DNA of 64,000 nt, from positions 186,001 to 250,000 of the forward strand of contig JAQUAB010000001.1 in assembly GCA_028687475.1 (NCBI GenBank), written 5' to 3'. The DNA is from Candidatus Gracilibacteria bacterium (GTDB lineage: Bacteria > Patescibacteriota > Gracilibacteria > BD1-5 > UBA2023). Numbering within the stretch: the stretch's first letter is position 1; every line of letters starts with the position of its first letter. This document shows, piece by piece, positions 1-64,000 of this stretch. The notes beneath the pieces are model-generated. The model did no database searches, was not told the origin of the DNA, and saw nothing but the letters and a program-made list of their open reading frames with translations. Position numbers and translations under genes: made by a program.

Positions 1-30
1 AGAAATACCCATTTCCCGATTAACGCGCGA

Positions 31-58
31 ATTATATAGAAAGAAGGAAGAAATGCAA
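31..58 (-). promoter_or_regulatory. promoter for a gene left of the window
   Basis: Minus strand: TTGCAT (58-53), 16-nt pyrimidine-rich spacer ending TTTCTA, TATAAT (36-31), followed by TCGCGCG. It points out of the window; bases 1-125 contain no gene that I can support. Confidence 0.6.
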
Positions 59-125
59 AGCAAAATATAGAGTTTTTTCTATGAAAACATTCTCCATAAA
101 TATTCTCATTCCCCCTATCCTCCAA

Positions 126-533
126 TTATCTCATTCATGAATCCATCGCCACATTCGAAAGTCGATCTGCTTCCTTATTTTGTTCACGAGGAATATGCGT
201 AAAAGAAATGTGTCCACCCCACTTCCCTATTCTCTCCTGAATATCCAGAAATATTTCTTTTAATTGTGCATTTTTGATTTTATAATTGCCCGAAAGTTGT
301 TCGATCACGAGTTTGGAATCAGCATACAATTCGATCTCCGTTGCTCCAAGCTCAATAGCGCGACTGATACCGAGGAGAACCGCAGTATATTCAGCAATAT
401 TATTCGTCGCAATACCCAAGGACTTATATCGACGTTCTATCACTTGTCCATCCGCTGACGACAAAAAAACTCCACACCCCGAAGGACCTGGATTTCCACG
501 AGATCATCCATCTGTATAGACAATATATTTCAT
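126..533 (-). CDS. rnhA: ribonuclease HI family protein
   Basis: Hydrolyses the RNA strand of RNA-DNA hybrids (family knowledge). The N-terminus MKYIVYTDGGSRGNPGPSG is the classic RNase H first strand with its catalytic Asp; the second Gly of DGG is encoded by TGA. The later motifs AEYTAVLLGI, LYADSKLVIEQL and REQNKEADRLSN supply the remaining acidic residues. 135 aa. The start is the ATG directly before the first beta strand. The nominal TGA stop at 135-137 is read through as Gly and the frame ends at TAA 126-128. The start lies 2 nt after the sixA stop, so the two are probably cotranscribed. Confidence 0.93.
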
Positions 534-535
534 AA

Positions 536-1084
536 CTATGCAAGATCTTCCAATTGAAGAAATTGTGGTGTAAGATAGTAAATAAATTTGAGAGTTCCGG
601 GTTTGACATCTTTCCAGTCAGAACACTCAGGAAGCGAAAGTATGATAACTGATCATTTTTTCATCGACGGAACTGATTCACCAGAGAGAAATGCCGCAAA
701 ATCACTGAGATCGTCATTGTGTCCAACAATAACAAGAACATCACAATCTTTTTTTGTCTTCTTGACAATATTCATGTGAATATTCATCGCATTTCTCGTA
801 GGAAGGATATTTTCATTATACAAATCGTCTACATATTCCACTGTATCAAGTGAGAATTTTTTGGCCAAATCAATAGCAGTACTCTTTGTACGAGCGGACG
901 GACTCGCAACGATACGATTCGGCCTCACTCCAATAAGTCGCAAATAATTGGCAACCATTTTATTGGAGTTTTCGCCGATAGAACTCAAAGGCCTATCGAA
1001 ATCTTCACCTTGCCATTCGTTTCGCTCGATTGCCTTTGCATGCCGTACGAGGATGATTTGTTTTTTCTTCAGATTACAAAACAT
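536..1084 (-). CDS. sixA: SixA-like histidine phosphatase
   Basis: Histidine phosphatase superfamily protein of about 182 aa, likely a phosphohistidine phosphatase. The RHA signature sits in IILVRHAKAIER near the N-terminus, the second catalytic His in VIVGHNDDLSDF, and RPLSSIGENSNKMV matches the SixA pattern. One UGA (KKGSVIILS) extends the C-terminus to TAG 536-538; without it the protein loses about 39 residues. The start is uncertain: ATG at 1084 or 1093. A TATAAT at 1092-1097 on this strand would put the transcript start at or just before the 1084 ATG. The physiological target is not visible from the sequence. Confidence 0.85.
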
Positions 1085-1091
1085 ACCCGAC

Positions 1092-1118
1092 ATTATACAA
1101 GAAATCCCCAAGAGTAAA
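1092..1118 (-). promoter_or_regulatory. candidate sixA promoter
   Basis: TATAAT at 1092-1097 (reverse strand) with a weak TTTACT 15 nt upstream. The -10 ends 7 nt before the ATG at 1084, consistent with a leaderless message. Confidence 0.4.
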
Positions 1119-1176
1119 GCTTGGAGATTTCTTTTTGCCTTGCATTTATCATTTATCATTTACAATTTATCATTTT

Positions 1177-2091
1177 CTAATTATCCTTCATACTTTCCAC
1201 TCCGCTCACAATCTCAGAAACTTCTTTTGTGATAGCAGATTGACGAGTTTTATTATAGACAAGTGTAAGTCCAGCAGCTTTCTTATTTGCACTATCTTTT
1301 GCATTTTTCATAGCCACCATTCGAGCTGCATGTTCAGAAGCCTTCGCTTCCAATAATGTCTCATGGAAAATCGCATCGAAAATCATCGGGATAGTGAATG
1401 AGACAATCGTCTCAACATCTGGTTCAATCGTAAAGTCACCTTCATAGGAATCATTCTGATATTTCCCGCCAGCAACCCGTTCCAAGAAAGTGAATATCTC
1501 ATCTTTTTGGACTGGAAATATTGGCTTCACCACGGGAAGCTGCGTAATAGCAGAAACGTAGTGATTATAAATCACAGAAATCTTTGAATATTTTCCCGTT
1601 TTCCATTCCTCGATAACCGTACGAACCATCCTTCGAGATTCCGCTGGAGTGAGTGGATCATCTATTTCATCAGAAAAATCGGCGAGAAGATTTTGCCCTG
1701 TACGGAGAATAAAGTCACGAGCTCGTTTTCCTATGGTAATATAGTCATATTCACGTGTATATGGAAGATCACCATCATCTCGGATATACTCTGTTGCCTT
1801 TTTGAAAATATTTACATTGTATCCTCCACAGAGTCCTTTTTGAGAGGCTACAAGAATGAGAAGTTCTTTTTTGGCATCTTTTGGAACATGTGAATATACA
1901 CCAAGAATGTCATCATTTTTTGCGGTTTTTCCCAGTATAGAGAGAGTCGCAAGAGCAAATGGACGAAGTGAAAGAACACCATCTTGTGCCTTTTTCATCT
2001 TCACAGTAGAAATAAGCTCCATGGCTTTCGTGATTTTCCCTGTATTTTTGACGGATTTGATTCGAGATTTGATTTCTTTTCCTGATGCCAT
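1177..2091 (-). CDS. atpG: F1F0 ATP synthase gamma subunit
   Basis: Central rotor shaft of F1, coupling proton flow to catalysis. 304 aa, normal length. The N-terminal helix MASGKEIKSRIKSVKNTGKI with KAMELISTVKM and the C-terminal helix (EHAARMVAMKNAKDSA, TLVYNKTRQSAITKE) are both family-typical and form the coiled coil inside alpha3beta3. No UGA codon. Stop is TAG 1177-1179. It follows atpA across a 127-bp spacer holding a palindromic repeat. It is the last ATP synthase gene here; atpD and atpC, which normally follow, are absent. Confidence 0.96.
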   Translation of the reverse strand: MASGKEIKSRIKSVKNTGKITKAMELISTVKMKKAQDGVLSLRPFALATLSILGKTAKNDDILGVYSHVPKDAKKELLILVASQKGLCGGYNVNIFKKATEYIRDDGDLPYTREYDYITIGKRARDFILRTGQNLLADFSDEIDDPLTPAESRRMVRTVIEEWKTGKYSKISVIYNHYVSAITQLPVVKPIFPVQKDEIFTFLERVAGGKYQNDSYEGDFTIEPDVETIVSFTIPMIFDAIFHETLLEAKASEHAARMVAMKNAKDSANKKAAGLTLVYNKTRQSAITKEVSEIVSGVESMKDN

Positions 2092-2113
2092 AAATAAGTA
2101 ATTATTACTGTAA

Positions 2114-2214
2114 TTTTGTCATTCTCCGCAAGGAGAATCTCTTATGAACTATCTCTTAAGATGATTTAAAAAGAGATTTCTCGACTTCATTTCATTTCGC
2201 TCGAAATGACAAAA
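2114..2214. repeat. palindromic interspersed repeat, copy 1
   Basis: About 100 bp between atpA and atpG, bounded by TTTTGTCATT and its inverse AATGACAAAA, with inner inverted segments (GAATCTCTT / AAGAGATTTC; CTCCGCAAGGAG). Related copies lie at 51502-51604 and 53176-53244, and inside murD and leuS. Confidence 0.75.
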
Positions 2215-2218
2215 GAAA

Positions 2219-3742
2219 TTATTTCTTTTCCGTAAAAAGCTTTCCGAAGTTCTCGAGGAATTCCTTGAGTGATGCTTTTGTTTCATCAGAGAAATCACGG
2301 GATTCACGGATGGCTGTGAGAATCTTTTCTTCACGATCGAGTGCGAGATAGAGATCATGTTCATATTGACGAATCTGATCAACAGAAATATTGTCGAGAT
2401 ATCCATTTGAACCAGCGAAAATCATAGCAACTTGACGCTCGAAAGTCACCGGAGAATAAATATCTTGCTTGAGAATTTCTACCATACGTTTTCCACGTTC
2501 GAGTTGTTTTTTTGTATCTGCATCGAGATCAGAAGCAAACTGAGAAAAGGCTTCCAACTCACGATATTGTGCGAGAGTAAGTTTGAGTGTACCAGCATTT
2601 TTCTTCATCGCCTTTGTCTGGGCATCACCACCAACACGAGAAACAGAAAGCCCAACGTTAATAGCTGGTTTTACACCAGAATTGAAAAGTCCTGACTCGA
2701 GAAATATTTGTCCATCGGTAATGGAAATAACATTGGTTGGAACATATGCTGATACATCACCACCTTGAGTCTCAATAATCGGAAGTGCGGTCATAGAACC
2801 TGCACCAAGATCATCAGAAAGCTTCGCAGCACGCTCGAGAAGACGAGAGTGAAGATAGAATACATCTCCAGGATACGCTTCACGTCCTGGTGGACGACGA
2901 AGAAGAAGTGACATTTCACGATAGGCATTCGCATGTTTCGTGAGATCATCATAAATAATGAGTGCATGTTCTCCCTTGAACATGAAATATTCACCCATAG
3001 CAGCACCAGCAAATGGAGAAAGCCACTGCATCGCAGCAGGAGATGATGCACCCGCAGCAACAATGATTGTATAATCCATTGCACCTGCCTTGCGAAGTTC
3101 TTCCGCAATAGCAACCACTTTGGAATCTTTTTGTCCGATAGCAACATAGATACATTTCACACCATTTCCCTTCTGATTGAGGATAGTATCGATAGCAATC
3201 TGGGTTTTTCCTGTCTGACGATCACCAATAATCAATTCGCGTTGTCCACGTCCGATTGGTACCAGCGCATCAATCGCCTTGATACCAGTAGCCATTGGTT
3301 CATGAACATGCTTACGACTCATAACACCAGTAGCGACGAATTCTGCTGGACGATGCTCTGAAGCTTTAATTTCTCATTTTCCATCGATAGGATTTCCGAG
3401 TGGATCCACGACACGTCCGAGGAGTGCCTCGCCCACTGGAACTTCGAGGATTTTTCCTGTAGCAGTTGCTACCATTCCCTCATGAATTCCTTCGAATCCA
3501 GAAAGGATAACAATACCAACTGAGTGTTCTTCAAGATTCATGGCAACACCACGAGCACCAGATTCGAATGCCACTACTTCATTGTAGGCAACATTCTTGA
3601 GTCCGACGACTTTCGCGATACCATCACCGAGATAGACCACTTCTCCCGCATTCACTCTCGATGGAGAAAGATCGGCGGTATCAATCTCTCGTTCGAGAGA
3701 TTTTATGAGGTCAGAAGCAAGCTGTACAGGAGATTGAGACAT
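2219..3742 (-). CDS. atpA: F1F0 ATP synthase alpha subunit
   Basis: Non-catalytic nucleotide-binding subunit of F1. 507 aa, normal length. The Walker [25 protein letters not shown] (Walker B region) and the C-terminal helices are present. A single in-frame TGA at 3371-3373 falls exactly on the Gly of NPIDGKGEIK, joining the N-terminal beta barrel to the nucleotide-binding domain; under the standard code the gene would be split in two. [11 protein letters not shown] follows as in all family members. Ends at TAA 2219-2221. It lies between atpH and atpG. Confidence 0.97.
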
Positions 3743-3793
3743 AAAAAGATATATTAGGTTTTAGATTTTAGATACGAAATACATATCTGAAAA

Positions 3794-4147
3794 TTAACTA
3801 TGAAAAAGATGGGAAAGTTTCTGAAATGATACTTCGACAATATCATCACCATAATGAAAACGGACGCCAGCAATAAGTTTTGGATTTTCTCGAAAAGTAA
3901 TCGCATCCTGAGATCCTGAATATTCACTGAAATATTTTTTGCAAAAAGTCTCAGTATATTTCTTCAGAAGCACATCTTCGATTCCGGGCGCATATTCTAC
4001 ATAAGGAATCATCTCAGTAACCACGCGAGGATCTGAGAGAACTGCGCGATGTCCTACCTGGCGCAAAGAGTTCTTGTAGTTCCTCAGAACACGAAGCGTA
4101 TCTGTGAGAAACTCGCGAGAATATGAAGAAAGTTTAGGGGTCGTCAT
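3794..4147 (-). CDS. atpH: F1F0 ATP synthase delta subunit (short)
   Basis: Peripheral-stalk subunit linking F1 to the b subunits. Only 117 aa against about 175 for typical AtpH. Assigned partly by position between atpF and atpA. The C-terminal part (ENPKLIAGVRFHYGDDIVEVSF) matches the conserved delta C-terminal strand, where members read GGLVIRIGDKVIDGS. The N-terminal helical bundle looks reduced. No UGA. Ends TAA. Confidence 0.85.
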   Translation of the reverse strand: MTTPKLSSYSREFLTDTLRVLRNYKNSLRQVGHRAVLSDPRVVTEMIPYVEYAPGIEDVLLKKYTETFCKKYFSEYSGSQDAITFRENPKLIAGVRFHYGDDIVEVSFQKLSHLFHS

Positions 4148-4162
4148 AAAAAAATGGAAGAA

Positions 4163-4642
4163 TTACGAGAGAGAAATATCTTTTGTCTGAGCCTTGAGAA
4201 ATTCTGTGTGATCTTTTGTATTCTCACCAAAAATCTTTGCGTTCAATTTGAGTGCAATATCGACAATTTTCGTTCGGAGTTCATCTGCCATAACTTTGCG
4301 TTCATGATCTACATCAGCAAATCCCTTTGAACGCGCGACATCAGCATCAGCATGAGCCTTTGCAATAATCTCCGCACTTTCTTTTCGAGCATTTTCGAGA
4401 ATCTCAGAAGCAGTCAATCGAGCATCGACTTTGGCTTGGTCGACGATATTCTCAGCCTGAGCATGCGCTTCTGTGACGATATGCGCAGATTTCTGAAGTT
4501 TCTCTTCGAGAGATTTTCTATTTTTCGCCTCTTCATCGAGATACTTGAGATATGGACGAAAAAAGTAAACCGAAAGAACTCCAATAACTATTGCAATATT
4601 GATCGTCTGGATAATAAATGTCGGAATATTGATGAGATCCAT
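4163..4642 (-). CDS. atpF: F1F0 ATP synthase b subunit
   Basis: Peripheral-stalk dimer of the F0 sector. 159 aa: one N-terminal membrane helix (IIQTINIAIVIGVLSVYFF) followed by a long charged Ala/Glu/Lys-rich helix (KNRKSLEEKLQKSAHIVTEA onward), the expected coiled coil. No UGA. The 15 nt upstream of its ATG are pyrimidine-rich with no Shine-Dalgarno motif. It sits between atpE and atpH. Confidence 0.93.
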   Translation of the reverse strand: MDLINIPTFIIQTINIAIVIGVLSVYFFRPYLKYLDEEAKNRKSLEEKLQKSAHIVTEAHAQAENIVDQAKVDARLTASEILENARKESAEIIAKAHADADVARSKGFADVDHERKVMADELRTKIVDIALKLNAKIFGENTKDHTEFLKAQTKDISLS

Positions 4643-4688
4643 AAAAAAGGAAGGTTAGAAAGGAGAAAATCTCCTACAAGGAAAAAGA

Positions 4689-4907
4689 CTACTTAATAAG
4701 AAAGAGAGCAAGAAACGCAAGAAGACCAAGGAGTTCGGCAAAGGCAAACGCCATAAGCATAGGAGTAAATACTTCCTTTGAAGCGGCTGGATTGCGTCCG
4801 ATAGCATTGAGTGCAGCAGCACCAATAAGACCAATACCAATACCAGGACCGATGATGGCAATGAGAGCGATACCCTTAGCAAGAGCTACAGCTGAAGTTG
4901 GTTCCAT
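4689..4907 (-). CDS. atpE: F1F0 ATP synthase c subunit
   Basis: Proteolipid of the c-ring. 72 aa, two membrane hairpin helices with the polar loop GRNPAA and an essential carboxylate in FAFAELLGLLAF. The residue after the Glu is Leu, not the Ser/Thr common in sodium-binding rings, so proton coupling is more likely; this is inference. The Gly-rich first helix (GPGIGIGLIG) contains no UGA. Between atpB and atpF. Confidence 0.95.
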   Translation of the reverse strand: MEPTSAVALAKGIALIAIIGPGIGIGLIGAAALNAIGRNPAASKEVFTPMLMAFAFAELLGLLAFLALFLIK

Positions 4908-4997
4908 AATAGAAAAGGAAAAAGGATAAATAAGAGTGTCCTGAAAGTCAGGATAGAATCTTCGAAGAGACCGAAGACTCCGTTCTGGCTTTGAGAT

Positions 4998-5882
4998 TTA
5001 GTGAGATTCTTTGGTGATGGATTCTTTCAAGTATACCGCCGCAAGTGTCATGAATATAAATGCTTGAAGGAATGCAACGAGAAGTTCGAAAAACCAAAAT
5101 GGAAGAACGAGAACACCGCCAATACCGTAGAGTCCGTGAAGTGGAAGCATTGTTCCAAGGTATGCAATAACTCCAATGAGTGCTACTCCTGCAAAAATAT
5201 TCGCGAAAAGTCGAACTGAGAGAGAAATAATACGAGTGAACTCTCCAAGAAAATGAATCCAACCAACGGGAACATTAATAATCTTTTCAATCATTCCATG
5301 ACCCGAGAAATTGAACAAGTAATGCATAAAGTGATGGATTGGTCACTTTATGATAATTGCAGTTGCCTGTGCGATAATAATAGTTGCAAGTGCCATGACG
5401 AGAGTTGTTGAAATTTCTGCATTTATCGGACGAAGATATGTGCGAAGTGATGGAATCGACATAGTCACATAATCGAAAATCAATCCGACAATATTCCCTG
5501 CAAAAATAAATACAAAGAATCCGGCAACAAGCGGAAGAAATACTCGTACTGCTTTTTTGCTATCGAGAATTCCTGTGAGAAAATTGTCGAAACGAGTCAC
5601 AATATCAAGACCAAGAGAACGAAAACGAGGAATCAAGTTCGTACGAAGCGCAATCTGAAACAGTGCAACAAAGACAAAAATCACAGCCATCACAATCCAA
5701 GTCGAGAAAACAGTAGTCGTGATAGGATATCCTGCAATCTGCCAGTCATGAATTGGCTCTCCAGTGACGGCCAAAATATGAGGACTTGCTTCGTGAGCTC
5801 CTGCATGTGCTTCGCCAGAAACAGCAACTTCATGTGCTACTTCGAGAGTCTCTGATGTGGTTTCGGTTTGGATACCAGACAT
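4998..5882 (-). CDS. atpB: F1F0 ATP synthase a subunit
   Basis: Stator half-channel of F0. 294 aa. The essential Arg lies in SLSVRLFANIFAG. Several membrane helices are visible (TVFSTWIVMAVIFVFVALF, VFLPLVAGFFVFIFAGNIVG). One TGA at 5340-5342 encodes the Gly in IIKGPIHHF and joins two frames. I chose ATG 5882 (MSGIQTE): the upstream ATG at 5936 lies inside the -35 box of the strong promoter at 5909-5936. First gene of the atpBEFHAG cluster. Confidence 0.94.
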
Positions 5883-5900
5883 AGTTTGTGTTTTGAGAAA

Positions 5901-5936
5901 TCGCGCGAAGTATATAGAAAGACGTTTGTTTTGCAA
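5901..5936 (-). promoter_or_regulatory. atp operon promoter with GC-rich discriminator
   Basis: On the minus strand: TTGCAA (5936-5931), a 16-nt spacer ending TTTCTA, TATACT (5914-5909), then TCGCGCGA. The same architecture occurs at 31-58, 51968-51995 and 61442-61469. Confidence 0.75.
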
Positions 5937-6052
5937 GTTTTTCTTGAGGAGAAAATATCGTTTAAAAAAATCCCTGAATTTCTTCAGAGACTTTTCATTT
6001 TTCTGCCAATGTCGATAATCTTAAATCTTGAATTCTTAATTTTGAATTTTTT

Positions 6053-6514
6053 CTATTCCCCCATCACTACACATCCTGTCTTCTCGGAAGAGAGATCTGC
6101 TTCTTTGAGCTTGTATTTTGTCACTGCTGGTTCTGAGGAACCGAGCGCCACAGCAATCTCATGTGCGAGTTCGCCATAGGTGACGAGAAGTCTTGGTTCG
6201 ATTTTTTCGAGAACGACCTGCATGGATTTCGCACCTGGCATGACGAGGACATCGACATTCCCGAGAAATTCGAGAATATCACCAGAAATCTCGGTAACAA
6301 GAGCTGGAATATATGCTATCCAATATCCTTCGACTCGAAAGTGATAATAGTTCACTCCATTTTCTGCATGAACATAGAGGAGAAAACCTCCTTTCTCATA
6401 TTCTCCAGGAATATCGACAGACATACCATCAAGCACGAGAGAACTGCTTGCGATTTCGATAATCTTCTTATCTGACTCGATTGTGAGCGCATTGTTTTTG
6501 TAGAGGAATTCCAT
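6053..6514 (-). CDS. degenerate MBL-fold-like protein
   Basis: 153 aa. The pattern VDIPGEYEKGGFLLYV, then GDILEFLGNVDVLVMPGA and EKIEPRLLVTYGELA, matches the layout of small MBL-fold hydrolases, which read PGEYEI-GI, GDVDVLLVPVGG and IEPRIVIPMHY. The metal-binding HxHxDH region and the final His are missing, so catalysis is unlikely. No UGA. Ends TAG. It lies upstream of atpB, in the same direction, separated by the atpB promoter. Function unknown. Confidence 0.55.
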   Translation of the reverse strand: MEFLYKNNALTIESDKKIIEIASSSLVLDGMSVDIPGEYEKGGFLLYVHAENGVNYYHFRVEGYWIAYIPALVTEISGDILEFLGNVDVLVMPGAKSMQVVLEKIEPRLLVTYGELAHEIAVALGSSEPAVTKYKLKEADLSSEKTGCVVMGE

Positions 6515-6520
6515 AAGTAT

Positions 6521-6552
6521 AGTTGGTTAGTTGGTTAGTTGGTTAGTTGGTT
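6521..6552. repeat. 8-bp tandem repeat (AGTTGGTT)x4
   Basis: Four exact copies of AGTTGGTT in the spacer between the MBL-like gene and the four-helix-bundle gene. Copy number could vary between strains. Confidence 0.9.
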
Positions 6553-6561
6553 AAACTATAA

Positions 6562-6919
6562 CTAAGTCAAATTAAAAGAATGTATAAGTCTAGTGAGCAT
6601 TTTTCCTACTATAGCCAATTCATTTTCGAGTAGAATATAGTCTTCATTTGAAATAAATCAAAGATTTTTTGCTATCAGGAGTTGTGTATCTACTTCTGCA
6701 CAAGATCCACGAGCGATATATAAGGAAATAAACTTGCTCTTTTTCCGTACCTCTAGCACCTCATTCTGCAATATTACTTGGAATCGATACGATTGCTCGT
6801 TTAATTTGATCTGTAATACCAAAGAGTTCAGATTTTGGGAATTTTTCAAGAAGCTTATAGGTTTCAGTTACAATATCTACACTTCTTTTCCAAACATTCA
6901 ATTCTTTATGTGAATACAT
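6562..6919 (-). pseudogene. four-helix-bundle protein (23S rRNA IVS type), frameshifted
   Basis: The N-terminal part MYSHKELNVWKRSVDIV, KSELFGITDQIKRAIVSIPSNIAEGGARGTEK and the C-terminal part FISLYIARGSCAEVDTQLLIAKNLGFI match the S23/four-helix-bundle family found in rRNA intervening sequences and elsewhere. The two parts are in different frames; the join is a 5-base A run in the coding strand (6740-6744). Removing one A restores EKSKFISLYIARGS. Two UGA codons encode Gly (AEGG, NLGF). Ends TAG 6562-6564. Either a one-base sequence error, a contingency tract or a young pseudogene. Confidence 0.75.
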
Positions 6920-6993
6920 ATGAAAAGGTTATACAATAACAATAACTTTTGTATCTAACCCACCATCCTACTAACACACCAACAAACTATTTA

Positions 6994-7443
6994 TTACATA
7001 AAATGTTTATTTTTTTCGAGAAATCCGACAACATCAGGCTTCAAGAATATCTTCTTGAGTTCTTCTGGTTCGAACCATTTATATCCGATAAATCGCTCTT
7101 CGCGACGAGGACGAGGCTCAGATTTCCCGGTATATCGAACGAGAAAAAGGGAAACTTCTTTGTGGATGATTGGGGCACCTTCGAGATATCCGGCGATAAA
7201 TGAATAGGCAATCTTGTTCATGAATTTGACGACATTGAGGTCTGATTCAGCGAGTCCAGTCTCTTCAGAGATTTCACGAACAGCTGTTTCGAGAGCACTT
7301 TCATTCTCTTCGATGTGTCATTTTGGGAGGACGTATTCGAGTTCGTTTTTCGCATTTTTCCATGCGAGCATCAGAACTTGGATTCTGTCTCAGATCTTTC
7401 TATACACCAAACCGCCAGCACTCTTTTCATGGAGTTCTGTCAT
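6994..7443 (-). CDS. Nudix hydrolase
   Basis: 149 aa. Complete Nudix box GHIEENESALETAVREISEE followed by TGL, whose first Gly is UGA; a second UGA encodes Gly in YRKIGDRIQVL. Nudix enzymes hydrolyse nucleoside diphosphates linked to a moiety X; the substrate is not predictable here. The C-terminus carries FIGYKWFEPEELKKIF, a common Nudix end. Start ATG 7443. A promoter is visible upstream. Confidence 0.9.
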
Positions 7444-7469
7444 AGGTATGATTTTAAAGTATTGGATGC

Positions 7470-7497
7470 ATTATAGCAAGAATACTGAAAAAATCAA
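7470..7497 (-). promoter_or_regulatory. promoter of the Nudix gene
   Basis: Minus strand TTGATT, 16-nt spacer, TATAAT (7475-7470), about 26 nt before the ATG at 7443. Confidence 0.55.
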
Positions 7498-7536
7498 AAA
7501 ACTTCTCGTCAAAAAGTTGCTTTTTCGGACTTTCTC

Positions 7537-7542
7537 TATAAT
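7537..7542 (+). promoter_or_regulatory. candidate dnaN -10 box
   Basis: TATAAT with TTGCTT 14 nt upstream, a short spacer. The resulting leader of about 100 nt contains the 7-bp tandem repeat. Confidence 0.4.
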
Positions 7543-7608
7543 CTAGGTATGTAATTTTTGGGGGGATTTCCCTTCCTCTTGGAGCTAAAACATAAATTAT
7601 AATCTCAC

Positions 7609-7643
7609 ATTTATAATTTATAATTTATAATTTATAATTTATC
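7609..7643. repeat. 7-bp tandem repeat (ATTTATA)x5 before dnaN
   Basis: Five copies of ATTTATA (the last ends in C), stopping 3 bp before the dnaN ATG. Similar AT-only strings occur at 1144-1175 and near 34030. Confidence 0.9.
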
Positions 7644-7646
7644 ATA

Positions 7647-8768
7647 ATGCGTTTTCGTATTGGTACCCTTATATTCCGAAAAGCAATCGAAGCTGCCAGC
7701 CATGCAACTGGAGCCAATAATCTGACTCCAATTCTTGAGAATATTCTCATCGAAGCGGGATACAAAAAACTCACTGTGACAGGAAATAATCTCGAAATGG
7801 CAATTGAATATATTATCGAAGATGGAGTTGATGTGGAAGTAGAAGGCAAATTCACTATTTCTTCGAAATTTCTCACGTCCTATATTGCTCTTATACAAGA
7901 TGATGAAGTCACGGTTGAACTCGAAAAGGGTGGAAGTCTCCGATTCGCGACAAAAGGAAGCGATACAAAATTCAAAGGAGCCAGTGCAGAGAAATTCCCA
8001 GTTATTCCTTCACTCGTCAAGAATTCTCCACTCACCATAGAAACAAAAGATCTCAAAGTAGCCATCGAAAAAACACTTTTTTCTACCGCTGACGGAGCGA
8101 TTCGTCCTGTTCTTGCTGGTATTTATCTCAAACCTACAGAAGATGCTCTCATTTTTGCATCCACTGATAGTTTCCGTCTCTCAGAACTCCGTGTTGCTGG
8201 AAATGGAAATAATGCAACACCTGTTATCATACCGAAGAAAACAGCTCAAGAACTCTTGCGTATCGTGAATGAAGAAGGTGAATCCAATGCTATAGAACTC
8301 TATTTTCATGAGAATCAACTCCTCGCGGTTCGCGGAAATATCCGACTCTCTTCTCGTCTCCTCTCGGGAAAATTCCCAGAATACGATGGATTTTTTCCAA
8401 AAGAACATAGCACAAAAACAACACTTCTCAGAAATGACCTCACAACCAGCCTCAAGCAAGCCAATCTCGTAGCACGTGAGAATAACTACAATACTCGAAT
8501 CCGATCCAAACATGAAGGCGTCGTCGAAATCTCTACGGGAGACACGGAAGTTGGTGCATCGAGCATTTCCCTCACGGGTTCCGTCGAATGACACGAGGAA
8601 ATCATCGGTATCAATGCACAATATCTTCTCGAAGTCCTCTCGGTCATGAAGGAAGACTATATCAGCTTCGAATACAAGTCTGCACTCTCCCCTATCGTCA
8701 TCAAATGAGTTCCAGCTGAAGATGGAAAATACAGCTACCGACACCTCATCATGCCACTCAAAATATAA
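7647..8768 (+). CDS. dnaN: DNA polymerase III beta sliding clamp
   Basis: 373 aa, normal for DnaN. Three-fold clamp architecture: N-terminal VNNLTPILENILIE-type segment (here ANNLTPILENILIEAGY), middle TIETKDLKVAIEKTLFSTADGAIRPVLAGIYL, and C-terminal EIIGINAQYLLEVLSVMKED ending KYSYRHLIMPLKI, the canonical clamp C-terminus. Two UGA codons (8589-8591 and 8706-8708) encode Gly; under the standard code the last 59 residues would be lost. It heads a plus-strand run with pheS 37 bp downstream. No dnaA nearby. Confidence 0.96.
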
Positions 8769-8805
8769 TCATATTCACTCATACGTATAAATTACCCGAA
8801 AGATT

Positions 8806-9825
8806 ATGCTCTCCCTCCTCAATACCCTCGAAAAACGTGTCATCGATAACCTTTCTCAGATAGATTCTGAGGAATCTCTTGTAGAATACAAAAATACGAT
8901 TCTCGGAAAAACGGGCGAACTCACTGTCATCCTCAAAGGACTCAAAGACCTCTCCAATGAAGAAAAAGCAACTGTCGGGAAACGTGCGAACGAGATTCGT
9001 GATTCCCTCTCAGGAGCCATAGAAAATCGGAAGAATGTGATAAAACGTACAGAAATAGAATCAAAACTGCGCGAAGAATGGGAAGATATGACTATTCCCC
9101 TCACTCCAGAAAATGGTAGTCTTCATCCGATTACTCAGGTTCGCATGGATGTTGAGGATACATTTAGGCGTATGGGTTTCGATATTTATGAATCAACCGA
9201 AGTGACGACAGAATACCTGAACTTCGATGCGGTGAATGTTGCCAAGAATCATCCAGCTCGTGATATGCAAGACACATTCTGGCTCGAATGAGATGGAAAT
9301 GTTCTTGCTACTCAGACTTCTTGCATGCAGAATCTTCTTCTCAAGAACCAGGAACCACCAATTCGAGTGATTATTCCTGGTCGTGTATTTCGCAATGAAG
9401 ATGTCGATGCCACTCACGAGAATACATTCTACCAAGTAGAAGGAATTGTGGTAGATAAAAATATTGGAATGGGACACCTGAAGTTCACTATCAAAACCAT
9501 GCTGTCTGATCTTTTCGGAAAAGAAGTCACGATTCGTATGCGTCCTGGATATTTTCCATTCGTAGAACCAGGAGTTGAGGTAGACTTCTCTTGTCCATTC
9601 TGCGATGGAGAAGGATGTCGAATCTGCAAGAAATCAGGTTGGATTGAATTCATGGGAGCAGGACTCATTCATCCGAATGTTATCCGCGAAGGAGGACTTG
9701 ACCCAGAGATTTATTCAGGATTTGCCTTCGGTTTCGGACTCAATCGCCTTGTGATGATCAAGTATGGGATTCCTGATATGCGTTACTTCCAGAATCCAGA
9801 TATCCGATTTCTCCGACAATTTTAG
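8806..9825 (+). CDS. pheS: phenylalanyl-tRNA synthetase alpha subunit
   Basis: Class II aminoacyl-tRNA synthetase catalytic subunit. 339 aa. An N-terminal coiled coil (about residues 1-90) binds tRNA-Phe. Motif 2 is visible as RVIIPGRVFRNEDVDATHE with FYQVEG, motif 3 as FAFGFGLNRLVMIKYGI. One UGA (9289-9291) encodes Gly in WLEGDGNVL. A Cys replaces the usual Pro in QTSCMQ. The partner pheT is not adjacent and not in this window. Confidence 0.95.
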
Positions 9826-9841
9826 AGAAACGGTTAAATAT

Positions 9842-9870
9842 TTGCACATTTCCAAGAAGTCTGCTATACT
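9842..9870 (+). promoter_or_regulatory. promoter of the AAA ATPase gene
   Basis: TTGCAC (9842-9847), 17-nt spacer, TATACT (9865-9870), 17 nt before the ATG. Confidence 0.65.
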
Positions 9871-9887
9871 CATGGCAGACTTTTATT

Positions 9888-11042
9888 ATGTTCCAAAGAA
9901 ATACTTACATCGACAAGTTCAAGGAAATCCTCCTCACCAGTGAGAAACAATATATCGTTCTTGTGGGTGATTATGGAGTTGGGAAGACACATCTCCTCAA
10001 TACACTCAAAGAAGATGGAACACTGAGTGATTCTGAGACGCTTTTTCTTGATCCATTCGATACAGAACTCCAAGAAAAACTCTGAGTCAAAGAAGAATCT
10101 ATCAGCACTATTATTCTAGATAGTGAACATTGAGTTGATATTGATTATATTCGTACATTTATAGAATCATATCAGACTGATTGTAGAGTTATTTTTACGG
10201 CTGAACAAAAAATCGATGATGAACGCGTAGAAGATTTTCTACTCCCATTCGTGAGTTTCCGTGAATATAGCGAAACCATGGGGGCTCCTATAAACATGGG
10301 GGAGATCATGAATGGGGCAGCTGATATTCATGCGGTCAATACAGCAAAAGATGAATATATCCATCTCGGACATCTTCCTCGACATATTGGAAATCCAGAA
10401 ACTATCTCTTCTGATTTTTTCGAAATATGTACAGATATGAAATCAGAAATGTACGATAAAGAATATGAACAATTCATAGAATTCTTTCGTGCACTGGCTA
10501 TGGAGACAGGAAACTGCTTCAAGGCTGACAAACTCGCGAAACTTCTCGGCATCACACGACGGAAAGTAAATAAATACATGGAGATTCTCCTGAAAAAAAA
10601 TGTCATAAAACCAGTTGGAGCTTGGGTACAAGACATGGAGACGGAGACTTCACGCCATGTGAAGATATACTTCAGTGATCTTTCTATATATCGTTCTCTC
10701 CTCTCTGATATGTACTATCAGGGAGCTATGAAGATGGGGGCAATCGAGAACTTCATCTACCTCGAGATCGAACGCAAGCTCCACGATTCTCATGACATAT
10801 ACTACTATCGCAAGAAGTCAGGATCAGAAGTTACCTTCATCCTCGAAGACAAGATGACAAAGAAAGTTACTCCGATTGAAGTAGTCAGTCGAGATTCATC
10901 TGCCATTTCTCAAGCAATGAAATCATTCGACTCTGAATATCATGACCGTGTCGAACGATATATGATCATGAATGAATCTCTCACGGAACGTAAAGAGCTC
11001 TCCTGAATTCCAGTATTTATCCTGCCACACGCAGCTATCTAA
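9888..11042 (+). CDS. AAA family ATPase with DUF4143-type C-terminus
   Basis: 384 aa. Walker A GDYGVGKTHL near residue 25 and Walker B STIILDSEHG near residue 75. A winged-helix-like segment follows (FKADKLAKLLGITRRKVNKY). The C-terminus ENFIYLEIERK, YYYRKKSGSEVTFIL resembles the PD-(D/E)XK-like end of the AAA_14/DUF4143 family. Three UGA codons (KLGVKE, SEHGVD, LSGIPV) are needed for a continuous frame. Ends TAA 11040-11042, overlapping a terminator hairpin. The cellular role of this abundant family is unclear. Confidence 0.8.
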
Positions 11043-11066
11043 TCCACCAGAATCGGTGGATTTTTC
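11041..11066 (+). terminator. intrinsic terminator
   Basis: Stem AATCCACC / GGTGGATT with loop AGAATC, followed by a T run. It overlaps the stop codon of the ATPase gene. Confidence 0.8.
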
Positions 11067-11114
11067 TTTACAAAAACCATGAAATCAATAAAGTTTCTGA
11101 AATATTTTTGTCAT

Positions 11115-12392
11115 ATGAAAGCCATCATACTCGCTGCTGGGAAATGAACTCGACTCAAGCCCATCACTGATACTATCCCAAAAGTTATGGTACAAGTCGA
11201 AGGAAAACCTCTTCTAGAATATAATCTGGAACATCTTGTGCCATATGTTGATGAATTTGTTATTGTTGTGAAATACAAAAAAGAAGTCATAGAAAATTAT
11301 TTCTGAAATAATTTTCATGGAATCCCTATTCGATATCACGAACAGGCTGATGCAGCAGGAACAGGGGCGGCACTCTGGGGAATTGATATTACAGGAGATT
11401 GTTTCATCGTGACATCTGATCAGATTTTTAATCAGAAAGATATCGACAATCTCGCACAATCAGATTGATATGGTGCTCTCGCGCGAAAAGTTGCACATCC
11501 TGAGAAATACGGAATATTCCATACTGACGAATCATGAAATATTCTCGATATTATCGAAAAACCAACAGAATATATTGGGAATCTCGCGAGTGTTCTTTAT
11601 TTTAAGGTAAATAGTGAAGTTATTCGTGATGCACGAAATATTCCTATATCAGAGCGTGGTGAATATGAACTCATTGCGCCAATCCAGAATTTTGCAAAGA
11701 ATCATTCATTCAAAATCTTTTCTCTTCAATATCCATTCATCGATATCACAAGTACGGAAGATCTCGAAAAAGCAAATCTCCACCTTCTTAATCTCGAAAG
11801 ACCAGAATTTGGAAAGTCGATTTTTCTCGAAAATATCTGAGAATATGCACTTCACGTTGGCATTCCACAGAAGGCTATCCAACCTATCATGGATTATACA
11901 AACGATGATTCCGATGAGGCATTGAAGATAAATACAGGTGACAGAAAACGGTTTTCGAGTCGAGAAAAATTCGAAAGCTGGTATTATGATACGGGACGAT
12001 ATGTTTTTAGTCTTCTGGAAAAAGATGGATCTATCGCAGGAATATGGTTCGGTAGACCATCTGAACCACCAGAATTTGGGGAAGTGGAAAATATCGAACT
12101 TGCTGAAACGATCGAAAAAAATAGTGATAAAATCCATACAGGATGAATTCGTCTCTATCCAAATGCTCGAGGAAAAGGACTCGCAACACCACTTATTACC
12201 CGAAGTACTTTTTATTACAGAAATATTTATCCTGATGCTTATATGTCTATAGACATCGATGAAGAGAATATTCCTTCACAAAAAGCATATCTGAGATCAT
12301 GATATCTTTATGTGTGACTCGGGGAAAACCGGAAAACTATTGATAAGAATCCTCGAAAAAGAAGAGTATATCTCGAGCTACCGAATAACTAA
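11115..12392 (+). CDS. sugar nucleotidyltransferase fused to a GNAT acetyltransferase
   Basis: 425 aa. Residues 1-245: nucleotidyltransferase of the GlmU/RmlA type, with AAGKGTRLKPITDTIPK (the G of GKG is TGA), VTSDQIF and YPFIDITSTEDLEKA. Residues about 255-425: GNAT fold with the acetyl-CoA loop RLYPNARGKGLATPLI and SQKAYLRSGYLYVGLGENR. Eight UGA codons by my reading; the standard code shows only fragments. It may couple sugar activation to acetylation; GlmU does this with a left-handed beta-helix domain, not GNAT, so this could be a GlmU analogue. That role is inference. Overlaps the barstar-like gene by 4 bp tail to tail. Confidence 0.8.
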
Positions 12393-12682
12393 TCTTCCAG
12401 AACAATATCAACCCCATCGAGATCAGAAAAAACACTGAGCAAACGATAATAATCACTCATTTCGTCACTTTCATCATGATTTTGTTCGAGTGTATGTTTA
12501 AGTTTTCGTTTTTCATGAATCACAATCTTCTCAAGTGACACTTCAGAGAGCACGTCATAGAGCGCATCCAGATTTCTCGAATAGAGCACTACTCACCGCC
12601 CATCAAGATATGATTCTACTGCAAGGTAAATATCATCGAGAGATTGGACTTCTTGTCCATGTATGGAAAGTGTATTTGACAT
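12389..12682 (-). CDS. barstar family protein
   Basis: 97 aa. Residues 1-40 (SIHGQEVQSLDDIYLAVESY), then LYSRNLDALYDVLSE and the final strand FSDLDGVDIVLED, match the barstar fold, where the family reads YGENLDALWDCLT and DITIIL. One UGA encodes Gly (DGRGVVLY). Barstars inhibit barnase-type RNases; no barnase gene is adjacent. A leaderless-type promoter precedes it: TTGCAA, 16 nt, TATGAT, 6 nt, ATG. The loop between helices carries many acidic residues. Confidence 0.75.
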
Positions 12683-12688
12683 AGCGAT

Positions 12689-12716
12689 ATCATAGAGAAA
12701 AATTTGCTTTTTGCAA
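12689..12716 (-). promoter_or_regulatory. promoter of the barstar-like gene
   Basis: Minus strand TTGCAA (12716-12711), 16-nt spacer, TATGAT (12694-12689). The ATG begins 6 nt later. It overlaps the divergent rplA promoter. Confidence 0.6.
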
Positions 12717-12724
12717 AATAAACA

Positions 12725-12836
12725 TATAATCCACGAGTCCAAATATCACGTGAAATGTGGGAGTTCCTACGGTTTTCCTGGTCAGAAAGCTCAGAAAGAA
12801 CGGTTGGACCAAATTTATTTTTTCACGTTTTTTACT
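12725..12836 (+). promoter_or_regulatory. rplA promoter and structured leader (possible L1 autoregulatory site)
   Basis: TATAAT at 12725-12730, then a leader of about 100 nt. AGTCCAA near 12737 can pair with TTGGACC near 12816, enclosing a hairpin GTGGG-AGTT-CCTAC. The stretch GTGAAATGTGGGA resembles the TTGAAGTGTGGAC part of the 23S rRNA L1-binding region as I remember it. Autogenous control by L1 is known in bacteria; here it is inference. Confidence 0.4.
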
Positions 12837-13535
12837 ATGTCAAAAACTCACGGAAAGAAGTACAACCAAGCGGTTGCACTCGTCGAAAAAGATCGCGCAT
12901 ACTCAGTAGATGAAGCTGTAGAGCTTCTTGAGCGCACAAACACTGTAAAGTTTGACCCTACAATCGAGCTCCACTTCAATCTCGGAATCGATCCACGTCA
13001 AGCTGATCAGCTCGTTCGTTCTACTCTCTCACTTCCTCACGGAACTGGTAAGACAAAACGAATTGGTGCCTTCACTGATCTCGGAAATGAAGCTGAACTC
13101 AAAGCTCTTGGTGTTACTGTAGCAGGAAACGAAGATCTCATCGACTCTGTTCTTCAGGGAAAGGTGGAATTCGACATCGCTATCGCAACAACAGGAATGA
13201 TGAAGAAAATGGGTAAGGTAGCGAAAGTTCTCGGTCCAAAGGGTCTCATGCCAAATCCAAAGGCTGGAACTGTTGGTGACGATCTCATTGCTATCGCAAA
13301 GGAACTTATGGCTGGACGTTTCGAATTCAAGAACGACAAGCAGGGAAATGTTCATTCTCTTGCAGGAAAACTCTCATTCGGAAATAAGAAACTCAAGGAG
13401 AATATTGAATTTTTCGTGAAGACTGTTAAGGGTTCTCGCCCTGCTGGTCTCAAGGGAAGTGCATCATTCATCAAGAGTGTCTATGTCTGTAACGCTATGG
13501 GTCCTGGTATCAAGCTCGATATCAGCAACATCTAA
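12837..13535 (+). CDS. rplA: 50S ribosomal protein L1
   Basis: 232 aa, normal length. GIDPRQADQLVRSTLSLPHGTGK, VLGPKGLMPNPKAGTV and GSRPAGLKGSASFIKSVYV are diagnostic. L1 forms the L1 stalk at the ribosomal E site and commonly represses its own mRNA. Start set at MSKTHGKKYNQ; an ATG 126 bp upstream in frame lies in the promoter and leader. No UGA. rplK, the usual neighbour, is absent. Confidence 0.97.
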   Translation: MSKTHGKKYNQAVALVEKDRAYSVDEAVELLERTNTVKFDPTIELHFNLGIDPRQADQLVRSTLSLPHGTGKTKRIGAFTDLGNEAELKALGVTVAGNEDLIDSVLQGKVEFDIAIATTGMMKKMGKVAKVLGPKGLMPNPKAGTVGDDLIAIAKELMAGRFEFKNDKQGNVHSLAGKLSFGNKKLKENIEFFVKTVKGSRPAGLKGSASFIKSVYVCNAMGPGIKLDISNI

Positions 13536-13549
13536 TCGCAATCAAAATC

Positions 13550-13584
13550 CAATTCCCTATTCAGAAATGAATGGGGAATTTTTT
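13550..13584 (+). terminator. rplA terminator
   Basis: AATTCCCTATTC pairs with GAATGGGGAATT, followed by TTTTTTG. Confidence 0.8.
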
Positions 13585-13659
13585 GTTATTGATTTTTCCT
13601 ATCTTTTCCATACCCTTCTCTTATAGAAAACATCGAAAATAATCATCACCTCCTAACTC

Positions 13660-14439
13660 ATGGAAACAGACAAAAAACTCGCCATACTCATCGACGGTGA
13701 CAATATCCCATCAGCATATGTGAAGGAAATGATGGAAGAGATTGCGAAGTATGGGAATCCTACAATTAAGCGTATATATGGTGATTGGACACGTCCTGGA
13801 CTCACGAAGTGGAAAGATATCCTCCTTGAACACGCCATCACGCCGATTCAGCAATATGGATATACCCAAGGGAAAAATGCAACCGATTCCGCGATGATCA
13901 TCGATGCCATGGATATTCTCTACTCCATGAAGGTAGATGGATTTTGTCTTGTATCGAGTGATAGTGACTTTACTCGTCTTGCGACACGGCTCCGTGAAGC
14001 AGGAATGGCGGTGTACGGAATGGGTGAGAAGAAAACTCCGAAACCATTTATCGTCGCCTGTGACAAGTTCATCTATATAGAGATCCTCAAGAAGCAGCCA
14101 GAAAAATCTACAATAATCACACCCGAGAAGAAAGGGAAAAAGTGAGAAAAAATTATTCCTTTTTCTGAACTCACTCCCCTTCTCGACACTATCACGCCAG
14201 AGGTTATCGAACTGATTCAGAATACCATTTCGGATCTTGCCGATGATGATGGATGGGCATTCCTCGGTGATGTTGGTGGACTTCTCCAGAAAAAACAACC
14301 GAACTTTGATCCTCGAAATTTCGGATTCAATAAACTCACCCCCCTTCTTGCCTCGACAGGAAAATTCGAAATTGTGGAACGAAATGATGGAGGAAAAGGC
14401 AGATATAAGCTCATCTATGTGAAAAATACCCTGGCGTAA
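13660..14439 (+). CDS. NYN (LabA-like) domain protein with OST-HTH/LOTUS-like C-terminus
   Basis: 259 aa. Residues 1-140 form a PIN-like NYN domain (KLAILIDGDNIPSAYV, NATDSAMIIDAMDIL, FCLVSSDSDFTRLATRLREAG) with conserved Asp residues expected to bind metal for RNA cleavage. The C-terminal 80 residues (DDDGWAFLGDVGGLLQKKQPNFDPRNFGF) match an OST-HTH/LOTUS RNA-binding domain. The UGA at 14143-14145 encodes a linker Gly and joins the two domains. Probably a ribonuclease acting on structured RNA; the target is unknown. Confidence 0.85.
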
Positions 14440-14501
14440 TTTGGAGAAACTACATTAACCATATTTCTAAATACCAAATAAAATTACCTAATAACACACG
14501 G

Positions 14502-15035
14502 TTACCCATTATTGATTATTATTTTTCAAGTTGATATATCATATTGTGACCTCGTACTCGTAACTTCATTTTCACCAAATAATCTAAATATTTTAATGAT
14601 GTCTCAAATATCGATTTGATAAATTCGTTCATAAATTTTACGATCGGAAGCAACACAAATATATTTCAATCATCTTCACTCTTTAATACCAAAAAATAAT
14701 TGAGAATGAACGAATTGATGAGTAATTTCTTTAATATCTAGATTCTCAATATTGGGACTTTCAAAATCATATTCAGCATTACTTCATATTGGTAGCATAA
14801 GTTTCTTCTTTCATATAAACTTAAATGATTTAACTTCAATATTTAAGCCTCTTAAATCGTCCGTAATTTTATATCTTGATTCAATTAGCTTTCTAATAAA
14901 ATAAAATCATATAAAAACATTTCTCTCAAGTTGATAATTCCAATTTGAGTAACATAAATATCTTCAAGAGAATTTTTCCATCTCTTTTGCTAGATTCATC
15001 AATTCATTTTTTGGATAACGAGATTCGTAGAACAT
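14502..15035 (-). CDS. hypothetical protein with eight UGA-Gly codons
   Basis: I do not recognise the family. Open for 177 aa only when UGA is Gly; eight UGA codons are read through before TAA 14502-14504. Begins MFYESRYPKNELMNLAKEM. Rich in Ile, Lys, Phe and Tyr, more AT-rich than its neighbours, no signal peptide or membrane helix evident. No other reading on either strand fills this 600-bp interval. Start ATG lies 14 bp from the recR stop, same strand, so it could be cotranscribed upstream of recR. Confidence 0.7.
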
Positions 15036-15048
15036 AATAAAGAATATA

Positions 15049-15639
15049 TTACCCCCTCCCCCGAAACGCCGAAAGAAGCGTAATCTCATCCGCATATTCG
15101 ATACTTCCCGCATGAGGAAGTCACTTCGAGAGGCGGGTGATTTTTATATCCCGTGGCATATGTTCGATAGCATAGAGTGCTGTCGCCTCCCCTTCTATGT
15201 TCGGATTCATCGCGAGAATCACTTCTGTCATCTCAGGACTTTCTCCGATTCGAGCAAATAGGGATTTGTAGTTGAGCTTATCTGGAAGAACTCCAGCAAT
15301 CGGAGACACCACACCGCCAAGGATATGATACCGACCACGATAGACGCCCGTGCGTTCGATCGAGAGCATATCGAGATAATCCTCGACCACACAGAGAATA
15401 TGTTCGTCTCGCTTATGATCAGCACAGATACTACAGATAGGATGTTCAATATCTGTCATCCCATGGCAGATTTCACACTCTCGGACTTTCTCATGAACAT
15501 CATTCAGTGCTTTTGCAAAATTCTTCACATAGGCACTATTCGCCTTCAGCAAAAAAAACGCGAGCTTTGCCGCGGTTTTTTCTCCAATTCCTGGAAGATA
15601 GTGAATCATGTCAATAAGGCGCTTGAGTGCTTCGGGCAT
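15049..15639 (-). CDS. recR: recombination protein RecR
   Basis: 196 aa, normal length. N-terminal HhH LPGIGEKTAAKLAFFLL, Cys4 zinc finger CEICHGMTD / CSICADHKRD, and Toprim segment ILCVVEDYLDML with GRYHILGGVVSPIAG and TEVILAMNPNIEGEATALY. The UGA at 15121-15123 encodes the Gly of RLSKGLPHAGSIEYADEITL, a strictly conserved RecR end; the frame stops at TAA 15049-15051. Works with RecF/RecO in loading RecA at gaps. Confidence 0.96.
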
Positions 15640-15719
15640 TGAAGAATAATGAGTAACTAGTCACTTGCAATTAGTAGTTTTATCCTACTAATAACCAATA
15701 ACTAATAACTAATACTACC

Positions 15720-16085
15720 CTATTCATTCATAGATACTGCTGTATTTTTCATCACGAGAAATGTTGGCTGCTCGACATTTTCCATGGAAGCAATAACTGG
15801 AGAATTCATGATTGTTTCCATAGATTGCCCTTCAGCAATACGAATATCAAGAAGATTTTCCTGGAATGCGAGTTCACGATTCTGAACCTGAAGCGTACGG
15901 ATATTGTAACCTTTTGTTGCGTTCTCATTGAGAATCCAGACGTAGTAGATACCAAGAAGTGCAATCATCACAATAGCAAGAACATAGGTCTGCGTGAATG
16001 AGAGACGATAGTATTCACGCGCGGCTTTTCTCTCTGAGAAAAAAGGGATATGTCATTTTTTTGCTACGAGAACGTTTGCATTCAT
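15720..16085 (-). CDS. FtsL-like cell division membrane protein
   Basis: 121 aa. A cytoplasmic N-terminus (MNANVLVAKKGHIPFFSERK, UGA encoding the Gly), one membrane helix (TYVLAIVMIALLGIYYVWIL), then a short coiled coil (IRTLQVQNRELAFQENLLDIRIAE). It follows rsmH by 31 bp, the position of ftsL in dcw clusters. Sequence similarity alone would be weak; the call rests on topology and position. Ends TAG. Confidence 0.6.
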
Positions 16086-16116
16086 AGGAAACCTGGATTT
16101 TATGAACTGAGAACTT

Positions 16117-17061
16117 TTAGTAAATTCTTTCTATAACTCGCATCTTTGCACTACGACTTCGAGGATTTCGATCTATTTCAGCTTCTGTTGGGATGATTGG
16201 TTTTTTGGTATATTTTTTATATTTTGACTTCACCTGAATCTGTCACGTGACTTCATTGATCGTATCTTCGAGATATGGTGCGAAAATGTTTTTCACGAGA
16301 CGATCTTCGAGCGAATGGAAAGTAATCACGAGGATTTTCCCGCCAACTGAGAGTAGATCAAGTGCTTGTTTGAGTGAAGACTCGATATTTTCGAATTCCT
16401 CATTCAGAGCGATACGAAGAGCCTGGAATACTCGAGTCGGCGATTTCTGATCAAAACTGGATTCTTCGATAATCTTCAAGAGTTTGAAGGTAGTATCGAT
16501 AGTTTCGATTTTTCGTGCCTTTACGATTGCCTGAGCAATGAACCATGACTTCTTCTCTTCACCATACGTAGTGAAAATCCGAGCCAATTCTGGTGCATCG
16601 AGTGTCATGAGGATGTCAGTAACCGTTTTCCCACGAGTGCGATCGAACCGCATATCGAGCGGACCATCGAATCGAAAAGAGAAACCTCGATCCGCAACAT
16701 CATAATGAACACTACTCACTCCAAGGTCATAGAGGATAAAGTCTATTTCCTGTATTCCCTTTTCTTCGAGTTTTTCCTGAAGAAAAGCAAAACTAGAATG
16801 AATATAGTGACTCTGGCAAACAGTTCCGAGACTTTCTATATGAGAACGTGCCAGCGAGAGATTCTCATTGTCTCGATCGAATCAGATGAAGATATCATCC
16901 GAACCGAGAGCACTCGCCATCATACCTGCATGTCACCCGAGTCACGTAGTAGCATCGACAACGATGTGTTTTTGTGTCTGAGAAAGGTAGATTTCTCGAA
17001 CTTCCTCATAGAGGACAGGATCATGCAGTTGAGTCAAGGTATTTTTTGGTTCACTATACAT
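16117..17061 (-). CDS. rsmH: 16S rRNA m4C1402 methyltransferase RsmH (MraW)
   Basis: 314 aa, normal length. HDPVLYEEV start, SAM loop VVDATTGLGGHAGMM with two Gly encoded by TGA, FIGFDRDNENL (another TGA), DFILYDLGVSS, PLDMRFDRTRGKT, VTFHSLEDRLVKN and the C-terminal NPRSRSAKMRV. Four UGA in all. Methylates N4 of C1402 in 16S rRNA. Promoter TTGACA, 16 nt, TAAATT ends 4 nt before the ATG. No mraZ upstream. Confidence 0.96.
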
Positions 17062-17065
17062 CTCG

Positions 17066-17093
17066 AATTTAGTCCGATTTTTGCTTTTGTCAA
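17066..17093 (-). promoter_or_regulatory. rsmH promoter, leaderless type
   Basis: Minus strand TTGACA (17093-17088), 16-nt spacer, TAAATT (17071-17066), then CGAG and the ATG at 17061. The rest of the 312-bp gap up to 17373 is AT-rich with no gene I can support. Confidence 0.7.
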
Positions 17094-17340
17094 AAGAAAA
17101 CTTCGCATATCACAGAGAAGATTTATTGACGTATAAATTATTTATTATTTTATAATCTATTTTCTGACATTTTATTCACATATATTTCACAAAGAAATCA
17201 CATCATGCATCATATGGAGAAAGAAAATTTCCTTCTTCATTTTTTGATTCTGGAAACATTATAGAAAATCCAAACAAAAAAATATTTGCGAAATATATTT
17301 CTAAGTCGTGAGAAAAATGTAAAAAAGTCTGTTTTTCTTT

Positions 17341-17367
17341 TTGAAAAAGAGCACTTTTTTCTATAAT
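17341..17367 (+). promoter_or_regulatory. LCP gene promoter, leaderless type
   Basis: TTGAAA (17341-17346), 15-nt spacer, TATAAT (17362-17367), then CGGCAC and the ATG at 17374. Confidence 0.6.
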
Positions 17368-17373
17368 CGGCAC

Positions 17374-19050
17374 ATGTCATGATTCAAAACGAAAAAACTT
17401 CCTAAAAAGATACAGGAAAAGCCTCAAGAAGAGGAGAAACAAGAACAAAAAGAAACACAAGTTCCAAAAAAAAGACATATATCTCGGTGGATTATCGGGA
17501 TTTCCCTGTTTCTCATTACTGGGCTTTTTGCCTTTGCCTACGTGATGAATTGGGCCAACCAAGATAACTCAAAGTTTGGTTCTGAAGCATTTCAGCCACT
17601 TATCGACAAAGCGATTATTTCTCTGAAAAAAGAAGGAACAACGAATATTCTGATCGCTGGTATTGGCGGACGTGGGCATGATGGAAGTGATCTCACGGAT
17701 TCTATCATGCTCGCATCGCTCAATGGAGACGACAAAAAAGTAACACTTCTCTCCATTCCACGAGATCTCTATATTGCTTATCCAGGAGGGAAATGAGCTG
17801 GAAAAATCAATAGTCTCTATGCTATAGGAAAGTCTGATAAGGTAGGAGTCAAGTATCTCGCAGATAAAGTTTCTGAGATTACCGGACAACAGATTGATCA
17901 TTATGTCGTTATTGATTTTTCTGGATTCAAAAAAATCATCGATATTCTCGGATGAATCATGATCGATGTTCCGGAAGATCTCGTGGATCGAGAATATCCC
18001 GATGATAACTGGGGTTATGAGACCCTCATAATACGAAAGTGACTTCAACTCATGGATGGAGATCTTGCTCTCAAATATGCACGAAGTCGCCATTCTACGA
18101 GTGATTTTGATCGATCGAATCGCCAACAACTCATCATCAAAGCAATCAAAGAAAAATTATTCGGTGCTGATACAATCACGAGTCCTGCAAAGATCAGTGA
18201 TATATTTTCTGCCGTTATGGAAAATATCGATACCGATATGAGTCTCGCGAAAATGGCAGAAACAGCATATAGCTACAAATCAGTAAAAACAGAAAGTATA
18301 AAAATTCTTTCATTGAACGATGTGTGTATTTCTATAAAACAATGTCATATCGGTTCATATCTCTATACTCCAAGTCGTGACCTTTTCGGTGGCGCCTCGG
18401 TTCTGATTCCTGAGAATGCACGCGTGAATAAACTCAGTTATTATGATGATATTCGTCGGTTTGTGGATGTGACATTCCATTTTCCAGATCTCTCAGAAAG
18501 CCCAAATGAAGTCGTAATCGTGAGCTCAAAAGCAAATAGCAAAAAAGCTCAAGATATTGCCATGGGACTCGCGAAACTCGGAATTCCTCTTTCGACTCGA
18601 AATCCAACAATTATTGCAACGGGTAGTATCTCTCAGAGTCATATCAACATCTATTGGCACGAAGATGTCAAGGTGGGAATCAATCCAAAATCTACAACTG
18701 TTCAAGCACTCAAATATCTCGAAGAATCCCTTCCTCAAATTATTGTTCCACATAATGAGTATGTGACCAATGATGGTCCAAAAATCGAGATTGTTCTCGG
18801 AGATGATATAACATCCTATTTTCCTTTCGTAACTCCGGTATACTATATTCCTGCGCCACCACCGACAAGTACTTCTGGTGAGACTACTGTGGGAAGTGGG
18901 AATCCAAAAACAACTTCTCCAACGAAAACAACGACTTCCACGCAAATAAAAAACACTCAAACACCTCCAAAAACAACAATTCAAACACCTATAGATCAAA
19001 CATCAAACACAACAATTCAACCATGACAGTGGGAAGATTTTGGAAATTAG
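17374..19050 (+). CDS. LytR-CpsA-Psr (LCP) family glycopolymer ligase
   Basis: 558 aa. A short cytoplasmic Lys/Glu-rich tail, one membrane helix (WIIGISLFLITGLFAFAYVM), then the LCP domain: DSIMLASLNGDDKKVTLLSIPRDLYI, YVVIDFSGFKKIIDILGG, GDLALKYARSRHSTSDFDRSNRQQ. The C-terminal third holds a LytR_C-like domain (NEVVIVSSKANSKKAQDIA) and a Thr/Pro-rich tail. Five UGA-Gly codons, including residue 3. LCP enzymes transfer lipid-linked glycans to peptidoglycan or protein at the outer face. First gene of the envelope block. Confidence 0.9.
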
Positions 19051-19085
19051 AAAATTTTCATATACTTTTCTTGTAATTTTTCTCT

Positions 19086-22000
19086 ATGATACAACATCCG
19101 AACTTTCGTAAGAAACACATAAAAAGCGGTTCTAAAAAGATGAAAATTCTTCGATGGATAGGCATATTTCTCATTATCAGCGTTATTGGGATATTTATCT
19201 TCTGGATGATGTTTCTCCGAAATATACCCTCTATCGAATCGCTCGCGCGCGGGGATTATTTTCGTGAGAGTACCATTATCTATGATAAAGATAAACAACC
19301 CATCTACACGCTCTATAAAAATGGAAAACGAACATATATCGAATATGATCAAATTTCCCAATACATAAAGGATGCTATTGTAGCTACAGAAGATAAAACA
19401 TTTTTCACGAATCCATGAGTCGATATTCTCGGAATTATTCGTGCTGGAGGCAATTATATTCTCGGACGAACAGATAAAGTAAGTGGAACTTCGACTATTT
19501 CGCAACAACTCATACGTAATACACTTCTCACCCAAGAAAGATCCATAAAAAGAAAGATTCAGGAAGCATATCTTTCCTATAGACTGAATGAGCAATATTC
19601 GAAAGAAAAAATTCTCGAAATGTACTTGAATGCGTTTTCTTTCGGTTCGAATGCAAACGGAATCGAAGAAGCATCGAGAACCTATTTCGGAAAAAGTGCG
19701 AAAGACATTGGTCCACTCGGGGCGACCATCCTCGCCTCTCTGCCGAAGTGACCAACATATTATTCTCCATACAATCATCGTGATCGTCTCATGGGAAAAG
19801 TATATATTTATCCAGCTTCTGATCCGAACCAGATAACTCTTTTGGACACATGGGAAAAAAGAGATGAATACAAAAAATTCTATACTCCTTTTAAATCCTA
19901 TCTCAGTGGAATAACGATAGAAGGAAAATGAGATAACGTCTCGATTTGTGGTATTAAGGAAGCTTATACACGAAATTCTCTCTATAAACCAAATAGTATT
20001 GGTTGTATCAATATTAGCCACGATGATCTTCTCGGATTTTTTGGTGATATCATTATCACTGATACCATCTCATCGGATTCTGGTAGCACAGAGAAATATT
20101 CACTCGAATATATTATCGGGCGAAAGGATTTTGTTGCTGGTCGAATGTTCGATGAATGAATGATTGATGGATTGACATTCAAAAAAATCATCTACGATGG
20201 ACTCGAATTCGAATTCCAACGAAATCTCAGTGATATAAAATATCCGTATTTTGTCATGTACATCAAGGAATATCTCGAAGCAAAATATGGAAAAGATATC
20301 GATGTCACAAGCGGACTCAAGGTCTATACAACACTTGATTCCAAACTCCAAGACAAAGCCGAAGAACTCCTCAAGAAACAGGTAGAAATAAATAAGAAAC
20401 AGTATGGCGCATCGAGTGCTGCCCTCGTGAGCATGGACAATAAAACAGGGAAACTCCTCACAATGGTCTGATGACCCGATTACAATGATGAGGATAATGG
20501 CGGAAATAATAATATGGTGCTTGCATCTCGCCAACCAGGATCATCCTTCAAACCAATTGTCTATTCTCTCGCGATTTCGAAGAATCCGATTGGACCTGAA
20601 AGCCCTGTTGCTGACGTAGAAACAAGCTTCTGAGCAAAATACAAACCGAATAACTATGATAATACTTTCATGGGTATCATGATGCTCAAGAATGCCCTTG
20701 CCTATTCACGAAATATTCCCGCAATCAAAATGTTCTATCTTGCTGGTGGAGAAGAAGAAATCATAAAATTCGCAAAGAGTATTGGTATTGGTACACTGAA
20801 AGAGAATTTCGGATATGGGGCACCGCTTGCGATTGGTGCTGGGGAAGTTCGTCCTATTGATATGCTTCAGGCATATAGTGTTTTTGCCAATCTCGGAATC
20901 AAACGAGATATCTACACTATAGAACGAATCGAAGATTCGAATGGTGATATCATCGAAGAAGTCAAAAAACCTATTGAGAAAGAAGTATTTTCTCCTGCCG
21001 CTTCCTACATCATCACGAAAATCCTCTCTGATAATGATGCTCGACCAGAATCAGCTTTCTGGAGAAATGCACTCACGATTCCAGGAAGAGTCGTCGCTGC
21101 CAAAACAGGAACTTCGAATAAAGAAATCACAAAAGACAAAATCCTTCCTCGTGATCTCTGGACTATCGGTTATACTCCGCAGATAACAACGGTTGTTTGG
21201 GCGGGAAATGTGAATGGAAAAGAGACAAAATGAACCTGTGATGGACTCAATTGTGCGGCAAATATCTGGAAATGATTCATGGAATTTGCACTCAAAGATC
21301 TCCCGAAAGAAGACTGGAAAGAACCAAGTGGAATCTATAAATATACCATCACTAAAGCCAGTGGTAAACTCGCAACGAGTACCACACCTGATTCTCAGAA
21401 AATTTCGACCATCATGGCAGTCGAAATGAAAGAGTATGATGGTGGAATGAAAGAAGAGCGTATTGACACACTCTGTAATGGCCCTGTATCGGAAAATACG
21501 CCAGAAGCATCAATCGCCACGATGTATATACCGAGTACAAAACCTATTATTGACGGGTATGATCCTGCTTGGACTGCTGGATTTTTCACGGCTGCATGAA
21601 CCTATTCCGAAAGTGGAAAAATCGAACTATCAACAACTCCTTGCGAACGACCAAGTGGTCCTGGAGATATTTCTATATCACTCCAAACAGTGTGAGTAAA
21701 TAGTGGACTCGAAAATGAAGGAAAGAAAATTCTCGAAGCATCATGGATTGGAAATCGAGCGATTAGACATTTCACACTCAGATCTGGAAGCGAGATTCTC
21801 TCAGATGTGGATTATGGAACAGGAGGAAAAGCAAATAGTACAGAGAGAACAAGCATGAATCTCACCAATGGAGATAATACGTTTACGGTAGAATTGGTGG
21901 ATAATTTTGGGTACAAATATACAGAATCAAGAACAATAAAGATAGGAAATTCTAATACTTCATCTTCTCAAACAAATACAAATATTGATCCACAGATCAA

Positions 22001-22277
22001 TACAACAAATCCGAGAAATAGTGATAGTCGAATCAGCCTCTATGCTGGAGATAGCTTCAATCTCCGATTCAGTGTCACAGTGGGTACAGAATCACGAGAA
22101 ATCTCTATAACACTCGATGATAAAACAATACAAAATGCAACAGCAGGTGATGTATTCGTCGTTCCCGTCAGTACTTCTGGTTTTTCTGTTGGGAATCACA
22201 CACTCAAAATCAAACTCATCGATGGAAACCTCAAAACAGTAGAAAGAAAAATTATACTCTCCATTTTGGCACGTTAA
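19086..22277 (+). CDS. class A penicillin-binding protein
   Basis: 1063 aa. One N-terminal membrane helix, glycosyltransferase 51 domain (AIVATEDKTFFTNPGVDILGI, STISQQLIRNTLL, EMYLNAFSFGSNANGI), then the transpeptidase: SXXK motif in RQPGSSFKPI, SRN in LAYSRNIPAIK, KTG in VAAKTGTSN. A further 300 residues C-terminal hold beta-rich repeats (residues about 850-1063). Eleven UGA-Gly codons, two of them consecutive at 20469-20474. Polymerises and cross-links peptidoglycan. Confidence 0.94.
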
Positions 22278-22292
22278 TCTTTGCTTTATATT

Positions 22293-22970
22293 ATGCGATT
22301 CGAAAATATCCTCATCTCCTATGGCGAACGAACTATCCTGAGAGATATTTCACTTTCGATAGAGCCTGGGGAATTTGTCTTCCTCATTGGAACGTCTGGA
22401 AGCGGAAAAACGAGTTTTATCCGATCTATTATCGGTGTTATTTCTCCCAACCAATGAGATATATTCACTGATGTATGAAAAAATCTCAAAAGTCTCAAAA
22501 ATCGTGAACTTCTCACCTATCGCAGAAGCATCGGCGTCATCTTTCAAGATTTCAAATTACTCCAGAAAAAAACCGTGCGAGAGAATGTCGCTTTTGCTAT
22601 GGAAGTTTGTGGATATGATGACAATACGATTCAAAAGCGCGTTCCTGAAGTTCTTTCTCAGGTTGGACTCCTTCAGAAAAAAGATAAATTCATCGAATCA
22701 CTCTCAGGAGGAGAACTCCAACGAACTGCGATTGCGCGTGCACTCATCCACAATCCAGATATTATTATCGGTGATGAGCCGACGGGAAATCTCGATCCGA
22801 AAAATGCAGAAGAAATCATAACACTTCTCAAGCAACTGAATGAAGAAGGAAAAACAGTAATCATTGCAACACACGATGATAGACTCGTCGACAAAATGCA
22901 AAAACGAGTTATTACATTCAAAGATGGAGTACTTTTCTCTGACGAAAAACCTGGAACCTATAATCTCTAG
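22293..22970 (+). CDS. ftsE: FtsE/LolD-type ABC transporter ATPase
   Basis: 225 aa. Walker A GTSGSGKTSF, Q-loop VIFQDFKLL, signature LSGGELQRTAIARAL, Walker B DIIIGDEPTGNLDP and H-loop ATHDD. Closest in layout to FtsE, which with FtsX controls peptidoglycan hydrolases at division. Two UGA-Gly codons (NQGDIF, DVGKNL). No ftsX follows: the next gene is a flippase 8 bp downstream. The partner may therefore lie elsewhere, or this ATPase may serve a different permease. Confidence 0.8.
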
Positions 22971-22978
22971 TTATATTT

Positions 22979-24529
22979 ATGCTTCTCAAAGAAGAATCGC
23001 TCTCACGAAAATTTATTACAAAAGGTGCTTGGTTGTATCTTTTTGTTTTTCTGACTGCGCCACTGGGATATGTTATACGTATTATTCTGACAGGAGATTT
23101 GAATCCGAGTGAGATTGGGATTATTTATGGAACCATATCACTTCTGAGTCTTCTCGGAACATATACTGATTTTTGACTCACAGAGAGCTTGAATTATTTT
23201 CTCCCGAAATATATCATCAAGAATGACTATGCTCGAACGAAGTATCTGCTTCTTTTTACCCTATCAGTACAGATTATTACGAGTACTCTCGTGAGTTTGG
23301 GGTTATTTTTTTGATCATCATGGATTGCAGGGCATTATTTCCACACAGAACAAGCCCAAGGAGTCATCCAGATATTGACGCTGTATTTTATCGGAATTCA
23401 CCTGATACAAGTCATAACGACTTTCCTCAATGCCATACAGAACACAAAAATAATGAAAATGATTGAGTTCTTCCGAATGTTTGTCACAATGATTGGAGCC
23501 AGTATCCTCTTGTTTTCAGGAAGTGGGAATATCTATAGTTATTCATGGACATGGATTATTGGTCTTTATATCGGACTTATTTTCTGAAGCATTATCTTTT
23601 ATATTTCGTACTATCGACAACATCTCACGATTCCGCTTCAGAAAGATACACTTCTGCGAAAAGAAATCATAAAATATTCTCTCTGAACGCTTTTTTCTGC
23701 GAACGTCGGAACACTGCTTCATCAGGTTGATATGCAATTTCTCACCTATTTTCTTGGTGTTTATGATGCAGGAATTTATGCTATATATCTCTCACTGGTC
23801 GGGATTCCTTTTATATTCTTGAGTCCACTTATTTCTTTTCTTTTTCCTGTCATATCAGAAATCGGTGGACGCGGAGAAAAAGCGAAAATCAAAACTATTT
23901 ATTCTACATTTTCGACATACGCATCGGTGATTATAGCATGGATGGCTGGGTTATTTTTTGTTTCTAGTGAAGAAATTGCTGCATTTCTTTTTGGTGAAAC
24001 GTTTCTTGGATCTGGAATAGCACTGTATTTTGTCGCGCCTTTTCTCATATTCAATATACTGGTGCAGATCAATTTTCAGATACTTGGAGGACTTGGATTC
24101 GTTCGAAAGCGTATTGAGATTCTTATTTGGACGCTTTTATTGAATATATCAGTCAACCTCATCTGTATTCTCGGATACAAGTATGGATATATTCCGTTCC
24201 CAAACGGATCCGCAGCAGCATCATTTTCTGTCGGAATATCATGGATACTGATGTGGTTCTTGAGTTATCGTGCTATTCATGAATATACAGTATGATTCAA
24301 TTGGAGATTCTTTCTCCAGAACATATGAGCTATTATTTTCTTTATGATTGCCTTTGTTCTCCTGGAAGATGGACGAGATATAACATTCGGACTTACAGGT
24401 AGGCTACAATATGCTCCTTCTATAGGATTTGCTTTATTGTGAAGTTTGACTATATTTTTCATCGTAAATACTTCCCATATCAAAGAATTTCTCTCTACTG
24501 TTCGGAAGGTTCGTAGTGGAATGCTCTAA
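22979..24529 (+). CDS. polysaccharide/lipid flippase (MOP superfamily, Wzx/MurJ-like)
   Basis: 516 aa with about 12-14 hydrophobic helices (for example WLYLFVFLTAPLGYVIRIIL, FLSPLISFLFPVISEIGG, LFVAPFL-type segments). The N-terminus KFITKGAWLYLFVFL with the next-loop pattern GIIYGTISLLSLLGTYTDFG is typical of Wzx-like polysaccharide exporters. Eight UGA-Gly codons, most inside or at the edges of helices. Likely flips lipid-linked saccharides outward, feeding the LCP ligase or PBP next to it; the substrate is not predictable. Confidence 0.82.
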
Positions 24530-24554
24530 TAATATACTCATTACCTTTTCTTTT

Positions 24555-27500
24555 ATGATTCAGCTTATTCTCGCAGGTATCGGACTTGTCTCCTGGGCTA
24601 TGTATATTGTGATCACATATTATTCCACCAATTACAGTAGCATCAATCATATAGAGAGCGCAAGTGACTTCTGGGGCTATTTGGCAGTAATTGGGATTCT
24701 TTATGCATGTTACAAAGCATATACTGTTTTTATTGTACCGAAGAAAGAGCTGAAGATTGGATTTTTCACTATTCTTGGAGGAATACTTCTTCATCTCCTG
24801 ATAGTCTGTGGTTTTTATTCATCCTTGACTGAAGTGCTCAAAAGTCCATTTCTGAACGGAGCCACTCCTTCGAGTCTTGTGCTATTTTTTCATATTCTTT
24901 CTCTCCTGATTTATCCTCTCTTTCTCGCGATTCTCGCGAGAAGTGTCGGATTCTCTCTCATGAATCTCTTACCACTGGAATGGAAAAATGAAGATATGTG
25001 TATTCGCGTGCCTGCAGAAATCAGTATTGGCTTCTTCGTTTTTAGTACCTTACTGCTTCTCTTAGCTTGGGCTTTTGGATTCACACTTACTATACTTCTC
25101 GTGACACTTGCTATCACTGGAGTTGTTGGTATTCCTGGATTTGTCGAAACATATCGAGATATTCGAACGCGAGAAATAGTTCTCCCGAATCATAATATCA
25201 ATGGTTCATTTATCGAAGCCATAAATCTCAAGCTTTTATCCATTGAATTTGCTGTATTTTTTCTCACTTTTATCCTCTCGGTATCACTCATCAATGTGCT
25301 TCGTCCGATGCCGATCGGATGGGATGATCTCGGAGTCTATATGAATTTCCCAAAACTCATGGCAACTTCTGGTGAGATTCTCAAGGGCGCAGGATTCTAT
25401 GTATGGCAACTCGTCACAGGAACTGGTTTTCTCTTTTCATATACTGCAGCTCAGGCTTTCTATATCAACCAACTCGGTGGTATTCTTGCAGTTATTGCGA
25501 TTATTTCGAGTCTTTCCTATATTTTCGAAGAAAAAAATAAAAAATCACTTCTCTCGCTTCCTGTTCTTCTTGCGGCGGTTTTCTATGTCATGCCGATGAC
25601 AGTATTCCAACAGGCGAAAGATATGAAACTCGATCCAGCACTTATGTTTTTTAGCGTAAGTGCCTTTACTGTTCTTTTTTCTCTCTGGAAAAGTTCTGAT
25701 ACAAAAAAACGAACTTTCTCTATTATTTTTCTCGCAGGAATTCTCACGGGCTTTGCCTTCTGAGTCAAAGTCACGACACTCATGCTCTTCCTCGGCGCGC
25801 TTGGACTCATTGCCTATCGCTTTCTCTCGATCGGTGGTTATCTTGGATTTTTCTTTATTTTCATTTCTGTATTCACTGGAGGGAATCTCTGGGCAAAGCT
25901 CAATGTCACTATGCCAAGTGATCATACACTTATACAAGGAATCACTATTGTATCAGGAATTCTCGGAGTTCTTGGGATTATTTGGTGAATTCTCGAAAAG
26001 CAAAAACAAGGAATCCAGATTTTCCAATCTTGGATTATCGCTAGTCTCTTATTTATTCTGGGATTTGGAATCAGTCTAGCGCCATGGGTCATCAAGAACT
26101 ATACTGAAGCAAGAACTACAAGCATCGATGCTCTCCTAAATGGTTCTGGATGAACGACACAATATGACTACAAACAATTCTATACCAAAGAGGAATTCCA
26201 GAAAATACAAGATAGTCTCTCAAGTGCAGTAACATCCAGTGGACAAACACAGAATGAAGATTTCGGAAGATATTTCTGATACGATAGCGGTATCAATAAT
26301 TATCTGAAACTTCCAGCAAACCTCACATTCCAGAAAAACCAAAGTGGCGAATTCACAGAGATTACCTATATATTTCTCGCGCTCGTTCCTGCCGTATTGC
26401 TTTTCGTACGCTCGAGAAAGGGAATCTTCGGAATACTTTCTCTTGGGATTCTTCTTTTGATGACGCTGTATTATTTCATACCCGGAACTCGCGATTCTAT
26501 CACTGGATTTTTCAATAATATCGAGCTCCGAAATGGAGTGGGTTATGCTATTATGATAGCTATGAATCTTTTGTATCTCGTTGTCGTTCATTATTCACTC
26601 GAAAAAACAGACACCAATAATAAACTCAAAGAGATATTGATGTTCATGGGAATTTATGGATTTATTTTCATGATCAGCGCATTCGGAATCGTATGGTATG
26701 GTATCGTGGTATATTTCGGATTCTTTGCCATCATCGGACTCGGAGCGACACTCTTCAATGACTACACATCAGAAGAAGAAAAAGATGAAGATCTCATCAG
26801 TGTGAAAGTCACACTTGCTGTCATATTCTTTATTCTTATTGGAGTGTATTTTCTTCGGTCTACATTCCCACACGGATGGAATAATCTTCGATCTGCATAT
26901 TACAATGAATACAAGTACAATATTCTCTCACAGGATGAAGCGATTTTCGCTTACCGTTCAGACTATGCGGATCCTATCGCAACCATGAACCTACATTCTC
27001 CACAGAGTGTTATCAGACAAATAAAAGACCTTGCTATTTCAGATAATCTGAAGAAGCTTTTCGAAGAAAATGAAGATAAAATGAATATATCTGATGTACA
27101 TCAGATTATCCTGAAACTTCGAACGCAAAATAATACAGCACTCAAGAAAGATGCGAAAACAATCGGAAATTTTATCTATCCGAAAATTCTCTATCCAAGC
27201 AATACTGAATCCAATACTTGAGGAATCTATCGCATCGGAACTTTCATGACATATTTGATTGATAACAATAGAAAACGTTATTTCGACGACAGTCTCGTCA
27301 GTGGATTTAGCAATTATATCTATACTCCCAATCCAGAGGAAACCGTGGAACGTATGAGAAAAATGGGGCTCAAATATCTCCTCGTAGATCTCAATGCAGC
27401 AACAATAGATAAGGATCCTCGACACGATCTTACGAATCGTTTTGAACGCCTCCTTCTCACTATGCGAGCAAAAAATCTGAAGCTCATAAGCACAGATAAT

Positions 27501-27872
27501 ACATGTCTCGAACTCGCGCTGGATGAGTACAAAGATGGGCGACTCCAAGATGACATAGATTTTATCAATATTGCGGGAACAAACTATGAATCGTATCACT
27601 CTGGTACAACTCTTCCGCGAAATCAGAAGCTCTATAATTGTCATCAACTCATCGTCGAGAAACTCAATGGAAGTGGAACACTCAGTGAAAGCCTCGAGGA
27701 TCTCAAGCAAACAATTGCTTCCTATAATGCTTCCCAAGATCCTGAAAAACTCTCACAAATACTTGCAAGCTATGCTGGACAGAGCTGGTTCGCACTCTTC
27801 GAGATCAATGATAATTCCATAAAGACCTCAACTACAACTGCATCGTGAACGACAGGAACTGGCACAAACTAA
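24555..27872 (+). CDS. giant polytopic membrane protein, putative GT-C glycosyltransferase
   Basis: 1105 aa. About 15 or more membrane helices in residues 1-780, then a soluble C-terminal region of about 300 residues. RPMPIGWDDLGVYMNFPKLM, just after a membrane helix, resembles the first extracytoplasmic acidic loop of GT-C enzymes. Six UGA-Gly codons. Start at ATG 24555; an ATG at 24516 in frame overlaps the flippase end and adds a non-hydrophobic extension. Ends with a Thr/Gly tail and TAA, followed by a terminator. Function inferred only from topology and position beside the flippase. Confidence 0.6.
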
Positions 27873-27876
27873 AGAA

Positions 27877-27904
27877 AACCTCCCAAATTATGGGAGGTAT
27901 TTTA
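27877..27904. terminator. bidirectional terminator
   Basis: ACCTCCC, loop AAATTAT, GGGAGGT, with A and T runs on the two sides. It serves the membrane-protein gene (plus) and contains the murD stop (minus). Confidence 0.8.
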
Positions 27905-29234
27905 TAGCCTCTCGGAATTGATTCGCACGATCCAGATAATCCCGAAAAAGTCCAAAACTCGCGCATCCTGGAGATATCATAAGTACATCATTTTTCTCTC
28001 ATCAAGCATAGAGCCAATTCACGGCATCTAGCATGGAATCCGTCGCAATATACGGAATATTTTCTTGCTCAGCAATATGGATAAATTGCTCTTTCGTAGC
28101 ACCGATACAAGCCATTGCTTTGACTCGCTCATGGAACTTCGGAGCAAGATGTCCGAAAGAATCTCACTTATCTGAACCACCGACAATGAGAAGAAGATTT
28201 TTCGTTTCGCCGTATGAACCAAGTGCCGCCTCGAGACTCTGACTCGAAGTAGACTTCGAATCTTCGACAAAAATAATTCCATTTTTTTCTCCGATTTTCT
28301 CGAGTCGATGTGAGAGTCCTGTAATCTCGGAAAAATACATCTTCATCCGCTTCGAGCAGATTCTCATCTCATTCGCGAGAAGCCCTACCGAGAGGAGATT
28401 CATCGCATTATGGAATCCAGTGAAGTGGGTCTCAGAAAGTATATATTTTTTTCGTCCGGAGATGATGATATCCTCTCCATTAGTTCTGTCTTGTGTATTG
28501 TCATCGCGAACGGAGTGTGGCGATCCAGCAAAAAAATTATGATTCCCTATTGTTTCCTGGATTGCTTCATTCCTCGCAATGACAGGGGCAAATATCCTCA
28601 CATTTTCTGGAAGCTCAACATTGAGTCATTTTTCACGAGCAAATTCGAGAATCTGTGCATTGAGAATGGATTTTTTCACAGTATGTTTCACGAGATTCAT
28701 CTTCGCATCGATATATTCCTGGAGGTCGCGATGCCAGTTCAGATGATCGGACTTCAGATTCGTGAATATTGTATACGTAGACTGGAATGTTCGTATGGCG
28801 TAGGTCATAAAGCTCGACATTTCGACGACGATAATTCCTTTTTTTTCTCCTGACTCGAGAATTTCTCGAACGGTTGCTGAAAAAGGGATATCGAAATTCC
28901 CGGAAAGATACACGCTTTTCTTGCCAAAAAATTCCTTTTGGAGTATATTGTAAGCAATCCACGAAGTGGTAGATTTCCCATCAGTTCCCGTGATCGAGAC
29001 AATCTCGAACTTCTTCGGGAGAAACTGATAAGCAAAATCAAGCTCCGCAAGAATCTTGCCTGTCGCATAGATTCGGTGCATCCCAGGAATTCCTGGCGAT
29101 GGGATGATGACATCATACTTCTCGAAAGAAGTAACAGCATCACTATCGTCGATCATCTCATACGGGATGTTTTGGTACTCACAGAGCTTCGCTACCGCTT
29201 GCCCAACTTTATTTTTTCAGTAGATACAGTACAT
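27888..29234 (-). CDS. murD: UDP-N-acetylmuramoylalanine-D-glutamate ligase
   Basis: 448 aa. MYCIYGKNKVGQAVAKL start (UGA-Gly), SPGIPG, ATP loop SITGTDGKSTTSW, VVEMSSFM, TNLKSDHLNWH, FTGFHNAMNLL, FVEDSKSTSSQSLEAAL, LLIVGGSDKG and the conserved end SPGCASFGLFRDYLDRANQF. Adds D-Glu to UDP-MurNAc-Ala. Five UGA. An in-frame palindromic repeat at 28497-28587 adds about 30 residues (around APVIARNEAIQE) between the central-domain end and GRKKYILSETHFTGFHN. All catalytic motifs are intact, so it is probably functional. Confidence 0.94.
28497..28587. repeat. palindromic repeat inserted in murD
   Basis: Starts ATTGTCATCG and ends CGCAATGACA, the same ends as the intergenic family. Read on the murD strand it gives VIARNEAIQ and GSPHSVRDDN, strings that I recognise as translated copies of such repeats in other bacteria. 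Confidence 0.8.
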
Positions 29235-31046
29235 ATGACTATTGGATTTACATTATCCACAACTATATGAAAGAGTGCACGAATTGCAATCTATCTTAGA
29301 AATGATCTCTTTTTGACTACCTGAGTCCAACAAGCCCTTGATACAGCAAGAAAACGATCTCCTCAAGAATATATTGAGAAGGTGGCAAAAATATCAGAGT
29401 CTATTCTCATGCTGGAAGACCAGGAAAGTATTATGAAAGCTTGTGACCAATATTTTCATGGAACCATCAAGGAAAGTTTGAAGAGTTTCTTTCAAGATCA
29501 CCCTACATGTTGGCCAGATCTACAAAGAAAGGTACATAAATACGTCAGACTAGATTCACGCGGTATATATAGTATTGGTCAGGATGAGAGTGTACAGATA
29601 AGTAGAATATTTCTTATACGAGATAGAAAGGCTGATAGTGGACCAAAAATACGAACAGCCATTGATTCTCTCCTCAAGAATCAAGAATTTCTTGCTTTTT
29701 GTTCGAAACAACCATCACTTTTGGATTCTAGTGGATACTCTCTCGCTCAAATACCAAACAACAAGAAAAGACAAACATATACAAAATATATCCGACAAGC
29801 ACTCATCCAGAATATTGCCTGATGTGATGACTCAAATATACAGGAACATTATACTCAAATATATCGAAAAATACTCAAATGGATTCCTCTCGTATATTGA
29901 GAAGAAAATGGAATATATCAAGAATTGATGTCATGTGATACCATAGAAAAACTCGCAAAGAAAATCGCCGATGTAATGAGTAATGAAAAACATTCTCACT
30001 ATGGACGACGAAGAGAAAATGCTGCACGTATTCTTCAAGCATTTTTTGCGTGGGGAAACCTTGAAGAAATCGAAAACCTCATCAATAAAGCCCAGGAAGC
30101 AGTAAAACCAGAAAATATGATCCCTGTCTTCAAAAGAATGTGAATAACGGTAAACAAAGAAATGATTACTCAAAAGGAAGATGATGGTACCATACTCTAT
30201 GAATATCCTTTGCAAAAGAATGGTAAGAAATTCACACTCTACTGGCGAGCTAAAACACTTCTCAGTATCCTCCAAAAACTTGCAGAAAATGAAGACTACA
30301 CCAATGCAGATAGTATCCGGGATCTTGTAGGGATGAGTCTAATACAAGAAGATTCCTCATGAGATTCTCTCAATGAAACGGTTCAGATTGTAAAGTGAGT
30401 TAAGCAAGCTATGCCAAATTTTTGATACATTACCACAAACCGTACATTTTTTTCCGAACAGCAAATCCAAAACATTTTCACAAAGTGACAAAGTCAGAAA
30501 CTTCCTCTCGATGCAAAGAATGTATCTAATGCTACTACAAACCCGAATCTTAACAATTTTTCTGTTTCTTGATTCTTGGAATATGGTGGAGAAATCAATG
30601 CCCTTTGAAGTGAACTACAAGTTCTGACTCGAGAAGCGTATAACTGGAAAAAGAATGAAGATGGATATTTTAAAGGAAAAGGCATTACTGAGCTAAGAAT
30701 GCGTGCTTCAAAATTCGATACGTTTCGTGGATTATATCGAGCATTTGATAAACGTATAGCATCATCAAAGCTCGATAGAATCCGTTCCTATCTTTGACAA
30801 GATTCACGGAAACCTTTCCGTATCAATGAACTCATTATGAAGTATATAGATGAAGGATGGCTTATCCCTTATGTCGTCAATGGGGCACTCATATTTACCA
30901 ATAAAGAGAAAGAAATATTTTTGAATCGATGGCTTGCTCATGGAAAATTTTATAAAATCCAAAAACACTCAGAAGACTCTCATAAGACAGAAGAAAAGGT
31001 TTCATATAAAGAATTAATGAAATATTTACAGAATTTTCAATTATAA
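29235..31046 (+). CDS. large protein with a putative RelA/SpoT-fold nucleotidyltransferase domain
   Basis: 603 aa, about ten UGA-Gly codons; only fragments appear under the standard code. The N-terminal 300 residues are unrecognised and mostly helical. Residues about 325-365 (YWRAKTLLSILQKLAEN, SIRDLVGMSLI) and about 455-485 (GSELQVLTREAYNWKKNEDGYFKGKG) resemble RelA/SpoT synthetase motifs RxKxxxSIxxK, DLxGIR and ExQVRT-W-Y. The Arg of GIR is replaced and a clear GYRSLH is missing, so activity is uncertain. Its ATG abuts the murD ATG head to head in CATATG; the 3' end overlaps murI by 6 bp. Confidence 0.5.
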
Positions 31047-31724
31047 TAACCCCTTCCTCTCCATCCACCCTCTAAACTTCTTCGCTGACTCCACCCCTGG
31101 ATCAATAATGACTGGGGGCTTATTATTGTGGACATTTTGCCACGCTCGATGTACTGAGTCCTCGAGGAGAGGATAGTGCGTACATCCGAGCACGAGTGAC
31201 TCAATATCCGGAGAAAAATGCTTCAAATATTCATGAAGCAGAAAATCAATCTCTTCTCACTCAATAATCCCCTGCTCTATCAACGGAACAAGCCCTGGTG
31301 CTGCGATTTCTTCGATATGGATGGTATTGTCTGTGATATGAACACGCTCTTTGTAGCCACGAATACGCACAGTCGCTTCTGTCGCGAGAACTCCCACTTT
31401 CTTGTGTCCCAGTTCGAGAATCTTCTCAGATCCTGGTATCATCACTCCGAGGATATGTCTCCCTGGGAAAACCTCTCTTTGAAGCCAGCGAAGTGCGTGG
31501 ACACTCGCTGTATTGCAAGCAATAATCACCACATCAGCTCATTTATCGAAAAGTTTTTCTACTCCCTTTTTCGTCAGCGCGCGAATCTCATCTCCGCTTT
31601 TTTCTCCGTATGGAGCATTCTCGCGGTCCATCTCGAGGATCATCGAAATATCTGGAAATTCCTTCTGGAATGCTTCCATCACCACCTTTCCACCGAGTCA
31701 TGAATCGAAAAATCAGAGAATCAT
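31041..31724 (-). CDS. murI: glutamate racemase
   Basis: 227 aa. Makes D-Glu for peptidoglycan, the substrate of MurD. FFDSGLGGKVVMEAF at the start (two UGA-Gly), IIACNTASVHALRWL with the first catalytic Cys, GVMIPGSEKIL, and the second Cys in LVLGCTHYPLLE. Five UGA in total by my reading. Starts 1 nt after the stop of the 171-aa gene at 31726, so they form an operon. Slightly short at the C-terminus compared with about 260 aa. Confidence 0.95.
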
Positions 31725-31725
31725 T

Positions 31726-32241
31726 TTAGAGTTGAATTTTGAGAAGTTCTGGAATTATTGCTATCATTTCCAAAACCTCTTGCCGAGTAAATTCCTGCTT
31801 CTGCTCGCGTTCCAGATCATAAATCCAACTCAAACTATTCAGTTGAGAAAATGGTATAGAAATATCGGCAAGACCGATTCAGTATTTTTCGAGAATATGA
31901 CGAGTATCTTTACCGATTCAGTTCCATATATCCGAGTCATTTGCAGCAGGTACAGTAATGATATTTAGTATATTTGCTTGTACTAATCAAGAAATCTTTG
32001 GATTTTCATGAACTTTCTGTGCTTCTCATTTTGCATATTGTTCCAGAATCATCTTTTCCAGAGCAAGATATAATTCTCATTCATTACATGCAAATAAATA
32101 TCTCTTCAAAATTTCTTTTCTATATAATCCCATTACCCATTCATCTACCGGTCATCATCTGTTCACAATGAATTCCATTCTCTTGATAAATGATTGTTCT
32201 TGTTCCGAACTATGTTCAATAAAAAGAATCCTTCTTAACAT
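31726..32241 (-). CDS. hypothetical protein upstream of murI
   Basis: 171 aa, not recognised. Seven UGA-Gly codons, two adjacent (NRGGPVDEW). Begins MLRRILFIEHSSEQEQSFIK. The N-terminal half looks helical and charged, with KRYLFACNEGELYLALEKMI; the C-terminal half holds VQANILNIITVPAANDSDIW. No signal or membrane helix. Ends TAA followed by one base and the murI ATG, which suggests translational coupling. Confidence 0.7.
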
Positions 32242-32246
32242 ACAAT

Positions 32247-32273
32247 AAAATCAGGTTATTCACCTGATTTTAT
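32247..32273 (-). terminator. secD terminator
   Basis: Stem AATCAGGT / ACCTGATT with loop TATTC, with a T run on the minus-strand side after secD. Confidence 0.7.
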
Positions 32274-32294
32274 AAGAAAGATGTATTTTATCAA

Positions 32295-34019
32295 CTATTT
32301 CTTGAGTCCTACGAAGAGATTTGCATTTTTCCCAAGTCCTGTACGACCAACTGCAAGTATGAGAATACGAGACACCCACATGGCTGTAAAGAGTGAGAGG
32401 AGGATACCAAGACCGAGCATCAGACCAAAACCCTTGATGAGGGAAATTCCGAACATATAGAGAATCACGGCAGAAGTGAAAGATGTGATATGTGAATCCC
32501 AGATAGCTGTCCACGATTTGTCGAAACCAAGAATGACTGACTTTTCGAGAGTATGACCTTCACGAAGAGCTTCCTTCATACGCTCAAAAATGAGAATATT
32601 CGCATCGATAGCAAGACCAATAGAGAGAATCACACCAGCAATAGAAGCAAGAGTGAGAACCACTCCGAACGCTTTGATAAGAGCGACGAGAATGAGTGAA
32701 TATATCACCAATGCTATGCCAGCAAGAAGTCCAGAAACATGGTAGAAAATCGTGAGAAACACTACGATTGCAGCCAGTCCGATAAGACCTGCTATAAGAA
32801 TCTCATGCAGTGCATTTTGTCCGATTTTTGCATCTATCGTTCGCTCAGAAGTGAGATAAATCGGAGCTGGAACGATACCAGTGGTGATATTGTTCGCGAG
32901 TTCTTGTGCCGAAGCAATCGTATAATCACCAGTGATAACTGCACGTCCATCAGGAATCACCGACTGAACTGTTGGAGCTGTGAGCAGTTGCCCACCAACG
33001 AAGATAGCAATAGGCTTTCCGATGAGACGTTTTGTGAGTTCTGCAAAAATTTTCTTTCCTTCATCATTGAAGATGAGATCTACTTGAGGCTTTCCTGCCT
33101 GAGTAAAGGAAATACCAGCACGAGTAAGATATTTATCATTGAGTACTTTTCCATCAGCAGTTTTCGCTGGAGTCCACTCACTTGGACGCTGATCTACGAA
33201 AATCACTCCATAAGAATATTCCTTCTTTGTACTTCCAGATTCACTCGTAATGCCATAAAGTTCGACGACAGCATATCCAGGATCTCCGATTTTTGTGAGA
33301 TTCCCGTCAGAACCAGTTCCATATCGTTCATTCGTGAGAGTTGTGACAACTCCAGTACGATGTGGAAATTGGGCAATAGATTCATATCCATCGAATCGTG
33401 CTTCAGAAGGTAGATCAGAACCTGTTCCGATAAAGAACCCGACATTCTCATATTGGTCACGATACTTCGCACCTACAGTCGCAAATGGACTTTTCTGAAG
33501 TTCGAGAAGAATATTGTCCGCAAGAGTTTTTCGTTCTGCACGATCTGCTTCAGTGATTTCTTTTTTCTCCTCGCGGAACTCGAGTTGCACGACTTTTCCG
33601 ATAGTGTCTTTTGCTCGTGCAATATCATCCGCGCTCTTTTTCTGTTTTTCTTCTTCAGAAATATTTCCATAATCCTGTGTCGGAATCTGAACAATAATAT
33701 GAGATTCTCCACCATAATTCGCTGTTTGAATCGTTGGTTCAGCGAGACCAAGACTGTTTACACGCTTATCGATGATAGTCTTCAGTGAATCGACAACACT
33801 CGTTTCATTCACTGTCGTTTTTGCGTTCTTATTCGCCTCCTTCACGAGGGAAAGATCGACCTTGTAATCGAGCTCCACACCACCATGAAGATCGAGACCA
33901 TATTTGTATGGTTTGATAAAACTCGGGGTAGACATTCCATAATTATCCCAAGGAAAAAGATAGAGTCCTGATGCAAGTGTCAGAAGAACGATAAGTCCGA
34001 TACGGAGAGTGAGCTTCAT
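32295..34019 (-). CDS. secD: protein translocase subunit SecD
   Basis: 574 aa. One N-terminal helix, YKYGLDLHGGVELDYKV, large periplasmic-type P1 region, then DGRAVITGDYTIASAQELAN, and five C-terminal helices with SIGLAIDANILIFERMKE and GFGLMLGLGILLSLFTAMWV. With SecF it uses the proton gradient to pull exported proteins. No UGA in 574 codons. secF is not adjacent; the C-terminus ends soon after the last helix, so it is not a SecDF fusion. Confidence 0.95.
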   Translation of the reverse strand: MKLTLRIGLIVLLTLASGLYLFPWDNYGMSTPSFIKPYKYGLDLHGGVELDYKVDLSLVKEANKNAKTTVNETSVVDSLKTIIDKRVNSLGLAEPTIQTANYGGESHIIVQIPTQDYGNISEEEKQKKSADDIARAKDTIGKVVQLEFREEKKEITEADRAERKTLADNILLELQKSPFATVGAKYRDQYENVGFFIGTGSDLPSEARFDGYESIAQFPHRTGVVTTLTNERYGTGSDGNLTKIGDPGYAVVELYGITSESGSTKKEYSYGVIFVDQRPSEWTPAKTADGKVLNDKYLTRAGISFTQAGKPQVDLIFNDEGKKIFAELTKRLIGKPIAIFVGGQLLTAPTVQSVIPDGRAVITGDYTIASAQELANNITTGIVPAPIYLTSERTIDAKIGQNALHEILIAGLIGLAAIVVFLTIFYHVSGLLAGIALVIYSLILVALIKAFGVVLTLASIAGVILSIGLAIDANILIFERMKEALREGHTLEKSVILGFDKSWTAIWDSHITSFTSAVILYMFGISLIKGFGLMLGLGILLSLFTAMWVSRILILAVGRTGLGKNANLFVGLKK

Positions 34020-34110
34020 AAAGAATTATGAATTATAAATTATAACAGCAAATAGAAGAATTATGTCATTTTTCTACTATGACTATGCATTATATGCCTT
34101 TTGTGTGCGG

Positions 34111-34138
34111 ATTATAAAAAAACTTCTCTTTTTTGCAA
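34111..34138 (-). promoter_or_regulatory. secD promoter
   Basis: Minus strand TTGCAA (34138-34133), 16-nt spacer, TATAAT (34116-34111). A second TATAAT lies at 34089-34094. Confidence 0.6.
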
Positions 34139-34252
34139 GAAAAAAGGAAATATGATAGAGTCATTGCTATCAGGGCATGATTATAGCATTTCATGTAGGA
34201 AACGTTACAGTCTTTATTTGTCCAGAATATATTCTCTAAAAACTTGCACACT

Positions 34253-34882
34253 ATGCAATTCATCAACCAAGCTCGTTCGTATGTTCTCGATATTCTCCGA
34301 AAATGTGAATATTACCCATATCATAATCCTGCTCATACACTCTGAGTCTATGAACGTGCTACATATCTCGCACTTGCAGAAAATATCGAAGGGGAAGATT
34401 TCGAAGATCTTCAGCTTGCTTGTCTTTTTCATGACACTGGCTTCACAGAACAATACAACAAAAATGAGTTTATCGGTGCAAGAATTGCTCGTCGTTGGCT
34501 CGAATCTCACGGACACCCAGAAAAAAGAATCGAAAAAATCGAAGGTCTTATCATGGCAACGGTTCTCTTCTCTGAACCAAAAACACACCTCGAAAAGATC
34601 ATCCAAGATGCCGATCTCGACAATATCGGAACAAAACATGAATTTTATTTCTCTCAGCGACTTCTCGAAGAAATCAGGACAATCGGTCGTGTAGATATCT
34701 CTGATGGTGCCTACTGGCAATTCGTATACACACTTCTCACTCGCTACAAGTTCCATACCAAGACTGCAAAAAAGGAACGTCATGAACAACAAATTCGAGA
34801 CATCGAACATATGGAAAAATTCCTTTCTATGATTGGTGTCGAGATTCCATCCATCGAGAGTAGTACTATGCATCAAGTATAG
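34253..34882 (+). CDS. HD-domain phosphohydrolase
   Basis: 209 aa. Metal-binding HD signature: YHNPAHTLGVYERATYLA (UGA-Gly), DLQLACLFHDTGFTEQY with the HD pair, NEFIGARIARRWLE, and the distal Asp in IIQDADLDNIG. Related to predicted HD hydrolases acting on nucleotides; the substrate is unknown. No membrane segment. Ends TAG 31 bp before the groES promoter region. Confidence 0.8.
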
Positions 34883-34898
34883 AAAACTCCAAAAAAAC

Positions 34899-34939
34899 TT
34901 TTGACAAATAATCCAGCACGTATAATATGTACGTGCTAA
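34899..34939 (+). promoter_or_regulatory. groESL promoter with CIRCE-like operator
   Basis: AGCAC (34915-34919), 13 nt, GTGCTAA (34933-34939): the same half-sites and spacing as CIRCE (TTAGCACTC-N9-GAGTGCTAA), with the inner bases changed to GT/AC, giving an exact 8-bp inverted repeat AGCACGTA / TACGTGCT. It covers TATAAT at 34921-34926; TTGACA is at 34901-34906. hrcA, the cognate repressor gene, is at 52000-52698. Confidence 0.75.
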
Positions 34940-35008
34940 TTTTTTAATCTTTTTGAGAAATTAGTTTTTCTTTTATACTCTTCTTACTTTTTAACTTTTC
35001 TATTTATT

Positions 35009-35323
35009 ATGAGCCTCTCTCATGACATGATCGAAAAGATCACCCCACTCTCCGACCGTGTCCTCCTGAAGCCCGTCGAGGCGGACAAGGTAACCGCGTC
35101 AGGTATAATCCTTCCTGACTCAGCAAACAAGGAACGCCCATCTCTCTACGAGGTTATCGCTGTTGGCCCAGGTCGCACCGACAAGAATGGTGTCGAAATA
35201 AAAACCGACCTCAAGAAGTGAGATCGGGTTATCAGCGGACAATACTCTGGTGATGATGTGAAAATCGGAGATACTACGTATAAGATTGTAGCATTTGAGT
35301 ATATTTTGGCGAAAATAAACTAG
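35009..35323 (+). CDS. groES: co-chaperonin GroES
   Basis: 104 aa. ITPLSDRVLLKPVEADKVTASGIILPDSANKERPS is split here only for length; the motif VGPGRTDKNGVEI and the mobile-loop Gly-Ile-Ile-Leu-Pro are typical. A UGA at 35219-35221 encodes the Gly of LKKGDRVISGQYSG, which is invariant in GroES. Ends TAG 35321-35323. ATG at 35009 or 35027 (MIEKITPL) are both plausible. Caps GroEL during folding. Confidence 0.95.
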
Positions 35324-35538
35324 TTTTTTCTTTCCAAAAATATATCGATGAATTTCCTTCCTGTTTTCTTGCATATTCATTGAGCACAGGGTCAATTATC
35401 AGATAATTTAGGATAACCAAAAGTATGTTCCCCATTCTTGGAAAATCATACCAATGTAGGTGGATTCATCTGACAATTATCATTATGATTCCCAATACAG
35501 TCTGTACAAGAAAATTCACTAAAGAAATTACGAGCCAT
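35320..35538 (-). CDS. small Cys-rich protein antisense in the groES-groEL spacer
   Basis: 72 aa, open only with UGA as Gly (three UGA). MARNFFSEFSCTDCIGNHND at the start, five Cys in the pattern CxxC, C, CxxxxC (SCTDC, DNCQ, PCAQGIC), ending FIDIFLERKN and TAG. The Cys spacing suggests a small zinc- or other metal-binding fold. It lies convergent with groES (4-bp overlap) and fills the 265-bp spacer. No family recognised. Confidence 0.6.
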
Positions 35539-35588
35539 GTAATTTAGATTAAGAAAATATAATTTAAAATATAACCATAAATTCTATT

Positions 35589-37229
35589 ATGTCAAAACAA
35601 ATTCACTTCGGAGATGAAGCTCGTCTCCAGATGTTCTCCGGTATGGAGAAAGTTGCGAAAACGGTTGTCGCAACGATCGGACCCAAGGGTCGCAATGTTA
35701 TTTTCTCGAAATCATACGGTGCACCACAGGTAACCAACGATGGTGTCACGATAGCGAAAGAGATCGAACTCGAAGACAAAGTCGAGAATATGGGTGCTGA
35801 TCTCATCAAGGAAGCAGCGAGCCGAACGAACGATGCAGCTGGTGACGGAACTTCTACTGCTACCCTTCTCACCTACGCGATGGTGAAGGAAGGACTTCGT
35901 GAGATCCGCTCGGGTATCAATGCGATCGAGCTCAAGAACGGTATGAAAAAAGCAGGTTCCCTCGTTGTAGCCGAACTCGCGAATATGAGCAAGACGCTCA
36001 ATACTCAGGAAGAAATTGAACAAGTAGCCACTATTTCTGCTCAGGATCATGAAGTAGGAAAAATCATTGCTGATGCGATGGAAAAAGTCGGAAAAGATGG
36101 TGTCATCACCGTTGAAGAAGGGAAAACTTTCGGTCTCGAAGTCGAAGTGACTGAAGGTATGAAGTTCGATAATGGGTATATCTCTCCGTATATGATCACG
36201 GACGGTGAAAAGATGGAAGGACGCATCAATGATGCTGCTATCCTCATCACCGACAAGAAGATCTCAAGTCTCAAGGATATCCTCGGAGTCCTCGAATCCC
36301 TCGCGCAGAGTGGAAAACGCGAACTCGTTATCATCGCGGATGATATCGATGGAGAAGCACTCACGGGAATTATCCTCAACAAGCTCAAGGGAGTTCTCAC
36401 CGTTCTCGGTATCAAGGCTCCAGGTTTTGGTGACAGAAAAAAAGAAATGCTCAGGGATCTCGCTGTTCTCACTGGTGCAACGCTCATCACTGAAGAGACG
36501 GGATACAAACTCGAAAATGCGTCTATCGAACACCTCGGTCATGCGAAGGCAGTTGTCTCAACCAAGGACAATACGACCATCATCGGTGGAGGTGGTGACA
36601 AGCATCTCATCAATGCTCGTGTGAATGAGATTCGTAACCAGATATCTATCACAAAATCGGACTACGATAAAGAAAAACTCGCAGAACGTGTCGCGAAACT
36701 TGCTGGTGGAATCGCGGTAATCAAGGTCGGGGCTGCGAGTGAAGTCGAGATGAAGGAGAAAAAACTCCGTATCGAAGATGCGCTCAATGCTACCAAGGCT
36801 GCCGTCGATGAAGGTATTGTCGCTGGTGGTGGAGTCGCACTTCTGAAGGCATCGAAAGTCCTCGAAACTGCGAAATTCTCTCGCGAAGAAAAAGTCGGAG
36901 CTGATATCGTCGCTCGCGCACTCACCTATCCAGTTCGCCAGATTGCCGACAATGCTGGAAAAGAAGGTGCTGTCGTCGTAAATGAGATCTTGAAAAATGG
37001 TGATGCACACTATGGATATGATGCAGCAATGGATGAATACAAAGATCTCGTGAAGGCAGGTATCATTGATCCAACCAAGGTAGAACGTTCCGCTCTCGAA
37101 AATTCTATCTCTATCGCGGGAATGTTCCTCACGACTGAGGCACTCATCGTCGATGCTCCGAAAAAGGAGGAACCAGCAATGCCTCCAGGTGGTGGAATGG
37201 GAGGTATGGGCGGAATGGGAATGTACTAA
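35589..37229 (+). CDS. groEL: chaperonin GroEL
   Basis: 546 aa, normal length. GPKGRNVIFSKSYGAPQVTNDGVTIAKEIEL is the hallmark region in part; DGTSTATLLTYAMV, GVALLKASKV and the Gly/Met C-terminal tail GGMGGMGGMGMY are also typical. Forms the double-ring folding chamber with GroES. No UGA despite high Gly content. Shares the CIRCE-like operator with groES; 265 bp separate the two genes. Confidence 0.98.
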   Translation: MSKQIHFGDEARLQMFSGMEKVAKTVVATIGPKGRNVIFSKSYGAPQVTNDGVTIAKEIELEDKVENMGADLIKEAASRTNDAAGDGTSTATLLTYAMVKEGLREIRSGINAIELKNGMKKAGSLVVAELANMSKTLNTQEEIEQVATISAQDHEVGKIIADAMEKVGKDGVITVEEGKTFGLEVEVTEGMKFDNGYISPYMITDGEKMEGRINDAAILITDKKISSLKDILGVLESLAQSGKRELVIIADDIDGEALTGIILNKLKGVLTVLGIKAPGFGDRKKEMLRDLAVLTGATLITEETGYKLENASIEHLGHAKAVVSTKDNTTIIGGGGDKHLINARVNEIRNQISITKSDYDKEKLAERVAKLAGGIAVIKVGAASEVEMKEKKLRIEDALNATKAAVDEGIVAGGGVALLKASKVLETAKFSREEKVGADIVARALTYPVRQIADNAGKEGAVVVNEILKNGDAHYGYDAAMDEYKDLVKAGIIDPTKVERSALENSISIAGMFLTTEALIVDAPKKEEPAMPPGGGMGGMGGMGMY

Positions 37230-37259
37230 ATATATATAAATCACATCTTGGACTCTAGA

Positions 37260-37286
37260 AAATTCCCCTTCTTCGGGGAATTTTTT
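37260..37286 (+). terminator. groEL terminator
   Basis: AAATTCCCC, loop TTCTTC, GGGGAATTT, then a T run. Confidence 0.85.
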
Positions 37287-37305
37287 ATAATTTTTCGAGA
37301 AAAAC

Positions 37306-37358
37306 TTGCATCATCTATCATTTCTTATATACTACCTTGCAGTACATAGTACTATGTA
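37306..37358 (+). promoter_or_regulatory. padR promoter and palindromic operator
   Basis: TTGCAT (37306-37311), 16 nt, TATACT (37328-37333), followed by the perfect 16-bp palindrome TACATAGTACTATGTA (37343-37358). PadR-family repressors bind ACAT/ATGT-type palindromes, so autoregulation is likely. Confidence 0.65.
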
Positions 37359-37369
37359 ACTAATAATCT

Positions 37370-37705
37370 ATGCCTCAAAAGGAAGAAACGCTCAAAATCA
37401 CCACCCAAATGCGAAAAGGTATCCTCGAATATATGATACTTTCTATTATTGGAAAAGGTGAATCCTATGCGTCAGACATACTCGAAATCCTGAAAAAAAA
37501 CAAGCTCCTCGTTGTCGAATGAACGCTTTATCCGCTTCTTTCTCGTCTCAAAGACGATGGACTCATCTCATATTATTGGGTAGAGTCTGCTTCTTGACCT
37601 CCGAGAAAATACTTCCGACTGACGGAAAATGGTCGCGAAACTCATATCCTCATGAAACATATATGGAATGAATTATCCGAAGCAGTCAATACTATTACTC
37701 AATAA
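37370..37705 (+). CDS. PadR family transcriptional regulator
   Basis: 111 aa. Winged helix with MRKGILEYMILSIIGKGESYASDILEILKK, VVEGTLYPLLSRLKDDGLISYYW and GPPRKYFRLTENGR, all PadR hallmarks; the Gly of EGTLYP and of GPPRKYF are both UGA. Directly precedes the HAAS-PspC gene by 10 bp, a common pairing. Likely represses its own operon through the palindrome upstream; the inducing signal is unknown. Confidence 0.92.
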
Positions 37706-37715
37706 TTACCTATTT

Positions 37716-38987
37716 ATGGCAACTTTTCATCTCTCCTGAAAATCATTCGAAACCTCTGAAACTTCAAAAGATTTTCTCGAATCCTATATCAAACGCCTAA
37801 AATCCTATATCGAGATGCATGATATATCTCAGAATTATCTCGATGATATCACGGAACGTCTCGTAGAAAAATTGTCTCAACTCGAGAAAAATGAGACAAC
37901 TCTAAAAGATGCGGATGTTATCAAAATCGTGAATGACATCGGTGAACCTGAAGATATATTTCCCGAATCGAGCAATGAAGAAACAAAACACCAGAAAACA
38001 CCATTTCGAAAAAAACAGCTCGAAAGAAATACAGAAAAATGAATTATTTTTTGAGTGTGTGCTGGAATAGGAGACTTTTTCGAGATCGATGTACTCTGGG
38101 TACGTCTTGGATTCATTTTTTTCACGATTGCATGGGGAGCGGGAATAATCATCTACCTCGCGCTTGCCTTCTTATTACCAAACGGAACAAAACCAACGTC
38201 AAAAGAAAAAACTGAGGCAAAAAGAGGAATCATCGATCAACTCGTCTCGTTGGTCGGAACTTCATTTCGATGAATTTTCCGTTTATTTCTCATTATTGTT
38301 TTTGGACTGATCGGACTCGGTCTCGCTGGATGTTTTGTGTGAGGAGTGATTGTTTCCGGATTTCTCCTCTCTGGTGGCATAGAATTCGAGAACCAATACT
38401 TCCCTGCCATCATACCTGATTCCCTACTCATCGCTGCGCCACTTCTCACTGTTCTCTCACTCGTCGTAGTGATAGCAATATTTGGTAGTATTATCGGGAA
38501 AAATCTCTTCGGGAAAATGTGATGGATGATGGTCACTTTGCTTTCTGGGATTGGATTTATCCTTCTCGCTGCAGGAGGTTTTGAGACTTTCCAGAAGTAT
38601 ATGTGGAGTGAGAATGTTATCCAAGAACAAATGCTTAACTTCACGGGAAACACTCTCGAAATTCTCAATAATCTGGATAACTGATATAATATGCATCATC
38701 GACTCGATATGGAAGAGAGGTTGATGATACGAAAAGAAGCAAACAGAAAAGGAATTTCTATTCGAAGCACTACGACAATCCAGTCGCAGAATCAGAGAAG
38801 TGCACAAGAAATCATCGAGAAAATCAATCCACTCGTGTATACACTTTCTGGAAATATCCTTACGATCGAGAATGCTTCATGATCTGACTTTCAATCACGC
38901 GTCCCATATTCATTTCCGAGAAGAAATATAGAAATCATCATCCCTGAAGAAATGACTATTGTCGGAACGTATAGCGACTGGAACTAG
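37716..38987 (+). CDS. HAAS (DUF1700-like) plus PspC domain membrane protein
   Basis: 423 aa. Residues 10-90: HAAS-like helical domain (FLESYIKRLKSYIE, YLDDITERLVEKL, VNDIGEPEDIF). Residues about 105-165: PspC domain (GVCAGIGDFFEIDVLWVRLG, then a helix through LALAFLLP). Three further membrane helices follow and a C-terminal extracytoplasmic beta-rich tail. Eight or so UGA-Gly codons. PadR/HAAS pairs act as a signalling module in other bacteria; PspC proteins respond to membrane stress. A stress sensor role is inference. Confidence 0.82.
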
Positions 38988-39003
38988 AAAAATAGAGAAC
39001 CAA

Positions 39004-39036
39004 AAAAACCTTCAGTGTATTTCTGAAGGTTTTTTA
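39004..39036 (+). terminator. terminator after the PspC gene
   Basis: AACCTTCAG, loop TGTATTT, CTGAAGGTT, then T run. Confidence 0.85.
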
Positions 39037-39041
39037 TATGA

Positions 39042-39440
39042 TTATTCTTTTACTTTTTGGCGTACTCTTCGGAGAATCTCAGCCTGAAGTTCTGCACCAT
39101 GTCGAGAACGCTGCAAAAGCGTGAAAAAGTCATCTTTCAAAAACACTTGTAATTCCGTATCCTCTACTGCCTCTACTGTCGCATCACGTGGTTCATCGGT
39201 AATAAGCGCAATCTCACCAAAGAACGCTCCAGTACCGAGAGTTGCGATTTCCTGTCCTCACTTGATGATACGAACAGAGCCATTGTTGATATAATATGCA
39301 CAGCCATTGGATGTATCTCCGACAGAGAGAATTCGTTCCCCAGTCTTTACATACTGTGTCTGACTCATGAGTAGAAAATACGTAATTTCCTCTTTCGAGA
39401 ATCCATCGAAAATATAGAGTTCATCAATTTTTGCAGACAT
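39042..39440 (-). CDS. cyclic nucleotide-binding domain protein
   Basis: 132 aa. A lone cNMP-binding beta roll: LYIFDGFSKEEITYFL, TGERILSVGDTSNGCAYYI, GSVRIIKGGQEIATLGTGAFFGEIALITDEPRDATV, with the phosphate-binding cassette FFGEIAL-DEPRDATV. UGA encodes the first Gly of KGGQE. No HTH or enzyme domain follows; the C-terminal helix is short. May be a regulatory partner subunit. The Arg of the cassette is present, so nucleotide binding is plausible. Confidence 0.85.
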
Positions 39441-39485
39441 GGAATGATAATTAAGATGATTCTATTGTAGCAAACTCTTGGAAAA

Positions 39486-39523
39486 AATGCAAAAAAATCC
39501 CCTTCCAAAAGGCAGAAGAGGAT
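39486..39523 (-). terminator. terminator of the secreted SH3-like gene
   Basis: On the minus strand AAATCCTCTT pairs imperfectly with AAGGGGATTT, then a T run. Confidence 0.6.
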
Positions 39524-39537
39524 TTATGATTATATTT

Positions 39538-40536
39538 TTATCGATCAACTCGTTGAGCCTTATCGACAACGATGAAGTCAGAACGAATGAATCCATGAAT
39601 CGTACGATCATCAGAAATAACTTCTGACCAATTATCAACCGTAGAGACAACGTAGAGATTTGTTTTATTTGAGAGAACAAATTTGATTTTTGATCCATAC
39701 CATGGATGTTCACGAACATTCACGAGATGAGCAACATTCACATGAGCAACATCACTCCAGTATGCCTGATCTGCCTGACCAATACGAACGAGATCACTTG
39801 CATTCGGAAGGCGGAGATATTTCGCAGCGATGTATCCGAGAGCTTTTCCTCCTGTTTCAGCAATGACTGTATTCGATTTTGTATCTGTCACTTCCGCTGT
39901 TGCACCTTGTGATTTGACCCAACCAGTTTCCTTTCATGATACAACCACTGCATCATTTTTCATCAAGTATGCCTTCACTTGAGCTAACATACTTCCAGAT
40001 GCGCGCATCTTCACACTTCGAGTTGGATTCACATATCGGATTCCTTTGTTCTGCATCTGAAGTGTACGATAATTCGTGATGTCCGTGGAACGAATATCGA
40101 AGGCTGGACCATTTTTTGGGTCAAAAGTAGTACCCGAAGCAGCAAATGCACGCCCTACACAACCAGGAAGATTTTTCTCGACATGCGTAAGAGTTGATGT
40201 CCCATTTTCTCGTGTGATACGATTCCCGTTACAATTCGTGATGACAGTTGCTGTTGATGCAGAAGAAATAGATTCTACCGAAACAGCTTCTGTCTGAACT
40301 GATGAAACAGTTGAAGATGGAATATTTTCTGTTGCCTCTGCTGTTCTTGTACCGACACAACCAGGAAGATTTTTTTCGACATGAAGAATCTGGAGTTGAC
40401 CAACTTCAGTACGAACAATCTGTGTACCATTGCAATTCGTAACAGCAGAAACCTCACCAGAAGATGCAAAACTTGTATCAAGTGTAAACGTAATCCCGAG
40501 AAAAAGAAGAGCGGTAAAAAGAATTCTTCGCAACAT
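39538..40536 (-). CDS. secreted protein with duplicated Cys motif and SH3-like C-terminus
   Basis: 332 aa. Signal peptide MLRRILFTALLFLGITFTL with cleavage near SFAS. Two copies of a roughly 35-residue unit, VTNCNGTQIVR...HVEKNLPGCVG and ITNCNGNRITR...HVEKNLPGCVG (residues about 30-65 and 95-130). Then two SH3b-like segments (RTLQMQNKGIRYVNPTRSVKMRASGSM and a second ending FIRSDFIVVDKAQRVDR). One UGA-Gly. Probably a surface or cell-wall-associated protein; the repeat unit is not one that I recognise. Preceded by promoter TTGACA/TATTAT (40569-40595). Confidence 0.7.
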
Positions 40537-40568
40537 AATATAAATCTTTGAGTGAATAAATTTCATTC

Positions 40569-40595
40569 ATAATACTAATTGTTACGAAATGTCAA
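40569..40595 (-). promoter_or_regulatory. promoter of the secreted SH3-like gene
   Basis: Minus strand TTGACA (40595-40590), 15-nt spacer, TATTAT (40574-40569). Confidence 0.6.
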
Positions 40596-40611
40596 ATTTA
40601 TTGTGTGGATA

Positions 40612-40642
40612 TAAAATATCCTCTACTGAGAGAGGATATTTC
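40612..40642 (-). terminator. clpC terminator
   Basis: AAATATCCTCT / AGAGGATATTT with a short loop, then T-rich sequence on the minus strand. Confidence 0.75.
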
Positions 40643-40662
40643 TGTACAAAAAAGTATAACAA

Positions 40663-43248
40663 TTATTCCCAACTGAACTTCAATGCTTTTTTCTCAACGG
40701 AAAGTTGTACTTTCTTTTTTCGCTTCTTGTCGACGAGCTCATCCGCAATAGCATCTTCGATTTTGTCCTGAATATAGCGTCTCACTGGACGTGCTCCATA
40801 TTCTGGATTGTACGTCTCTGAGACAATGTGAGTCACCGCTTTCGCGTCGTATACGAGAGTGATTCCAATAGTATCGAGTCGAGAAACAAGGTCATCTAGT
40901 TGAAGTAGAACGATCGACTTGAGTACCTTTTTGTCGAGTGGAGAAAATACAACAGTCTTATCAATACGGTTCAGAAATTCCGGAGCAAAGGTATCAGGAA
41001 GCTGTTTCAGAACACGTTCACGAATCCCAGCATAATCCGAAATAATCTTTTTCTCATCGCTCTCGGAAGTATTGAACCCGATTTTTGCAGCTTCATTGTT
41101 GAACTCTTCTGAACCAATATTCGAAGTCATGATGACAATCGTATTCTTGAAGTTCACGAGTCGTCCTTTTCCATCAGAGATAGCACCATCTTCGAGAATC
41201 TGAAGAAGGAGATTGTAGATATCGAAATTCCCCTTCTCAATCTCATCAAACAGCACAATTGAATACGGTTTTCTGCGGACTTTTTCTGTGAGAAGTCCAC
41301 CCTCCTCATATCCGACATATCCCGCTGTAGTACCGATAAGCTTCGATGCGCTCGACTTATCCTGATATTCACTCATATCGATTTTTATGAGAGCTTTCTC
41401 ATCACCGAAAAATTCTTCTGCAAGCACTTTCACAAGCTCTGTCTTCCCTACTCCCGTTGGTCCAAGAAAAAGAAATGATCAAATCGGACGATTAGGGTTC
41501 GATATTCCAACGCGGGAACGCTTCAATGAACTCACAATAGAATCAATCGCCTCATCTTGACCGACAATGCGCTTTTTGATTGCTGGAGCAAGTCCTCGGA
41601 GCTTCGAGAGATCTTCTTTTTCGAGATTCTTGAGCGGAACTCCCGTCATCTGATGAATCACACGCTGAACATCTGCCGATGTGATATGAAGACGATTCTT
41701 GTGCGGAATCACTCGTTTTTTCTTTTTTGTTTCGATTTCTTGTGTGAGCTTTTCGAGTTCTTTTCGTTTTGCAAGCGCTTTCTGATACTGTTGAGAAATG
41801 AGGAACGACTCAATATCTTTCTGGAGGTCTTGGATTTTTTCTTTGATTTCTTCTACCTCAGAAGTGTCGAAACTATAGGTCATACTCTTCGCACTACATG
41901 CTTCATCGATGAGATCAATCGCCTTATCTGGAAGGAATCGCTCTGTGATATAACGATTCGAGAGAGCAACTGCATCCAGAATCGCATCATCTTCGATAAC
42001 GAGGTTATGAAATTCCTCAAATGTTGTCTTCAGTCAATGAATCACTTCGACCGCAGTATCGAAATCTGGTTCTGGAACATCAATCTTCTGGAATCGACGT
42101 TCGAGTGCAGAATCCTTTTCGATATATTTCTGGTATTCTGAAAGAGTGGTAGCACCGATGAGACAAATCTGTCCGCGTGCCATAGCAGGCTTCAAAATAT
42201 TGGCTGCATCGAGTGTTCCTTCTGATCCTCCAGCACCAATAATCGTATGAATCTCATCGATAAAAAGAATAATCTCATTTTCGAGCTTCGAAGCCTCATC
42301 AATCACTTGTTTCAAACGTCCTTCGAATTCCCCACGATACTTCGTACCCGCAACCATGAGCGACATATCGATTGATACGACTCGTTTTCCTTGCATAGCA
42401 AATGGTACTTTCCCTTCTGCAATACGGAGAGCAAGCCCCTCTACAACAGCCGTTTTCCCCACTCCAGGATCTCCGACAAGACATGGATTATTCTTCGTTT
42501 TTCGGTTCAGAATACTAATCAGACGCTCTATTTCTGTCTCACGACCGATAATAGGATCCACCTTTCCTTCACGCGCATTTTGTGTCAGATCCATCCCGAA
42601 GAAATCGAGTGCTGGAGTCTTGGAATCTTTCTTATCTTGCGGTTTATTATGAGAAAACGGATTCTGTGCATTTTTTGAACCATTATTATCCGTATTTGGA
42701 ATATTACTCGAACCCATACTTTCTTCGAGCATTTTCACAATATCATCAATGGGGCCGAATATTCCATTCTCTCCTTCTCACTTTTCCTTTATAGAAGATC
42801 ATGCGATGAGTTTATTTATCTCCATCAACTGGTTCTCGAAGTCTTTCGGAGAAATACCCACAAAATCCAGAAATTGATAAAACCAATTTTCTCCCTGAAT
42901 ACGAAAGAGTGCCAAAAGAAAGTCTTCCACACTGGCTTGCGATTTCTGAAAACTAGCCGCTACTTTCATGCTCATGACAATCAACTCTTTCACTCGTGAA
43001 GAGATACCAATATATTGCCCATCACGGATTCCATCTTCATGCACAAAAGGAGGACGAGAAAGAACATCGATTACAATTTTGTCATTGAGTCCAAAACTCG
43101 CAAAAAGATCGAATATGTTCCCTTCTTGGATATGAGCTATCTGAATAATAACATCTTCTGGAAGAATCTCAGAATAGCCAAATTGTTTCGCGCGATTCTC
43201 GGCTGCGAGCATGATATTTTTGTATTCTTCGGTGAACTGATTGAGCAT
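40663..43248 (-). CDS. clpC: ATP-dependent Clp protease ATPase subunit (ClpC type)
   Basis: 861 aa. Degenerate N-domain (residues 1-150), D1 with Walker [30 protein letters not shown] and GATTLSEY; a UVR-like middle coiled coil ([15 protein letters not shown]) typical of ClpC; D2 with [30 protein letters not shown] and the C-terminal [15 protein letters not shown]. Four UGA-Gly codons, one giving the Gly before SFLFLGP. Start placed at [14 protein letters not shown]. Unfolds substrates for ClpP. Promoter TTGATT/TATAAT at 43294-43320. Confidence 0.94.
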
Positions 43249-43293
43249 AGAGACGATTGTATTATGAAATGAAACTGTAAATTTCGTGTGAAG

Positions 43294-43320
43294 ATTATAG
43301 GAAATTCTCTCGAAAATCAA
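43294..43320 (-). promoter_or_regulatory. clpC promoter
   Basis: Minus strand TTGATT (43320-43315), 15-nt spacer, TATAAT (43299-43294). No CIRCE-like repeat was seen here. Confidence 0.55.
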
Positions 43321-43466
43321 GCAGTAATAGTTCCTTTATCATAGCAAGAAATGGAGAATAATGGAAGTATTTTTCCTTGCACATTTCTCTTCATTCAGTC
43401 TAAGAGTATTTGATTTTTGGGAACTCTCATATACAATCATCCCCAGTCTTTACTCTTCCTTTCCCA

Positions 43467-44150
43467 ATGAGCACAAACACAATTCTTCTCATAGAAGACG
43501 ATGAGGGAATCCTCACTCCTCTTTCGATGTATCTAGAACAATCTGGCTTCAATATCGCGACATGCAAAAATGGCATAAATGCGCTCGATACATTCCGCCA
43601 AGAAAAACCGGTGGTTATTGTTCTCGATATCAATCTTCCTGGAAAAAATGGTATTGATGTTTGTCGGGAAATACGTGAAATCAGTACAATACCTATCATT
43701 ATTCTTTCTGCACGAGAAAGCGAAGACGATAAAGTCACACTTCTGGATCTTGGTGCCGATGACTATGTTTCCAAACCATTCTCTGCACGGGAACTCGTCG
43801 CCCGCATTCATGCGGTCATCAAGCGAAGCGAAATGAAAAAAGAACAAAAACCATCATGAAAGTCAATCATGCTTGGTAATATCACACTCGACGCAAAAAC
43901 ACACATAGCATCAGTAGATGGAGAGGAACTACGACTCACAAAAACAGAATTTGCACTTCTCGAATATTTCATGAAAAATAGCAAAGGAATCATCAAGCGA
44001 GAATCGCTCATGAAGGATATTATTGGATACGATCAATATATCTATGATCGAACGATCGATACGCATATCAAAAATCTCCGGAAAAAAATCGGAAACTCTA
44101 TCGAAATAGAAACAATCCGTGGAATCTGATATCGAGTCAATGAATTGTAA
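43467..44150 (+). CDS. OmpR/PhoB-family response regulator
   Basis: 227 aa. Receiver domain with acidic pair LLIEDDEGI, phospho-Asp in VIVLDINLPGKNGID, Thr/Ser position IIILSARE and Lys in YVSKPFSARELVARI; DNA-binding winged helix with LRLTKTEFALLEYFM, YDRTIDTHIKNLRKKIG and IRGIGYRVNEL. Two UGA-Gly codons, including the invariant Gly of GIGYRV. Start at MSTNTILLI. No histidine kinase gene is adjacent, so it is an orphan in this window. Confidence 0.93.
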
Positions 44151-44205
44151 TTGTTCATTTATTGAACCATAATTATTACAAATAAACGGAATATCTGAAA
44201 AAAAT

Positions 44206-44233
44206 TGCAAGTCTTCTCTATTTTCATAGAATA
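44206..44233 (+). promoter_or_regulatory. murA promoter
   Basis: TTGCAA, 16-nt spacer, TAGAAT, about 25 nt before the ATG at 44256. Confidence 0.6.
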
Positions 44234-44255
44234 AGGAGACTTTCTCTATTTATCG

Positions 44256-45515
44256 ATGCTCAAAATCTCTGGCCCTCAAAATCTCGCTGGCACCGTAAAA
44301 ATATCTGGCTCTAAAAATGCAGCACTTCCGCTCATTGCCTGTGGACTCTTTTTCAAACATTTCACCCTCCATAATGTTCCACATATTGGAGATGTTCACA
44401 CATTTCTCTCTATCATCGAATCACTCGGAGTCAAAGTCGACTTCCATGATAATGGAATACTCACACTCGATACCACACATATGAGTGTTCATTGACTCGA
44501 TCGCGAGAAAATCAAAAAAATTCGCGTTGGAATATTTCTTTTTCCACCACTTCTCAAGCGATTCGGTGGACTCGAGATTCCTTATCCAGGTGGTTGCAAT
44601 ATCGGAAAACGCCCTATCGACGAACATCTCACTGCTTTCTCAACCTATGGTTATGAGAATATGGGTGAAGGTGAAAATATCGCATTCCAGTGAGAAGATC
44701 ATGGGAAAGATATCACTATTCGCGGGAATTTCGCTGTGACTGCCACAGAGAATATTCTCATGATGGCAGCATTCCGTATAGGAAAAACGACTATCGAACT
44801 CGGTGCCATCGAACCACACGTTATCTGTCTCATTGATTTTCTCCGAAGTGTTGGCGTGAATATCGAGGTTACCTATGATCATCACATCAGAATCGAAGGA
44901 ATCGGAACTATTCCAGATACTGCAGAAGCAACGGTCATCTCAGACTATATCGAAAGTGGAACTTTTGTGGTACTCGGGGCACTCACCGCTGAACCATCAG
45001 TGAAAATCGAACATGCGAGAATCAGCGACCTCACTGCATTTCTCGGCAAGTGTGAAGATATCGGAGTGCGCTTCGATCTCGATCAAGAAAAAGATATCAT
45101 CACCGTCTACAATTCTCGTTCGAGTCTTCGATGCGCCAATCTCCAGACGAATGTCTATCCTGGTTTTCCGACAGATCTCCAATCCCCTTTTGCTCTCCTC
45201 CTCACACAAGCAGATGGCATGTCACGTATCCATGAAGTCCTCTTCGAAGGTCGACTCAATTGGCTCATCGAGATAGAGAAGATGAAGTGACATATTGCCA
45301 TCATGAATCCACACGAAGCGCTCATATTCGGAAAAACACACCTCAGAGGTGCAACGGTTTCGAGCTGGGATCTCCGAGCTTGAGTCACTATGATTCTCGC
45401 GGCGATGATTGCTCGAGGAGAGACAACCATCACGAATGTCGAATATATCGAGCGTGGCTATGAAGACATTATCGGAAAAATCGCGAAACTGGGTGGAATT
45501 ATTGAGACAGTCTAA
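44256..45515 (+). CDS. murA: UDP-N-acetylglucosamine 1-carboxyvinyltransferase
   Basis: 419 aa. First committed step of peptidoglycan synthesis. GTVKISGSKNAALPL at the start, active-site loop PYPGGCNIGKRPID with the fosfomycin-target Cys, TDLQSPFALLLTQADGMSRIHE, and EYIERGYEDIIGKIAKLGG at the end. Four UGA-Gly codons (MSVHGLD, FQGED, KMKGHI, RAGVTM). The last two lie after ORF breaks that would remove the C-terminal third under the standard code. Confidence 0.96.
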
Positions 45516-45550
45516 CTTTTCTCTTTTCTAGATAACTAATCTACTCACTT

Positions 45551-45739
45551 ATGTGATACTGAGACTTCGCACCACCGAGCGGACATCACGCGAAAATACC
45601 GCTCACAAAAGCACAAATCAGAAAAATGCAAGAAGCCTACAAAAATGCAGATAAAATCAGCGCAGAAGTAAAGGAAAAAGAAGAGGAAGAACAAAAAATA
45701 TCCGCCAAAGAGACGGATACTATTTTAAAATTTCTATAG
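45551..45739 (+). CDS. small charged hypothetical protein
   Basis: 62 aa, open only with UGA as Gly; the second and fourth codons are UGA (MGYGDFAPPSGHH). The C-terminal half is a charged helix (SAEVKEKEEEEQKISAKE). It lies 35 bp after murA in the same direction and ends TAG. No family recognised. The short size keeps confidence moderate. Confidence 0.5.
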
Positions 45740-45766
45740 ATACACTTACGAAGGGAACGATTATAA

Positions 45767-46231
45767 TTAGATTACACTTACTGGGCCTTCTGCATTTTTC
45801 TGTGCCCATTCAAGTATAGCATTCGCGCTATCAACAAGAGATTCCATATTATTTATCCAAGAATCTCACAGCGAATTATCAGTATCTCGAATATCAATTT
45901 TAGGAAGTCATAGAAAATAGTTTACTACCATTCACTCTGTAAAATGAGCACCGTGATGCTGCAGCCGAGAGAAGTTATCTACATCAGAAAGCACATCAAC
46001 CAACTCTTGTCTTATTTTATTCGCTGTTTCTTTATATCTTCCTGTCATTTTGCTAACATATTCTCACTTAGCTTCCCTTTCTGTATAAAAAGATTCTTGA
46101 ATTTGTAAATAATTTTCTACGACATGTGGACTTGCAGATAATTCTCCACAATTTTTTCCACTAAAATCTCTTATATACACACCCTTGTTTTGAGTTTCAT
46201 AACTTCAGAGATAACCTTGCGATGTATTCAT
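45767..46231 (-). CDS. hypothetical protein with five UGA-Gly codons
   Basis: 154 aa, not recognised. Begins MNTSQGYLGSYETQNKGVYI. Mostly helical by composition (YLQIQESFYTEREAKGEYV, ETANKIRQELVDVLSDV), ending WAQKNAEGPVSVI and TAA. No signal peptide or membrane helix. Convergent with the 62-aa gene. It accounts for the otherwise empty 45.77-46.23 kb interval. Confidence 0.65.
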
Positions 46232-46362
46232 AGATGGAAGAATAGTCTAATAAACTTCTTTATCTTATTCTCTCTCTCTGTATTGTCAAATAATATTTTT
46301 ACTTTTTAATAATTATATATAATTTTCTCGACTTGCTCGAGTTTTTTTGTACAATTGGATGC

Positions 46363-49300
46363 ATGCAAAAATCCTTCTCTGACATCCTCGCTTCTCTGAA
46401 TGAAAAACAACTCGAAGCAGTCGAAACCATCTATTGACCTGTGCTCGTGATTGCCTGACCTGGAAGTGGGAAAACACAACTTCTCGCAGCTCGTATAGCC
46501 AATATCCTTCAGACGACAGACTACCTCCCATCGAATATCCTCTGTCTCACATTCACAGAAAATGCTACCAAGAACATGCGAGAACGCCTTGCGAGCATGA
46601 TTGGCCAGGATGCATATCGTGTTGCGATTCATACGTTCCACAGTTTCGGGAATGAAGTTATCAATCGTTTTCGGTATCTCTCGAAGGAATACACTGACGC
46701 CAAGCCTGTAGATATGATTGAATCTTCACGGATTCTCGACCATATTCTCGAGTGACTCTCATGGGATAATCCGTACAAGCCAGGATTTCGTGCCAGTGAT
46801 ACGATCAAGGAAGTCCTCGGAAATATCGGAAATCTCAAGAAATGAGGAATTACTCCTGCATTTTATCGAGTGATTCTTGAGCTCAATCGTCGTACTATAG
46901 AGCAGATAAACCCTATCATCAGCGAATATTGGAGTCAGATAGATAGCCTCGGACAAAAGAAAGAAGAAAAGGCGAAAAAGATCGAACTTTTCCAATTATT
47001 CACAGAAAAGGTTCAACAATTGTCCGAATCAGAGAAAAATATAGGAAATTATGAACGATTCGAAACAGTATTTTCGCGAAGTCTCGGTGAAGCATGGGAA
47101 CTATACGAATGAGATAACAGCACGAAGTTCATGAACGCTTGGCGCGATACTTGGACACAGAAGAACTACAAAAATATCCGTGAACTCAAGGAAACCAGCA
47201 AGCTCGAGAAACAACTCGCTCTCGCTGATATTTTCGAACTGTATCAGAATACTCTGAAGGAAAAATGACTCATCGACTTCTCTGATATGATCCTCGAAGC
47301 TATCAGCCTCATCGAAGAGAATGATATTGTCCGCATGAGTCTCGCAGAGACCTACCAATTCATCATGATCGATGAATTCCAGGACACCAATGAAGCTCAG
47401 ATGCGACTCATCAACGGAATCCTCTCAGTTAATACCGAGAATCCGAATATTTTCGCTGTTGGTGATGATGATCAGTCCATCTACAAGTTCCAGTGAGCTA
47501 ATACGAAAAATATCCGCGATTTTCACGATAATTATCCAGATACTCGACTGATTATCCTCGAGAAAAACTATCGTTCGAAAGAAGAGATTATTCATGCAAG
47601 TCGTTCAGTTATCAAATCAGAAATGAACGATATATGAAATATCTTCGAAGGAGCAGTGAAAAAATTCGAAGCTATTCGAGAAACTGGCGGTAGTGTCAGA
47701 AAAAGGAAATTCAAGAATGAACTCGAAGAAATCTCATGGATCATCGATGATATTGCATCAAAAACCACTTCTGGAATCCATCCGAACGAAATTGCTGTGA
47801 TTACGAAGAAGAATAAAACGCTCGAACTCATAGCAAAATGACTACTCGAGAAAAATATCAGTGTCAATCTCTCGAAGGATGAATCTATTTTCGACAATGA
47901 GATTATCATCCTCATCCTCAATATTTTGAAGCTTCTCGATACTCTCGAAGGAAGTTATCGGGAGGAAAATGCTGAACTTCTCGTGAGTATCATTTCTCAT
48001 TCGTGTTTCGCCATCAATCGTCTCATTCTCTGGAATATATCCAAGACTATCTACCATGCTCGAAAAGATACGACGAAATCCTGGATCGAAACCCTCGCAA
48101 ACCATGAAGATGAAAAGATACGAAATATAGGGAATTTTCTGAAGGAGCTTTCTCAGAGAGCGTACACCGAACGACTCGAAGATATTATCGACTATATCAC
48201 TGGTGCGAATCAACTCTCACTTCCTGATGACTACGATGATGAAGGAAAGAAAAATCCACTCCAGATCGATATGTTCTCTGGAGAAAAAGAAGAATACATT
48301 TCACCTCTGTATTCTCACTTTTTCGGACATATATCGAACCATAATTGATGAGATATACTCTATTCACGTCATCTGGCGAACATGCGAGCATTCATAGAAA
48401 ATGTCCGCAGTTACAAGAATGGCAAGAATTATCTCACGCTCCATGATGCTATAGAAATCCTCGATCTCATCGAGAAGTACGATATCCAGATAGAAGTCTC
48501 CCACATCATTGGTGATGAATCCAATGCTGTCAATCTCATCACGGTCTACAAAGCAAAATGACTCGAATGGGAATATGTCTACGTGCCATGCATCCATACG
48601 AGAGAATACAAATCTGGGAAGATTTCTGGATCAACTCTTCCGAAAAATCTCCCACTCGAAGCCGATCGGGATGATGATAGTGATATCGAGCGGCTTATCT
48701 ATACTGCCTTCACTCGTGCGAAGGATGCACTCACTATCACCTATTCCGAGGAGAGTATCAGTGAGAAATCTCTCGAGCCACTTGCTTGTATCGAAGTCGA
48801 AAGTACTGACTGGGAAGAGTCCACGACCACACCACTCACGAGCCTCACGGAAACACTCGAAATCGAGAAAAAAGAGTTGTTTGCACTTCCCTATCTCGGC
48901 GAAGAACAAGACTTTCTTCGCGACCGTATCGAGAAACTCTTCGTCATGAATGCCACAGCACTCCAGAACTTCCTGAATGTTGCCGATGCTGGACCAGAAT
49001 ATTTCGTCTCGAATTCCCTCCTCCGTTTCCCCCAGGCAAAAAATATATCCGCCACCTATGGTTCTGCGATGCATAAGGCACTCGAAGATTTCTTCACCGA
49101 CTACGCGGGCAAGAAAACCTACAAGAAAGAAATCCTCTTCGAATCGTTCGAAACATATCTGAGAAAGGAAGGATTCGACCGAAAAACCGAAGAAACCTAT
49201 CTCGCACGGGGAAAAGAAAACCTCGAATCGCTCTACTCGGAAATCACGGGACAATCCTATGGAGAACTCTTTCTCGAATATGATTTCCGTGCGGCACATG

Positions 49301-49764
49301 GTGGAACATTCTTGCCAGTGGATGAAACCAATGCCATCCAACTCACAGGAAAAATCGACCGTATCGAGCGGCTTCCTGACGATTCTCTCATCATCACTGA
49401 CTACAAGACTGGAAGTGGATTCGATACTTTTGATGGGCGCGGAGCAGAATATGAGAAGATCAAGCAATGGAAATATCGTCTCCAACTCTGTTTCTATGCG
49501 ATCTTGTTCGAACTCTCTCCTCGCTGGCGTATGTTCCAGAACAAGCGATATGAACTCTTCTTCGTCGAGAAAAATCGTGATGAAGATCGATTCCACCGTG
49601 TTGTCGAGTATATCCAACAAGGAGAGATTGAGCGGACAAAGAGACTCATCATCGCAGTGATATCGAAAATCCAGAATCTCGACTTTCCTGATATCTCGAA
49701 ATATCCGAAAACACTGGAAGGAATCAGGATGTTCGAGGAAAAATTATTAAATTGACAAATATAG
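46363..49764 (+). CDS. UvrD/Rep-type helicase fused to RecB-like nuclease domain
   Basis: 1133 aa. Helicase motifs: I (VIAGPGSGKTQLLAARI, Gly from TGA), Ia (LTFTENATKNMRERL), II (FIMIDEFQDTNE), III (AVGDDDQSIYKFQGAN), IV (LEKNYRSKEEI), V (VNLITVYKAKGLEWEYVYVP) and VI (LIYTAFTRAKDAL). Residues about 880-1133 carry a PD-(D/E)XK nuclease (HKALEDFFTDY, LTGKIDRIERLPDDSLIITDYKTGSG). Thirteen UGA-Gly codons. This AddA-like layout suggests double-strand-break end processing; no AddB or RecC partner is adjacent. Leaderless-type start after TACAAT. Confidence 0.9.
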
Positions 49765-49802
49765 TTATTTTATTATTTTATATTAAAATAACGCTTTAAC
49801 AT

Positions 49803-50309
49803 ATGTCCAGATACTACTTGCAGAATCCTCGAGGTTACTGAGAAGGATGACCCCTCTGTCTCACTTACAGATCAGGTTTTCTCTGATATCAATCACAACA
49901 AATTGCAACATTACTATGAAAGAAAAGAACTTGATTAGAGGCCACTTGTGAATTATTCTGAATACCACCTCATGTTGTAGAGCCTTTCTTATGAGGAAAA
50001 GATACAGACAGAGAAATACTTATCCATGCTTTTGATATTTTCACGGAAAGATACAAAACAATTCCTAAAAACACTTGTAATATAAAAGTCCAAGACCATC
50101 AATATATTTGACTCAGGGCTATTGGACTTATCATACAATGAAGAGAAAGTTTAAATGCAATAAAAGAAGAAATAGGATTTTGACCTCAAGCAATCAGTCA
50201 AAAAATACATCTTGCACACAGACTTCTAAAAAACGGTTGGAAAGAATTCCAACATGATATACTAACTGCAAGAGAAGAATTGGAATATAGTTCAGAAACA
50301 AATAAATAA
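49803..50309 (+). CDS. hypothetical protein with ten UGA-Gly codons
   Basis: 168 aa, not recognised. Ten UGA in 168 codons, so nothing is visible under the standard code. N-terminus MSRYYLQNPRGYGEGGPLCL; the C-terminal part LNAIKEEIGFGPQAISQKIHLAHRLLKNGW could be a helix-turn-helix. Ends TAA, 5 bp before the next ATG, so probably cotranscribed with the HD gene. Confidence 0.65.
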
Positions 50310-50314
50310 TTCTT

Positions 50315-50896
50315 ATGTTTCTTGAGCAGTTCAATCAACTTAACAATATTCATCAATCTTCCGAATCAATTCTCGCTCTTGAGAAATTTTTATCAGATGT
50401 ACAAAGAGTCTGGACAAAAGATCCTGAAATCCAAGAAGAAGAATCTGTTCTAGATCATACCAGGGAAAGTATAGAGCTCGCACGCAAATATTCTCATATC
50501 ATCGAGCAATATGGATGAAATCCTCTCCGAGTCGTCCATCTCCTCGAAGTACATGATATTCCTGAGATTCTCACGGGAGATACCGATCCACGACGCATCG
50601 ATGCTCATGTGAAGCATGTTCGTGAGGAATGGGCAATGACACTTCTGATTTCAAACCCGAGCGACCGTGAAGCTTGGCAAGAATATGCAGAAGGAGAAAG
50701 TATCGATGCACAATTCGCAAAAGCATTCGACAAAATGCAATTTCTCCTAAAACTTCAAAAAATAGGATGGAGAAGTGAATATCCATGAGCTATGAGAAAC
50801 TATAGAAAATATTTCCTCCCCTTTCCTGAACTTCTCGAGATAGTCGACCATCCAATATTTTCTACCATTGTTTCTTCCGAAAGTACCACCATATAA
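50315..50896 (+). CDS. HD-domain hydrolase (YfbR/HDDC2-like)
   Basis: 193 aa. HTRESIELARKYS carries the first His, LRVVHLLEVHDIPEILTGDTDPRR the HD pair and the EILTGD signature typical of 5'-deoxynucleotidase relatives; a distal FDKMQFLLKLQ segment follows. Two UGA-Gly codons (QYGGNPL, EYPGAM). The 3' end overlaps the convergent rhomboid gene by 35 bp. Confidence 0.8.
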
Positions 50897-51434
50897 GCCC
50901 AAAAACTGCACCGAAAAAGTGTCCGACGAAACTAATATTTCCCATGAATCCGATAGCAATATTCAGAACGAGCATGACGAGAATCTGATTCGCCATCGGA
51001 TGATGTGCCGTATGGAGATCAATCCAGAGATACGAGAGGATCGCCATACAGAATCCCGAGATACCAATCGTGAGAGAATATGGAGCGAAGAACCAGAGCG
51101 CCGCAGCAACGAAAATCGTATTGAGAAGAAAGAAGAGTTGGAATCGCCCCTTACTCATGCGAGTCTCCACTTCTGGTCATGCCTGGTAGAGAAAATAGGA
51201 ATTGAAAAGAATATGCAAGATGCTTCCATGAAGAAACTGATAGAGAAATAACTGCCCAATAAATAGAATCATTCCATCTCCAGAAAGAGAAATATGATGA
51301 AATCCAAATAACGATACAATACCTGGAAATAGAAATCCAAGTACAGATACAATCACTGCTACTACAATAAGTGCATGAGAGAAATATTCTTTCGGATAGA
51401 ATGGAAATGGAAGTTGAGTTTTGTATGAACGCAT
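50862..51434 (-). CDS. rhomboid family intramembrane serine protease
   Basis: 190 aa, six predicted membrane helices. HGSILHILFNSYFLYQAGPEVE (Gly from UGA), catalytic Ser in GISGFCMAIL and catalytic His in FVGHFFGAVFGLIWW. The HGSxxHxxxN loop and WR-like region are family hallmarks. Cleaves transmembrane substrates; targets unknown. Ends TAG inside the convergent HD gene. Confidence 0.92.
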
Positions 51435-51445
51435 AGAAAAAATCC

Positions 51446-51475
51446 CTTTACGAATAAAGGGATTTTAGGAATTTT
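51446..51475. terminator. hairpin between rpsO and rhomboid
   Basis: AAATCCCTTT, loop ACGAAT, AAAGGGATTT, with T on both sides. Could act as a terminator for rpsO read-through or in the opposite sense. Confidence 0.5.
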
Positions 51476-51501
51476 TGGAAAGAATACAACTCTTCATATC
51501 A

Positions 51502-51604
51502 TTTTGTCATTCCGAACGGAGTGAGGAATCTCTTTCAAATATATTTTGAGAAGCTTTAATACAGCGGAGAGAGATTTCTTCATTTCATTACGAGATGACA
51601 AAAA
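51502..51604. repeat. palindromic interspersed repeat, copy 3
   Basis: TTTTGTCATTCCGAACGG at one end and GATGACAAAA at the other, with GAATCTCTTT / GAGATTTCTT inside. Same ends as the copies at 2114-2214 and 53176-53244. Confidence 0.75.
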
Positions 51605-51632
51605 TAAAACCCTCGAACGAGGGTTTTTGGTA
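51605..51632 (-). terminator. rpsO terminator
   Basis: Stem AAACCCTCG / CGAGGGTTT with T run on the minus-strand side. Confidence 0.8.
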
Positions 51633-51633
51633 A

Positions 51634-51897
51634 TTATTTTCGGAGTCCGAGCTTCTCGATAAGAGCGAGATAGCGAGATTCTTCCTTCTTCTTGAGGTAA
51701 TCAAGAAGTTTTCGACGTTTTGCTACCATCATCACGATACCGCGACGAGAGTGATTGTCTTGCTTGTGAGTCTCGAGGTGATTCTTCAAGTTCTCGATAC
51801 GAGAAGTGAGAATAGCAACCTGAACTTCTGGAGAACCAGTATCGCCCTTGTGCGTAGCGAACCCTTCCATGAGGGATTTCTTTTCTTTATGATCCAT
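51634..51897 (-). CDS. rpsO: 30S ribosomal protein S15
   Basis: 87 aa, normal length. [47 protein letters not shown] and [10 protein letters not shown] are diagnostic. Start at [10 protein letters not shown]; longer frames include the promoter region. No UGA. Primary binding protein of the 16S central domain. Promoter TTGCTT/TATACT at 51968-51995 lies at the hrcA end. Confidence 0.97.
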
Positions 51898-51967
51898 ATT
51901 GTAGGAATTACAGTATTTTGAGATAAAAAATGTCAAAACCCGAAAATACACGAGTCAAAACAAATGG

Positions 51968-51995
51968 AGTATATAGAAAGGCTTCAGAAAAGCAA
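51968..51995 (-). promoter_or_regulatory. rpsO promoter
   Basis: Minus strand TTGCTT (51995-51990), 16-nt spacer ending TTTCTA, TATACT (51973-51968). Confidence 0.65.
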
Positions 51996-51999
51996 ATTT

Positions 52000-52698
52000 T
52001 TATAATACTTGTCTCAGCGCCGTGATATTGAATGCATAGTCCATCTTCGTCGAACCAAGAATTCCGAGATATCCTTCATATTCCCCGATTTCAATTTTCT
52101 TCACTATCATGGTCGAACTCTCGAGTTCTGGAAGAATATTCTCTTCCCCGATGAAGACAGAAATACGATTGGTAATCTCCAGTTCTGAGAGAATATCGAG
52201 AAATTGATGTTTATTTTCGAGAAATTTGATCACTTGATACATTTCTTCGCCAATGACTCCTTTATTTCTATCGAAATAATTCGAAAGTCCGAGATAATAC
52301 GAAGCACCAAGAGAAGGAATGCACGCGAACGTAATCTCACCCGTGATTTTCGTCAATCGAGATACGAGAGCATAGAGGGCATCATCGATGCGGTTATTCT
52401 CGACTTTTCGAGCATATTCTTCTTCTGCTTCGAGAAATACGGCAGGCATCGCCTCCATCAGATAATCCACAAAAACTCGAAGTCCACGAGTCGTCGGAAG
52501 TCGTCCAGCACTATTGTAGGGCTGGAAAATGAGTCCCATTTTCTCGAGGGAAGCCATATCATTGCGGACTGTTGCAGATGATACCTGAAGATCATGTTTT
52601 GCAAGAAGTGACTTTGAGCCCGTAATTTCTCCAGTCTTGATATATTCTTCGACGATGAGCTTCAGGATATGAACTTTTCTTTGATCGATTTTTTTCAT
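52000..52698 (-). CDS. hrcA: heat-inducible transcription repressor HrcA
   Basis: 232 aa against about 340 usual. Winged helix RKVHILKLIVEEYIKTGEITGSKSLL, VSSATVRNDMASLEKMGLI, HSAGRLPT-type segment (NSAGRLPTTRGLRVFVDYL). The C-terminal domain is shortened but retains IVKKIEIGEYEGYLGILGSTKMDY, matching the HrcA end. Represses groESL via CIRCE; a CIRCE-like site precedes groES here. No UGA. Sits between nfeD and rpsO. Confidence 0.93.
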   Translation of the reverse strand: MKKIDQRKVHILKLIVEEYIKTGEITGSKSLLAKHDLQVSSATVRNDMASLEKMGLIFQPYNSAGRLPTTRGLRVFVDYLMEAMPAVFLEAEEEYARKVENNRIDDALYALVSRLTKITGEITFACIPSLGASYYLGLSNYFDRNKGVIGEEMYQVIKFLENKHQFLDILSELEITNRISVFIGEENILPELESSTMIVKKIEIGEYEGYLGILGSTKMDYAFNITALRQVL

Positions 52699-52716
52699 GA
52701 CAGAAACTTTTATGGA

Positions 52717-53130
52717 TTATTTCTTTTTCACACGCATTGTCACACCATGATGCCCAGTAATCTCGACTTTATCGCCAGCAGAAAGATCGTCTTCTGACTC
52801 AATCAGATAATCAACTCCATCGAGAGTCACCTTCCATTCACCGCTGACTTTCTTGATAGTGCGAACTTGACCCATATATTGATCAGCTCCTTGTGGCATA
52901 TGCGGATCTTGAGGAGAGAGAAGTTTCGGGAGTACAAAAGCAAAGATAAGACTCAAAATCGCAAATACAATTCCCTGAAGAATAGTGAAGGTCGTATCTC
53001 CAAGAAAATACACCAATCCCGCCACAAACGCACTCGCAATAGCGAGAGAAAGACCATAGAATGTAGTCGTTACCATTTCTATGATGAGAAAAATGATAGC
53101 CGCTGCAATCCAAAAATAGAGAATAGACAT
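52717..53130 (-). CDS. NfeD-like membrane protein
   Basis: 137 aa. Three membrane helices in the first 70 residues (ILYFWIAAAIIFLIIEMVT, LAIASAFVAGLVYFLG, GIVFAILSLIFAFVLPKLL), then an OB-fold NfeD domain (GQVRTIKKVSGEWKVTLDGVDY, GDKVEITGHHGVTMRV). Next to a stomatin-like gene, the usual NfeD partner in other genomes; they may form a membrane-quality module. No UGA. Confidence 0.88.
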   Translation of the reverse strand: MSILYFWIAAAIIFLIIEMVTTTFYGLSLAIASAFVAGLVYFLGDTTFTILQGIVFAILSLIFAFVLPKLLSPQDPHMPQGADQYMGQVRTIKKVSGEWKVTLDGVDYLIESEDDLSAGDKVEITGHHGVTMRVKKK

Positions 53131-53175
53131 ACTATAAAATTAGAAATTATAAATGAAAACTGTAGAGAATTAAAA

Positions 53176-53244
53176 TTTTGTCATCCTCCGTAGGAGGATC
53201 TCTTTATTGTCAGGAAGGGATTCTCGCAAGCGAGAATGACAAAA
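53176..53244. repeat. palindromic interspersed repeat, copy 4 (short)
   Basis: TTTTGTCATCC to GAATGACAAAA, containing the hairpins TCCTCCGTAGGAGGA and TTCTCGCAAGCGAGAA. It lies between the stomatin-like gene and nfeD. Confidence 0.75.
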
Positions 53245-53274
53245 GAGTAATTTATTTATATTCATCATTTATAG

Positions 53275-54153
53275 CTATTTCGCTCCTCCGAAGATTTTCG
53301 ACACCCCAGCAAGAATATCAGAATCGAGAATATATTTTGTATTTTGTCCGAGAGCTCCTTCGATTACTTTGAGCTGTTCCTTTGTCACTGCAGCTCACTT
53401 GAAGAACTCTACCGCAGCATTGGACTCGAGTTCCATGCGCTTCGCTTCGGCTTCTGCGATAGCAATCTTCGCATTCGCTTCACCCTGAGCACGGAGAATC
53501 TGAGACTCACGTTCCCCTTCTGCCTGAAGGATTTTTGATTGCTTATCACCTTCTGATTTTGTGATGAGAGACTGTTTGTATCCTTCTGCTTCGAGAATTT
53601 GTGCACGTTTCTCACGTTCTGCCTTCATCTGTTTACTCATAGCATTCTGAATATCATCTGGTGGATCGAGACGCTTGATCTCGACACGGAGCACCTTGAT
53701 TCCCCATTTTCCCGTCTCACGATCGAGAGATTCGAGAAGTCGTCCATTGATAATCTCACGATTCGAGAGTGTCTCATCGAGAGACATTGTACCGAGCACA
53801 CTACGGAGATTGGTCTGCGCGAGGTTCACGACCGCCATGAAGACATTGTTGATGTCATAGGTCGCCTGATATGGATCGATAATCTGGACATAGATAACTC
53901 CATCTACTGCCATTCCGACATTATCCTTGGTGATAATCTGCTGTTCAGGAACTGTGACAACTTGTTCACGAATGTCAACACGTTTTACAGCTTGGATACC
54001 AGGAATGAGGAAAAATATTCCAGGCCCAACCGTATCCGTATATTTTCCGAGGAATTCTCGAAGCCCAACCTCACCCTGATTGATCTTGCGGATAAAGGCA
54101 GGAATCATGACAGCAATCACAATCAAGAGAAAAATAATAAATCCTGGTGTCAT
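53275..54153 (-). CDS. stomatin/prohibitin (SPFH) family protein
   Basis: 292 aa. One N-terminal membrane helix (GFIIFLLIVIAVMIPAFI), SPFH core (QGEVGLREFLGKYTDTVGPG, VPEQQIITKDNVGMAVDGVIYVQI, AQTNLRSVLGTMSLDETLSNR), then a long Glu/Ala/Lys coiled coil (REKRAQILEAEG). One UGA-Gly (FFKGAAV) extends the C-terminus by 39 residues to TAG 53275-53277, ending LAGVSKIFGGAK. Forms membrane microdomain scaffolds; paired with NfeD downstream. Confidence 0.92.
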
Positions 54154-54181
54154 AGAGAAGTTGATAAAAAAATAAAAACAC

Positions 54182-54187
54182 TATAAT
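54182..54187 (+). promoter_or_regulatory. candidate yvcK -10 box
   Basis: TATAAT with TTGATA 15 nt upstream. Confidence 0.45.
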
Positions 54188-54233
54188 CGTATAGTTTTCG
54201 TCCAAAAAAGCAAAAAATTTAAACTTCCTTCAA

Positions 54234-55235
54234 ATGACTAATATCGTTGCTATCGGTGGTGGAGCTGGAACATTCAATGTTCTCTACGGAATCAAGCGAA
54301 ATCCAGAATTCAACATCTCAGCCATCATCTCCGTTGCAGACAATGGTGGAACTGCCGGACTCATTCGTGACAAATATGGTATCCTCCCTCCTGGAGATTT
54401 TCGCCGTGCTATCGCGGCACTGGCAGGAAATACAGAAATCGTGAGAAAACTTTTCGAATACAGTTTCAAGTGAGAAGAATGAGTCATCGGAAGTAATAAA
54501 ATCGGAAATATCCTCTTCACTGCTCTCACGGATATTTCTGGAGGAGATGTAGAAAAGGCTATCGATACTATGGGAGAAATGTTCGACGTTCGCGGACGTG
54601 TGATTCCTGTGACACTCGAGGATGTGAATCTTGCTGTTCGCTTCGAAGATGGAGCCGTCGTCGTGGGGGAGAAAAATATCGACGTCTCAGATAAAAACGT
54701 ATTCGAACGGTCACATAACATCGACCAGAATATCGTCGATGCTTGGCTCGAAGGTGCAGAAGGGAATCTCAATCCTCGTGCTCGTGAAGCTATCATGAAT
54801 GCTGACTATATCATCATCGGGCCTGGAGATCTCTATACGAGTATTGTCCCGAATCTTCTCTCTGTCGGAATGCGTGAGGCACTGAGCGCCAGTAGTGCAA
54901 AAATCATCTACATATGCAATGCGATGACAAAACGCGGTGAGACCACCAATATGGAAGTGATTGATTTTATCAATACGATCGAGAAATATATCGATCCAGG
55001 AAAGCTCAACTATGTCATCGTGAACAACGGCTATATCTCTGATGAAGTGGTCGAGAAATACCGTGCTGAGGAAAACAAGAAGCCTCTTAAAATCAAAGAT
55101 TATTCACTCTTTGAGAAAAAATGATATAAAATAATCGATCGTGACCTTGTACATACGAATGGTGATTATGTCCGTCACGATCCGGAAAAGCTCACAAAAA
55201 TCCTCGAAGACATCGTGGGTGGGTGGATAAAATAA
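54234..55235 (+). CDS. yvcK: YvcK/CofD-family protein
   Basis: 333 aa. VAIGGGAGTFNVLYGIK at the start, SVADNGGTAGLIRDKYGILPPGDFRRAIAAL, SNKIGNILFTAL, DYIIIGPGDLYTSIVPNLL and ICNAMTKRGETTN are hallmarks of YvcK, which binds UDP-sugars and links central carbon metabolism with cell-wall synthesis in Firmicutes. Three UGA-Gly codons, two close together (KGEEGVIGSNK). Preceded by TATAAT at 54182-54187. Confidence 0.93.
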
Positions 55236-55275
55236 TTATCTTTTGCCTATAATACAACATAAATCTGATTATTAA

Positions 55276-55300
55276 TCCTCTTCTTTTGGAGAAGAGGACA
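55276..55300 (+). terminator. hairpin after yvcK
   Basis: CCTCTTC, loop TTTTG, GAGAAGAGG; no clear T run. Confidence 0.45.
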
Positions 55301-55392
55301 TTGATATAGTCATACTTTATCATGTACTCTTTGGTGCATATTATAAGCATCTCTCTCCAACTTCTGGAATATATTTATACTATAACAAACAT

Positions 55393-55420
55393 AAAAAAGC
55401 CCCCTATGGTAAAGGGGCGC
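55393..55420 (-). terminator. terminator of the structured RNA
   Basis: GCGCCCC / GGGGGC hairpin followed by TTTTTT on the minus strand. Confidence 0.75.
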
Positions 55421-55735
55421 TAGCACCTCATTTTCTCATGGAAAATGAGGCAAGAAGAAGCTATACGGCTTAACTCGACCTAGATTCAGGCAAGCTAACT
55501 CGTAAAGTTCCTCACGATATGATATGTTTTGGTATTACGGGGAGGAGAGGGGTGTTTTTTAGGCAACCCCTCTCTCCTTGCCCTACCGTGCTGTCCTTCA
55601 GGACGGCGCGGAGCGGGCGACGGGTTGGGCGACGATGGCCATGTGAATCTCCTCGAAAAAGAAGAAGTGGATTTGCCCAATACTACAGGCAAGGTATAGC
55701 CTACAGAAGAAGAAGAAGAAGTCAAATTTTTTTCG
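55393..55735 (-). ncRNA. GC-rich structured RNA, unassigned
   Basis: The roughly 575-bp gap between yvcK and leuS holds a stretch clearly richer in G+C than its surroundings. On the minus strand: TTGACT near 55725 as possible -35, then hairpins TTGCC/GGCAA, CCGTCC-GA-AGGAC, a strong GAGAGGGG...CCCCTCTC stem (about 55549-55585), CCTCATTTTC-CATG-GAAAATGAGG (about 55424-55450), and a terminator GCGCCCCTTTACCATAGGGGGC with T run at 55399-55420. No coding frame on either strand looks real. I could not match it to RNase P, tmRNA, SRP or 6S RNA. Confidence 0.5.
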
Positions 55736-55762
55736 AAAATTCCTTATGTAATCTGGTATAGA

Positions 55763-55799
55763 AAAGATAAAATCCAGACGTATAATCTGGATTTTATCG
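55763..55799 (-). terminator. leuS terminator
   Basis: GATAAAATCCAGA pairs perfectly with TCTGGATTTTATC; TTTTC follows on the minus strand. Confidence 0.85.
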
Positions 55800-55810
55800 A
55801 TGAGTGGATG

Positions 55811-58800
55811 CTATTTCACCACAATCGACAGCATTTTATTCGGGATAAAGATTTCTTTTATGATTTCTTTTCCTTCGAGCCACTTCGCGATATTCTCATC
55901 AGCACGGACAACTTCTGAGACCTCTTCTTGTCCGACACCATTGAGAAATGTGAAGGTTCCACGGAGTTTTCCCCCGACCTGAACTGCAATCGTCACTTCA
56001 TCATCCACGAGCATGAATTCATCATATTCTGGCCAAGGAGCGTTATAAACGGATTCAAGATTCAATATTCAAGATTCAAGATTAGAAACATTGTCATTCT
56101 GAGCTTGCGAAGAATCTGCTCCGTTATTTTGAATTTTGAATTTTTCATTTTGAATCAGGAACCATAGTTCTTCTGCCATATGCGGTGCGAATGGATGAAG
56201 GAGAATCGCGAATGATTCTTTCCATTCAGTTTGGAACTCAGCATCCTGAGGAAGTCCTTCATTGAGGAGAATCTGGAGCGCAGAAATCGCTGTATTGAAC
56301 TTGTATTCGACAATATCCTCCCCGATTTTCTTGATCGTTTTATGGAGCTGTTTCATGGCTTTCATATCATCTTTTGCAGTATTCTTCCCTTCGAAGAACG
56401 TAGAATATGCCTTATCGAGGAGACGACGAACTCCGATAATCGAATCCGTACTCCACGGAGCCGTATCACGGAAATCTGCCATACTCATCTCATAGAGACG
56501 AAGCGAATCAGCACCATATTCGCGGACAATATCGTTCGGATTCACGACGTTTTTGAGAGATTTCGACATCTTCGCAACCACTTGTTTCACTTCTGTTCCT
56601 GTTGATTTTTCGAAATATTTCCCATCTCTTTCTTCGATGAGATCCACTGCAACGAGTCCACCATCCGCACGCTCATAGGCATACGCGAGAATCATCCCCT
56701 GATTCACGAGCTTCTGGAATGGTTCTTTCGTCGGAACAATACCAATATCATAGAGTACCTTGTGCCAGAATCGCGCATAGAGGAGATGAAGCACTGCATG
56801 TTCCGTTCCTCCGACGTATTCATCCACATTCTGCCAGTACTCAAGCGCTTCCTTGCTCGCGAGGGCGAGAGGATTCGCAGGATCCATATAGCGAAGATAG
56901 TACCAGCAACTTCCACCCCATTGTGGCATCGTGTTCGTCTCACGTTTTCCCATGAGATTCGTCGCGAGTTCTACATTCACGAAACTCTCTACGGTCGCAA
57001 GTGGCGATTGCCCATCCCCTGCTGGCTCATATTTCTCTACTTCTGGAAGCATAAGAGGCAGATTCGAGTCGATGATGATTTTCGAGTTAATACCATCATA
57101 GATCTTGGAATATATTTTTCAATCGATAACCAGGAATTCTTCTGAAAGTTCCCTCCCTGAAAAGGGAGGGTTAGGGTGGGTTACATAAGAGGAATCCTTA
57201 TTTAGTGTAACCCCCTCTGACTCCCCCTTGTCAAGGGGAGAATAGATACACGCTTCACCAGTTTTTGCATCCTTAAGTTTCTCTACTCTTGGTAACTTCA
57301 CATAATCCTCATGACTAATATGAATCAGTGGAATCGGTTCTCCCCAGTATCGTTGACGAGAAAAAAGCCAATCACGGAGCTTGTAGTTTACCTTTTTGCG
57401 ACCGAAGCCTTCGGATTCTGCTTTTTCAGAGAGAACTCGGCGAGCTTCTGCGGAAGTGAGTCAATTGAATCCAGAAGAATTCACAAGAATTCCATCTTCA
57501 GAAGTAGCCTTTGGAGAAAATGCATGCTTGATAGCAAAAGCGAAATTCTTGTGCAAATCAATACCAGTAAATTTTTCAAGAACCTCTTCTACAGAAAGCC
57601 ATTCCCAAGAAAAATCCTCATGCTCTTCCAAACTCATTTCAACTCGCGATTCATTGAGCAATTCAACAAGAAAAAAACTAGCCATTGCTTCTCTTTCCAC
57701 TTTTCTTACAGGAGCATGATGATTCATATGAAAACTACCAATGCACTCTTTTACTACAAAATTCTGAAAACCCGTTTCTTCTTTAATTTCTCTTGTAATA
57801 GCCGTGAGTATATCTTCACCTTCATCTACTCAACCACCTGGAAGGTCATAAAGATTTTCAAATTTATTGAATTTAAAAACAAGAATCTTTCCATCTTTTA
57901 CAATAAGTGCTTTTGTAAAATCTCGACGAACTGCATTTTGTTTTGGAACTCCAAGAACTGGTGCAACGCTTTGCTTGATAGGAAGACTATACCTCTTAGC
58001 AAAGGCAAAATCCCTCTCATCATGCGCTGGAACCGCCATCACTGCACCAGTACCGTAGTGACCGAGCACATAGTCCGCAATCCAGAGTGGAACCGTTTCT
58101 CCATTGAATGGATTCACGACATATGAGCCGGTGAAAACTCCGGTTTTTTCTTTTCCTTCGTTGGTTCTATCTTGATCCGAGCGACTCGCTGCCTCAGTGA
58201 TATACGCTTCACACTCTGCCGACTGTTCATCAGTGATGAAGTCATAGACACGAGGATGATCCGGCGCAAGTACAGCATAAGTCATTCCATAAACCGTGTC
58301 GACACGAGTGGTGTAAACTTCGATGGATGGAAGGATTTTATTTAAGAAAAGATTATGTGTGGCACTGTCTCGGTCATTAAAATGTCCTGCACTCTCGATA
58401 TCAAAATGGGTTACTCAGATGTCATCAAAATGCTTTTTAGCCTCAGAATAAGTAATATATGGGTCATTCTTTGATAAGAATATTTGCCAGTCATTAACAT
58501 TTCCACGGATTTTATCTGGATGATATTGTGTTTTCATTGTACGAGAACCAATGTCCCATGATACTTCTGACATGCTCGCACTCCAATCAACAGAGTCAAT
58601 AAGCCCATTGAATACTGGAGCAACACAAATAAGTTTACCAATCTTTTTTTCAAGTCTCTCCACAAAATGCATCCCGAGAAATCATCCCATAGAATGCCCT
58701 ATCACAAGGGAATCTTGATTCATCTTTGATTTATATTGATCAAGGAATGCTAATTGTTTTTCTAAATCTGGTTGGGTTGGATTGGGTAAACTCGGCATAA

Positions 58801-59641
58801 TTACTTCATATCCAATATCTTCAAGTTCCTTCTTGAGCCCTGTTTGCCAAGCATGAAAATGAACGGAAGTGGTTCATTCATCTTCCCATCCATGAAGGAT
58901 AAGAGCAAGTGGCTTTCATTCTACTTTTTTCATCATCCGAAACTCACACCCCTCACTCTTCCCTATCCAATTGCGTTGCATCTCTTTCACGCCCTCTGGC
59001 CAATCGAGTCCATCGAGATCTTCGATGAGTCGATCTGCATATTCGGTAATTTTCAAAACCCACTGACGAAGTGCGCGCTTCTCGACGCGAGTGCCACAAC
59101 GATCACAGGTATTGTCAGCGAGGACTTCTTCATTCGCAAGTCCCGTCTTACAACTCGGACAATAGTTGATCGGCAGATCCTGTTCATATGCGAGTCCGCG
59201 CTTGAAGAGCTCGAGAAAAATCCACTGTGTCCATTGGTAATATTTCGGATCGGTCGTATCAATCTCGCGACTCCAATCATAGGAAAATCCGAGAGACTGA
59301 AGTTGCTCCTTAAAAATAGCAATATTCGCGGCGGTCGTCACAGCTGGATGAGTACCAGTCTTGATAGCATAGTTCTCAGCGGGAAGCCCGAAAGCATCCC
59401 AACCCATCGTATGGAGAACATTGTATCCCTTCGCATGATAAAAACGCGAGACAATATCGGTCGCTGCATACCCCTTCGGATGCCCGACATGAAGTCCAGA
59501 TCCTGATGGATAAGGGAACATATCGAGGATGTATTTCTTGGGTTTTTGTATATCAAATGGTGGATTCTTCGTCTGGAAAGTCTGGTTTTCTTCCCAAAAT
59601 TTTTGCCATTTCTGTTCGAGTTCGGTATGATTGTACGGCAT
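55811..59641 (-). CDS. leuS: leucyl-tRNA synthetase with inserted serine hydrolase and Nudix domains
   Basis: 1276 aa in one frame (usual 810-880). Core: HIGH-type motif [11 protein letters not shown], zinc-type [18 protein letters not shown]; editing segments [21 protein letters not shown] and [44 protein letters not shown]; anticodon domain to TAG 55811. Inserts: residues about 242-442, RBBP9/YdeN-like alpha/beta hydrolase ([38 protein letters not shown]); about 572-705, Nudix ([26 protein letters not shown]); about 793-823, translated palindrome; near 1165-1195, translated AT-rich repeat. Eight UGA-Gly codons, four in the hydrolase insert. All core motifs intact. Confidence 0.92.
56052..56150. 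repeat. AT-rich and TGTCATTC repeats inside leuS
   Basis: Contains short repeats of ATTCAAGATTCAA type, a partial TTGTCATTCTGAGC element near 56092-56121, and TGAATTTTGAATTTTTC. Translated as NEKFKIQN and NLESGILNLES just before [12 protein letters not shown]. Similar AT strings are intergenic at 6020-6050. Confidence 0.7.
57148..57242. repeat. palindromic repeat inserted in leuS
   Basis: Nested inverted repeat: CCCTCCCTGAAAAGGGAGGG, then GGGTTACA and its inverse TGTAACCC, then CCCCCTTGTCAAGGGG. Translated in frame as [10 protein letters not shown] and [10 protein letters not shown]. Confidence 0.8.
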
Positions 59642-59745
59642 AGAAGCTATTAATTATAAACTACAAAATTTCCTGAAAGGAAATAAGGATAATTCATGAA
59701 ATAAATCTCTCTCAATATAGAGAAAATCTGGAAAAATACAACAAA

Positions 59746-59775
59746 AAAACCTTTGCCAAAGCAAAGGTTTTTAAG
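59746..59775 (-). terminator. terminator of the pilin-like gene
   Basis: AACCTTTG, loop CCAAAG, CAAAGGTT, with T run on the minus-strand side. Confidence 0.8.
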
Positions 59776-59789
59776 AAAAATGTAGATTC

Positions 59790-60140
59790 TTATTTGTTCG
59801 CAAGGAATCCAACAGCCCAATTCACGATAGAGAATGAGAGGAAGATCACTACGATACCAAGAAGAACCTGGATCAGGATATTCTTTCCTTTCTTCACCTT
59901 CTCTTCGTCACCTCCAGCAGTCACCATGAGGAATCCTCCATAGAGACCATATCCAGTAGCGAGAAGTGCAAGAAGACCAAGAAGTCCATTCAAGATATTC
60001 ACAGCAACATCTACCACACTTGTCTGAGTTGTTCCCTTGAGGCGGTCATCAACCGTACCTGTAGTGATAGCTGCGAAAGACTGTTCCGCAGTGAGTGCCG
60101 CAGCTGTTCCAGTAAGGGCGAGCTTTGTAAGAGTGTTCAT
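59790..60140 (-). CDS. small VirB2/pilin-like membrane protein
   Basis: 116 aa. Signal-like N-terminus (LTKLALTGTAAALTAEQSFA), then two hydrophobic helices (VVDVAVNILNGLLGLLALLATGYGLYGGFLMV; LIQVLLGIVVIFLSFSIVNWAVGFL) split by a charged loop GGDEEKVKKGKN. This matches VirB2/TrbC-type pilins or the small pilin-like proteins of CPR genomes. No other secretion genes adjacent. No UGA. Between leuS and rpsR with its own terminator. Confidence 0.55.
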   Translation of the reverse strand: MNTLTKLALTGTAAALTAEQSFAAITTGTVDDRLKGTTQTSVVDVAVNILNGLLGLLALLATGYGLYGGFLMVTAGGDEEKVKKGKNILIQVLLGIVVIFLSFSIVNWAVGFLANK

Positions 60141-60208
60141 ATATGAATAATTAAAAATATAAACGACAGCGCTATCATATCAGGTTCAAAGATAAAAGTC
60201 AAAAAAAA

Positions 60209-60243
60209 AGTAAAAACTCTTCACGACCAATGAAGAGTTTTCA
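60209..60243 (-). terminator. rpsR operon terminator
   Basis: AAAACTCTTC / GAAGAGTTTT hairpin with a long T run on the minus strand. A second hairpin TGAGTCTG-AC-CAGACTCA lies at about 60280-60298. Confidence 0.75.
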
Positions 60244-60314
60244 GTTTTTACAAAGCTAGAACCAAAAGAGTGGGAGTTAAATGAGTCTGACCAGACTCAC
60301 TCTTTTTCAGGAAA

Positions 60315-60614
60315 TTAGACAGCAACCGCTGATTCGTCGAGAACTGGTGCAACTGGAGTCTCAACAGGAGTTGTAACAGCAGATGTAGTGGGACGACGAA
60401 CTTCGAGTACGTATGGAAGAAGTGCCATGTAACGTGCGCGCTTGATAGCAGTTGCGAGTTTTTTCTGATTCGAAAGAGAAACACCACTATAGTATCGTGG
60501 GATGATACGATTGAACTTCGTGAGATATTTCTTGAGAAGAACGATATCTTTGTAGTCAATCTGAGTGATCCCTTCAGCGTCGATTGGACACTGCTTTTTT
60601 ACTTTTTTAGACAT
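60315..60614 (-). CDS. rpsR: 30S ribosomal protein S18
   Basis: 99 aa. IDYKDIVLLKKYLTKFNRIIPRYYSGVS and KKLATAIKRARYMALLPYV are the S18 core. A 30-residue Thr/Val/Pro-rich tail (RRPTTSAVTTPVETPVAPVL) is longer than usual. No UGA. Last gene of rpsF-ssb-rpsR; S18 pairs with S6 on 16S rRNA. Confidence 0.96.
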   Translation of the reverse strand: MSKKVKKQCPIDAEGITQIDYKDIVLLKKYLTKFNRIIPRYYSGVSLSNQKKLATAIKRARYMALLPYVLEVRRPTTSAVTTPVETPVAPVLDESAVAV

Positions 60615-60643
60615 AAGTAATAGGATTAAGAATGGAATTAAAA

Positions 60644-61051
60644 TTAGAATTTACCACCTTCGAGATCAGAGAAGTCATCGAAGTCTACAGGATCTGGAGT
60701 GTCTGTTTCTGCGAAATCTTCTCTTTTTGAGAGGAAGATGAGCTGACCGACAACTACTTCTGTCTTGTGGAGCTTCGTGCCATCTTCTTTATCGATGATG
60801 CGAGTCTTGAGTCGACCTTCGATATAGACGAGTTTCCCCTTGGTGAGGAATTGCTCAGTACGTTCTGCGAGTGGACCCCAGACGACACAATTGGTGTATT
60901 CTGCTTCGGAGAGAGGTTCTCCAGCTGGACCTTTGTAGTACCGATTAGTGGCAATCGTGAAGGTTGCTACTTTTTTGTCACCTGCCGTTGTTTTTACAAA
61001 AGGATCTTTTGTTACATTTCCGATAAGGATAACCTTATTGATAGTTCTCAT
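60644..61051 (-). CDS. ssb: single-stranded DNA-binding protein
   Basis: 135 aa. OB fold: INKVILIGNVTKDPFVKTTAGDKKVATFTIATN, TNCVVWGPLAERTEQFLTKGKLVYIEGRLKTR. Acidic tail ends DFDDFSDLEGGKF rather than the usual DDDIPF, so the interaction tip is altered. No UGA. Lies between rpsF and rpsR as in many bacteria. Confidence 0.95.
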   Translation of the reverse strand: MRTINKVILIGNVTKDPFVKTTAGDKKVATFTIATNRYYKGPAGEPLSEAEYTNCVVWGPLAERTEQFLTKGKLVYIEGRLKTRIIDKEDGTKLHKTEVVVGQLIFLSKREDFAETDTPDPVDFDDFSDLEGGKF

Positions 61052-61074
61052 AAATGGAGAAATGATGAAATAAA

Positions 61075-61365
61075 CTAATCTTCAAGCTTAACAAACATGT
61101 AACGCCAAATATCTTTCTTGATGTTGAATGAATTCGAAACATCAAAAAATCCTCCATTTCCCTCACTTTCGAGAGTATAAAGAAGGTAGTATCCAACATC
61201 CGAAGTACGGATGCGGTAAGCGAGCTTTTGCTCACCTGGATGATTTCTCTCGAGCACCTTAGCTCCAGAATCCGCGAGTTCTGACTCGATAGTAGCAACG
61301 AGCTCATTGCGCTCTGCTTCTGCGAGTTCAGGGTTCACGATCATCATGAGTTCGTATTTTCTCAT
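61075..61365 (-). CDS. rpsF: 30S ribosomal protein S6
   Basis: 96 aa. RKYELMMIVNPELAEAER, HPGEQKLAYRIRTSDVGYYLLYTL and FNIKKDIWRYMFVKLED are family-typical. No UGA. Heads the rpsF-ssb-rpsR operon behind a strong promoter and a structured leader. Confidence 0.97.
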   Translation of the reverse strand: MRKYELMMIVNPELAEAERNELVATIESELADSGAKVLERNHPGEQKLAYRIRTSDVGYYLLYTLESEGNGGFFDVSNSFNIKKDIWRYMFVKLED

Positions 61366-61469
61366 AGAATCCTATGGGTTAATATCTTACGGTCATAGCC
61401 GCAAGAAGGATATAAATTGCACCTATAAAAAATGCGAGCGCATTATAGAAAGAAGGAGGAAAAAAGCAA
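61366..61469 (-). promoter_or_regulatory. rpsF promoter and possible S6:S18 leader
   Basis: Minus strand TTGCTT (61469-61464), 16-nt spacer, TATAAT (61447-61442), GC-rich discriminator GCGCTCGC. In the leader, TTGCGG/CCGTAA closes a CTATGA loop, with outer stem ATATC/GATAT and an asymmetric bulge. S6:S18 complexes are known to regulate rpsF leaders through a CCG-containing hairpin; the match here is inference. Confidence 0.5.
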
Positions 61470-61596
61470 AACTTTTTTCGCGATGAAAAAATAAATACGC
61501 AAGCTCAAGTTTTTGCATGAGAAAATAAAATGCGCTAAGATATTCTCACGTCACCCGAAACAAAAACAAATACTATTTCAATAATCTATAATCATC

Positions 61597-61875
61597 ATGT
61601 CTTCTCGCAAGAAAGAATCCCCAAAGCTTCGTGAACTTTTTGGTACCATGAATGATGTCGAAGTGAGCAAAAAACTCATTAAGAAACTCCTCCAATATAA
61701 TATGCAGTATGAAGAAATCACGAAAGTTATTCTTTCTCATTCTGAGCGAGCCTTTCTCGATGCAAGACTCATCACACTCGAAGAATACTACAATGATCTC
61801 CAGAGTACGAAAAAAAGTGAAGTCGAAAATTTCCTTGCATCGATTCCTGATTTCGAGTTGACACAAAAAGCATAA
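61597..61875 (+). CDS. conserved-looking small hypothetical protein
   Basis: 92 aa, helical and charged: KLRELFGTMNDVEVSKKLIKKLL, YEEITKVILSHSERAFLDARLITLEEYYNDL. No membrane segment, no UGA. TATAAT ends 4 nt before the ATG, a leaderless-type start. No family recognised. Confidence 0.7.
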   Translation: MSSRKKESPKLRELFGTMNDVEVSKKLIKKLLQYNMQYEEITKVILSHSERAFLDARLITLEEYYNDLQSTKKSEVENFLASIPDFELTQKA

Positions 61876-61898
61876 TCTTCAAACATAAAGAAAACAAA

Positions 61899-61925
61899 AA
61901 AAACCGTCGAAACGGTCTTTTTTTG
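61899..61925. terminator. bidirectional terminator
   Basis: ACCGT-CGAA-ACGGT with A and T runs on either side. Shared by the 92-aa gene and rpmG. Confidence 0.8.
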
Positions 61926-61940
61926 AATTGGATTCAGAAA

Positions 61941-62114
61941 TTATTTCGCGTCAACAAAAGTGTACTCAACGTGTGTACGAGTCACCTTGTCATACTTCAT
62001 GAGCTTGAGTTTCTCTCCTTGTGGAAGATTCTTCTTGTTCACAGCATAGACGTAATCACGACGTCCACCTCCAGCAGCCTTACCAACCTGGTATGTACAT
62101 TTTCCCTTTGCCAT
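61941..62114 (-). CDS. rpmG: 50S ribosomal protein L33
   Basis: 57 aa. MAKGKCTYQVGKAAGGGRRD and KLKLMKYDKVTRTHVEYTF match L33, which usually ends KLELKKYDPKARKHVLYKE; the zinc Cys pairs of one L33 type are absent. Start at MAKGK; upstream in-frame extension to 62258 is not conserved-looking. No UGA. Confidence 0.85.
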   Translation of the reverse strand: MAKGKCTYQVGKAAGGGRRDYVYAVNKKNLPQGEKLKLMKYDKVTRTHVEYTFVDAK

Positions 62115-62279
62115 AATAGATATTTTTAGATGGTAGATTGGAATTTCGAGGTTTTCTCGAAGCCCCAGAATGGACGTATCATATAGAAATATTATATTTT
62201 GCAAGTTTTTTCTCGTTCTTTTTGCTTTTTTCTGTTTTTTCCCTATTCTACCAACCAACTAACCTACTAATTTCTACAC

Positions 62280-63650
62280 ATGTTTATCGACGAAGTCAAG
62301 CTGACACTCAAGGCAGGAAAAGGAGGTGATGGCATCATCTCTTGGAGACGAGAAAAATATATCCCAAAAGGTGGTCCTTATGGTGGAGATGGTGGCGATG
62401 GTGGAGATATCATCCTTCGTGCCACGACGCACGAGACAACACTCGGGAAATTTCGTCATCTGAAGTCCATCAAGGCGGATGATGGAGAGAAGGGAGGTAC
62501 CCAAGAAATGCATGGAGCAAGTGCCGAAGATACGATTCTCGAAGTGCCTGTCGGAACGATTGTGACCGATAATGAAGACGGAAGTATCATCTGTGATCTC
62601 ACAAAACCTGGACAAGAATTCACTCTCTGTGAAGGTGGTCGTGGAGGATATGGAAATGCCCACTTCCCTTCCAGTACACGCCAAGCACCGAATTTTGCGG
62701 AACTCGGAGACGTCGGTGATGAACGTGATGTGAAGCTCGAACTGAAGCTCGTCGCTGATGTTGGACTTGTCGGACTTCCAAATGCTGGAAAATCTACTGT
62801 TATTCAATCTATCACGAATGTGAAGCCAAAAATCGCTGACTATGCCTTCACAACCCTCACGCCAAATCTTGGTGTCATGGAATGGAAAGGACAATCGCTC
62901 GTGATCGAAGATATTCCAGGATTGATCGAGGGTGCGAGCGAATGAAAAGGACTCGGATTCCAATTTTTGAAGCACATCGACCGTTGTCGCATCATCATCC
63001 ATCTTCTCGATGCGAGCCAAGGAGAAGAACTCATGATAGAAAACTACCGAACCATCCGTAAGGAACTCGAGAACTGGAGCGAGAAAATGGCAGACAAAGA
63101 AGAGCTCGTTGTTTTCTCAAAAGCTGACCTCATCGACCCAGATCAACTCGAAGAGATGAAGCATATTTTCGAAAAAGAAACGGGAAAGAAAGTGACACTC
63201 ACAATCTCTGCAGGAGCCTATATCCGTATCGATGAACTCCGAGATATTCTCATCGAGAGAATCCCAAAACCAGTAGAATCAGATATGATCACTGACGGAG
63301 AAACTGAAACTCCAGAAGTGAAGATCTATGACCTCAAGACTCGCCAAGCAGATCCAAAACGTTGTCACATCAAGAAACGTGATGATGGAGACTATGAAGT
63401 CACTGGAACTCGTATCGAAGAAATTGCTCGTATGACTGATACTCGCTACACCGATGGAGTGAATCGTATCTATGATGTCATGGAACGTCTCAGTGTCATG
63501 AAGCGACTCAAGCTCCTGATTGCTGATGAGATTTCTCGCGAAGGACAAGGATTCTTCGAAGGTGAAGAGGACTTCGTTGTACCGGGTGTCTGGATTGCTG
63601 GGAAGAAATTCTCACTCGAAGGACTCATATTTATGAGAGAGAAGGAATAA
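62280..63650 (+). CDS. obgE: GTPase ObgE/CgtA
   Basis: 456 aa. Obg fold FIDEVKLTLKAGKGGDGIISWRREKYIPKGGP is glycine-rich; G1 GLPNAGKSTV, G2 TTLTPNLGV, G3 DIPGLIEGASEG (UGA-Gly), G4 FSKADL; C-terminal OCT domain to IFMREKE. One UGA only. Essential GTPase in ribosome assembly and stress control. Start at MFIDEVKL, 22 nt after an AT-rich spacer. Confidence 0.97.
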
Positions 63651-63667
63651 TTCTTCTCTCTTTTTCT

Positions 63668-63695
63668 TTGCCAAACTCCTCTTTTTGTCTATATT
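63668..63695 (+). promoter_or_regulatory. wecB-like gene promoter, leaderless type
   Basis: TTGCCA (63668-63673), 16-nt spacer, TATATT (63690-63695), 7 nt before the ATG. Confidence 0.6.
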
Positions 63696-63702
63696 AGACT
63701 CC

Positions 63703-64000
63703 ATGACTCTACACGATATACAAATCCGCGACGGCTTCTGGGAAGAAATCCAAAATAATCCGCACACATACGCGCATATCATAATGATTGCGACCAAGCC
63801 AGATATCATCAAACAAGCACCACTCTACCTCGAACTGAAAAAACGAGGAGAAATGGTAATCCTCGCGCATACGGGTCAACACTACGACTACAATCTCTCC
63901 GAGGGTGTTCTCCAGGAATTTGGCATGACCGTCGATATCCAGCTCAATGTCTCAGGAAAACTCCATGAGAAATTTTCTCAGATTATCGAACGACTCGGGA
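63703..64000 (+). CDS. wecB: UDP-N-acetylglucosamine 2-epimerase, partial
   Basis: First 99 codons; the gene runs off the right edge. IIMIATKPDIIKQAPLYLELKKRGEMVILAHTGQHYDYNLSEGV matches the WecB/MnaA start, where the family reads GTRPEIIKxAPL and TGQHYD. The N-terminal 25 residues (DIQIRDGFWEEIQNNPHTYA) are longer than usual. Converts UDP-GlcNAc to UDP-ManNAc, a surface-polysaccharide precursor. No UGA so far. Confidence 0.88.
   Translation, partial: MTLHDIQIRDGFWEEIQNNPHTYAHIIMIATKPDIIKQAPLYLELKKRGEMVILAHTGQHYDYNLSEGVLQEFGMTVDIQLNVSGKLHEKFSQIIERLG

Follow-up and report, generated by a model that had tools for sequence, protein, structure and literature searches.

A candidate lineage-restricted structured RNA between yvcK and leuS in Gracilibacteria

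Related systems and the yvcK-leuS spacer

Bacterial small RNAs with C-rich seeds, such as the Rsa RNAs of S. aureus and SgrS, are trans-acting or dual-function RNAs. The element described here would resemble them as a stand-alone intergenic transcript, with an exposed C-rich single strand between stable hairpins, a terminator and a possible short ORF. It differs from them, however, in that it has no match to an Rfam covariance model and that the genes of its host genome rarely use Shine-Dalgarno sites. It also recalls integron gene cassettes (an ORF plus a structured attC), since at one site a variable ORF is followed by a conserved structured end; unlike a cassette, the element is present in single copy, has no integrase beside it, and folds into a structure that needs the G-U pairs of the RNA strand. 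Searches of the literature and of Rfam returned no described small RNA of Gracilibacteria.

Searches with Rfam (release 15) gave no match at the gathering threshold in the window, i.e. the whole 64-kb stretch of DNA that was analyzed, and only noise at E <= 10 between positions 54900 and 56200. The Rfam/Infernal scan proposed in an earlier note on this DNA thus assigned the element to no known RNA. Weak matches to Phe_leader, the L20 leader and a miRNA were at noise level, below gathering, and were rejected. The first of these (RF01859) scored 22.4 bits against the minus-strand terminator region (gathering 55, E 0.58), where no downstream minus-strand gene is available for attenuation, and reflects a chance likeness between terminators. 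The copy of the element in a relative from another genus matches a Betaproteobacteria toxic small RNA (RF02278) below threshold, with 33.6 bits where gathering requires 50 (E 1.7e-5), across the short hairpin and the terminator, but the window copy has no such match, and the similarity consists of a UCUCCU stretch and a generic hairpin and terminator, not of the linker or the long hairpin described below.

The host genome (G000) measures 1.06 Mb and reads TGA as glycine (code 25); the window lies on its contig C1. The element sits inside a spacer of 575 bp that separates two convergent genes, both read in code 25: a yvcK/CofD-family gene on the plus strand (54234-55235) and leuS on the minus strand (55811-59641). 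We propose a minus-strand transcription unit at 55393-55725, whose limits are a -35-like TTGACT and an intrinsic terminator, and whose strand was assigned from the folding asymmetry and from the homologue in the relative. A bidirectional terminator of leuS (and yvcK) at 55766-55798, acting on both strands, is read as ancestral on the basis of three relatives (loci L043, L044 and L046) whose spacers of 44-76 nt hold little beyond a terminator. The ends of the spacer insert (55236-55262 and 55744-55770) form an imperfect inverted repeat of 27 nt, complementary at 19 of 27 positions, a value reached by 16 of 2000 shuffles.

The neighboring leuS has features of its own. It encodes a protein of 1276 aa in which two domains, a serine hydrolase (Pfam Ser_hydrolase; residues 247-423) and a NUDIX domain (residues 582-690), are inserted around and in the editing region; a NUDIX-like ORF occupies the yvcK-leuS spacer in two relatives, as compared to the NUDIX domain inside LeuS here. 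Palindromic repeat-like inserts, in frame and resembling small dispersed repeats, are found in leuS at 57150-57245 and 56050-56160 (AGGGAGGG...CCCTCTGACTCCCCCTTGTCAAGGGG; GTCATTCTGAGCTTGCGAAGAATCTG), and the hairpin at 57146 is among the strongest in 464 kb of the host genome.

The high local GC content reported in the earlier note was confirmed: the stretch 55393-55735 has 48% GC versus 40% for the window, and over 60 nt the content peaks at 73% (55557-55664), the maximum for the 64 kb. This peak, however, lies 5' of the conserved module, in a part that is not conserved. Within the extent originally noted (55393-55735), the conserved RNA module is confined to 55549-55397 on the minus strand.

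Folding of the element and its homologue in a second genus

When compared to dinucleotide shuffles, 55393-55735 was the top folding locus among 366 window-strand tests over the 64 kb, with a free energy of -121.1 kcal/mol and a z-score of -4.9 on the minus strand (-3.7 on the plus strand), which bears out the several strong hairpins predicted from the sequence. The difference between strands is concentrated in the 3' block (55520-55393), with -52.5 kcal/mol and z -5.7 on the minus strand versus -37.3 kcal/mol and z -2.9 on the plus strand, and is most marked in the 62-nt region of the long hairpin described below (-24.2 kcal/mol, z -4.55 versus -12.1 kcal/mol, z -1.17). G-U pairs that exist on the minus strand only are its main source in both cases. 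The copy in the other genus displays the same asymmetry (z -6.0 versus -4.1, and -4.2 versus -0.8 for its upstream hairpin). Since the asymmetry rests largely on these minus-only G-U pairs, the structure appears to have been selected as a minus-strand RNA rather than as a DNA palindrome; modeled folding in both genomes thus argues for selection at the RNA level. The GC-rich block towards the 5' end (55540-55640) folds as well or better on the plus strand (z -4.2, versus -3.8 on the minus strand), and the GC-rich hairpin within the non-conserved 5' part (55585-55625, minus strand) also folds better as a plus-strand RNA.

The relative in another genus (G023; spacer loci L042 and L106, contig G023:C129) carries a yvcK-leuS spacer of 803 nt. 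Plain alignment of the two spacers did not yield significant similarity, their local alignment score being attained by 3 of 216 chunks of the window and by 33 of 734 other chunks, and structure was therefore tested. A covariance model (R1) was derived solely from the window sequence and run against 585 kb, which included 400 kb of the host genome (20 sample stretches of 20 kb) and the loci of relatives. The structured tail of the G023 spacer scored 33.4 bits with it (E 3.6e-7), and the runner-up 16.0 bits (E 0.043). Conversely, a model built from G023 alone identified window positions 55549-55397 with 37.3 bits (E 7.2e-6), followed by a match of 17.5 bits, the antisense of its own hairpin set aside; calibration of both models was rough, and these E-values are to be read as orders of magnitude only. 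The two copies are thus reciprocal best matches in the 585 kb, and the only clear match to the module outside the window is the syntenic spacer of a distantly related genome from another genus, at the same locus, in the same orientation and with the same architecture.

The conserved module (55397-55549, minus strand; covariance models R1/R2; homologue at L106:8483-8632) is approximately 155 nt long in the window and consists of the 3' arm of a GC-rich hairpin ending in CCUCCC, a linker, hairpins and a terminator. From 5' to 3', both copies present a strong hairpin that ends in CCUCCC, an unpaired UWAUACCAAAAYAUAU, a hairpin of 57-60 nt with a central 2x2 internal loop, a short hairpin, and a terminator with a 7-bp stem and a 6-nt loop. 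In the window, all on the minus strand, the strong hairpin occupies 55538-55580 and its 3' arm ends in CUCCUCCCC, with a strong hairpin ending in CCUCCC at the same place in G023. The long hairpin (55454-55513) has 24 bp and the same shape in G023, and the short one (55425-55451; 11 bp) also has a counterpart there. The terminator (55393-55418) carries a run of six U residues, and its geometry is identical in G023.

The yvcK-leuS spacers of relatives, which the earlier note had suggested aligning in search of covariation, indeed provided compensatory changes, all with G023. In an alignment fitted to the model, 96% of the cells were paired, and 16 of 42 pairs had changed on both sides and yet were kept; none of 500 shuffles reached the real value, and structures slid along the alignment paired at 39-49%. 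A MAFFT alignment made without reference to structure and analyzed with RNAalifold led to the same three helices; of their 28 pairs, 11 were doubly changed. These counts rest on two sequences, only about half identical, whose relatedness can inflate them, and the first alignment (A3) is fitted to the structure.

The 11-16 compensatory pairs also bear on chance as an explanation, namely a GC-rich insertion with hairpins and a terminator-like sequence whose similarity to G023 is coincidental. The plain alignment scores reached by other chunks speak for coincidence, as does the fact that several spacers were inspected before the G023 match was noticed; nevertheless, the compensatory pairs, together with a window-only model and its reciprocal that both place the syntenic partner far ahead of any other match in 585 kb, make this account very improbable. 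As paired base changes preserve the hairpins in a second genome, at the corresponding chromosomal position, the element is very probably a real RNA.

Transcription signals, the possible upstream ORF and the linker

A terminator had been predicted from the sequence, and a minus-strand intrinsic terminator with U6 is indeed present at 55418-55399; an intrinsic terminator closes the 3' end of both copies. The possible minus-strand promoter fared less well. The -35-like TTGACT (55720-55725, minus strand) is a weak candidate with no good -10, the hexamer at the right spacing being TAGGCT (3/6 matches), and a consensus promoter scan found none on the minus strand between 55600 and 55790 and several on the plus strand. 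In G023, the corresponding TTGACT-16-TATTAT matches the consensus at 10 of 12 positions. Three plus-strand promoter-like sites are located just after yvcK, at 55224-55344 (best TGGATA-18-TATAAT), and would drive an RNA antisense to the element.

The earlier note saw no credible ORF, which holds in part: among the six frames (code 25), none displays coding-like codon usage except for a trivial Glu-rich run, and Pfam searches of the window frames returned nothing convincing, the best sub-threshold match being Cas6b_N (15.9 bits, cut-off 25). A protein gene or pseudogene was rejected on these grounds and for lack of significant similarity to the spacer ORFs of relatives. An ORF of 19 codons on the minus strand (55583-55642; MAIVAQPVARSAPSGRTAR, TGA=Gly) is, however, preceded by a Shine-Dalgarno-like GAGGAG (55649-55654) located 6 nt before the ATG, and it ends in a TAG stop just before the strong hairpin. 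As judged from its sequence, translation of this ORF is possible. The corresponding position in G023 has TGGAGA, and the presence of such a site in both members is notable because none of the window's 30 gene starts is preceded by a well-spaced GGAG. The G023 unit, which is oriented as in the window, consists of the leuS terminator, the promoter, the Shine-Dalgarno TGGAGA, a GC-rich ORF of 126 aa, the structured tail, its terminator and the yvcK terminator. The 126-aa ORF (L042:865-1245, plus strand) has 62% GC in a contig of 36% GC, a signal-peptide-like start and a low-complexity acidic body; no homologue was found in Pfam, plasmids, viral contigs or the other loci analyzed, and it shares no sequence with the 19-codon ORF.

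The main rival to an independent regulatory RNA comes from this arrangement. The module could be the structured 3' UTR of a small protein gene, 126 aa long in G023 and shrunken to 19 codons here, whose hairpins and terminator simply end and stabilize the mRNA without any regulatory target. We regard this as a possible but doubtful reading. The conserved structure lies wholly 3' of the ORF, and in both copies a Shine-Dalgarno-like site unusual for the genome goes with a TAG stop shortly ahead of the first hairpin, as such an mRNA would have it. On the other hand, the RNA module was kept while the two ORFs have no sequence in common and one is six times as long as the other, the G023 ORF is compositionally foreign to its contig and lacks a detectable homologue, and a terminator or stabilizer has no need of a conserved unpaired linker.

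This linker (55522-55545, minus strand), CCTCCC-NN-TWATACCAAAAYATAT, reads CCUCCC-NN-UWAUACCAAAAYAUAU as RNA. It is predicted to be mostly unpaired in both genomes, with unpaired probabilities of 0.76-0.80 versus means of 0.35-0.41 for the two full transcripts, and is a candidate base-pairing seed. In its plus-strand reading, the 23-nt motif TATRTTTTGGTATWANNGGGAGG occurs free of mismatches in the host genome and G023 only, among 77 genomes of the order. Viral contigs hold 29 loci with the bare linker motif, but they were rejected as members as their model scores were at noise level.

Distribution and proposed role

A joint covariance model (R2) placed the element in 2 of 386 genomes, the host and G023, in a first look that scored seven candidates per listed genome and in which members may have been missed; in both genomes it is single copy. 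A plain DNA search with the element gave no convincing match in 58 other genomes, and apparent DNA homologues in relatives, phages, plasmids and viral contigs were rejected as AT- or GAA-rich or short chance matches. A structurally similar region upstream of a terminator in the host genome (C5:60.1 kb) was also rejected: the models do not match it, and it forms the leader of a methyltransferase-like ORF. This structured leader (L131:38-180; C5:60038-60180) contains TTTTGGCG/GCCAAAAC repeats and precedes a DNA-methyltransferase-like ORF. The nearest relatives keep the convergence of yvcK, itself present in 54 of the 59 genomes in which it was sought, and leuS, but the content of the spacer varies: two (L041 and L047) carry a NUDIX hydrolase gene there and others carry other ORFs. 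The element is absent from this spacer in four other species of the genus of G023. Since it was found in 2 of 386 genomes and is missing at the locus in these congeners, whereas a plain DNA search with the RNase P RNA of the host, used as a control, succeeded in 54 of 59 genomes (its own included), the element is lineage-restricted. From the sequences, with copies only about half identical, it would most simply be old and repeatedly lost.

Other origins are less likely than the mRNA discussed above. A non-autonomous mobile or captured element could have settled in a tolerant convergent spacer, with hairpins that act at the DNA level as recombination or transposition ends. The spacer does behave as an insertion spot, holding a bare terminator in some relatives and, in the rest, a NUDIX gene or different ORFs, the insert ends are complementary at 19 of 27 positions (16/2000 shuffles), and the cargo is GC-rich and foreign-looking. 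Yet each of the two genomes holds one copy, unlike a MITE-like element, no transposase or integrase lies beside it, the copies are strongly diverged, unlike the products of recent mobility, and the strand-specific dependence of the folds on G-U pairs in both genomes favors RNA. We thus consider a mobile origin unlikely.

The suggestion of the earlier note that the element might be a divergent housekeeping RNA, such as SRP RNA, 6S, RNase P or tmRNA, has hardly any probability left. It draws on size and structure and on the SRP RNA, for which neither RF00169 nor RF01854 has a match in the host genome (96% complete), although control genomes do match; RF01854 (large SRP) is also without a match above cut-off in 20 relatives. 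The SRP RNA of the host is either very divergent or lost. However, tmRNA (RF00023) and RNase P RNA (RF00010) are encoded elsewhere in the genome, at C3:35270-35691 and C3:108552-108950, no Rfam model of these families, SRP included, matches the element at E <= 10 (54900-56200), and an RNA confined to 2 of 386 genomes and absent at the locus in sister species contrasts with a housekeeping control found in 54 of 59. The other proposal, a new class, stands in a modest sense only, as a new RNA family supported by the absence of an Rfam match, minus-specific folding, a syntenic homologue and compensatory changes. By kind the element is a bacterial intergenic structured RNA that is new as a family and not in Rfam.

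We favor, as the probable reading, a real, lineage-restricted minus-strand RNA gene in the yvcK/leuS spacer, whose module would be the 3' portion of a small, independent transcript and whose linker may pair with targets. This transcript would measure approximately 300-330 nt in the window and approximately 680 nt in G023, and would also carry an ORF, short or of foreign appearance, behind an unusual Shine-Dalgarno. The stable hairpins and the terminator may protect the RNA, while the exposed linker might pair with target mRNAs, CCUCCC being directed towards Shine-Dalgarno-type G-rich sites and the CCAAAA part possibly conferring specificity; the element may in this manner work as a trans-acting or dual-function small RNA. 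Based on the predicted structures, action through the conserved unpaired linker as a base-pairing regulator is the most likely mode. A more speculative proposal, which we hold to be rather improbable as a whole, would make the element a new RNA class, a dual-function transcript of code-25 Gracilibacteria. In it, a fixed chromosomal site would join a conserved structured 3' regulatory module to a small ORF that looks foreign and can be exchanged, and translation of the ORF and the C-rich linker would be coupled via the unusual Shine-Dalgarno.

Gracilibacteria, a lineage of the candidate phyla, have genomes of approximately 1 Mb in which a stop codon is recoded. An RNA supported by compensatory changes at a defined locus offers a testable entry to RNA regulation in these organisms, and metagenomes can be screened with its covariance model for further members.
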